Shown piece after piece: positions 1 to 28,508 of a stretch of 28,508 bases of DNA; the stretch's first letter is position 1; every line of letters begins with the position of its first letter. The DNA is from a virus. The stretch lies in IMG/VR virus record IMGVR_UViG_3300000101_000110, positions 1 through 28,508 of that record; one strand, written 5' to 3'. The notes below the pieces were generated by a model. That model was not told the origin of the DNA. It was given only the letters and a program-made list of their open reading frames with translations, and ran no database searches. The position numbers and the translations under genes were made by a program.

Positions 1-45
1 ACGTGGGGCAAGCCGCTAAGACGTAATTTGAAGGGGGTAGCCTGA
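1..45 (+). CDS. C-terminal end of an upstream gene (partial)
   Basis: Frame 1 is open from the window edge to a TGA at 43-45 and gives only 14 residues, ending RRNLKGVA. The other two frames close within the first 25 bases. Its stop overlaps the next start by one base (TGATG), the same coupling seen at many gene joins here, which supports it being a real gene end. In related phages the terminase large subunit often sits just upstream of such a block and can end in a basic W-G-x-P-x-R-R-N tail. Terminase is therefore a guess, not a call. Confidence 0.45.
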   Translation, partial: TWGKPLRRNLKGVA

Positions 46-545
46 TGGCTGAGCCACGGTTCTTAGATTTCCTAGATCGCATTGACGGCGGCGGCATGGG
101 TCAGTCGGGCGACACGTTTGAGGGCGGCGGGCTGCTCTCCATGCTCGGCAACCTCTTCGCCTCTCCCTACGGGTCCGAAGACCCAGCGCGCCGCGCTCGC
201 CGCGATGCGTTCTACGCGGGCGCGCCGATGGCCGCGAGCGGGTTTAACCCGCCGCCTGTACAGACGGTCAACGAAAAGTCGGCTAACTCCGCCCTACAGT
301 ACAGCGGACGCGGTAACGTTGGTATGCCACGCACGGGTATGCAGTACAGCGGGCGCGGTAATGTTGGTATGCCTGCTACGCAGAACCCAAGGCTCGCCGA
401 CTTCAACCGCATGATGGAGACACTGCCCCAAGGACTAGGCCCAACCGAAATTGGTCAGCAGTACCGGGATTTTCTCCTGTCGGGCGGCAACCTACCCTAC
501 GGTGACTACATCCAAGCTCTGTACTCGCAAGGAGCCACTCAATGA
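45..545 (+). CDS. Hypothetical phage protein with an 11-residue repeat
   Basis: 166 residues; function not recognised. The N-terminal half is glycine-rich and acidic, with a short hydrophobic stretch (about residues 30-38). The middle carries two near-identical 11-residue repeats at residues 85-95 and 100-110, each reading QYSGRGNVGMP, separated by four residues. The C-terminal 50 residues look folded and helical. The start at 45 overlaps the preceding stop and has a G-rich Shine-Dalgarno-like stretch (GAAGGGGG) just upstream. It opens the late structural block, so a minor virion or assembly role is possible. No family was recognised. Confidence 0.7.
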   Translation: MAEPRFLDFLDRIDGGGMGQSGDTFEGGGLLSMLGNLFASPYGSEDPARRARRDAFYAGAPMAASGFNPPPVQTVNEKSANSALQYSGRGNVGMPRTGMQYSGRGNVGMPATQNPRLADFNRMMETLPQGLGPTEIGQQYRDFLLSGGNLPYGDYIQALYSQGATQ

Positions 546-628
546 AGTTTACACCGATCAAAGGTTGCCCGACGCCCGCCGCGTGCAGGCGTGAGGGTAA
601 GTGCCTCGGCAAGAAGCACTCGAAGTGA
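542..628 (+). CDS. 28-residue cysteine/lysine-rich microprotein
   Basis: The ATG at 542 overlaps the previous stop by four bases (ATGA), and its own TGA overlaps the next start by one base. The product has 28 residues, three cysteines (positions 9, 15, 21) and a basic tail GKKHSK. Its fit in an otherwise gapless chain of coupled genes is the main evidence that it is translated. The cysteine spacing could bind a metal or form a disulfide, but the peptide is too short to assign a role. Confidence 0.5.
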   Translation: MKFTPIKGCPTPAACRREGKCLGKKHSK

Positions 629-813
629 TGTGGACCGCGCTGCTCTTGTTGTGTAGCGTTGATGGCAGGTGCTTTGCGTTTGGCGGCCCTGCCCTACCGG
701 ACGAGCGGCAATGCACACTGTCTATCCCTAACGGGGTAGAGCATGCGCGCCAAACATATCCCCAGCTTAGCGTAGTCTCTTATCAATGCGTTCAGTGGGA
801 CAAAGGAGTTTAA
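628..813 (+). CDS. Small protein with hydrophobic N-terminus
   Basis: 61 residues starting MWTALLLLCSVDGRCFAF. I chose the ATG at 628 because it overlaps the preceding TGA (TGATG). An in-frame ATG at 601 would run 28 bases into the microprotein gene. The N-terminus looks like a signal peptide or a short membrane anchor. The rest has three further cysteines, consistent with an exported disulfide-bonded protein. The family is not recognised. It lies just before a basic 49-residue gene and the transglycosylase. Confidence 0.55.
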   Translation: MWTALLLLCSVDGRCFAFGGPALPDERQCTLSIPNGVEHARQTYPQLSVVSYQCVQWDKGV

Positions 814-963
814 ATGACTAGAGGCTTGTACAGCAACATCGCGGCTAAGAAGAAGCGCATCGCGGCTGGATCGGGCGAGAAGATGCGCAAGCCCGGCACT
901 AAGGGCGCGCCGACTGCCAAGGCGTTCAAGAAAGCCGCTAAGACAGCGAAGGGGAAGAAGTAA
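814..963 (+). CDS. 49-residue lysine/alanine-rich basic protein
   Basis: The start directly follows the previous TAA, with AAAGGAG about eight bases upstream as ribosome site. The stop overlaps the next ATG (TAATG). The sequence is highly basic with short G-x-x-K-x-x-K-P-G patterns and ends in KTAKGKK. Small proteins of this style are common in the structural blocks of marine podoviruses. A nucleic-acid-binding or packaged minor protein would fit the charge, but this is inference. Confidence 0.65.
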   Translation: MTRGLYSNIAAKKKRIAAGSGEKMRKPGTKGAPTAKAFKKAAKTAKGKK

Positions 964-1472
964 TGGATGATCTCCTGACGTTTGATAAGCTTATGCAGGC
1001 GGTTGCTATGCGGGAGAGCAGTCAGAACCCTAATGCGGTTTCTAGTGGCGGCGCGGTTGGTTTACTGGGAATTATGCCCGGAGACGCTATGGTGGGTATG
1101 CGGAACAACGTACCGACAGTTTTTGAGGCTGCGGAGCAGTTAGGGTTTGCGCCGGAAACGCAAGACAGGCAGACGGCTGTACGCCTACTGAAAGACCCTG
1201 AGATTAACAGCATGATTGGCGAAGCTTACATGAAAGAGCTGCTAAACAAGTACGGCGGCGACGCAGAAGCTGTGCTAACCTCGTACAACGCTGGTCCCAA
1301 CAAGTTTGATCGCATCGGGTCGGCGGCTGGAATGGATATCGAAGAGCAGCGCGAGTACGCCAAGATGGTTGGCGAGGATTATAAAAACATGTTCGGCTCT
1401 ACTTTACCGAGCAACCTCGGCGTTCTGTTCTCCAAGCGCCCTCAAGCGCGCCCCGTGGGATTGTTAGACTAA
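963..1472 (+). CDS. Lytic transglycosylase (SLT-type), probably virion-associated
   Basis: 169 residues. The soluble lytic transglycosylase pattern is clear: a catalytic-type glutamate in RES (Glu18), a GLLGIMP segment at residues 33-39 in place of the usual GLMQ, and SYNAG at 107-111 in place of AYNAG. The family cleaves the glycan strand of peptidoglycan without water. No signal peptide is seen. The gene lies in the structural block, well away from the lysis genes at 21-23 kb, which suggests local wall opening during DNA entry rather than host lysis. It starts on the previous stop (TAATG) and ends on the next start. Confidence 0.85.
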   Translation: MDDLLTFDKLMQAVAMRESSQNPNAVSSGGAVGLLGIMPGDAMVGMRNNVPTVFEAAEQLGFAPETQDRQTAVRLLKDPEINSMIGEAYMKELLNKYGGDAEAVLTSYNAGPNKFDRIGSAAGMDIEEQREYAKMVGEDYKNMFGSTLPSNLGVLFSKRPQARPVGLLD

Positions 1473-1747
1473 TGCCCCGCACCAAGTCAGAGAAGATCGC
1501 AGCCGCTAAGAAGCGCCACGGGTTCACCGCAGTCAACAAGCCCCGGCGCGGCGGCCCGAAGAAGTTTGAGGTGCTGGCGGTTGAGGGCGACACCGTCAAG
1601 AAGGTGAACTTCGGAGATCCTAATATGTCGATCAAGAAGGGCCAGCCGAGCCGCAAAGCCTCGTATTGCGCGCGTTCTGGTGGTATAAGTGGTAAATCAT
1701 CGAAACTGTCGGCCAACTACTGGTCCAGAAAAGCGTGGGACTGTTAA
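1472..1747 (+). CDS. Small basic conserved phage protein
   Basis: 91 residues. The N-terminal third is basic (KSEKIAAAKKRHG), followed by a short beta-like segment. The C-terminal part has the pattern G-D-P-N-M-S-I-K-K ... R-K-A-S-Y-C-A-R ... S-A-N-Y-W-S-R-K-A-W. That GDPNM/RxSxxAR/ANYWSxKAW layout recurs in small phage proteins encoded near structural genes, a family I recognise by pattern but cannot name by function. The two cysteines (one mid-protein, one as last residue) might bind metal. It starts on the previous stop codon (TAATG). Confidence 0.7.
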   Translation: MPRTKSEKIAAAKKRHGFTAVNKPRRGGPKKFEVLAVEGDTVKKVNFGDPNMSIKKGQPSRKASYCARSGGISGKSSKLSANYWSRKAWDC

Positions 1748-2353
1748 ATGGCAATTTCAACATATGCAGAGCTGAAGACGGCCATCGCTGACTTCCTAAA
1801 CCGCGACGACCTGACGGCGGTCATTCCGACGTTCATCTCGCTGGCCGAGGCGCAGATCGCGCGAGACGTGCGGCACTGGAAGCAAGAGAAGCGCGTCACG
1901 ACGTCTGCTGATGAGCGCTACGAGAACCTGCCCAGCGACTGGCTGGAGATCAAGCTCGTCGCGCTGACGACTGGGAAAATGCTCCAGACTGTCTCAACGG
2001 CTGAGATGGCCCAGCGCCGGGAGGCTTCAAACGCAGCGGGCGAGCCTCGCTACATCCGCATGACCGCAGACCAGATTGAGTTCTACCCGACGCCCAGCGC
2101 GGCGACGGACATCTCCATGCTGTATTACGCGCGCATTCCAGCGCTGAGCGATACGGACACATCCAACTGGCTACTGACGGACGCGCCCGACATCCTGCTG
2201 TACGGAGCGCTTATTCACTCCGCGCCCTACCTGACCGATGACCAGCGGGCCGCCGTCTGGGGAGCGCTGTATCAGGCGGGCGTTGAGAAGCTCAACCTAG
2301 AAAGCCAGAAGGGTCAGACCGCAGGGCCACTCCGCATGGGAGTTCCGCGCTGA
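1748..2353 (+). CDS. Head-tail adaptor (SU10-type connector protein)
   Basis: 201 residues. The sequence matches phage adaptor proteins of the SU10/P22 gp4-like kind. It begins with a helical TYAELKTAIADFLNRDDL region, continues with EAQIARDVRH, then LPSDWLEIK, and a late segment where DILLYGALIHSAPYL forms a helix. These proteins form the ring below the portal that joins the head to the tail. The length is typical. The start follows the previous stop directly, and the end overlaps the fibre gene (TGATG). The capsid here is also SU10-like, so the two calls support each other. Confidence 0.8.
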   Translation: MAISTYAELKTAIADFLNRDDLTAVIPTFISLAEAQIARDVRHWKQEKRVTTSADERYENLPSDWLEIKLVALTTGKMLQTVSTAEMAQRREASNAAGEPRYIRMTADQIEFYPTPSAATDISMLYYARIPALSDTDTSNWLLTDAPDILLYGALIHSAPYLTDDQRAAVWGALYQAGVEKLNLESQKGQTAGPLRMGVPR

Positions 2354-3297
2354 TGGCGACGACAAGCTGGAGCCAGTCTGCGGGCATGACGTCAGACACT
2401 GACACGGACAATGTCACCGACGACGTGACGCCCACAAACACAAGCTACACGCAGCGCTCCGGTATGGCGAGCGACACCGACGTGGACAACGTCGAGGACT
2501 TCATAGAGCAGGCGGAGGCATCCAAGGACGCAGCCGCAGCAAGTGCAGCCGCTGCCGCACTCTCTGAGACAGCCGCAGAGACTGCGGAGACCAACGCCGC
2601 TACCTCAGAAACCAACGCGGCAGCGTCAGCCGCCACAGCGACGACCAAGGCGTCTGAGGCATCCGCCAGCGCGGCGACGGCGACAACCAAAGCGTCTGAG
2701 GCGTCCACAAGCGCCTCTAACGCGGCAGCGTCCGCCACCGCAGCCCAGACAGCCCAGACAGCGGCTGAGACAGCGCAGTCGGCGGCTGAGACGGCAGAGA
2801 CCAACGCTGAGACGGCAGAGACAGGCGCGCAAGCGGCACAGACAGCAGCGGAGGCGGCCAAGGACGCCATCGACGGGCTGTATCTCGGCGCGCAGGCGTC
2901 GGACCCAAGCGTTGACGGCTTAGGTGCCGCCCTGACCGCTGGCGACTGGTACTACAACACGACGAGCAACATCGTGCGGATCTACGACGGGTCTGTGTGG
3001 GTGGATGGCTCTGTCGAGACATCAACGCTCGCCACGGCGGCGCAAGGCGCTCTGGCCGACACGGCTGTGCAGCCTGCGGACCTCGCGACGGTGGCTACGT
3101 CTGGCGCGTATGCCGACTTGAGCGGACTGCCGACCCTCGGCACAGCAGCCTCCACAGCCGCTACGGACTACGCCACGGCGGCGCAAGGCACTAGCGCCGA
3201 CACAGCCTACGGCTGGGGCGATCACGGCGCGGCTGGCTATACCACAGCAGCAGCCGCAGAGGCTAACGCCTTGGCTCTCGCAATCGCACTAGGATAA
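2353..3297 (+). CDS. Alanine-rich coiled-coil tail fibre protein
   Basis: 314 residues. The N-terminus holds two copies of a short acidic repeat (G-M-x-S-D-T-D-x-D-N-V-x-D at residues 11-23 and 37-49). Next comes about 110 residues of Ala/Glu/Thr/Ser heptad-like repeats (AAETAET, TTKASEASASAA), which should form a long trimeric coiled coil as in T7-type fibre shafts. The C-terminus has a GWGDHGAAGYTT motif (residues 287-298), common in phage fibres just before a tip or trimerisation region. Strong G+C and repeat content follows from the alanine codons. Downstream genes probably supply the tips. Confidence 0.8.
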   Translation: MATTSWSQSAGMTSDTDTDNVTDDVTPTNTSYTQRSGMASDTDVDNVEDFIEQAEASKDAAAASAAAAALSETAAETAETNAATSETNAAASAATATTKASEASASAATATTKASEASTSASNAAASATAAQTAQTAAETAQSAAETAETNAETAETGAQAAQTAAEAAKDAIDGLYLGAQASDPSVDGLGAALTAGDWYYNTTSNIVRIYDGSVWVDGSVETSTLATAAQGALADTAVQPADLATVATSGAYADLSGLPTLGTAASTAATDYATAAQGTSADTAYGWGDHGAAGYTTAAAAEANALALAIALG

Positions 3298-3301
3298 GCA
3301 C

Positions 3302-3610
3302 ATGGCAAACACGTTTAAGAACTACACCTCTGCCTCAGTCGGCACCTCAGCCGTCACGACATACACAGTCGCTGGTGGTACTACTTCGGTGACTATCGGC
3401 CTGACGATCTCCAACACGACTGCCTCACAGATTAAGATCGACGTACAGGCTGCTGGTGTTTACGTGGTCAAGGACGCACCGATTCCAAGTGGGTCAGCAC
3501 TATCTGTGCTAGACGGCAAAGTTATTCTTGAGGCGGCAGACACAGTGGTTGTGACATCCGACACCGCAACATCTGCTGACGTGATCCTGAGTGTACTGGA
3601 GCAGACATAA
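3302..3610 (+). CDS. Small beta-rich virion protein (fibre or decoration type)
   Basis: 102 residues, nearly all beta-forming Thr/Val/Ser-rich sequence with no charged clusters. The pattern SVGTSAVTTYTVAGGTTSVTIGLTIS, then D-V-Q-A-A-G-V-Y-V-V-K-D, resembles small structural proteins I recall from marine tailed phages. A single immunoglobulin- or jelly-roll-like fold is likely. It is encoded between the coiled-coil fibre and the receptor modules, so a fibre-associated role is more likely than a capsid one. It ends on the start of a 22-codon ORF. Confidence 0.6.
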   Translation: MANTFKNYTSASVGTSAVTTYTVAGGTTSVTIGLTISNTTASQIKIDVQAAGVYVVKDAPIPSGSALSVLDGKVILEAADTVVVTSDTATSADVILSVLEQT

Positions 3611-3678
3611 TGGCTGGCTTTCCTGATACAGTTACGTGGCCTGAAGAGCCTTCAGACGACAATGGGGGGTCCAACTAA
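3610..3678 (+). CDS. 22-residue coupled microprotein
   Basis: The ATG overlaps the previous TAA (TAATG), and its own TAA overlaps the next ATG in the same way. The peptide is MAGFPDTVTWPEEPSDDNG followed by GSN: acidic, proline-rich and probably unstructured. It may be a true microprotein, or only a device that carries ribosomes from one gene to the next. Perfect overlap at both ends is the only evidence. Confidence 0.4.
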   Translation: MAGFPDTVTWPEEPSDDNGGSN

Positions 3679-4136
3679 TGAGCGGCTACATAGGCACACA
3701 GCCCGTACCACAAGCCACCCAAACGAGGGACAGCTTCACAGCTACAGCAGGTCAGACGTCCTTCGCCACAGCAGGCTACACACCACAGTTCCTCGACGTG
3801 TTCTTGAATGGCGTGCACTTGCAGAACGGCACAGACTATACAGCGGCTAACGGCTCTGATGTTGTGCTAACAGTAGGTGCGGCCCTAAACGATGTGCTTG
3901 AGGTCGTAGCTTATACCACGTTTGAGGTGGCTAACGTCTCAGGCGGCGGCATGTTCAAAGGCGATAATGGGACAGTCGGAACACGGGCGGGGGACATCTT
4001 CCGCATCAATGAGCAAACCCTCAACACAAACACAACCATTGACGCAGATGAAAACGCAAGTGCTTCTGGCCCACTGGCTGTTGCATCGGGCGTTACATTG
4101 ACCGTCACATCTGGGGGGAACTTGTCCATTGTCTGA
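3678..4136 (+). CDS. Tail fibre / receptor-binding accessory protein
   Basis: 152 residues. Residues 16-90 follow a pattern frequent in marine phage fibres: FTATAGQTSF, then Y-T-P-Q-F-L-D-V-F-L-N-G-V, then NGTDYTAANGSDVVL and DVLEVVAYTTF. The C-terminal 60 residues are a Thr/Asn/Ser-rich beta region that reads like the start of a triple beta-helix (INEQTLNTNTTIDADENASA). It is probably one part of a multi-gene fibre. The last codons overlap the next gene by eight bases. Confidence 0.7.
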   Translation: MSGYIGTQPVPQATQTRDSFTATAGQTSFATAGYTPQFLDVFLNGVHLQNGTDYTAANGSDVVLTVGAALNDVLEVVAYTTFEVANVSGGGMFKGDNGTVGTRAGDIFRINEQTLNTNTTIDADENASASGPLAVASGVTLTVTSGGNLSIV

Positions 4137-4497
4137 GATTAGAGCAGCAACAATAAGCGATGCGGCTGGCACTGGCCCCATTTCTTTAACAGGACAGAGT
4201 GCTGCGAAGGCTTGGGTTAACTTTAATGGCGCTGGTACTATTGCAATAAGGGATAGTTTTAATGTTGCCAGCTTGACGGATAATAGCACTGGAAATTACG
4301 ATGTGAACTTCAGCAACAATATGAGTAGCGTTGAGTATGCCCCACAGATATGTTCGAACGCTTCGGTAAACAACTATGGGTTTAATAGAACAGGTGGGGA
4401 AAATACTACTGCAAGAGTAAACGTCAATCATTATGAGTCTGCCGTACTTAGAGACACGAGCCGAATCTATACTTCCGCACACGGAGACCTAGCATGA
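4129..4497 (+). CDS. Receptor-type fibre module, paralogue 1 (TTG start)
   Basis: 122 residues. The core reads AKAWVNFNGAGTIAIRDSFNVASLTDNSTGNYDVNFSNNM, a module that recurs in fibre tips of marine phages. The only start that fits is TTG at 4129, giving MSEIRAATISDAAG, which parallels the MSTLxVxNI opening of the next two genes. It overlaps the previous gene by eight bases. It ends in HGDLA, and its ATGA stop starts the next paralogue. It is more A+T-rich than the genes upstream. Likely a trimeric tip domain that contacts the host surface. Confidence 0.7.
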   Translation: MSEIRAATISDAAGTGPISLTGQSAAKAWVNFNGAGTIAIRDSFNVASLTDNSTGNYDVNFSNNMSSVEYAPQICSNASVNNYGFNRTGGENTTARVNVNHYESAVLRDTSRIYTSAHGDLA

Positions 4498-4498
4498 G
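4480..4498 (+). repeat. 19-bp junction direct repeat, copy 1
   Basis: This 19-base sequence spans the end of paralogue 1 and the start of paralogue 2. It is identical to 4866-4884 at the next junction. A variant with one change in its core lies at the end of paralogue 3 (about 5219-5235). It encodes the shared HGDLA ending plus the overlapping ATGA. Confidence 0.85.
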
Positions 4499-4883
4499 CA
4501 CCCTCACAGTAACAAACATCAAGAAAACTGGCGAGACCGCTAGTCGTGATGTGTCAGGTGTCGCTGCGGCTTGGGTTAACTTTAATGGAACAGGGACTGT
4601 TGCTATCCGTGACAGCGTGAATGTCGCTAGCATTACTGACAACGCAACAGCAGACTTTGCTGTTAATTTCAGCAACAGTATGGCCAATACGTCGTACTCC
4701 TTCCAACTGTGTTGCGATTCCAACGCAACAAGCTTAGGTGCTTTTTATGGCGGGGTTCAATGGGACAACGACATAAAATCGACATCAGCAATTGAAGCTC
4801 ATTTTATGTATATTAACCCCTATAGCATAGGTAACTTCGACCCTACAGAAACTAATTTCTTAATCCACGGAGACCTAGCATGA
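4494..4883 (+). CDS. Receptor-type fibre module, paralogue 2
   Basis: 129 residues. It aligns with its upstream neighbour over AWVNFNGTGTVAIRDSVNVASITDNATADFAVNFSNSM, and the genes share a 20-base identical stretch at 4210-4229 and 4569-4588. The C-terminal half (SYSFQLCCDSNATSLGAF onward) is unrelated to either neighbour, as expected where host contact is made. It ends in HGDLA and overlaps the genes on both sides by four bases. It would be a fibre tip subunit expressed together with its paralogues. Confidence 0.7.
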   Translation: MSTLTVTNIKKTGETASRDVSGVAAAWVNFNGTGTVAIRDSVNVASITDNATADFAVNFSNSMANTSYSFQLCCDSNATSLGAFYGGVQWDNDIKSTSAIEAHFMYINPYSIGNFDPTETNFLIHGDLA

Positions 4884-4884
4884 G
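4866..4884 (+). repeat. 19-bp junction direct repeat, copy 2
   Basis: Identical to 4480-4498. The two copies flank paralogue 2, so recombination between them would delete or duplicate exactly one gene while keeping the reading frames and the ATGA coupling. Confidence 0.85.
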
Positions 4885-5236
4885 TACTTTAAACGTAGCA
4901 AACATCACCGATGGCACAGACACAGTCGAGACAGGCTATGTGGTCAATGGGTCTGCGAAGGCTTTTTGGCGCAGTGCAACGACTTATACTCTTGGTTCGT
5001 CTTTGAATGTGTCGTCAATGACGGACAATGGCACTGGTAGTTATAACGTTTCCTTTTCAAGTGCTTTTACAAGCAGTGATAATATTGTTGCAACTTTTGG
5101 CAATGTGTCGACTGTTCCAAGAGTGTATGGTGGAAGTGTTGTTAGCGCATCTGAAATGACGTGTAGAATGCATAACACAAGTGGGGCCACTATAGACACT
5201 AACGCCGCTGGAAGCGTCAACGGAAACCTAGCATGA
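4880..5236 (+). CDS. Receptor-type fibre module, paralogue 3
   Basis: 118 residues. It is the most diverged of the three tandem modules: it opens MSTLNVANITDGTDTVETGYVVNGSAKAFW, then LNVSSMTDNGTGSYNVSFSSAF. It keeps the opening, the S-x-T-D-N-x-T-x-x-Y-x-V-x-F core and the ending NGNLA, but replaces WVNFNGTGT with WRSATTYTL. The C-terminal half differs from the others. It overlaps both neighbours by four bases. Either it is an alternative receptor-binding tip or one chain of a mixed trimer. Confidence 0.65.
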   Translation: MSTLNVANITDGTDTVETGYVVNGSAKAFWRSATTYTLGSSLNVSSMTDNGTGSYNVSFSSAFTSSDNIVATFGNVSTVPRVYGGSVVSASEMTCRMHNTSGATIDTNAAGSVNGNLA

Positions 5237-5658
5237 CACACCTATGGGACCGCTTAGCTGAAGCTAAGGCACGCCTCAAACCTGTACAATCGCAGTATCG
5301 TGTGCTGTTCGAGAACCCTGCTGATCCAGAAGCCCCTGCGGCTGTACTCTGCCCTGATCCTAACTGGATGGCAGCAGCACTGGAGGGCGGCGTACTGCCC
5401 CCTATAGACACCTACTTGCGTGATCAGGGGGTAGCTGACGGGGAACCCAAGGAACACCCATACGCAGAGCCTATCGGTGCTATGACTGAAGAAGAGGCTA
5501 TTGAATACCTCATACAGAAAGACATCCCGCCACAGATCTGGCGTGACTACACAGGCAATCGGTGCGTAATGAAGATCGTGCCTGTAGAATTGATCCCATC
5601 GGATCGCAGCTTCCGCAATGCGTGGAAGATTAACCAAGAAATGGAGTTTGCGGCATGA
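5233..5658 (+). CDS. Tail-fibre-associated or assembly-chaperone-like protein
   Basis: 141 residues; the function is not firmly recognised. The N-terminal part is a soluble domain with many prolines (PNWMAAALEGGVLPPIDTYL). The C-terminal part has EEAIEYLIQKDIPPQIWR, then the segment IPSDRSFRNAWKI. The DRxFRxAW segment also occurs in the next gene and in small phage proteins found downstream of fibre genes, often labelled tail assembly chaperones. Position and motif suggest fibre assembly or attachment. Four-base overlap upstream and downstream. Confidence 0.6.
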   Translation: MTHLWDRLAEAKARLKPVQSQYRVLFENPADPEAPAAVLCPDPNWMAAALEGGVLPPIDTYLRDQGVADGEPKEHPYAEPIGAMTEEEAIEYLIQKDIPPQIWRDYTGNRCVMKIVPVELIPSDRSFRNAWKINQEMEFAA

Positions 5659-6002
5659 CCACTTACATCAATATCAACGGTGACGTGCGTGATGCGTCGT
5701 CTCTTACAGTACCAACAGACCGCACATTCCGTGGTGCATGGTCATTCAACGGCGATGCTGTTGAAGTAGATATGACAGCAGCGCTGGCTATCCAGAAAGA
5801 GAACCTACGTGCAGAACGTGCGCCTCGCTTAGCTGACCTAGACGTTGACTACATGAAGGCACTAGAGGCTGGCACAGGCGCGGCTGACATTGCGACAGAG
5901 AAAGAAACACTGCGCAATATCACAGACGATTCACGTCTGGCTGCGGCGACTACTCCTGATGCACTCAAGGCTCTGAACCTAGCAACTCTCTTGGGAGAAT
6001 AA
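5655..6002 (+). CDS. DRTFRxAW-motif phage protein (putative fibre assembly factor)
   Basis: 115 residues. The segment VPTDRTFRGAWSF (about residues 19-31) is followed by a helical part with KENLRAERAPRLADLDVDYMKALEAG, a layout widespread in small phage proteins beside fibre genes. It shares the DRxFRxAW element with the C-terminus of the gene before it, so the pair may be related or interact through it. An assembly chaperone is the usual guess for this family, and I cannot confirm it. It is the last gene before an 80-base intergenic stretch. Confidence 0.6.
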   Translation: MTTYININGDVRDASSLTVPTDRTFRGAWSFNGDAVEVDMTAALAIQKENLRAERAPRLADLDVDYMKALEAGTGAADIATEKETLRNITDDSRLAAATTPDALKALNLATLLGE

Positions 6003-6018
6003 CCAATGAGTAGGGCGC

Positions 6019-6051
6019 TGACTAGCAATGAATGCATAACGGGTGTATAAT
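6019..6051 (+). promoter_or_regulatory. Putative promoter ahead of the tail-collar fibre gene
   Basis: The 80-base gap at 6003-6082 contains a perfect TATAAT at 6046-6051. The only nearby -35-like element is CTGACT at 6019-6024, with a long spacer of 21 bases, so the match is incomplete. This is one of few real gaps in the + strand block. A Shine-Dalgarno-like GAAAGGG precedes the next ATG. Confidence 0.4.
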
Positions 6052-6082
6052 GCACCAAGTTTTATCGTGAAAGGGCCAAAAA

Positions 6083-6754
6083 ATGGCAATTAGCCTGACC
6101 AAGCCAACAGTTGGCGGCAGCCAAGATACGTGGGGGACCACGATCAACACTGGCCTCGACACCATCGCAAACGCCCTCAACGGCACCTCCGGCACAGTCG
6201 CTCCAAACCTCTCCACGCTGACTATGAACGGCACCGACGTCACGGCCACAGCGGCGGAGCTAAACACAGCCTCGACACACTACGTGCCGTCCGGCGGTAT
6301 TATCATGTGGTCGGGCGCAGTGAGCGCTATCCCAACAGGCTGGGTCTTGTGTAATGGCTCCAACAGCACTCCTGACTTGCGGGACCGCTTTGTGGTCGGC
6401 GCAGGCTCGACCTACGCTGTAGACGCCACAGGCGGCGCTGCCACGGTAACGCTCTCTGAAGCTAACATGCCAGCGCACAACCACTCCGCAAGTTCTAGCA
6501 GCACAAGTACAGTTAGCGACCCGGGGCACACGCACACGCAGATCATAGGACGAAACGACGGCCCTAGTAGTGGGTCCACGAACTATTCGGCATATGATGG
6601 AGGTGTATATAACACCGGGAATCAGACGGCCTCCAGCACGACGGGTATCAGCGTCAGCACATCCACAAGCACTACTATAGGCAACGCAGGAAGTGGCACC
6701 GCACACGAGAACAGGCCACCGTACTTCGCTCTCGCATACATTATGAAGGCGTAA
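6083..6754 (+). CDS. Tail fibre with phage tail-collar domain
   Basis: 223 residues. The N-terminal 40 residues (TKPTVGGSQDTWGTTINTGLD) are a common fibre-attachment opening. Residues 68-110 form a clear tail-collar domain: PSGGIIMWSGAVSAIPTGW, VLCNG, TPDLRDRFVVGAG. The next part has the usual SEANMPAHNHS turn and a Ser/Thr/Gly-rich loop region. It ends with the family ending ENRPPYFALAYIMKA. Such proteins are trimeric fibre tips or microcystin-dependent-protein-like proteins that meet the host surface. It is the first gene after a putative promoter. Confidence 0.85.
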   Translation: MAISLTKPTVGGSQDTWGTTINTGLDTIANALNGTSGTVAPNLSTLTMNGTDVTATAAELNTASTHYVPSGGIIMWSGAVSAIPTGWVLCNGSNSTPDLRDRFVVGAGSTYAVDATGGAATVTLSEANMPAHNHSASSSSTSTVSDPGHTHTQIIGRNDGPSSGSTNYSAYDGGVYNTGNQTASSTTGISVSTSTSTTIGNAGSGTAHENRPPYFALAYIMKA

Positions 6755-6757
6755 GTC

Positions 6758-8242
6758 ATGCCGCTGATCCCAATCGACGTCCCCGCCGGCTTCTACCGTA
6801 TCGGCACAGACCTCGACGCCTCTGGCCGCTGGCTAGACGGATCGCTAGTGCGATGGCGTGACGGCTCCCTGCGCCCAGTCGGCGGCTGGCAGGAGCGCGT
6901 CGCCGCCTTCAGCACAGACCCGATCCGAGGTATGCACGCGTGGGAGGCCAACGACGGAACCGCATATGTGGCGGGCGGATCGCACTCTGAGCTTAACGTG
7001 ATGACTGGCTCCAACACCGTCACGGACGTTGCGCCCTCGGACTTGGCGACAGGACGCGCCGACGCGGAGATTGAGACGGGCTACGGATACGGCTTTTACG
7101 GCCTTGGCTACTACGGCCAGCCGCGCGAGGATTACGGAAACTACTCAGAGGTGACCACATGGCACCTCGATAATTGGGGCCAGTATTTGGTGGCGTGTAA
7201 CGTTGACGACGGGCGGCTGCTTGAGTGGCAGCTAAACACATCCACACCCGCAGCGGCCATCGCCAACGCTCCGACAAACAATCTCGGCCTGATTGTCACA
7301 GAGGAGCGCTTCTTGTTCGCGCTGGGGGCTGGCGGCAACCCTCGTAAAATTGCTTTCTCTGACCGTGAGGACAACACAACGTGGACGCCTCTCGCGACGA
7401 ACGAGGCGGGCGATATTGAGCTTCAGACGGCGGGCCAAATCATGACTGCCTTGCGCACGAAGGGGCAGACGCTAATTTTAACAGATGTGGACGCCCACAC
7501 GGCGCGCTATCAAGGCCCGCCATATGTGTACGGCTTTGAGCGCGTCGGAACGGCGTGCGGGATCATATCACGGCAAGCGGCTGCGGACGTCGATCAGGGC
7601 GTATTCTGGATGGGCCAGCGCGGCTTCTTCATGTTCAATGGTAACAGCGTGACGGAGCTGCCGTGCGCCGTCCACGACTACGTCTTTGGCGTCGAGGGCA
7701 TCAACCCCGCGCAGCAGTCTAAGGTGTGGGCTTGGAACAACGGCCAGAACAGCGAAATCTGGTGGTTCTTCCCGTCTCAAAACAGTATAGAAATCGACCG
7801 ATATGTCGCTTACGACTACAAGGAAAATCACTGGCTCATCGGGGAGCTGTCCCGCACTTCAGGCGTCCAGCGCGGCGTCTTCAAATACCCATTTCTGGCG
7901 GGCGCTGACCTGTCGCTGCAAGAGCATGAAGTCGGCTTCAACATGGACGGGGCGACGATCTTTGCGGAGACCGCTCCTATTTCTTTAGGCACGGGCGAGC
8001 AGACGATGTCTGTTACGAAGTTGATCCCTGATGAGGTCACGCAGGGCGACGTGACGCTGACGTTTAAGAGCCGACTATACCCCAACGGGTCGGAGACATC
8101 CCACGGGCCGTTTGATCCCTCTAATCCGACTTCTTTGCGCTTCACGGGCAGGCAGGCGCGGATGCGCATTGAGGGTGATCAGGTCGGCCCGTGGCGTGTC
8201 GGCACGATGCGAATTGAAGCCAAGCCGATGGGCAAGCGCTAA
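6758..8242 (+). CDS. Large tail protein (beta-propeller/nozzle type)
   Basis: 494 residues with almost continuous beta-strand pattern. The opening MPLIPIDVPAGFYRIGT, then SGRWLDGSLVRWRDGSLRPVGGW, and internal repeats of the style W-x-x-D-N-W-G-x-Y-L-V-A resemble the large tail proteins of short-tailed phages that form the tail tube or nozzle, analogous to P22 gp10-type accessory proteins. A Gly/Tyr run at about residues 107-120 (GYGYGFYGLGYYGQ) is notable. It follows the collar fibre and precedes the jelly-roll protein (TAATG overlap). The tail role is fairly secure; the exact part is not. Confidence 0.65.
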   Translation: MPLIPIDVPAGFYRIGTDLDASGRWLDGSLVRWRDGSLRPVGGWQERVAAFSTDPIRGMHAWEANDGTAYVAGGSHSELNVMTGSNTVTDVAPSDLATGRADAEIETGYGYGFYGLGYYGQPREDYGNYSEVTTWHLDNWGQYLVACNVDDGRLLEWQLNTSTPAAAIANAPTNNLGLIVTEERFLFALGAGGNPRKIAFSDREDNTTWTPLATNEAGDIELQTAGQIMTALRTKGQTLILTDVDAHTARYQGPPYVYGFERVGTACGIISRQAAADVDQGVFWMGQRGFFMFNGNSVTELPCAVHDYVFGVEGINPAQQSKVWAWNNGQNSEIWWFFPSQNSIEIDRYVAYDYKENHWLIGELSRTSGVQRGVFKYPFLAGADLSLQEHEVGFNMDGATIFAETAPISLGTGEQTMSVTKLIPDEVTQGDVTLTFKSRLYPNGSETSHGPFDPSNPTSLRFTGRQARMRIEGDQVGPWRVGTMRIEAKPMGKR

Positions 8243-8901
8243 TGTCCTCGCCCATCCTCCCTCCAATTGGCCCAGATTTGGCGCAGTGGGGCAGGCAGCT
8301 CTCCAGCTACCTGTCTCGGCAGCTCCCGAGACTGTTCACCAAGACAGCGAGCGACAACCCGTCGGAAGACGGCGTTTTGCTGTGGGACCGCGAGAACGGC
8401 TGGCCGACAGTCAGCTACGACGGAGAGTGGCGGCAGGTCGTCATGAGCGGCGGACACGCCACACTACAGCGCGCAACGGACGTAACAGCAGCCGCAGCCA
8501 ACACGGCCTACTCAATTACGTTCGACGCGCCGACAGGCAACTCTCGCATTGACCGCGACGCGACCAACAGCGAGCGCATCGTCTTTGAGGAGGCTGGCGA
8601 ATACCTCATCGACTTTACTGCGCAAATCGCGTCAACCAGCGGCAGCACTGTCCGCTTCTACTTCTGGCCCGCAGTCAACGGAACGGACCAGTCTGGCTCA
8701 ACGATGGTCAACTCGCTCCACCAGAACGGGGCCACTCTTGTCGTGTCTCGGTCAGGCATTTTCGAGTTAAACGCTGGCGACTACTTAGAGGTCAAGTGGG
8801 CTGTGGACAGCACCAACGGCTTCCTAGACGCCACTGCCGCGACGGCGTTCTCGCCTGCCGCTCCCGCTGCGACGCTGGCGATTGCGAGGGTGCATGAGTA
8901 A
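8242..8901 (+). CDS. Virion protein with C-terminal jelly-roll (C1q/TNF-like) domain
   Basis: 219 residues. The first 40 residues (IGPDLAQWGRQLSSYLSRQLPRLF) are an amphipathic helix likely to anchor or trimerise. A short linker carries W-P-T-V-S-Y-D-G-E-W-R-Q. Residues about 80-219 show the jelly-roll order AYSITFD, ERIVFEEAGEYLIDFTAQIAST, VRFYFWPAVNG, LVVSRSGIFELNAGDYLEVKWAVDS. Such domains sit in phage tail spikes and head fibres and may bind glycans. It overlaps both neighbours. Confidence 0.7.
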   Translation: MSSPILPPIGPDLAQWGRQLSSYLSRQLPRLFTKTASDNPSEDGVLLWDRENGWPTVSYDGEWRQVVMSGGHATLQRATDVTAAAANTAYSITFDAPTGNSRIDRDATNSERIVFEEAGEYLIDFTAQIASTSGSTVRFYFWPAVNGTDQSGSTMVNSLHQNGATLVVSRSGIFELNAGDYLEVKWAVDSTNGFLDATAATAFSPAAPAATLAIARVHE

Positions 8902-9256
8902 TGAGTTAGCAAGATGCAAACCTTGGATTGAGGCGGCGCTGGAGTACAGCGGCGGCACTCACGACTTTGACGATATTGTTGAGGGATTGCAGAAGGGTGT
9001 GCTGCAACTTTGGCCTACGCCGAGGGGGTGTATCGTCACAGAAATCGTGGTATACCCAAAGAAACGTGTACTCAACGTATTCTTAGGTGGCGGCGAGCTG
9101 GATCAGATTTTGGATATGCACGACGATGTGATAGAATGGGCGAAAGCGCAGGGTTGCGCAGCCCTCACAATGTCTGGCCGATACGGCTGGAAAAAACCTT
9201 TAAAGGCTCACGGCTGGGAAGCCCAACACGCCTCATACATTAAGGAGTTCGAATAA
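8894..9256 (+). CDS. GNAT-like small phage protein
   Basis: 120 residues with ATG at 8894. An upstream in-frame TTG at 8882 is rejected because GAGGG lies five bases before the ATG. The order of strands and helices (CIVTEIVVYPKKRVLNVFLGGG, then an Asp-rich helix, then GCAALTMSGRYGWKKPLKAHGW) resembles degenerate acetyltransferase folds found just before internal virion genes in podoviruses, for example the T7 gp13 position. The acetyl-CoA loop is not well kept, so an enzyme activity is doubtful. Probably an assembly factor or minor internal protein. Confidence 0.6.
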   Translation: MSNELARCKPWIEAALEYSGGTHDFDDIVEGLQKGVLQLWPTPRGCIVTEIVVYPKKRVLNVFLGGGELDQILDMHDDVIEWAKAQGCAALTMSGRYGWKKPLKAHGWEAQHASYIKEFE

Positions 9257-9894
9257 TGGCAGGTGGTAAGGGCGGTAAGCAAACCAGCGAGACTACAATC
9301 CCGAAGTACATTGAAGACGCTGCGCGACGTAACCTCGGCAAGGCCGATGACATCGCGGCGATGGGGTATGTCCCAGAGTACGGGCCGAGTGTTGCGGCGT
9401 TCACGCCTATGCAGGAAGCGGGCTTCCAGAACACAGCAGCCGCCGCGAGCGCATTCGGGCTAGGCGGCGGCAACATGTCTGCGCGGGATCTGCGCGGTGG
9501 CATGGACGCCCCTACGACATACGCGGGCGGCGTGCGGGGCTATTCCTCGGCTCCAATGTATGAAGACATGCTTGCCCAGCTAGAGGCAAACGCCCCGGGG
9601 CAATACGATTATCTGCGCAGCTTTTCTATTGATCCCGTGACGGGTGAGATGGGCGGCCGAGCAGCGCCAGCCCCCGCAGCGGCCCCCGTGCAAGGGACCA
9701 ATCTGGGCGGAATTAACGTGGGCGGCGAGCTAGGAGACAACGATGTTTTCGCCGGGGGCGGCATCGGCGGCATCGGCGGGTACACAAGTTTCGGGGACAT
9801 GTTCGACGGGGGCGGCGCGGGCAACAGCGGCGGAGACTTTTCTGGCGGCGGGTTTTTATCCACCATCGGAAACGCTTTTGGAGGTAGATCGTAA
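9256..9894 (+). CDS. Glycine-rich internal virion-type protein
   Basis: 212 residues. The opening MAGGKGGKQTSETTIPKYIEDAARRNLGKADDIAAMGYVPEYGP, then VAAFTPMQEAGF, is a pattern shared by proteins at the head of the internal-protein block of marine podoviruses. Residues 130-212 are very rich in glycine, alanine and proline and end in GGFLSTIGNAFGGRS, probably flexible. A strong site (AAGGAG) precedes the ATG, which also overlaps the previous stop. It is likely packaged in the head or at the portal, with its partners encoded next. Confidence 0.65.
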   Translation: MAGGKGGKQTSETTIPKYIEDAARRNLGKADDIAAMGYVPEYGPSVAAFTPMQEAGFQNTAAAASAFGLGGGNMSARDLRGGMDAPTTYAGGVRGYSSAPMYEDMLAQLEANAPGQYDYLRSFSIDPVTGEMGGRAAPAPAAAPVQGTNLGGINVGGELGDNDVFAGGGIGGIGGYTSFGDMFDGGGAGNSGGDFSGGGFLSTIGNAFGGRS

Positions 9895-10823
9895 TGGCAG
9901 GTTCACAGATGGGTCAGGGACGGCCGATGCAAGCCCCGCAGGGCGGTTACGCACCTCTGGCACCGCAAGGCAACTTCAACGTCAATCAAGCGGCGGCGGG
10001 TGGCTTACAGCAGGCCATGCAAGGCACGCAGCGCGCAATGGCAGGCCCAAACATTGGGCAGTTCATGAACCCGTACACAAACATGGTGACGGGGCAGACG
10101 CTCGACAGTCTTGAGCGGCAGCGTCAGATGCAGGCGAACACGACGGGTGCGCAAGCAAGCGCGGCGGGGGCGTTCGGCGGTTCTCGACACGGCGTAGCAG
10201 ATGCTCTGACTAACGAGGCGTTTGCTCGGCAGGGCGCGCAGACCTTTGGCAACTTACAGCAGCAAGGGTTCAACACAGCACTCGGCGCGGCGCAAAACCA
10301 GCAACAGGTTCAGATGGGCGGCGCGGCGCAGCTTGGACAACTCGGCCAGCAGGCGTTCAACACGGGTCAGACGATCCAGCAGAACCAAATGCAGCAGGGT
10401 CTCATGCAGCAGGGCTTGCAGCAGGCTCTTATCGACGCTGCGCGCGGGCAGTACGCGGGCTACACAGGCGCGCCAACCACAGGTTTGCAGACGCAGCTCG
10501 GCGCGATGGGTTCTACACCTGTGCCAGAAACAACCACGCAGACAAAGACACCGGGTTTGTTCGACTACTTGAGCCTCATAGGAAGCGCTTTCGCATCAGA
10601 CCAGCGCCTCAAGACAAACATCAAACCGCTCGGCAAAGAGAAAGGCGTCAACATCTATTCTTGGGATTGGAACGAAGACGGCAAGCGGGTCGCTGATCCA
10701 GCGCAGCCGACAGTCGGCGTCATGGCTCAAGAGCTTCAAGAGACGCATCCGCATCTCGTTCAGCTTGGCTCAGACGGCTTCCTGCGCGTTGACTACAGCG
10801 GGCTGGCGGCAGAGGTCGCCTGA
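9894..10823 (+). CDS. Internal-type virion protein with C-terminal S74 chaperone/peptidase domain
   Basis: 309 residues. Residues 1-210 are Gln/Ala/Gly-rich and helical (NPYTNMVTGQTLDSLERQRQ, QQQLMQ-like runs), as in internal or ejection proteins. Residues 235-309 are a compact intramolecular chaperone domain: SDQRLKTNIKPLG, NIYSWDWN, TVGVMAQELQETHPHLV, VDYSGL. Ser235 and Lys240 match the spacing of the serine-lysine dyad known from endosialidase C-terminal domains, where cleavage falls just before the serine. The usual long helical tail after YSGL is missing. Overlaps both neighbours. Confidence 0.75.
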   Translation: MAGSQMGQGRPMQAPQGGYAPLAPQGNFNVNQAAAGGLQQAMQGTQRAMAGPNIGQFMNPYTNMVTGQTLDSLERQRQMQANTTGAQASAAGAFGGSRHGVADALTNEAFARQGAQTFGNLQQQGFNTALGAAQNQQQVQMGGAAQLGQLGQQAFNTGQTIQQNQMQQGLMQQGLQQALIDAARGQYAGYTGAPTTGLQTQLGAMGSTPVPETTTQTKTPGLFDYLSLIGSAFASDQRLKTNIKPLGKEKGVNIYSWDWNEDGKRVADPAQPTVGVMAQELQETHPHLVQLGSDGFLRVDYSGLAAEVA

Positions 10824-12391
10824 TGGCAGGTAGCCCACAATTTGTGCAAGGCGTTCGCGAAGCAGCGAGCGCGCTTGGAATGGACCCTACGGACCTTGCG
10901 ACCATAATTTCTTACGAGACCGCAGGTACGTTTGACCCGGCTAAAAAAGGCCCAACAACGCAATGGGGCCAGCATAAAGGGTTGATTCAGTTTGGGGAGC
11001 CGCAGGCGCGCGCACATGGCGTGGACTGGAATAACCCAGAGGCTTCGCAGCTTGGCGCAGACGGCGCTATTGTGCGCTACTTCCGCAGCAGCGGGTGGAA
11101 ACCGGGGATGGGTATGCTCGACGCATATTCAATCGTAAACGCTGGGGGTCCGGGGCTTTACAATAGATCAGACGCCAACAACGGCGGCGCGCCGGGTACT
11201 GTGGCAGACAAGGTGCGCACCCAGATGGGAGGGCATCGCAAAAACGCGATTCGCTTGCTTGGCGGAAGCGGGCAACCCCCTCAAGCGACAGTAAGCACAC
11301 AAGGAGCCGCTCCAATGATGCAGCAAAAAGAACAGCAACCACGCGGCCTCCTAGAGGGCTTCGGCGTGCAGCGACGTGACGAAACCGCAGGCGGCGAGAC
11401 GGCGCAGCCATTCTATCAGCGTGACAGCTTCAAAGACACGGCGGCGCTACTGGCGCAAGGCTTCGGGCGCATGGGTATCATGGGCATGGAAGAGATTGCC
11501 GATGACATTGCCAAGCAGCGCACAGAAAACAAAGCGAAGAATAAGACGATTGAGTATCTACGGAAGAGCGGGCGCGACGACTTGGCTGACGCCGTGGCTG
11601 AAGGATTACTCGGCGGTAGCGACGCTGCGAAGCTGATGTTCGCGAAGCCGCAGGATGATCGCACGGCTTTACAGAAAAACTACGAGTTTTTTGTGTCTCA
11701 GGGCATGTCGCCAGAGCAGGCTATGGCTGCGGTTAAGAGCGGCCCGACTATCAATATGGGCGACGTGGGCCAAGGCGAGTACCTTTATGGGGCAAAAGCT
11801 GGCCTCAAGCCCGGATACAGGCTGCATATTAAAACGGGTGTGGCAAGCGCAATCCCCGGGGGCCCTGCGGACACCGCGGCGGATGAGGCGAAGGCGGCTG
11901 AGGCTGGGTTAGGTACACAAGCCACAGCAGGGACAACGGTTTTGGGCGACATTACTGAAATGAAAAGGCGAATAAAGGAAAGCCCGATACTCACGACAGG
12001 GTTTATTGGTGGGCTACTCAAAAATTACGGTGGCACAGGCGCGCTGGACGTGAATGAACTGGGTAAAACTATCCGCGCAAACATCGGTTTTGACAGACTT
12101 CAGAGAATGCGGGAAGAAAGCCCCACTGGCGGTGCTTTGGGGCAGGTTGCGGTTCAAGAACTTGAAGCTCTTCAAGCCAGCCTAGGTAGTTTGAATACGT
12201 CCCAAGGCGCTGCTCAACTTATTCGGAACCTTGAGCGTCTTGAAACACAGTATAGAAAGTCTATGGAGCGCATCTTGGAGACTGAAGGCGGCGCTGCGTA
12301 TTTCACCCAAGGCGAAGCTGATCTAATTAAAAACCCCCAACAAGGCTCGCAGCAGACAACGACGGGCGTCACGTATAAGGTGATTAATTAA
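10823..12391 (+). CDS. Internal/ejection protein with N-terminal peptidoglycan hydrolase domain
   Basis: 522 residues. The first 140 residues look like a lysozyme or transglycosylase fold: Glu32 in ISYETAGTFDP, then GLIQFGEPQARAHGV (about 53-67) and AYSIVNAGG (101-109). The rest is helical with many Gln, Lys and Glu and no export signal. Podoviruses carry such a domain on an internal protein injected with the DNA to open the wall (T7 gp16 is the model). The following 556-residue gene is the likely partner. The start lies on the stop of the S74 gene (TGATG). Confidence 0.75.
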   Translation: MAGSPQFVQGVREAASALGMDPTDLATIISYETAGTFDPAKKGPTTQWGQHKGLIQFGEPQARAHGVDWNNPEASQLGADGAIVRYFRSSGWKPGMGMLDAYSIVNAGGPGLYNRSDANNGGAPGTVADKVRTQMGGHRKNAIRLLGGSGQPPQATVSTQGAAPMMQQKEQQPRGLLEGFGVQRRDETAGGETAQPFYQRDSFKDTAALLAQGFGRMGIMGMEEIADDIAKQRTENKAKNKTIEYLRKSGRDDLADAVAEGLLGGSDAAKLMFAKPQDDRTALQKNYEFFVSQGMSPEQAMAAVKSGPTINMGDVGQGEYLYGAKAGLKPGYRLHIKTGVASAIPGGPADTAADEAKAAEAGLGTQATAGTTVLGDITEMKRRIKESPILTTGFIGGLLKNYGGTGALDVNELGKTIRANIGFDRLQRMREESPTGGALGQVAVQELEALQASLGSLNTSQGAAQLIRNLERLETQYRKSMERILETEGGAAYFTQGEADLIKNPQQGSQQTTTGVTYKVIN

Positions 12392-14061
12392 TGATTACCA
12401 TTGAAATCGAAGGCAAGCGCGTCGAGGTTGATGATAGCTTCCGCTCCCTGTCCCCAGAAGACCAGCAAAGCACTGTGGATGAGATCGCAGCTCAGATGGG
12501 TCTTGCGAACCAGCCGACAGAGGCAGAAGACGGTTTCCGACTCGGCGGCTTGGGCAAAAAGGTACTGGGAAATATAGGCGACATAGCCGCTTCTGGTGCG
12601 GCGGGGCTAACACGCGGCGCGGCAGAGCTTGTCGGTTTACCCGGCACGCTTAGTAACCTTATGGATGTGGGACTCGAAAAAGTCGGTCTTATGCCAGAAG
12701 GCTCTGCGGAAAAAATGCAGTCCCGGTTGTCTGGGTCTGCGCTGCGGGATTACATGGATTCCCTTTCGGGCGGCGCTACAGAGTACGTTGGTGAGGGTGC
12801 GCCTCAACGCATCGCTGGTACTATTGGGGAGTTTGTTGGCGGCGGAGCGGGCGCTAAAATCGGTACTATAGCTGGCGCAGGCAGCGAACTTGCAGGCATG
12901 GCTACAGAAGGAAAGCCCGCGGAGCCTTATGCCCGCCTTGCTGGCGCTATTCTGGCTCCTGTGGGCGTTGGTGCCCTTCAGAAAGCGGTTAGTCCGACGG
13001 CGGGTCAAATTAGCCCAGCTCGGAGGAAGGCGGTGGAGACTTTGCGCAGCGAAGGTATCAATCCAACAGCGGGGCAAGTTGTGGGCGGAACCGCGGCAGA
13101 GAAGCAGCTTTTCCGTGAGGCGTCTACAGCGGCAGGCCGAGCGAAGTCGGAACAGGCTTTAGGTGACTTTACACAAGCTGCCATGAAGCGCTTAGGCTCT
13201 TCAGCTCAGAGGGCCACGCCAGAAGCGCTAGAAGAAGCTGCCACGCGCATTGGAGGCGTGTTCAACGACGTTGTTGAAGGTGTGGGTGTATTGCCTTCGC
13301 GTGATAACCTCATATCAATGAACAACGCACTAAAGGCATACAAAGAGCTTGCTCCAAAAGCGTCCGCCGCGCCAATCTTCAAGAACGTGCAGAAGGCTCT
13401 GAACCAATCGGCAGTTAGTGGGCAGCCGATTCCAGCGGGTGTTGTAAAGGCGTGGCGGTCAACAATGTCAAAGCTGACAACAAGTTCAGATGCCGCAATG
13501 CGTGAAGCTGCTATTGAATCAATAGACGCCATCGATGACGCAATAAACTCTGCTTTAGTTGCCGCGCGAAAGCCTGAAGCCATTACTAAACTTCGCGAGG
13601 CTCGCGGACAGTATAGAAACCTTTTAGCTATTGAAAATGCAGCTAAACGCTCTGGTGTTGAGGGAATATTGTCCCCGCTCGACCTGCGAACGGCGCTTAT
13701 TGCGCAAGGTCGCCGTCGCTACGTGCAAGGAAAAGGCGATCTAGCACCTATTACACATGCGGCTGCCGATGTGCTGAAGCCGCTTCAAAACTCAGGGACG
13801 CAGCAACGCCTATCGGCTGGTCAGATACTGCCCGGGGCGGCAGGCGGTACTTTTACAGGCTTGGGTGCCGCAAGTCTTGGTCTTGACCCTTTGATGGCGA
13901 CCGCTGTTGGTGCGACCACGGCTCTAGCGCCCGCCGTCCGTAACCGTTTTCTAGCCTCGGAAGCTGGGCAGCGTTATTTTCAAAACCAGCTCATGCGGGA
14001 GGCAAGGCCACTGCTTGACAAGCGGGGCGTTGGCAAGATCCCCGGCTTACTCGCACAATAA
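12391..14061 (+). CDS. Large internal virion (DNA ejection) protein
   Basis: 556 residues. The opening MITIEIEGKRVEVDDSFRSL, followed by SPEDQQSTVDEIAAQMG, is a short domain seen at the front of several phage ejection proteins. Residues 50-215 and 470-510 have glycine/alanine-rich hydrophobic stretches (IGEFVGGGAGAKIGTIAGAG) that could insert into membrane. The middle is helical. It sits between the hydrolase-bearing internal protein and the portal, consistent with a protein packaged near the portal and ejected first. No enzymatic motif was found. Confidence 0.7.
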   Translation: MITIEIEGKRVEVDDSFRSLSPEDQQSTVDEIAAQMGLANQPTEAEDGFRLGGLGKKVLGNIGDIAASGAAGLTRGAAELVGLPGTLSNLMDVGLEKVGLMPEGSAEKMQSRLSGSALRDYMDSLSGGATEYVGEGAPQRIAGTIGEFVGGGAGAKIGTIAGAGSELAGMATEGKPAEPYARLAGAILAPVGVGALQKAVSPTAGQISPARRKAVETLRSEGINPTAGQVVGGTAAEKQLFREASTAAGRAKSEQALGDFTQAAMKRLGSSAQRATPEALEEAATRIGGVFNDVVEGVGVLPSRDNLISMNNALKAYKELAPKASAAPIFKNVQKALNQSAVSGQPIPAGVVKAWRSTMSKLTTSSDAAMREAAIESIDAIDDAINSALVAARKPEAITKLREARGQYRNLLAIENAAKRSGVEGILSPLDLRTALIAQGRRRYVQGKGDLAPITHAAADVLKPLQNSGTQQRLSAGQILPGAAGGTFTGLGAASLGLDPLMATAVGATTALAPAVRNRFLASEAGQRYFQNQLMREARPLLDKRGVGKIPGLLAQ

Positions 14062-14070
14062 GGATACCAC

Positions 14071-16224
14071 ATGGAACCCGAAGACATGATTGAAGACATC
14101 CTTGAGGGCGAAGGCGTTGAGCTTGAGATGCTTGAGGAGGAGGCGGACGACAGCCCGCTCAAGCCCAAGTCTAAGCGTGAGGTCGAGAGCATCGTTCAAG
14201 ACGCTATCTCGGACGCTGTGGACTTCATTGAAGGCGAGATCAGCGATGACCGCATCAAGGCCCAGCGCTACTACGACGGCGAGGTAGACATCGGTCACGA
14301 GGATGGCCGCAGCAAGGTCGTGGCGACTAAGGTGCGCGACACCATTCGTGCGGTGAAGCCGAGCCTGATGCGGATCTTCCTCAGTACCGCTAAACCTGTC
14401 GAGTACACGCCCAAAGGTCCAGAGGACGTAGCTGCCGCAGAGCAGGCCACGTCCTTCATGCACCACGAGTTCACGCGCTTGAACGGCTACCGAGTGCTGA
14501 ACGACGCTTTCCATGACGCTCTCGTGAAGAAGCAGGGCATCACCAAGGCGTACTGGCTGCTGACGCCAGAGGCCGAGATCTACACGTTCTCAGACCTATC
14601 TGACGACGAGTACACGTATCTGATCGAAGACGACAGCGTGAGCGTTCTCGAACACTCTGTGGAATACTCAATGTCTATGGACCCGATGGGCATGGAGATG
14701 GAGATGCCTATCCACAGCGTCAAGATCAGCAAGGTCAAAGAGAAGGGCGAGCTGCGCGTTGAGAGCGTCCCGCCCGAAGAGTTTTTTATCAACCGCGACG
14801 CTCGCAGCCTAGAGGATGCGTACATCGTAGCTCACCGCACAGACATGCGCGCGGGCGACCTGATCGCGATGGGGTTCGAGAAAGACGTTATTCTGAACCT
14901 TGACAGTTTTGACAGCGGCTCAGAGATGACTGAGGCGGAAGTGTTTGAGCGCAGAGGCTACGATTCGGACTTGTCGGACGAGGATACTCAAGACCCTGCA
15001 ATGAAGAACGTCACCGTCACGGAAGCCTACATGCGGATCGACGCAGACGGCACGGGCGTGCCTGTGCTGCACAAGCTGACCTGCGGCGGCACGTCATATG
15101 AGTTGCTCGACTACGAGCCTTGCGACGAAATCCCGTTCGCTAAGTTTGAGATCGACCCGGAGCCGCACACATTTTACGGGCGCTCTCTGGCCGAGATCAT
15201 CATCGACGACCAAGATGCCGCCACATCTATCCTGCGCGGCATCCTCGACAACGTAGCGATGACCAACAACCCGCGCCTCGCTGTGGTTGAGGGACAAGTG
15301 GACATTGACGACGTACTGAACAACGAAATCGGCGCTGTGGTGCGTATGCGCCAGCCGGGGGCTGTGCAAGACCTGACTGTGCCGTTTGTGGCCGGGCAGA
15401 CGCTTGGCGCTCTGAGCTACCTCGACGGATTGGTAGAGACCAAGACAGGCGTGACGCGCGCGTCTATGGGCCTCGACCCAGACGCTATGCAGTCAACAAC
15501 CAAGGCGGCTGTGACTGCCACCGTGCAGGCGGCGGCTGGTCAGGTTGAGGTGATGGTGCGTAACTTGGCGGACGGTATGCGCGACCTCTTTGGTATCATG
15601 CTTCGCCTCTACGCTAAGAACGTAGATGAGGAGCAGATGATGCGCCTCAACGGCTCGTTCGTCCCTGTTGATCCGCGCGTGTGGAACACCAGCATGGACG
15701 TGTCTATCAACGTCGGGCTGGGTACTGGCCGCGAGGAAGAGAAGATGATGGGCTTGAACCAAGCGCTTCAGATGCAGACGATGGTCTACCAAACATACGG
15801 CCCGATGAACGGTCTGGTGTCCATGACCAACATCCGCAACACTCTAGCAGACTTGTTGGCGGCTTCAGGCGTTCGCAACGCTGACCGCTACTTCGCCCCG
15901 ATTACGCCAGAGATTGAAGCGCAGATGTTGCAGATGCAGCAGCAGGCGCAGTCGCAGCAAGGTCAACAAGACCCCAACGCCGCGTTCTTGCAGGCCGAGC
16001 AGATGAAGGCTCAGACAAAGATGCAGTCTGACATGGCTAAACTGCAACTTGATGCGCAGAAGGCGGCGGCTGACGACGATCTCAAGCGCGATAAGATGGC
16101 GCAAGATCTGCTTGTGGATGCGGCCAAGATCTACGGGCAGTACGGTACAGCCGTTGACGTCGCCAAGGTGCAGGCTGAGCAGGATAAAGTCCGCATGATC
16201 GGCGGCATGGCTCAATTGCCATAA
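14071..16224 (+). CDS. Portal protein (P22-like)
   Basis: 717 residues, typical for the P22-type portal family. It starts with an acidic leader (residues 1-30), then YYDGEVDIGHEDGRSKVVATKV and IRAVKPSLMRIFLSTAKPVEY, which are family landmarks. A stem-like region and conserved middle follow (FYGRSLAEIIIDDQDAATSI, DNVAMTNNPRLAVVEGQV, TGVTRASMGLDPDAM). The last 110 residues are Gln/Ala/Lys coiled coil (QMQQQAQSQQGQQD), corresponding to the barrel inside the head. It forms the dodecameric DNA channel. AAGGA precedes the ATG. Confidence 0.92.
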   Translation: MEPEDMIEDILEGEGVELEMLEEEADDSPLKPKSKREVESIVQDAISDAVDFIEGEISDDRIKAQRYYDGEVDIGHEDGRSKVVATKVRDTIRAVKPSLMRIFLSTAKPVEYTPKGPEDVAAAEQATSFMHHEFTRLNGYRVLNDAFHDALVKKQGITKAYWLLTPEAEIYTFSDLSDDEYTYLIEDDSVSVLEHSVEYSMSMDPMGMEMEMPIHSVKISKVKEKGELRVESVPPEEFFINRDARSLEDAYIVAHRTDMRAGDLIAMGFEKDVILNLDSFDSGSEMTEAEVFERRGYDSDLSDEDTQDPAMKNVTVTEAYMRIDADGTGVPVLHKLTCGGTSYELLDYEPCDEIPFAKFEIDPEPHTFYGRSLAEIIIDDQDAATSILRGILDNVAMTNNPRLAVVEGQVDIDDVLNNEIGAVVRMRQPGAVQDLTVPFVAGQTLGALSYLDGLVETKTGVTRASMGLDPDAMQSTTKAAVTATVQAAAGQVEVMVRNLADGMRDLFGIMLRLYAKNVDEEQMMRLNGSFVPVDPRVWNTSMDVSINVGLGTGREEEKMMGLNQALQMQTMVYQTYGPMNGLVSMTNIRNTLADLLAASGVRNADRYFAPITPEIEAQMLQMQQQAQSQQGQQDPNAAFLQAEQMKAQTKMQSDMAKLQLDAQKAAADDDLKRDKMAQDLLVDAAKIYGQYGTAVDVAKVQAEQDKVRMIGGMAQLP

Positions 16225-16246
16225 ACTCGATTTCGTGGTATATATT
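16216..16246 (+). promoter_or_regulatory. Putative sigma70-type promoter for the head gene block
   Basis: TTGCCA at 16216-16221 (five of six to the -35 consensus) is followed after 17 bases by TATATA at 16239-16244. TATATT at 16241-16246 is an alternative with a 19-base spacer. The site straddles the portal stop codon and precedes the decoration, fibre, scaffold and capsid genes. It is a good textbook match in a genome that has few gaps. Confidence 0.5.
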
Positions 16247-16269
16247 TTGAGGTTTTGAAGGAGACGACA

Positions 16270-16512
16270 ATGGCTAACATCGGAAAAACGGAGCCAGCGC
16301 ATGACATGGCGTCTGTCACCACCAGCGACACTGCTGAAATTGCCCCCACGCGCGGCCTGTTTGTCGGCGGCGCTGGTAATTTGAAAGTCGTCACTGCCGC
16401 TGGCTCAACTGTCACTTTGACTGGCGTTGCCGCTGGCTCAATATTGCCAGTGTCGGTCAAACGTGTTTTTGCGACTGGTACTACCGCGACAAATATCGCC
16501 GCCCTATATTAA
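16270..16512 (+). CDS. Small beta-rich head or spike protein (decoration-like)
   Basis: 80 residues from the ATG at 16270, which has AAGGAG six bases upstream. An ATG 15 bases earlier lacks such a site. The sequence DTAEIAPTRGLFVGGAGNLKVVTAAGSTVTLTGV, then LPVSVKRVFATGTTATNIAALY, is a compact beta fold common in marine phage genomes near the capsid genes. I recognise the pattern but not a firm name. A decoration, spike or fibre-base protein is likely. High copy number would fit the strong ribosome site and the promoter before it. Confidence 0.65.
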   Translation: MANIGKTEPAHDMASVTTSDTAEIAPTRGLFVGGAGNLKVVTAAGSTVTLTGVAAGSILPVSVKRVFATGTTATNIAALY

Positions 16513-16524
16513 GAGGACGTCACT

Positions 16525-18372
16525 ATGCAGATCGGTCTGAGCCTGTCCCTGACGGCGCAATTGCGTTTATCCATTAGCGCTTACGCAGTGTCGGGCCTTG
16601 ACCCTTCCTTGGTGTTTGACTTTAAGGGTAACTACTTCCGTAAGAGTGCAACTGCCTCTACCTTTGGTGCATCTATAACTCACGCAGCTACAACCAATGC
16701 AACTATGGTTGATAGTGATGGCTTGCTAAAGTGGCGTCCACATAACAACCTTGCAAAGTCAAACACCTTTAGTACGTGGACTAAAAACTCAACTGTTGCT
16801 GTTGATAACGCCGCAACAGGCCCGAACGGTGTAGCTAACACAGCGTCCACAGTTAACTTCTCTACTGGAGGCTCATCCCTTTACAACTTGTCCACAGTTA
16901 CTGTTAAAGCAGGAGACAAAGTAACTCTTGCCGCATGGGTTCGCAGTGATACCATAACTTCTATTACGTTCGCAATAAATGGTCGTACAAGTCCCGGTAA
17001 TAACACATTAGAGACCAATCTCGCTGTAACCTCCACTTGGGCGTTAGTTTCATTTGAAGCCACTGTTATAACTAATGACACTGGCCTGTACTTTATAATT
17101 GGGAAGGTCAATCCCTCCAGCCCTGCTTCTCAAATAGGTGACTTTGAGATTTACGGCGCACATATGTTCCGCAGTGACCTCGGTGGCATGGTAAACAACC
17201 CTGACACTGCTAGCAGCTACGTTCCAACGACCTCTGCTGCTGTCTATTCCCCTCGTCGTGGTCATCACATCTACAATGGCTCTGCTTGGGTTAACGAAGG
17301 CATCCTCCACGAGAGTGAAGCTCGGACTAATCTTATTGAAAACTCAAATGACTTAACTAATGTAGAATGGAAAAAGACCTCAGTTTCTAACACCGCAAAT
17401 GCTGGGGTGTCTCCTGACGGAACCTCTAACGCAAACAAAGTTGTTAACGATACTGCCAGTGGCGTTCACTACACTTATGTAAAAGAAGACCTACATCTCG
17501 TGAGTGGTGATTACACCTCCTCTTTTTATGTAGCTTCTGCGGGTTACGGCTTTGTTACAGTTTGTGCTGGAACTAACACTTCTGATTACTATGCTGTTGT
17601 TATTGATTTGTCTGATGGCACTAAAACAGCAACATACGAGGCTGGTACACAAACAGATAAGACATGTACTGTTGAGGATGTGGGTGGCTCTTATTACAGA
17701 GTTTCAATTAGTGGAGATGGCTCGAGATATTTCATTGTGGGTGGCGTTGACACAGGAACGTACACGCCCGCTGACTATGGCTTTAAGTCATTCTCTGGTG
17801 ACGGTACTTCGGGCATCCTAGCTTACGGCGCACAAATCGAAGCTGGCTCAACCCCATCAAGCTACATCCCAACAGGCTCTTCTACAGTAACTCGTGCTGC
17901 TGAGACACTAACAGTCCCTGCGGCTAACCTGCCTTATGACAGCACTAACATGTCTATCCAGATGGATGGCAAGATGACGTATGCTGATACTGGCGGTGAT
18001 AACGGTAAATTAATCAGGTGGGAAAAGGACGTCAACAACAAACTTTGGGCGTCACTAGATTCTTCTGGTGCATCTACGGGTTCTCCTTATTGGACACAGA
18101 GAAGTTTGGGCGTATCAAGTTTTACATCAAGTCTGCCACAGCTTTCCCCCGACACCAATGTTCCGTTTAACCTTTCTTCCCGCCACGGTTCTACGTTCCT
18201 TAATGGTGCAGTAGGTGGAACAGCGGGTATAGCTGACACAACCCCTACGTCTTTCCCTGACTTGTCTGCTTCCAGCTTATCCCTTGGACATAACTTCATG
18301 GGTACAATCGGACAGTTCCGTATGTGGGATGAAGACCTTACTGACGCTGGTATTGTGGAGGCATCAACATGA
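16525..18372 (+). CDS. Large fibre with two carbohydrate-binding-type domains and a LamG-like domain
   Basis: 615 residues. The first 70 are an attachment region. Two jelly-roll units follow: residues about 73-236 (NLAKSNTFSTWTKNS to EIYGAHMF ... YVPT) and about 266-450 (TNLIENSNDLTNVEWKKTS to YGAQIEAGSTPSSYIPT). Both share the W-x-K-x-S opening and the GA(H/Q)-x-x-x-S-Y-(V/I)-P-T ending. Residues about 465-610 resemble a concanavalin/LamG domain ending in IGQFRMWDEDLTDAGI. Such proteins bind surface glycans. It is much more A+T-rich than portal or capsid. Position between portal and scaffold suggests a head-attached fibre, though a tail location is possible. Confidence 0.7.
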   Translation: MQIGLSLSLTAQLRLSISAYAVSGLDPSLVFDFKGNYFRKSATASTFGASITHAATTNATMVDSDGLLKWRPHNNLAKSNTFSTWTKNSTVAVDNAATGPNGVANTASTVNFSTGGSSLYNLSTVTVKAGDKVTLAAWVRSDTITSITFAINGRTSPGNNTLETNLAVTSTWALVSFEATVITNDTGLYFIIGKVNPSSPASQIGDFEIYGAHMFRSDLGGMVNNPDTASSYVPTTSAAVYSPRRGHHIYNGSAWVNEGILHESEARTNLIENSNDLTNVEWKKTSVSNTANAGVSPDGTSNANKVVNDTASGVHYTYVKEDLHLVSGDYTSSFYVASAGYGFVTVCAGTNTSDYYAVVIDLSDGTKTATYEAGTQTDKTCTVEDVGGSYYRVSISGDGSRYFIVGGVDTGTYTPADYGFKSFSGDGTSGILAYGAQIEAGSTPSSYIPTGSSTVTRAAETLTVPAANLPYDSTNMSIQMDGKMTYADTGGDNGKLIRWEKDVNNKLWASLDSSGASTGSPYWTQRSLGVSSFTSSLPQLSPDTNVPFNLSSRHGSTFLNGAVGGTAGIADTTPTSFPDLSASSLSLGHNFMGTIGQFRMWDEDLTDAGIVEAST

Positions 18373-18701
18373 TAGACGAAGCACTAGGACCAAAGACTGA
18401 CTTTTATCTCAAGCTGGCATCTGAGGCGTCTATGCCCTCAGTGTTGCCTGCCTTCTACGATGAGGAAGGTGAGTTTGTAAGTAACACAGCAGACTACTCC
18501 ATCGACGTTGTAGGGGTCTTGCATGAGCCTACAGGCGTTAATATCACCAATGACGATGGTATGGAGTATCCTGGGATGGAAGCATTAGACGGTTGGCATG
18601 TAAACATCCGCCTATCTAGTGATGCTATGCGTGATGCTGTTGAGGCTCTTGATGTATCACACGGTGTTACACCTGACACACCTAAGCGTGGGTGGCTCTA
18701 A
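18369..18701 (+). CDS. Small conserved phage protein after the fibre
   Basis: 110 residues, acidic, no signal or membrane segment. A strand-rich middle (YSIDVVGVLHEPTGVNITND) and DGWHVNIRLSSDAMRDAVEAL are seen. DGWHVNxR-type segments recur in short phage proteins next to fibre genes, often as a separate C-terminal or chaperone piece. It overlaps the fibre gene by four bases (ATGA) and shares its more A+T-rich codons, so it was probably acquired together with the fibre. Confidence 0.6.
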   Translation: MIDEALGPKTDFYLKLASEASMPSVLPAFYDEEGEFVSNTADYSIDVVGVLHEPTGVNITNDDGMEYPGMEALDGWHVNIRLSSDAMRDAVEALDVSHGVTPDTPKRGWL

Positions 18702-18949
18702 TGGCCAATAAGACAGAAATCCGCATTAAGGCTGAAGAAGCCAAGCGGCTAAAGAATGATCCCGCCTTTAAGGGGTTTATGGTATCTGTTCGTGAGGCAC
18801 AAATTAGTGCATTCACAGACAGCGTGGCCTCTGACGTAGAGGCCCGCGAAGCGGCGCATGGGATTATCCTTGCGCTTAACCAGATCGAAATGAAACTCGA
18901 CGCCGCAATCACGGCAGAGACATTTCTTGATCGCAGACAGAGGAAGTAG
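18701..18949 (+). CDS. Small helical protein upstream of the scaffold gene
   Basis: 82 residues from the ATG at 18701, which overlaps the preceding TAA. A GTG three codons earlier is less likely. The sequence is all-helical and charged (EEAKRLKNDPAFKGFMVSVREAQI, then EAREAAHGIILALNQIEMKLDA). This layout, with an N-D-P-x-F motif, is common in small genes between portal and scaffold. A head assembly role is likely but unproved. It ends six bases before the scaffold start. Confidence 0.65.
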   Translation: MANKTEIRIKAEEAKRLKNDPAFKGFMVSVREAQISAFTDSVASDVEAREAAHGIILALNQIEMKLDAAITAETFLDRRQRK

Positions 18950-18954
18950 TACCG

Positions 18955-19926
18955 ATGGAATCGACTACCCTAGAACAAGCGGCTGAGAGCCTGCTAGAGA
19001 CATCCGACGCACCAGAGGCGCAGGGTAATAATCTGAGCGAAGCTGTAGACGAAATCACGGAGCCGACGGGCAAAGAGGTTGAAGCTGTAGCTGAGAGCGA
19101 GGATGACGTCGAGGCATCCGACGAAGACGACGACTATGATGACCAAATTGACGACGAAGACCTAGTAGAAGTTGAGGCTGAAGACACCATGCTCATCCCC
19201 GTCAAGGTTGACGGAAAAGAAGAGCAATGGACACTGGATCAGTTGAAGCAATCTGCTGCGGGTCAAGCGGCAATCAATAAGCGGTTCCAAGAAGCTGCCG
19301 AGGCGCGTAAGCAAATCGAACAGCAGGCAGCCGCGTTGCAACAGCAGCAACAGCACGTCTTGCAAATGTACCAGCAAGCGCAACAAGTCGGCGTACAGGA
19401 ACCTGTCGCACCGTCACGCGAGCTTTTTGACAGTGACCCAATTGGGTACATGGAAGAGAAGCTCAAGTATGACGAGGCGAAAACCCAGTACGACCAGCAA
19501 ATGTACCAAGTCCACCAAATGCGAGAGCAGCAAACACAGCAGCAGGCGCAGGCGCAACAGTCGTATCTGCAAGAGCAAGCTGAATTGCTGAAACAGCACA
19601 TTCCTGAGATTGCGGACCCCGTGAAGGGCGCGCAGTTAAAGGACGACCTGATGCAAATCGGGATGGACTACGGATTCACAGCCGAAGAAATGGCTGGCGT
19701 ATCCGACTCGCGTTATGTCCGAGCGTTGAACGACGCCCGGAAGTATCGCGCGCTGGTAGCGAAGCGTAAGCAGACACAAGCGAAGGGTCAGAAGGCTCGT
19801 CCGGTTGTGAAAGCTGGTGCGAAGAAGACGCAAGACGGCCAAGCTGCAACTCGCAAGAAAGCGCAAACGCGCTTGCAGAAAACAGGCTCAATCAATGACG
19901 CATTGAGCTTGATCCTCAACACCTAA
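18955..19926 (+). CDS. Scaffolding protein
   Basis: 323 residues. It starts with about 80 strongly acidic residues (DDVEASDEDDDYDDQIDDED), then a short beta segment (MLIPVKVDGKEEQWTLDQLK) often found in phage scaffolds. A long Gln/Glu/Ala coiled coil (about residues 120-220) follows, and the end is basic (KKTQDGQAATRKKAQTRLQK). An acidic head, coiled middle and basic tail directly before the capsid gene is the typical scaffold arrangement. The basic tail probably contacts the capsid protein. Confidence 0.85.
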   Translation: MESTTLEQAAESLLETSDAPEAQGNNLSEAVDEITEPTGKEVEAVAESEDDVEASDEDDDYDDQIDDEDLVEVEAEDTMLIPVKVDGKEEQWTLDQLKQSAAGQAAINKRFQEAAEARKQIEQQAAALQQQQQHVLQMYQQAQQVGVQEPVAPSRELFDSDPIGYMEEKLKYDEAKTQYDQQMYQVHQMREQQTQQQAQAQQSYLQEQAELLKQHIPEIADPVKGAQLKDDLMQIGMDYGFTAEEMAGVSDSRYVRALNDARKYRALVAKRKQTQAKGQKARPVVKAGAKKTQDGQAATRKKAQTRLQKTGSINDALSLILNT

Positions 19927-19946
19927 GTCTTTGAAAGGACTACACA

Positions 19947-20903
19947 ATGTCGCAACCAAGCAACACATTCGATTCATACGACGCAGTGGGCATCCGCGAG
20001 GATCTCAGCAACGTGATCCACAACATCTCTCCTGAAGAGACGCCGTTCTACAGTAAGTCTGGTAAGACTTCTGCTAAGAACACTCTCGTTGAGTGGCAGA
20101 CAGATAGCCTCCGCGCATCTGCTGCAAACGCTCACATTGAAGGTGACGCAACAACTGCGGAAGCTCGCTCGGCCACAACTCGCTTGGGCAATTATTCGCA
20201 GATCTTCAAAAACGCCGTTGTCGTTCCAGACACAGACGAAGGCTTGGATAAGGCTGGTCGTGCGAAAGAGATCGCATACCAGACTTTGAAGATCGCAAAA
20301 GAGCAGAAGTTGGACATCGAGAAGGCTCTTTTCGACAACAACGCACGCGCAGCGGGTAACTCCACAACTGCTCGTGAGCTTGCGGGCGCTCCAGCGTGGA
20401 TCACCACAAACACCGACCACGGCGCTAACGAAGGCGCAGACCCGACTGGCGACGGTACGGACGCACGTACAGATGAGACCACTACTCTCATCGCGTTCTC
20501 GCAGGCTCGTTTCGATGGCGTCATGCAGTCAATCTGGGAAGAGGGCGGCAAGCCAGACACGGTTTACCTCTCAGCGTTCCAGATGAACGTGGCGCTCGGC
20601 TTCACTGGTAACAACAACCAGCGCTCGCAAGTACAGGCTGGCGACGAGCGCGTCATCAAATCACTAGCGATATACACGACCCCATGGGGTACGGTTGAGT
20701 TCATGCCTTCCCGCGAAAACCGCGCGCGTGACGTTTTCATCATGCAGGACAACATGTGGGAAATCGCAACACTGCGTGGCACGAAGAACGTGGCATTGGC
20801 AAAAACTGGCGACAACACTACCCGCCAAGTTGTGACAGAAATCACGCTCTGCGCAAAAAATGAAGCGGCCAACGGCGGCATCTTCGACAACACAACTTCT
20901 TAA
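19947..20903 (+). CDS. Major capsid protein (SU10/DUF5309-type)
   Basis: 318 residues. It begins with NTFDSYDAVGIREDLSNVIHNISPEETPFYSKSG, followed by a long flexible arm and TRLGNYSQIFKNAVVVPDT, both typical of the SU10 major-head/DUF5309 family with the HK97 fold. The rest carries KEQKLDIEKALFDNNA and the late segment YTTPWGTVEFMPSREN, then D-V-F-I-M-Q-D-N-M-W. It follows the scaffold by 20 bases with AAAGGA as ribosome site and is closed by a strong hairpin, as expected for a gene with high expression. Confidence 0.9.
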   Translation: MSQPSNTFDSYDAVGIREDLSNVIHNISPEETPFYSKSGKTSAKNTLVEWQTDSLRASAANAHIEGDATTAEARSATTRLGNYSQIFKNAVVVPDTDEGLDKAGRAKEIAYQTLKIAKEQKLDIEKALFDNNARAAGNSTTARELAGAPAWITTNTDHGANEGADPTGDGTDARTDETTTLIAFSQARFDGVMQSIWEEGGKPDTVYLSAFQMNVALGFTGNNNQRSQVQAGDERVIKSLAIYTTPWGTVEFMPSRENRARDVFIMQDNMWEIATLRGTKNVALAKTGDNTTRQVVTEITLCAKNEAANGGIFDNTTS

Positions 20904-20912
20904 TTGAAGTAG

Positions 20913-20937
20913 GCGGGGGCGGTTAATTCGCCCCCGC
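20913..20937 (+). terminator. Strong hairpin after the capsid gene
   Basis: A perfect nine-base-pair stem (GCGGGGGCG at 20913-20921 with CGCCCCCGC at 20929-20937) has a seven-base loop GTTAATT. It begins ten bases after the capsid stop. No run of T follows on the + strand, so it may be only a partial terminator, or a stabiliser that protects the capsid message while letting some readthrough reach the lysis genes. Confidence 0.7.
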
Positions 20938-20957
20938 AACCTTATCAGGAGACGTCC

Positions 20958-21182
20958 ATGAAAGAAGTCATTGTGAACCGCCTAAAAATCAAGTGCAGCA
21001 AAGGCCGCATTGAGAAGGGCGAAACTGTCATCCTGTCGGATGCCGAGATTGCTAAGATATGCAGACTGCGCCCCGATAGCGTCACCGTTTTGCGCGACAT
21101 AAAGCCAGTCGCCAAGCCCACAACAACAAAAACACGGAAGCCTCGAAATGCAAAAAGCAGCCCACTCGACAAAACTATCTGA
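20958..21182 (+). CDS. Small basic protein following the capsid gene
   Basis: 74 residues. The first 50 form a compact domain (VNRLKIKCSKGRIEKGETVILSD, AEIAKICRLRPDSVTVLRDI), followed by a basic Thr/Lys/Arg-rich tail. A strong site (AGGAG) sits nine bases before the ATG. The small domain with a R-P-D-S-V-T-V-L motif and basic tail is seen after the capsid gene in similar phages, but I do not know its function. A head or connector role is an inference. It overlaps the next gene by 35 bases. Confidence 0.65.
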   Translation: MKEVIVNRLKIKCSKGRIEKGETVILSDAEIAKICRLRPDSVTVLRDIKPVAKPTTTKTRKPRNAKSSPLDKTI

Positions 21183-21456
21183 GAGCTACAAGTTTGAGGA
21201 CGACCGACTGATCGTCAAGAAGACGTTCGACGCCTCCCACATGCTTAACGACGCCCAACAAGCGCGCGAGACCACGCAGAACAGCTTCGGCTCTGACTAC
21301 AAGCACGTCGGCAATGTGGACATGGGCCTGCTTGGCGTATGGCTCAAAGAGGCTGGCGTTGCGTGGACCGACACGGAGGCCGTCAAAGACGTCATCAAGC
21401 GCAAGATGATGAGCAACGAATTCTCCGCCCTGCGGGTGTGGGAAGGGTCGTACTAA
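21148..21456 (+). CDS. Conserved small phage protein (head/tail completion region)
   Basis: 102 residues. The sequence ESYKFEDDRLIVKKTFDASHMLNDAQQAR, then KHVGNVDMGLLGVWLKEAGVAWTD, then VKDVIKRKMMSNEFSALRVWEGSY, follows a pattern that recurs in marine podoviruses near the capsid gene (D-R-L-I-V-K ... H-V-G ... W-L-K-E-A-G-V). No enzyme motif. A structural or assembly role is likely. The start overlaps the previous gene by 35 bases; no later ATG precedes the conserved region. Confidence 0.65.
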   Translation: MQKAAHSTKLSESYKFEDDRLIVKKTFDASHMLNDAQQARETTQNSFGSDYKHVGNVDMGLLGVWLKEAGVAWTDTEAVKDVIKRKMMSNEFSALRVWEGSY

Positions 21457-21457
21457 T

Positions 21458-21697
21458 ATGGAAATGGACGCGCTCTGGAATGCCGTACTCACCGCCACCA
21501 TCGGCCTCATCGCGTGGTGGATAAAGTCGCAGTCCGACGAGGTCAGACGTGTCCAGATACTACTGAACAAGACCCGCGAAGATATGGCTAAAGAATACGT
21601 CACGCGCGCTGACAGCACTGCCACGCTGGCTCAGATCGTGCAGCGCTTTGACCGTATCGAGGAGAAGATCGACCGACTTGTGGAGCGAAAGGGTTAG
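21458..21697 (+). CDS. Small membrane protein with coiled coil (holin candidate)
   Basis: 79 residues. One hydrophobic segment (LWNAVLTATIGLIAWWIKS, about residues 6-23) is followed by a charged coiled coil that ends in QRFDRIEEKIDRLVERKG. Phage genomes often carry such anchored coiled-coil proteins next to the endolysin, and some act as holins or holin partners. It lies two genes before the amidase, which supports a lysis role. The single membrane segment makes a holin call only moderate. It starts one base after the previous stop. Confidence 0.6.
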   Translation: MEMDALWNAVLTATIGLIAWWIKSQSDEVRRVQILLNKTREDMAKEYVTRADSTATLAQIVQRFDRIEEKIDRLVERKG

Positions 21698-21700
21698 GCG

Positions 21701-22027
21701 ATGGAAAGTATGAAGCTGCCAATTACTGTGATCGGGGTCGTTATACTTCAGATTTCTGGCTTCATCTGGTGGACTGCACAGCAGGCCGTTACCATATCAG
21801 ACTTAGAAGAGTCTGTCACTTCTATGTCGTCGAGCATGGCTATTGCTGACCGCACTAACTTAAAGCGTGATGTCCAAGAGAACGCTGGAGAAATCAGTGA
21901 TCTTTGGGATGATGTTAACGGCTTGGCTTTGAGTATTATGCAGATCAATGAAATAAAGCAGCGGCTCTCGACGATTGAGGTCGAGATGAGGTACATTAAC
22001 CGCGACCATGAAGGGATCAAGAAATGA
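21701..22027 (+). CDS. Small membrane protein with long coiled coil
   Basis: 108 residues. The N-terminal hydrophobic segment (LPITVIGVVILQISGFIWWTA, about residues 5-25) is followed by a long Asp/Glu/Ser-rich coiled coil (ISDLEESVTSMSS ... INEIKQRLSTIEVEMRYI). The layout matches the preceding gene in topology but not in sequence. It overlaps the endolysin start by four bases (ATGA), the strongest sign that it belongs to the lysis cassette. A holin, antiholin or regulator of lysis timing are all possible. Confidence 0.6.
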   Translation: MESMKLPITVIGVVILQISGFIWWTAQQAVTISDLEESVTSMSSSMAIADRTNLKRDVQENAGEISDLWDDVNGLALSIMQINEIKQRLSTIEVEMRYINRDHEGIKK

Positions 22028-22683
22028 GACATCTTGACAGTATCTACGTGCATTGCACGGCAACACGCGCAGAGTGGTGGGAAGACAAACGCTCCAGCGA
22101 GAAAGCTGCTGAGTGTAAGCGATGGCACCTTGATCGAGGGTGGAGCGACATAGGGTACAACTACCTCATAGATCGCGACGGCACTGTAACCGAGGGTCGC
22201 CCCATCGAGAAGACGCCAGCAGCTCAGAAGGGCCACAACACAGGCTCTGTAGCTATTGCACTCTGGGGTGGCCACGGCGGTAATCAAGACGACAGCTTTG
22301 AGGAACACTTTACGCCAGAGCAGGACCGCGCTTTGCGCAAGATGATCGCGCAACTGCGGATGGAGTACCCGTCGATCAAGCGAGTGCGAGGACATAATGA
22401 GGTGAGTGCCAAGCAGTGCCCATGCTTCCAGATCACACCGTGGATGAACAGCGTAGAGGGGAAAAAGAAACCAGCCCGCAAGCGCATCTCGCAGACGAAG
22501 ACAGTCCGCAGTTCTACTGTTGCAAAGCTCGCGACCCTAGCCAGCCCTGCGACGATTGCCACTGTCGGTGGGCTGGAGTGGCAAAAGCTGCTGATCATGG
22601 GCGTGTTCGCTCTGGTAGCGATGATGGCCTTGGGCGTGATTGATTTGGAGCGCCTCAAGAAGTGGGATTTAGGAGACCGCTGA
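22024..22683 (+). CDS. N-acetylmuramoyl-L-alanine amidase endolysin with C-terminal membrane segment
   Basis: 219 residues. Residues 1-145 match the T7-lysozyme amidase family. His10 in YVHCTAT, His124 in GHNEVSAKQCPCF and Cys132 are the zinc ligands; Tyr46 and Lys130 match the catalytic pair. The family cuts the amide between muramic acid and the peptide stem. Unlike the 150-residue T7 enzyme, this one has a basic linker (about 146-165) and a hydrophobic segment at about 186-206 (LLIMGVFALVAMMALGVIDL). A membrane anchor or built-in pore function is suggested. The overlapping TGATG couples it to the spanins. Confidence 0.85.
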   Translation: MRHLDSIYVHCTATRAEWWEDKRSSEKAAECKRWHLDRGWSDIGYNYLIDRDGTVTEGRPIEKTPAAQKGHNTGSVAIALWGGHGGNQDDSFEEHFTPEQDRALRKMIAQLRMEYPSIKRVRGHNEVSAKQCPCFQITPWMNSVEGKKKPARKRISQTKTVRSSTVAKLATLASPATIATVGGLEWQKLLIMGVFALVAMMALGVIDLERLKKWDLGDR

Positions 22684-22919
22684 TGTTTCTGCTGGGTAAG
22701 CTAAAAATTTACGCTGCGCTGCTGGGCGCTGCCGCGATTGCCGTTATCACGGTATACTATCGCGGCAAAGCTGATGGTCGCGGCGACTTGGAGTATGAGA
22801 TCAAAGACGATCGGCTGGATAAACTGCTGACCGCTAAGGAGGTGCAAGATGAATTACAAAATGTTTCTGACGATAGCATTGCTGCCCGCGCTGCTCGCTG
22901 GGTGCGGGACAACGATTAG
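22683..22919 (+). CDS. Inner-membrane spanin (Rz-like)
   Basis: 78 residues from the ATG at 22683, which overlaps the endolysin stop. A GTG seven codons earlier would lengthen the overlap. One hydrophobic segment (KIYAALLGAAAIAVITVYY, about residues 7-25) is followed by a charged helix (EYEIKDDRLDKLLTAKEVQDEL) and RAARWVRDND at the end. The lipoprotein gene is nested over its 3' end, the classic Rz/Rz1 arrangement. Inner spanins join the outer one to fuse inner and outer membranes at lysis, so the host should be Gram-negative. Confidence 0.75.
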   Translation: MFLLGKLKIYAALLGAAAIAVITVYYRGKADGRGDLEYEIKDDRLDKLLTAKEVQDELQNVSDDSIAARAARWVRDND

Positions 22920-23058
22920 CGGTGACACTTACTGTGATTTGTCGAGCAGCATTATGTTTGGCGAGCAGTCAGTGATTGATGACCTTGCGGCGTCTGACCC
23001 GCAACTGCTACGCCAGATCGTGACGCACAACGAGACCCGTCAGGCTATCTGCAAATGA
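22849..23058 (+). CDS. Outer-membrane spanin lipoprotein (Rz1-like)
   Basis: 69 residues. The N-terminus is a lipoprotein signal with the lipobox LLAGC, cysteine at residue 19, so the mature form is about 51 residues. A very good site (AAGGAGG) lies seven bases upstream. Its first 71 bases overlap the inner spanin gene in another frame. The mature part has two more cysteines and a helix (SVIDDLAASDPQLLRQIVTHNE). It is low in proline compared with lambda Rz1. It overlaps the next gene by four bases. Confidence 0.75.
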   Translation: MNYKMFLTIALLPALLAGCGTTISGDTYCDLSSSIMFGEQSVIDDLAASDPQLLRQIVTHNETRQAICK

Positions 23059-24155
23059 CACCTAAGCAGCGCGAGGCTTGGAACCTGCACATCGCGGGTG
23101 TGCGGGGCAGAGAGATTTCTAAGCGGCTGGGCATTAACGAGTCCAGCGTAAGCACTCGACTCAAGAACGCGCGCAAGCACGCTGAAGCGGATGAAGCTAT
23201 CCAAGGCGCTATGCGTGCTGTTGGCATGTCGGACGCTGGCCCGCTGCACTCAGGATGGATCAAGAGCGAGGGCGCTTCCCTTTATTTTCAGATGCCAAAA
23301 GATGCTGGAGGTAATGTCAGCGAGATAGTTCGCGAGGCGTTTGAGGGCATCCCCGCCTGCCCGGCGATCCCAAGCGCTCGCGAGTTCACTGGTGGGCTAC
23401 TCACTGTGTACCCAATATTTGATGCTCACATTGGCATGCGTGCCAGCTCCGAGGAGAGCGGTGAGGACATGGACAACGATATCGCAGAGCGCCGTATCAC
23501 AGGCGGTGTGGGGCAGTGCATTGCATCCTCACCAGCTTCTGAGAAGGCTGTCATCCTGATCGGCGGTGATGCGTTGCACGCTAACGATCAGACAGCGCAG
23601 ACGCCGCAATCCAAGCACGTTCTTGATGTAGCCTCTAGCTTCAGCGAGGCGCTTGACGCTGCCATTCGGACATTCGCGGCCTGTATTGAGATGGCCGCAG
23701 TCAAGCACAGCAGCGTGATCGTGAGCGTCATCCAAGGCAACCATGATCGGGATGCTTTCTTGGCTATTATGTACGCTCTGCGCGAGCGCTACAGAGACAA
23801 CCCGCGCATTGAGGTGCAGCGCAAGGGTGGCGAGTTCTTTGTCATGGAGTGGGGCAAGGTGATGATCGCCTCGCATCACGGAGACAAGGCTAAGGCCGAG
23901 CGGCTCGTGATGCACATGGCTGATGAGTGGGCTGAGATGTGGGGCCGTACTAGACACCGCTTCTACTTCACAGGTCACATGCATCACACAAAGATGCAGG
24001 ACGTTGGCGGCGTGCAAGTGGAGCAGCTTCGCGCCGTTGCGCCGAGGGACGCGTATGCAGCGTCCCACAGCTATTCTTCCCGCTCCGAGATGCAAGCCAT
24101 CACCTACCACAAGGCTAGTGGAGAGGTGAGCCGTGTCAAGGTGGCGCTAGCCTGA
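23055..24155 (+). CDS. Metallophosphoesterase with N-terminal helix-turn-helix domain
   Basis: 366 residues. Residues 1-48 form a LuxR/sigma70-region-4-like helix-turn-helix (TPKQREAWNLHIAGVRGREISKRLG, INESSVSTRLKNARKH). The rest is a calcineurin-type phosphoesterase with all metal motifs in order: DAH (123-125), GGD (170-172), GNHD (228-231), HHG (274-276), GHMHH (307-311). Substrates could be DNA ends, nucleotides or cyclic signals; none can be chosen. It is the last + strand gene, coupled to the spanin by ATGA, and its end overlaps the convergent gene by nine bases. Confidence 0.8.
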   Translation: MTPKQREAWNLHIAGVRGREISKRLGINESSVSTRLKNARKHAEADEAIQGAMRAVGMSDAGPLHSGWIKSEGASLYFQMPKDAGGNVSEIVREAFEGIPACPAIPSAREFTGGLLTVYPIFDAHIGMRASSEESGEDMDNDIAERRITGGVGQCIASSPASEKAVILIGGDALHANDQTAQTPQSKHVLDVASSFSEALDAAIRTFAACIEMAAVKHSSVIVSVIQGNHDRDAFLAIMYALRERYRDNPRIEVQRKGGEFFVMEWGKVMIASHHGDKAKAERLVMHMADEWAEMWGRTRHRFYFTGHMHHTKMQDVGGVQVEQLRAVAPRDAYAASHSYSSRSEMQAITYHKASGEVSRVKVALA

Positions 24156-24524
24156 CGTTTCCTCGTAAAAAGCATCAAGCAGCGTTGACAGAGCCAGCTC
24201 GCACACGTTCACCTTGGATATTGCTGACTGAGCTATGACCCAATTGCGAAACTGCGGGTTTGCCTCTGTTGTATGCAACATAGCCAGCGGCATACTCCCG
24301 TAGTTGATGCCTCGATATGGCGCTCGGCGTGGGGCGGGGTCTCTTTGGTTTATTAAACCTAAATCCTGCGCTTTCCGTACCACACGACTTACCTGCGAAG
24401 CGCTTATGTCTAACTCTTTTCCAATTTGTGTCAGCGTTAAACGATCACTACCCGCAAGGAAGTACAGCGGCTTAACCGCAGCCCAGCGTTCCTCGAAGCT
24501 TAATCTATCTATATCATGTGGCAT
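24147..24524 (-). CDS. Winged helix-turn-helix regulator
   Basis: 125 residues. A DNA-binding domain is evident at about residues 27-57 (DRLTLTQIGKELDISASQVSRVVRKAQDLGLI), of the MarR/ArsR-like winged type. The C-terminal half is a separate domain (FRNWVIAQSAISKVNVCELALSTLLDAF). The ribosome site GGGAGAG is good. It is the last gene of the leftward group and ends inside the final codons of the phosphoesterase gene. It probably controls phage genes, perhaps the switch to late genes, but no target is known. It overlaps the coiled-coil gene by 11 bases. Confidence 0.7.
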   Translation of the reverse strand: MPHDIDRLSFEERWAAVKPLYFLAGSDRLTLTQIGKELDISASQVSRVVRKAQDLGLINQRDPAPRRAPYRGINYGSMPLAMLHTTEANPQFRNWVIAQSAISKVNVCELALSTLLDAFYEETSG

Positions 24525-24708
24525 TGCTCTCTCCCTTTTTTAAGTCCGCCAAAAGTTGTAGCTTGTCTGCGCGCAAGCGGTTTACCCGATCAGTCAGTCG
24601 TTTAATTTCCTCTGCTTGCAGCGCTGATTTAGACTGCCATTTCTTTGCGTTAGCCGCTTCGTTGTTTAAGCTATTTAGAAGGCTGCTGATTGTTACGTTA
24701 GCATTCAC
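24514..24708 (-). CDS. 64-residue coiled-coil protein
   Basis: MNANVTISSLLNSLNNEAANA, then a leucine-zipper-like stretch with charged heptads (EEIKRLTDRVNRLRADKLQLLADLKK). It is probably a short dimeric coiled coil. It overlaps the next gene by 11 bases and its predecessor by four (ATGA), so it is well placed in a coupled group. The function is not recognised. A partner for the adjacent HTH proteins is possible. Confidence 0.55.
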   Translation of the reverse strand: MNANVTISSLLNSLNNEAANAKKWQSKSALQAEEIKRLTDRVNRLRADKLQLLADLKKGESNAT

Positions 24709-24893
24709 AGATCGTATCCTTCCCTGCGCCTGTTGCTCACGAATTTGGTTAAGTCCGATTTTGCTGCCCAGTACCTTTGCTTGGCGCTAGGCGATGCGTC
24801 ATTCTTTAGCTGCGCCTCCATCCAAAAGTCTGATTGTTGACGCAAGAATTTCAACTCCGCTTGCTGTGCTGGCGGCAGTTCTTTTCTGATCAC
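24705..24893 (-). CDS. 62-residue hypothetical protein
   Basis: Helical and charged (PPAQQAELKFLRQQSDFWMEAQLKN ... KQRYWAAKSDLTKFVSNRRREGYDL), with no membrane segment or cysteine. It starts by an ATGA overlap with the gene before it and ends by the same overlap. No family was recognised. The coupled position supports expression. Confidence 0.55.
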   Translation of the reverse strand: MIRKELPPAQQAELKFLRQQSDFWMEAQLKNDASPSAKQRYWAAKSDLTKFVSNRRREGYDL

Positions 24894-25078
24894 TGCTTCT
24901 TCTCCAGTTTAGACAACTCCATCGCGGCGCGAGCGAGCGCGCTGCGGTCTAGCGCGAGGTCAACCGACGCCGCGCTAGACCGCACTCCTGATCCATAATC
25001 CCTCTCTGAGCGCTTGATGGATGCGTCCTTATAGCGGATGTAGTCTTTAAGTGCTTTTATGCGTTCTAGATCAGTCAT
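24890..25078 (-). CDS. 62-residue hypothetical protein carrying a long inverted repeat in its gene
   Basis: The start at 25078 (MTDLERIKALKDYIRYKDASIK) overlaps the preceding gene by eight bases; an upstream in-frame ATG at 25102 would overlap by 32 and is less likely. The product is helical, with a lysine-rich first half and LDRSALARAAMELSKLEKKQ at the end. The middle codons (about GVRSSAASVDLALDR) coincide with the two arms of a perfect 14-base inverted repeat, so the DNA or RNA may have its own role. Function not recognised. Confidence 0.55.
   Translation of the reverse strand: MTDLERIKALKDYIRYKDASIKRSERDYGSGVRSSAASVDLALDRSALARAAMELSKLEKKQ
24943..24984. repeat. Perfect 14-bp inverted repeat within a small gene
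   Basis: The left arm 24943-24956 (TGCGGTCTAGCGCG) is the exact reverse complement of 24971-24984 (CGCGCTAGACCGCA), with a 14-base spacer. It would form a very stable G+C-rich hairpin in either transcript. It lies entirely inside a coding gene, which makes an ordinary terminator less likely. Further CGCGAGCGAGCGCG-like sequence lies just to the left. Confidence 0.85.
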
Positions 25079-25283
25079 TTGTAGCCTCCACGCCCGCGTC
25101 ATACACTGCCGATCTATGCATTAACTCCAAGGCGTATGCCGCTATGGGGTTCAGCGGGCGCTCGCCTTTTTCCCAACGCCGAATCGTGCGTCTACCGTGC
25201 GCGCCCATGTTCCATTCGTCCGCCAGTGCTTGCTGGCTGTAGAAGAGCGCCTTGCGCATTTGCTTAAAATATTCTGGTGTCAT
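25071..25283 (-). CDS. Cro/CI-type helix-turn-helix protein
   Basis: 70 residues. The sequence MTPEYFKQMRKALFYSQQAL, then ADEWNMGAHGRRTIRRWEKGERPLNPIAAYALELM, is a single HTH_3-type domain; the RTIRRWEKGERP segment is the recognition helix with its following turn. The short length is typical for phage Cro-like or early control proteins. The start has GGAGAACAAC upstream and shares a 17-base identical leader with the gene before it. It may act at the palindromes near 25561-25590, but no binding data exist. Confidence 0.75.
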   Translation of the reverse strand: MTPEYFKQMRKALFYSQQALADEWNMGAHGRRTIRRWEKGERPLNPIAAYALELMHRSAVYDAGVEATND

Positions 25284-25295
25284 TGTTGTTCTCCT
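25279..25295. repeat. 17-bp translation-start repeat, copy 1
   Basis: Identical to 25525-25541. Read on the - strand it is AGGAGAACAACAATGAC, covering the ribosome site and first codons of the Cro-like gene. Confidence 0.85.
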
Positions 25296-25298
25296 CTG

Positions 25299-25529
25299 TT
25301 ATCGTTGCAATCCGCGCATCTGCGCCAAGACGTCGCGGTTTTTATACTTGTCGGGCCGCCCGTTCACTAACTCCCAGCCCTTGCGGAGCGCTGTCCTGCG
25401 GACAGTTTCGGAAGTTAACCCGGTTTCTGCGGCTAGTTCGGCGATTGTGCAGTCCCAGTTAACGGAGGTGGCTGCGCGCCATATCACGAACTCGTTAGCC
25501 TTCCTCTTCGAAACCATGTTGTGAGTCAT
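25299..25529 (-). CDS. Small helix-turn-helix protein
   Basis: 76 residues. The part WDCTIAELAAETGLTSETVRRTALRKGWELVNG is a helix-turn-helix with a short C-terminal tail. The start at 25529 (MTHNMVSKRK) has AGGAG nine bases upstream; an internal ATG (MVSKRK) lacks one. It is the first gene after the putative leftward promoter/operator and likely sets expression of this small group. Similar small HTH proteins occur in roseophage and other marine phage early regions (recalled by pattern only). Confidence 0.7.
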   Translation of the reverse strand: MTHNMVSKRKANEFVIWRAATSVNWDCTIAELAAETGLTSETVRRTALRKGWELVNGRPDKYKNRDVLAQMRGLQR

Positions 25530-25541
25530 TGTTGTTCTCCT
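25525..25541. repeat. 17-bp translation-start repeat, copy 2
   Basis: Identical to 25279-25295. It covers the ribosome site and first codons of the upstream HTH gene. The coding parts after it are unrelated, so only the translation start has been duplicated or kept. Confidence 0.85.
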
Positions 25542-25560
25542 GATTGGCGGGCTTCATTGC

Positions 25561-25601
25561 CCTATATACATACATATAGGACCAGTGGTCTTATTATGCA
25601 A
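25561..25601 (-). promoter_or_regulatory. Putative leftward promoter with overlapping palindromic operators
   Basis: Read on the - strand, TTGCAT (25596-25601) and TATATG (25573-25578) are 17 bases apart, a sigma70-like pair. The palindrome GACCAGTGGTC (25580-25590) lies in the spacer. A second palindrome, CCTATAT/ATATAGG with a six-base gap (25561-25580), covers the -10 region and likely start point. Palindromes inside a promoter suggest repression by one of the HTH proteins encoded immediately downstream. It fills the only gap (25542-25603) in the leftward block. Confidence 0.5.
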
Positions 25602-25603
25602 GC

Positions 25604-26062
25604 CTAACTTGAAAAATAGGCTAATATTTCTTTCACATCCTCGGTTGTGATATCACAGCCTTTGCTCAACGCTGTGAGCTTGTCCTCGACTGCCTCAAGC
25701 GTGTCGCGCATATCAATCAGCCGCTGCTGCACGTCTTCGTCTATGCTAGTCACGCGCTCAAACTCTCCGTCGCGCAAGTTCATTTTGTCTATTGTTGTAA
25801 GCATTTCTTTCACCTCTCCTGTGCTACGCGCCACGCCTGCCGTGCCGCCTGTCTTGTTGATCAGATCAATCTGATATGTCTGCAAGGGCGCGACTACGCC
25901 CTTCGCTGCCTTCACCTCAATCGCAACGAAATGCCCGCCAACGCTGGCAATTATATCTGGCGTCCCGTTGCGGTTTGTTGTGATCGTCTTCACCGCCCAC
26001 ACGTCGTCGCGGGCGTTCAGCAATTTTAGAATTGCCTTCTGGATGCTGCTCTCAGACTGCAC
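25604..26062 (-). CDS. VRR-NUC-type nuclease with coiled-coil C-terminal extension
   Basis: 152 residues. The first 85 form a PD-(D/E)xK nuclease of the VRR-NUC kind: Glu4 in SESSIQKAI, then T-P-D (Asp36), then EVK (Glu49, Lys51) and Gln61. Members act as Holliday-junction-like or flap nucleases. The remaining 65 residues are a charged helical extension (EVKEMLTTIDKMNLRD ... TLEAVEDKLTALSKG) not needed for that fold. It overlaps the helicase gene by 11 bases, so the two may work together. It is the last gene before the leftward promoter-like gap. Confidence 0.8.
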   Translation of the reverse strand: MQSESSIQKAILKLLNARDDVWAVKTITTNRNGTPDIIASVGGHFVAIEVKAAKGVVAPLQTYQIDLINKTGGTAGVARSTGEVKEMLTTIDKMNLRDGEFERVTSIDEDVQQRLIDMRDTLEAVEDKLTALSKGCDITTEDVKEILAYFSS

Positions 26063-27239
26063 GCAACCTCCTGTAATTTTTCAGCGTGAAGTCGAGCTTC
26101 TTGCTGACTGCCGTATACACATGCTCGCTTACGCCACCGTCGGTCACGATGTGATTGACCACAGCGTCTGTGCGCTTGTTGAGGTTCACGCCTCGGTCAC
26201 GCCGCTGCACGAATTTAGCGCCGCTGTAGTCGCTGTTCACGATCACGAAATGCGCGAAGTCGGCGAGGCTCACGCCCTCGGCATGGGCAACGCTGGAAAA
26301 TATAGACGCCTTCGGGAAGTGCTTATCCAGCTTCATGCGGGTGCTGCGGAAGTGCGCCATCAGCGCCAGCCCTTCGCTGTCGCCCCACGTCTTCTTAATG
26401 TAGTCGATCACCTCCGTGTTCGGAAGGTCGATCAACTGCTCGTCCACCATCACAGCGCCAGCCTCAATCTGGTGGATGGCTACCCGCTCGGCCATGTCAC
26501 TCTCCGCAGCGAACACAACACCGGGGGCGATTGACGCCACCTTGTCCCGCTGGATCGTGGCGATCAGCCCTTTCGTGGCCGCTCTAAGTTCAACTTTGTG
26601 GACCTTATCCACTGCCTTGTGCGTGATGCCCGCTTGGTCTTGCGTCAGGGTAATTATGTAAGGCTCTAGGCGATCCAGCAGTTCGGGACGGGCCTTCTTA
26701 TACTGCTCAACCCAGCGCCCGTTTATGCGTATCTGCGAGGACACGCCCCACGCTCGGAAGAACTCGTAGAAGTTCTTGTAGCGTAACGGCGACCTCTTAG
26801 AGAGTGCGAACTGGTAGTATAGCTGCAAGAGGCTTTCAGTTGACGGCGTGCCTGTCATCAATAGCACAGGCTTATCCCAAGATATTCGGCGGAGGTGCTT
26901 CCAGCGCTTAGTGGGCTTGCCGGGGCGGCTGATCGCGTGGCTCTCGTCAACCACGACAAAGTCGAAGTCGTCCGCGTGGAGTTTGGCGCACTGCTCGTAA
27001 TTCGTGACTGTCCCGTCGCCTAGCGAGAACCTCACCGCGTCCACTTCCGACCACCACCCCTTGATCGCCGCCTTCTTGGTGACGATCAAGGGGCGCTTCG
27101 CGCCGAGTAGGTCAAGCGTGCGTAAGGCGGTGCGGGTCTTACCCGTCCGCATCTCACCTTGGAGGAGGCATATGCCCTTGTCCTTTACGACTGCCGCTAC
27201 CTTGTCCGACGTCTCTATCTGGTGTGGCAGGTAGGTCAT
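26052..27239 (-). CDS. SNF2/DEAD-like superfamily 2 helicase
   Basis: 395 residues from the ATG at 27239, which overlaps the exonuclease stop by four bases. An in-frame ATG at 27272 would overlap by 37 bases and is rejected. Walker A is GEMRTGKT (28-35), Walker B DESH (98-101), motif III TGTP (129-132), and a late QRRDRGVNLNKRTD segment resembles motif VI. The short SNF2-type layout is common in phage replication blocks. It would remodel or unwind DNA beside the polymerase, exonuclease and VRR-NUC nuclease. Confidence 0.85.
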   Translation of the reverse strand: MTYLPHQIETSDKVAAVVKDKGICLLQGEMRTGKTRTALRTLDLLGAKRPLIVTKKAAIKGWWSEVDAVRFSLGDGTVTNYEQCAKLHADDFDFVVVDESHAISRPGKPTKRWKHLRRISWDKPVLLMTGTPSTESLLQLYYQFALSKRSPLRYKNFYEFFRAWGVSSQIRINGRWVEQYKKARPELLDRLEPYIITLTQDQAGITHKAVDKVHKVELRAATKGLIATIQRDKVASIAPGVVFAAESDMAERVAIHQIEAGAVMVDEQLIDLPNTEVIDYIKKTWGDSEGLALMAHFRSTRMKLDKHFPKASIFSSVAHAEGVSLADFAHFVIVNSDYSGAKFVQRRDRGVNLNKRTDAVVNHIVTDGGVSEHVYTAVSKKLDFTLKNYRRLRAV

Positions 27240-28072
27240 AGGAACGGGTTCTTCGGTACTGAGATCGTCCATGTGCCTTCGCTTTGCTTGCGGTACTCCT
27301 CAAGGTCAATGACTGACTTGGTCGCCGCCTTCTTGTAGTCATACGTGACGCGCGGCTTGCCCTTGGTCAGCTTGAAGTCGCCAGCCGTCAGGCTCTTGTC
27401 GCTGCTGTGTTCAATCAGACCCTTCTTGATCTCGTCCATTTCATCTTTCGCCCGCTCGGTCTCGGCCTTGAGCTTAGCGTAACGCTGGAACAGCTCCATG
27501 ACAGCCCCGTTGTTCGACATGTCGGCCACCTCTGGCACCTCCATCTCGTCGAACCGCGTCCAAGCCTCCGACACCCGCTGCATGAACGTGTAGTCAAGCT
27601 CGATCAGGCGGGACACCGCGATATCTTCTTCTTTGGGACTGTAGGCGAAGATGTAGCCGTACTTAGCAGGGCTGCAATACAACTGCTGCTGAACCTGCGC
27701 GTAATAATATTCGGGCGTGATACCGTCCCGCAGATCCCGGTATGTGCGATCCGACACCTTCAGCTCGACCAATATGTCACCAGCGATTCCGTCGAGGCTC
27801 GCCATGTAGTCACCGTTCGCCCAGCACTCGTCCTTGAAATCACGCGCGAAGTAGTCACTAGCATATTGGCGCACCAAATCTTCGAGGTCGTGACCTTGCT
27901 TCATCGCGGCGGAATAATACTGTTGCTTGACGCCCGCCTTGATCAGCTTGAAATCAGCGATAGACGTGAACGGGCTTATGCCCAGCACAATAGCCGCCTC
28001 GCTGGCGGTGCGGTACTTCTTGCGCGCGTCCAGCCACTCTTGGCTGTTCTGTTCGAGGTGTAGTTGTTCCAT
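27236..28072 (-). CDS. YqaJ/lambda-type exonuclease
   Basis: 278 residues. The N-terminus has QNSQEWLDARKKYRTASEAA, then GHDLEDLVRQYA, SLDG (Asp94), ELK (Glu103, Lys105) and QVQQQLY (126-132), the motifs of the phage recombination exonuclease family, a PD-(D/E)xK fold. The C-terminal 80 residues hold a coiled coil and a basic strand segment. The family degrades one DNA strand from double-strand ends for recombination or packaging. No clear annealing partner is visible here. Its start overlaps the polymerase stop by one base (TGATG). Confidence 0.85.
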   Translation of the reverse strand: MEQLHLEQNSQEWLDARKKYRTASEAAIVLGISPFTSIADFKLIKAGVKQQYYSAAMKQGHDLEDLVRQYASDYFARDFKDECWANGDYMASLDGIAGDILVELKVSDRTYRDLRDGITPEYYYAQVQQQLYCSPAKYGYIFAYSPKEEDIAVSRLIELDYTFMQRVSEAWTRFDEMEVPEVADMSNNGAVMELFQRYAKLKAETERAKDEMDEIKKGLIEHSSDKSLTAGDFKLTKGKPRVTYDYKKAATKSVIDLEEYRKQSEGTWTISVPKNPFL

Positions 28073-28508
28073 CAGTCGTCTCCTAGTGTGTAGATACAGT
28101 TCTCAAGCGCGTCCGCGCTCTTCAGGTCGTGGGCGACGCCCACCTCAACAGGCATAGTAATGCCGCGTCGATTTAGTGGCGCTCTCTGCCAAGCGTACTC
28201 CATCGCCGCCTTCATAGCGGCGGCTGCGGGCTTGTAGATGCGCGGGTCGTTCGGTGCCTCGACAACATAACTGTCGTGGATGAAATTGATCAGGGTCGCC
28301 CCGTCTGGTAGAGTGTCGCTGATGCGGTGCAGAGCAAGGCGCGCAACCTCCGCGCCCGCCCCTTGGTTTTCAATCGACAGGTGGTCGGTCGACCGCTTGC
28401 TGGTGTAAGGCCGCCCGTGGGGTGTTTGGTGCGGCCAGCCCATCTCGTGGCGGGTGAAGCCCTGTTTCTGCCACTCGGCAATGCCGGGGAACGCCTCAAG
28501 CCACTTCT
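28072..28508 (-). CDS. polA: C-terminal part of a family A DNA polymerase (runs off the window)
   Basis: The frame is open to the window end and gives about 144 residues. The visible part has FPGIAEWQKQGF, then PHGRPYTSKRSTDHL, then ENQGAGAEVARLALHRI, and LINFIHDSYVVEAPND, which carries motif C of the polymerase palm. The catalytic H-D pair is followed by serine rather than the usual glutamate (HDS). This form is known in some phage polymerases. The fingers, most of the palm, and any exonuclease or fused domain lie outside the window. It leads the replication block. Confidence 0.8.
   Translation of the reverse strand, partial: KWLEAFPGIAEWQKQGFTRHEMGWPHQTPHGRPYTSKRSTDHLSIENQGAGAEVARLALHRISDTLPDGATLINFIHDSYVVEAPNDPRIYKPAAAAMKAAMEYAWQRAPLNRRGITMPVEVGVAHDLKSADALENCIYTLGDD

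Follow-up and report, generated by a model that had tools for sequence, protein, structure and literature searches.

The closest described relatives of the locus analyzed here are phage systems in which adhesins or their binding parts are exchanged. Adhesin swapping has been described for gp38 of the T-even phages, where hypervariable binding segments lie between conserved motifs, and the specificity of the adhesin is swapped when these motifs recombine (Tetart 1998; cited in PMC6027323, PMC11414711). In coliphage tailspikes, conserved DNA flanks the receptor-binding domains across genera and has been proposed to form recombination hotspots (PMC10408124). The branched tailspikes TSP1-4 of the Ackermannviridae have conserved N-terminal domains that fix the place of each protein and variable C-termini that are exchanged by recombination (PMC11414711), and the second receptor-binding proteins of Klebsiella phages attach through a conserved short peptide (PMC6872550). 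The reports on marine metaviromic islands (PMC3909814) and on module shuffling in cryoconite phages (PMC7468147) describe host-recognition genes as variable. Herein we analyze a viral record of 28,508 bases, the whole of which is referred to as the window, in which three small tail fiber genes lie in tandem. We consider it likely that this locus is a three-slot array in which slot-specific heads are kept while core-tip cassettes are replaced, probably by homologous recombination.

Layout of the locus

The nearest relative of the portal of the window is that of Octadecabacter Antarctic DB virus 2 (48%), no DNA-level match to the window was found among deposited phage records, and a scan of genome contigs for prophages and hosts found no relative of gene 2 of the array. 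The array and the neighboring features are as follows.

3678..4136, + strand: upstream tail fiber gene, 152 aa, ends GGNLSIV; precedes slot 1 in related arrays
4129..4497, + strand: slot-1 tip gene, 122 aa, TTG start; phrog_11355, E 1.8e-22
4129..4209, + strand: slot-1 head (type A), residues 1-27, from head clustering
4202..4229, + strand: 5' anchor CTGCGAAGGCTTGGGTTAACTTTAATGG, codons of the AAKAWVNFNG region, from repeat search
4210..4497, + strand: slot-1 exchangeable cassette (core, tip, GDLA), from identity to the L096 slot-3 cassette
4483..4497, + strand: 3' anchor GGAGACCTAGCATGA (15-mer), comprising Shine-Dalgarno, last codons GDLA, and stop/start overlap
4494..4883, + strand: slot-2 tip gene, 129 aa; phrog_11355, E 1.1e-16; AlphaFold2 model m27d203ca9d16
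4569..4883, + strand: slot-2 exchangeable cassette, boundary from homology with swapped cassettes
4869..4883, + strand: 3' anchor, second copy
4880..5236, + strand: slot-3 tip gene, 118 aa; phrog_11355, E 4.7e-5
4961..5236, + strand: slot-3 exchangeable cassette, boundary from homology with swapped cassettes
5222..5236, + strand: 3' anchor, third copy (GGAAACCTAGCATGA)
5233..5658, + strand: downstream conserved gene (HLWDRLAEAK family), 141 aa, ATGA-coupled
5655..6002, + strand: probable tail fiber assembly gene, 115 aa; phrog_20196, E 6e-16, and phrog_4912, weak
27236..28072, - strand: YqaJ-type recombination exonuclease; PF09588, E 6.6e-14

The three genes are coupled as an earlier sequence-only reading had described them, with ATGA overlaps at 4494, 4880, and 5233, and the slot-1 gene (4129-4497) overlaps the upstream gene by 8 nt (4129-4136). 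Type A slot-1 genes in general mostly have a TTG start and the 8-nt upstream overlap, with TTGTCTGA in 49 of 60 arrays. The upstream gene matches tail fiber families phrog_18345 (E 1.7e-6) and phrog_5342 (E 1.4e-5) and is likely to be the attachment base for the array. The HLWDRLAEAK-family gene comes after the array in cultured phages as well as in many contigs. Beyond this 141-residue gene and the probable fiber assembly gene lies a collar-type tail gene; the slot corresponding to the assembly gene in locus L018 matches Pfam Phage_tail_APC (E 6e-15). The YqaJ-type exonuclease is a candidate for a general recombination function. Elsewhere in the window, a protein encoded at 23055-24155 has N-terminal sigma-70 region 4 and C-terminal calcineurin-like phosphoesterase matches, and a 615-residue protein encoded 3' of the portal (16525-18372) has no Pfam match.

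Family, core, and predicted fold

By profile match all three genes belong to tail fiber family phrog_11355, which supports a tail fiber identity, the match being nearly full length for genes 1 and 2 and restricted to residues 15-70 for gene 3. Each gene comprises a head of ~25-35 residues followed by a core and a tip ending in GDLA. Of the core described as common to all three, gene 3 is without most of AWVNFNGTGT...RDS, reads AKAFWRSATTYTL..., and has in common with the other two mainly AKA and SxNVSSMTDN. The C-terminal halves, described as unrelated, are so in sequence, yet the phrog_11355 profile covers genes 1 and 2 almost from end to end. Locus L473 carries a relative of gene 3 (70% at the amino acid level over residues 15-118). 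Sequence searches of Pfam and the PDB gave no useful match for the array genes.

The AlphaFold2 model of gene 2 (103 sequences, mean pLDDT 84.8) is all beta, with the head as its least certain part. In VIA-align comparisons the best structural matches of the model are C-terminal domains of phage tailspikes and fibers, followed by trimeric BclA and TNF-like folds. The phiAB6 tailspike gave a Z of 8.0 and Pam1 7.5, and C-terminal domains such as those of LKA1 (6.0), AP22 (5.8), and R2 pyocin (5.3) fell in the range 5.2-6.0. Foldseek found no PDB match for the model at E ≤ 0.001; among predicted viral structures there were 66 matches at E ≤ 0.001, several of which are long cyanophage tail fibers. 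Because a structural Z of 8.0 or less may reflect a common arrangement alone, we take the predicted trimeric tip fold as a lead only.

Copy number and slot-specific heads

An HMM built from the three genes retrieved 769 ORFs in fetched contigs, which after removal of duplicates gave 245 arrays, three modules being the commonest number. Among arrays with both flanks in view, the number of modules is three in 88, four in 7, two in 4, and one in 38, such that exactly three modules are present in 88 of the 99 complete multi-gene arrays; many of the one-module arrays either form a second locus within one phage or have an unrelated or HNH gene in the other slots. Arrays fetched later have three modules in 35 of 46 multi-module cases, including those from freshwater-type lineages (AIFR, SIFR).

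Heads are assigned to fixed slots, each array gene carrying a short conserved N-terminal peptide on a variable body. Heads were clustered without reference to position. Across the 133 arrays of three genes found in related viral contigs, the head cluster predicted the slot with a purity of 0.979, whereas 300 shuffles of the slots within arrays gave 0.40 on average and 0.47 at most. In these arrays type A occupies slot 1 in 109 of 109 cases, type B slot 2 in 64 of 64, and type C slot 3 in 66 of 67, and in the 57 arrays fetched by protein query only the purity is 0.994 (A, 55/55; B, 54/54; C, 55/56). An unrelated gene occupies one slot in phage HMO-2011 and in some contigs. Four loci (L336, L337, L343, and L350) have four modules; the third member is an insertion whose head is of an additional type, MSSTLTVTNLTATNL or a variant of it. 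Two close relatives of the window (L018:146-1904 and L020:4204-5787) have three unrelated coupled genes in place of the array, two of them ending in EIAQ, and the main difference between these two loci is that the third gene is replaced.

Replacement of tips and transfer between slots

Tips are replaced wholesale, with defined cassette boundaries. Pairs of arrays in which both flanks are >85% identical in nucleotide sequence (25 pairs, not all independent) provided 75 same-slot tip comparisons, in which the tips are unrelated (0.41-0.58) in 73 and 100% identical in two, with no intermediate identities seen. Of the 69 swapped comparisons, 50 have the 5' boundary ≤12 nt from the W codon (median -1), and 50 have the 3' boundary where the 15-mer starts. 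Conserved DNA lies on either side of a wholesale-replaced segment among close relatives. For example, loci L082 and L083 have flanks that are 94% and heads that are 97-100% identical; their slot-2 tips are identical and their slot-1 and slot-3 tips unrelated, identity ending after AAGGCTTGGG and returning at the GGAGAC[C/T]TAGCATGA junction. The variation among relatives that a recombination cassette was expected to show at these junctions is therefore found, and exactly there. Between two cultured cyanophages, Nsp-JY18 of Nostoc and Mel-JY33 of Microcystis, all three tip genes are only 56-59% identical, while the upstream fiber and two downstream genes are 96.1%, 98.3%, and 98.8% identical and the gene directly after the array 85%. 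These phages have hosts of different genera and differ in all three tips, which is circumstantial as to host specificity.

The tips, cut after the core, are so diverse that 560 modules yield 508 clusters at 70% identity, and they cross slots. More than one head label is present in 19 of 41 shared-tip clusters, the labels being approximate, and 11 of the 32 tip-sharing pairs in three-gene arrays are in different slots when heads are assigned without supervision. In the closest cross-head pairs, nucleotide identity is ~0.5-0.7 in the heads, 0.89-0.99 in the core, and 0.91-0.98 in the tip, and the downstream DNA is unrelated. The window itself provides a case. Its slot-1 cassette is 96-97% identical in nucleotide sequence to the slot-3 cassette of L096, which by its heads (0.93-0.94) is the closest array relative of the window and has unrelated tips in the same slots. 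The match spans CTGCGAAGGCTTGG to the stop codon and breaks at the AKAW codons and at the stop; outside it, identity is 56% in the heads and 46% in the downstream DNA.

The anchors and the junction

Both repeats on which the sequence-only reading was built are present, a 20-base identity between genes 1 and 2 (GCTTGGGTTAACTTTAATGG, 4210-4229 and 4569-4588) and a 19-base exact repeat flanking the middle gene (CACGGAGACCTAGCATGAG, 4480-4498 and 4866-4884). The latter has a third copy with 3 mismatches at 5219-5237, the chance expectation for a 19-mer with ≤3 mismatches in the window being 0.01 matches. The 5' anchor recurs in part, with its last 20 bases at 4569-4588 and its first 12 bases at 4953-4964; its codon bias is 0.3-0.8 bits in contigs retrieved without use of a DNA pattern.

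The 19-base junction is a Shine-Dalgarno and stop/start sequence with near-fixed codons. In the first copy of the 3' anchor (4483..4497) GGAGA lies 6 nt before the ATG, and translation explains part of the junction pattern since in 500 of 512 cases GGAGA is found 6 or 9 nt 5' of the following ATG. When only contigs retrieved without a DNA pattern are counted, the GDLA codons are GGA in 223 of 231, GAC in 209 of 216, CTA or TTA in 213 of 226, and GCA in 219 of 227, a bias of 1.1-2.0 bits compared with 0-0.2 at most core columns and 0.5 at one serine column. A set of 120 contigs had been fetched via the 15-mer itself, and when codon bias and slot fidelity were recomputed without these, both were stronger. 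GCA is forced where the gene ends in ATGA, but the leucine codons, GAC, and GCA before TAA are not, and the unforced bias would fit common descent via repeated transfer.

The GDLA junction is confined to one lineage. Slot genes ending in (E/R)I(A)x have their own version of it, for example GGAGATCGCACAATGA, and the three-gene arrays of the Nostoc phage and of freshwater lineages end differently. Loci L110, L112, and some among L426-L478 have the endings AIFR and SIFR and no GDLA junction. The existence of such arrays suggests that the three-slot format is older than the GDLA junction.

Alternative explanations

In the model proposed from the sequence, whole genes are deleted, added, or swapped when the 19-base copies of a single genome recombine with each other. 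The repeats are indeed exact, and there are the few four-module arrays, some with the added head MSSTLTVTNLTATNL or a variant in slot 3, but the number of modules is nearly constant at three (88 of 99, against 7 with four and 4 with two), no array among those compared has slots 1 and 3 without slot 2, none has the same tip twice, and a head is hardly ever found outside its own slot. On these counts, and given the fidelity of heads to slots, we reject whole-gene deletion or duplication between the repeats as the usual outcome, and this explanation is largely refuted, with very little probability left to it; what stands of the original proposal is the cassette itself, as seen in the wholesale and cross-slot replacement of tips. 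It is also very unlikely that the junction is kept for translation only while tips diverge fast in place with no exchange. The spacing of GGAGA from the next ATG accounts for the GGA and GA positions, and translation is therefore part of the explanation, but it is insufficient alone because the bias in the leucine and alanine codons exceeds what a Shine-Dalgarno sequence needs. In addition, tip identity is bimodal (0.41-0.58 or 1.00), and the closest tips are 91-98% identical in nucleotide sequence across differing heads and slots.

A dedicated mobilizer that drives cassette exchange, such as an HNH homing endonuclease cutting at the junction, would find some encouragement in loci L153, L300, and L360, where a NUMOD4/HNH-like gene starts exactly at GGAGAC[C/T]TAGCATGA inside the array; the L300 copy matches HNH_3 (E 1.5e-10). 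This L300 gene took approximately the first 14 codons of a slot-3 head. Endonuclease-assisted exchange is thus possible, although rare in the sample. As the general driver of exchange it is improbable, given that HNH genes occur in these three arrays only and not in the window, and they are perhaps mere parasites of a conserved site. The contigs are mostly metagenomic and short, and conserved heads could mislead an assembler, but it is extremely unlikely that the mosaics are assembly artifacts. Tips shared across slots differ by 2-5% or more between contigs rather than being exact copies, the shared anchors are just ~12-25 nt long, the isolate pair Nsp-JY18 and Mel-JY33 has the same pattern, and the isolate HMO-2011 has the same architecture and the 15-mer.

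Proposed mechanism

We now put forward a mechanism for the three-slot array with retained heads and replaceable cassettes. There would be three fixed attachment sites, the short N-terminal head determining which of them a protein occupies, and the beta-rich core and tip would face the host. The exchanged unit is the core, tip, and junction beneath a retained, position-specific head. Between related phages, cassettes would be swapped via ordinary homologous recombination, with the shared head and its AKAW codons as the left homology and the GGAGACCTAGCATGA junction and next head as the right. Relatives that exchange a cassette within one slot share 75-81 nt of head at the left, and this, with the junction and next head, is in principle sufficient for ordinary homologous recombination. 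Since the junction combines the cassette end, the Shine-Dalgarno sequence, and the stop/start, a swap would keep the frame, the translational coupling, and the gene number; in-frame exchange that retains the ATGA coupling was part of the sequence-only reading, and the observed swaps do end at the junction. More rarely, a cassette enters another slot, where the short anchors alone would serve as homology. We infer that homologous recombination is the agent, that the proteins are located in the virion, that the heads are docking peptides, and that the tips bind receptors, the last from their family, position, predicted fold, and hypervariability. Tip swapping is probably the way in which these aquatic phages change their attachment target.

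The three paralogues might form one heterotrimeric tip (1:1:1), with each head assigning a subunit. The near-constant number of three, the coupling, the fold resembling trimeric tips, and the three slot-specific heads are compatible with such an assembly. It is weakened, however, by the arrays with an unrelated gene in one slot, and we regard it as unlikely. If it were true, specificity would be a three-part combination taken from the common tip pool, and any one part could be changed by one recombination event.

If the three-slot mechanism is correct, an adhesin format with three positions would be standard across phage groups, its interchangeable tips would come from a very large common pool, and the boundary of each tip would be readable in the DNA. 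The host-range part could then be marked in thousands of uncultured phage contigs, and the matching of hosts to tips would become testable.

Comparison with known systems

Adhesin swapping is an already known strategy of which the array is a variant. The likeness to gp38 of the T-even phages lies in conserved motifs around hypervariable segments, but gp38 is one adhesin with glycine-rich motifs, whereas the array consists of three coupled genes whose heads are slot-specific and whose tips cross slots; no gp38 family was among the Pfam matches of 103 members, and at the level of Pfam the two show no sequence relationship. Conserved flanking DNA is common to the array and to the coliphage tailspikes, in which motifs of 20-95 bp surround large domains (PMC10408124), but here the 3' motif doubles as the Shine-Dalgarno and stop/start sequence of the next adhesin gene. 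Like the Ackermannviridae with TSP1-4, these phages have several receptor-binding proteins with place-fixing N-termini and exchangeable C-termini. In the Ackermannviridae, however, these are large spikes with T4gp10-like XD domains, while the proteins described here are of ~120 residues with heads of ~25-35 residues, in which no match to an XD domain was found. The Klebsiella phage proteins similarly bear a variable binding protein on a short conserved N-terminal peptide, whereas the array has three such peptides for its three paralogous slots, all of which draw on one tip pool. Host-recognition genes also differ among near-identical phages in the metaviromic islands and cryoconite phages, where the available portions of the reports give the variability per gene or region, without slot-specific heads or cassette boundaries. 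The wholesale replacement of tips is unlike the adenine mutagenesis of a diversity-generating retroelement. Puniceispirillum phage HMO-2011 (gp32-gp42, NC_021864) has the same families and 15-mer junctions, with annotation as tail fiber, but its slot 2 holds an unrelated gene ending in EIAG and a chaperone-like gene lies between slots 2 and 3. A partial search of the literature found no description of the three-slot format, and we propose that what is new in the array, relative to all of these systems, is the combination of three slots with specific heads, a common tip pool, and a junction that is at the same time the ribosome-binding and stop/start site.

Follow-up and report, generated by a model that had tools for sequence, protein, structure and literature searches.

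A six-gene phage cassette behind a recurring promoter, candidate operator and hairpin linked to a small HTH protein

Aca2 is a regulator that binds both DNA and RNA, its targets being a promoter dyad and an RNA stem-loop near the ribosome-binding site. T4-type phages carry mobile regulatory cassettes (PeSL) in which a portable promoter and a stem-loop sit at points of gene shuffling; these stem-loops are of the terminator type, and no dedicated regulator is known to be linked to them. In acr-aca operons, according to the accessible parts of two accounts, variable small genes share one operon with a small HTH protein (65 aa in the case of Aca10), and an inverted repeat lies inside the core -35/-10 promoter (PMC9410906, PMC9410881). 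The available portion of PMC3203893 describes, in cluster K mycobacteriophages, short GGG...CCC repeats (SAS/ESAS, sequence GGGATAGGAGCCC) that precede genes of different families in many copies per genome, have inverted repeats upstream in about half of the cases and are proposed to act in translation initiation; that portion mentions no linked regulator. In archaeal viruses, anti-defence candidates and Aca-like regulators can be recognised by a conserved regulatory sequence that has a strong promoter, as far as the available text of PMC11065993 goes.

The DNA analysed here (the window) comprises 28,508 nt, positions 1 to 28,508 of IMG/VR virus record IMGVR_UViG_3300000101_000110. At the end of the replication block, this marine-type phage carries six small leftward genes, preceded by a 74-bp gap in which a conserved promoter, dyad and hairpin fall within 25549-25601:

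25596..25601, minus strand: -35-like box TTGCAT, its position conserved in 32 distinct sites
25578..25592, minus strand: candidate operator, a dyad (AAGACCACTGGTCCT; 6 of 7 pairs) that occupies the 17-nt spacer of the promoter
25573..25578, minus strand: -10-like box TATATG, from comparison of relatives
25549..25562, minus strand: potential 5'-end RNA hairpin GGGCAATGAAGCCC, 19 nt upstream of the g1 start
25537..25541, minus strand: putative Shine-Dalgarno sequence AGGAG of g1
25299..25529, minus strand: g1, 76 aa, HTH-like fold, in the variable first-gene position
25071..25283, minus strand: g2, 70 aa, small XRE-type HTH protein, candidate auto-repressor
24890..25078, minus strand: g3, 62 aa from the ATG at 25078, helical by sequence, with a conserved GVR..S.DLA motif
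24705..24893, minus strand: g4, 62 aa, two-helix hairpin
24514..24708, minus strand: g5, 64 aa, predicted coiled-coil
24147..24524, minus strand: g6, 125 aa, MarR-type winged HTH with an exchangeable C-terminal domain

The preliminary description had placed six small genes here, and the open reading frames are indeed found at these coordinates and conserved in relatives; because relatives of all six proteins occur in further virus contigs, they are genes and not chance reading frames. The joins are also as described, four of the five being overlaps (g2/g3 by 8 nt, if g3 starts at the ATG at 25078, served by a Shine-Dalgarno sequence, and not at 25102; g3/g4 and g4/g5 by 4 nt each; g5/g6 by 11 nt) and g1/g2, with its 15-nt gap, the exception. 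HTH folds had been proposed for three of the products. That of g6 stands, with a score for Pfam MarR_2 of 36.1 bits (cut-off 27); g2 is borderline, lying marginally below HTH_3 (22.8 bits, cut-off 23), a threshold exceeded by two of its relatives (L049, 26.0; L101, 29.2) and marginally missed by a third (L058, 22.9). For g1, which has relatives in L018, L008 and L023, the fold comes from an AlphaFold model with HTH-like helices (mean pLDDT 70.9, and 82-88 in the block of residues 11-50); its family matches are sub-threshold, and a fold search against the PDB gave no match at E<=0.001. Among the remaining three, described as short helical or coiled-coil proteins, g4 is confidently modelled as a two-helix hairpin (pLDDT 88), is 81-87% identical across five relatives and had no fold match in BFVD at E<=0.001, and g3 and g5 are so classed from their sequences. 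The suggestion that these proteins belong to no known family fits g3, g4 and g5, and is weaker for g2 and g6, which are HTH_3-like and MarR_2 proteins, respectively.

The cassette had further been credited with a promoter-like site of its own, and comparison of relatives confirms one: it reveals the conserved promoter (sigma-70-like, TTGCAT-17-TATATG), dyad and hairpin. The promoter was missed by a generic sigma-70 consensus scan of the window, whose two matches, both on the plus strand, are fewer than the 2.9 that shuffled sequence gives on average. Four leaders folded as single strands gave z values of -0.8 to -2.7, which are not decisive, and an Rfam search gave one match, at chance level and on the opposite strand. 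A T7-like phage promoter (TATAGGG) was set aside because the window holds a single exact copy of this element (three within 3 mismatches versus 1.6 expected) and because relatives have -35/-10-like boxes at a fixed distance. Three other candidates were rejected: a terminator, as the stem has no trailing T run in the window; a conserved mini-ORF starting from the AUG of the hairpin loop, as frame and stop vary among sites (judged by eye); and a palindrome inside g3 (24943-24984), which is not kept in the DNA of relatives.

Beyond the window, the leader recurs together with g2. The exact 18-mer TATAGGGCAATGAAGCCC occurs in 33 IMG/VR contigs (the reversed 18-mer in 0), and a g2 relative lies within 1 kb in 25 of the 27 contigs that have at least 1 kb downstream, versus 4.8% for random positions; of the two exceptions, L039 has its g2 at another place in the contig. 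Exact hairpin copies number 1-4 per record in 21 of 25 records and are absent from the others, and 20 of the 21 hairpin-bearing records encode g2. When relatives were retrieved by g2 protein alone, in a set that overlaps with the DNA retrieval, the promoter pattern or hairpin was found upstream in 24 of 26 cases at 55% identity or above, versus 0 of 19 below; in bacterial genome contigs, one or the other precedes 3 of 5 close and 0 of 26 distant g2 relatives (L109 and L114, at 56-57%, have neither). For g2 subfamily B, the hairpin lies upstream in 31 of 35 cases at 54% identity or above (22 of the 26 such cases in contigs new to the DNA retrieval, contig names compared by hand), versus 7 of 31 under 54%. 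Against a null of 1.9%, a palindrome-seeded promoter search before B-type g2 genes yielded 7 of 35 and 3 of 31; it was judged too strict and gave way to the hairpin search, whose pattern was widened after that result. The parts can also occur separately, as L006/L079 carry g2, g4, g5 and g6 with neither promoter nor hairpin, and L029 has the promoter and no g2 in its 21-kb record.

The leader might be mainly a recombination boundary or a start-associated translation signal, with g2 hitch-hiking in related genomes, as would befit the 24 of 86 hairpin contexts that are promoterless yet retain the distance to the start codon, and for which the SAS repeats in the available part of PMC3203893 offer a precedent. 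We regard this as very unlikely, since three loci (L021, L060, L080) retain promoter, dyad and g2 while the hairpin is absent, and since the operators diverge along with g2 and their arms covary. Across 34 distinct operators, dyad symmetry is 5.26 of 7 pairs versus 4.80 with shuffled halves, a level reached in 121 of 50000 shuffles, a test that relatedness may inflate and from which L174 and L204 were excluded as having been found because they are palindromic (26 of 50000 with them). A set of 25 operators gave a weak signal (981 of 20000; 1170 of 50000 after register correction, the L035/L057 register having been moved by one base after inspection). In a 32-row alignment, pairing at register 0 is 85.5%, compared with at most 60.3% for all slides, and neither this pairing nor the covariation (0.065) is above that of shuffles (85.8% and 0.059). 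Many sites are imperfect dyads, including the commonest operator, AGGGCCAGATGTCCT, present at 11 of 39 sites with 4 of 7 pairs. Operator divergence correlates with g2 divergence over 34 distinct pairs (Mantel r 0.37, 1 of 20000; 0.33, 4 of 20000, given the -35/-10 flanks), values that relatedness may likewise raise.

The hairpin is unchanged where the operator differs (e.g. Pkon1, L034 and L107) and also stands upstream of internal genes; the best reading is that it travels with ribosome-binding sites. The 52 ORFs that it leads (several of them truncated at contig ends, and the one chosen for L108 probably out of frame) fall into 29 clusters, and the first genes tested had no Pfam match and no informative NCBIfam match. 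This diversity speaks against a toxin-antitoxin-like operon, in which the first gene would be a toxin and g2 an HTH antitoxin binding the promoter dyad, as does the absence of an extra toxin-binding domain from g2, which is 59-72 aa long at most loci. Promoter dyads are also found in toxin-antitoxin operons, and g2 of subfamily B and of Pkon1 resembles the HTH of MqsA-type antitoxins (E 5e-6 and 5e-7, under the curated cut-off); overall, we consider such an operon unlikely.

The cassette is not a fixed gene set. In a sibling phage (L020; helicase 89% identical), a pentapeptide-repeat protein replaces g1, and there are two copies of g2 and an inserted extra gene; no g2 was found in the contig fragments of L007, L008 and L012. 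Loss in close relatives, which the preliminary description had held to count against its proposal, is thus seen for single genes, and we read it as accessory status and not as lack of function. The unit is also spread over phage types and genome positions. The portal of the window is present in 7 of 25 records (53-94%) and absent from the complete record of Pkon1, a cultured Paracoccus phage that carries the whole unit: TTGACA-ACTAGCGCCATTGGCGC-TAAATC, the same hairpin, a small gene and then an XRE gene. The available part of the Pkon1 paper names other genes and does not mention p71 or p72. Among cultured phages, megablast of 22000-28508 gave no match, blastn of one leader (E<=10) gave 44 records, the best at E 0.007 and none with at least 80% query coverage, and g6 and g4 had no match at E 0.1. 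The literal hairpin sequence was not found in the literature searched, and nothing relevant by title appeared among the matches listed for roseophage promoters and operators.

In four records (G003, G004, G012, G014) the hairpin adjoins the portal gene on the opposite strand and not the end of replication; across records, the unit lies at the distal end of the leftward block, or else among late genes, and not at a divergent early switch. This placement, and the single occurrence in the window of the operator pattern and of an operator-like copy (up to 3 mismatches), make it improbable that g2 is part of a Cro/CI-like switch (lysis-lysogeny or timing) that represses or activates the whole leftward programme with the small genes as passengers, even though the best PDB match of the g2 profile is lambda repressor (E 0.0099), its PHROGs match is phrog_14076, 'transcriptional regulator', and Pkon1 derives, according to the accessible text on it, from a prophage.

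Because many phages combine the same control region with different small genes and usually the same DNA-binding protein, we view the locus as a portable, self-controlled unit, and the proposal that it is a control cassette is well supported in so far as the promoter-dyad-hairpin unit is widespread and tied to g2. The cassette is probably a mobile accessory operon on a self-contained promoter, auto-repressed by g2 in the manner of acr-aca operons and equipped with a hairpin. Host RNA polymerase would start transcription just 5' of GGGCAATGAAGCCC, and a dimer of the g2 protein, whose gene is usually one of the first, would occupy the palindrome that separates -35 from -10 and shut the promoter, so that a burst of first genes would be followed by auto-repression; g2 could also act in trans on other promoter copies in the same genome, and the hairpin may modulate the downstream gene at the level of translation or stability. 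Recombination would move the unit among phages and new small genes would be acquired, and therefore the first genes would vary while promoter and g2 persist. From these patterns we infer g2 binding and repression, early timing, a function for the hairpin and an anti-defence function for the payload.

As in acr-aca operons, the window unit has a small HTH gene (g2) in an operon with variable small genes, and an inverted repeat in the core promoter, which is an imperfect dyad at many sites. It differs in that no known Acr was matched in the window operon or among the other proteins tested, in libraries that are not Acr collections; the similarity of g2 to Aca10 (7xi5) is weak (E 0.088; YdiL, in the same profile search of the PDB, E 0.73), and no Aca-named family is among its NCBIfam matches; a leader hairpin belongs to the window-type unit; and window-type cassettes can be longer. 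The leader shares with Aca2 targets a promoter dyad and an RNA stem-loop near the ribosome-binding site, although the window-type hairpin stays constant where the operator changes and also precedes internal genes. Like SAS/ESAS, it is a short GGG...CCC repeat before genes of different families, but it differs in sequence, has 1-4 exact copies per record, leaves the Shine-Dalgarno sequence outside the hairpin and is linked to g2. With PeSL it has in common a portable promoter with a stem-loop, here without a following T run and with a dedicated regulator. The system of PMC11065993, in the text available, concerns archaeal viruses and promoters.

Small first genes that vary behind a promoter that recurs would fit early accessory or anti-defence genes, and if acr-aca loci are a guide, the payload most likely consists of anti-defence or host-interaction genes; no match to anti-defence families was found among the payload proteins tested, in libraries that contain few such families. 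A broader reading, which we hold to be possible but doubtful, is that g2 represents a new Aca-like family governing an accessory regulon of Rhodobacterales phages and their neighbours, with transcription controlled through the spacer palindrome and translation of single genes through GGGCAAUGNNGCCC stem-loops. Aca proteins led to anti-CRISPRs, and to our knowledge few anti-defence genes have been described for such phages; if the broader reading is true, the variable genes behind these leaders, those of the window included, would be a large untapped anti-defence reservoir, findable by the leader motif. Since Pkon1 is cultured and carries the unit, the mechanism is directly testable. Six unannotated small genes become an example of a unit that recurs and can be recognised; its leader (the spacer dyad and GGGCAATGNNGCCC) and g2 may serve as bait for many variable phage genes, probably expressed first and under restraint.

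The window is a linear 28.5 kb virus record of a tailed phage in which the late genes run rightward. The opposite, leftward orientation is shared by the end of a DNA polymerase (so named from position and relatives, no family having been hit) and the genes of a YqaJ exonuclease, a helicase and a VRR-NUC nuclease. By megablast among 50,697 phage records, positions 22000-28508 gave no match. The six small genes g1-g6 lie directly past the VRR-NUC nuclease, also leftward, and their block abuts a rightward HTH/phosphoesterase exonuclease. The preliminary description of six ORFs, overlapping at all joins but one and with HTH folds in three, was borne out, apart from corrections such as the start of g3 at ATG 25078. 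For an exonuclease-like phosphoesterase at 23055-24155, Pfam places an HTH of the sigma-70 region 4-like type at the N-terminus (27.9 bits against a cut-off of 25.7). Within g3 there is a 19-nt inverted repeat (24943-24984, 89%, 4-nt loop), for which no conservation was found in the DNA of relatives.

All six genes have relatives in other contigs (tblastn) and are real, and shuffled. In L020, a sibling contig (helicase 89%), the order is nuclease, pentapeptide-repeat protein (NCBIfam match), g2, g2, g3, a hydrolase that we take to be SleB-like, g4, g5, g6 and exonuclease. In contig L006, g2, g4, g5 and g6 are preceded by different genes, and g2 was not seen in the contig fragments L007, L008 and L012. 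Since g6 is 78% identical (84% and 78% by locus search) in L014 and L015, despite different surroundings, and only 43-44% in L020 and L006, it must have been exchanged. In alignments other loci seem to have its C-terminal part alone, with no winged HTH (L021:5592-5837, L010:5883-6116), and g6 (24147-24524) may thus consist of two exchangeable domains. A protein of 158-172 aa, presumably of OB-type plus winged-helix build, recurs in the same slot of relatives (L023:4068-4568, L008:3295-3813, L007:4200-4676).

The 74-bp gap upstream of g1 is largely common to L018 and L020, though the first gene of L020 differs. Its core, TATAGGGCAATGAAGCCC, is present in 33 IMG/VR contigs, and the reversed control in none. 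The same layout is found in 32 distinct sites: a -35-like box (TTG displaced by one base in four) and a TA-type -10 box, with a dyad occupying the 17-nt spacer between them; after a further 5-6 nt come TATA or CATA and a putative GGGC...GCCC hairpin, followed by a ribosome-binding site and start codon.

This leader is linked to g2, a small XRE-type HTH protein and candidate auto-repressor, as seen in retrieval sets that overlap and whose members are related, some closely. A g2 relative lies on the same strand within 1 kb downstream in 25 of the 27 TATAGGGCAATGAAGCCC contigs with at least 1 kb downstream, compared with 4.8% for positions drawn at random from these loci. Of the other six contigs, which have less downstream sequence, two show g2. 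The two exceptions among the 27 are L029 and L039; since L039 encodes g2 elsewhere in its contig, its site could be regulated in trans. Among whole records carrying the hairpin, 20/21 encode g2. In retrieval by protein, the promoter pattern or hairpin was found within 1.2 kb in 24 of 26 g2 loci of at least 55% identity (L081 solely via a pattern match 1.1 kb away) and in 0/19 below 55%; the exceptions are L064, where the leader precedes a first, truncated g2 copy, and L079 (the L006 contig), which has none. The three best g2 matches in bacterial genome contigs (Rhodobacteraceae, Verrucomicrobiales and Alteromonadaceae bins; one with a hairpin differing by one base) carry the unit and are possibly phage contigs; it is absent in two more relatives of at least 55% and in 26 below. 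For g2 subfamily B, retrieved with its own profile, GGGCAA(T/C)GNNGCCC lies within 1.1 kb upstream in 31/35 loci of at least 54% identity (nine of these contigs already retrieved by the 18-mer; 22/26 among the new ones) and in 7/31 below, four of the seven being known subfamily-A loci.

The dyad, a candidate operator, has a mean of 5.26 of 7 complementary pairs over 34 distinct dyads, against 4.80 when right halves were re-dealt, a value reached in 121 of 50000. An earlier test on 32 rows was negative, and those with 25 operators were weak (981 of 20000; 1170 of 50000 after register correction). Perfect palindromes of different sequence are found among the diverged operators: AGCGCCATTGGCGCT in the cultured Paracoccus phage Pkon1, AGGGCATTATGCCCT in L108 and AGGCCCAATGGGCCT in L034. 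Over 34 distinct pairs, the distances between operators are correlated with those between the g2 proteins (Mantel r 0.37, 1 of 20000; given the -35/-10 flanks, r 0.33, 4 of 20000), and part of this correlation may be due to common descent. Ruegeria phage DSS3-P1 (L103:3619-3845) has a near-palindrome, AGGGTCCAAATGGACCT, and no hairpin upstream of an operon that encodes two small regulators in tandem, an arrangement that may be a distant version of the unit.

The hairpin stem is invariant across the 32 sites, and covariation is therefore uninformative. A looser pattern gave 86 distinct contexts, possibly including a few chance matches: 56 downstream of a promoter with dyad, 24 without promoter, three with promoter only and three with dyad only. 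The median distance to the start codon is 19 nt with promoter and dyad and 20 nt without promoter (16-24 nt in 50/56 and 21/22), and this equality favours a role at the RNA level. The hairpin is dispensable for the g2 link, because promoter, dyad and g2 are all present in L021, L060 and L080, from which it is missing. A second intercistronic hairpin occurs upstream of g2 or at junctions between stacked genes.

Sites of the second hairpin, GGGGCTTCGRCCCC
L020, upstream of 10441
L006, upstream of g2
L038
L071
L106

The genes that follow the leader vary: single-linkage clustering (blastp E 1e-3) divides the 52 ORFs headed by the hairpin into 29 clusters. In L038, L071 and L106 units are stacked, with hairpins left behind, and in record G015 a second promoter copy, without g2 nearby, is accompanied by a tandemly repeated set of hairpin, ribosome-binding site and start codon (L137:5700-5800). 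Among 25 records, the portal of the window was found in seven, at 53-94% (an eighth match of 31% extends over 52 residues and was disregarded), and was not found in Pkon1, a complete record, most others being fragments. The unit is placed as in the window in G016 (37.9 kb, portal 94%) and adjoins the portal gene on the opposite strand in G003, G004, G012 and G014. In Pkon1 it lies between endolysin and holin, opposite in strand to both, a placement resembling that of a moron.

The pentapeptide-repeat protein is a cassette member in L020, and a cassette protein of G016 and L010 is, by its motifs, presumably a DNA cytosine methyltransferase; both would fit anti-defence. No Acr family was matched by the proteins tested. 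Aca families are reported to combine a conserved inverted repeat inside the core promoter with repression by the cognate Aca (PMC9410906), and similarity of g2 to Aca10 (7XI5) is weak (E 0.088). The architecture of cassette and leader is that of acr-aca loci. Given this shared architecture, the weak Aca10 similarity, the lack of an Acr match and the cassette proteins that fit anti-defence, the unit is best described as one that would work like an acr-aca locus, rather than as a proven member of that class.
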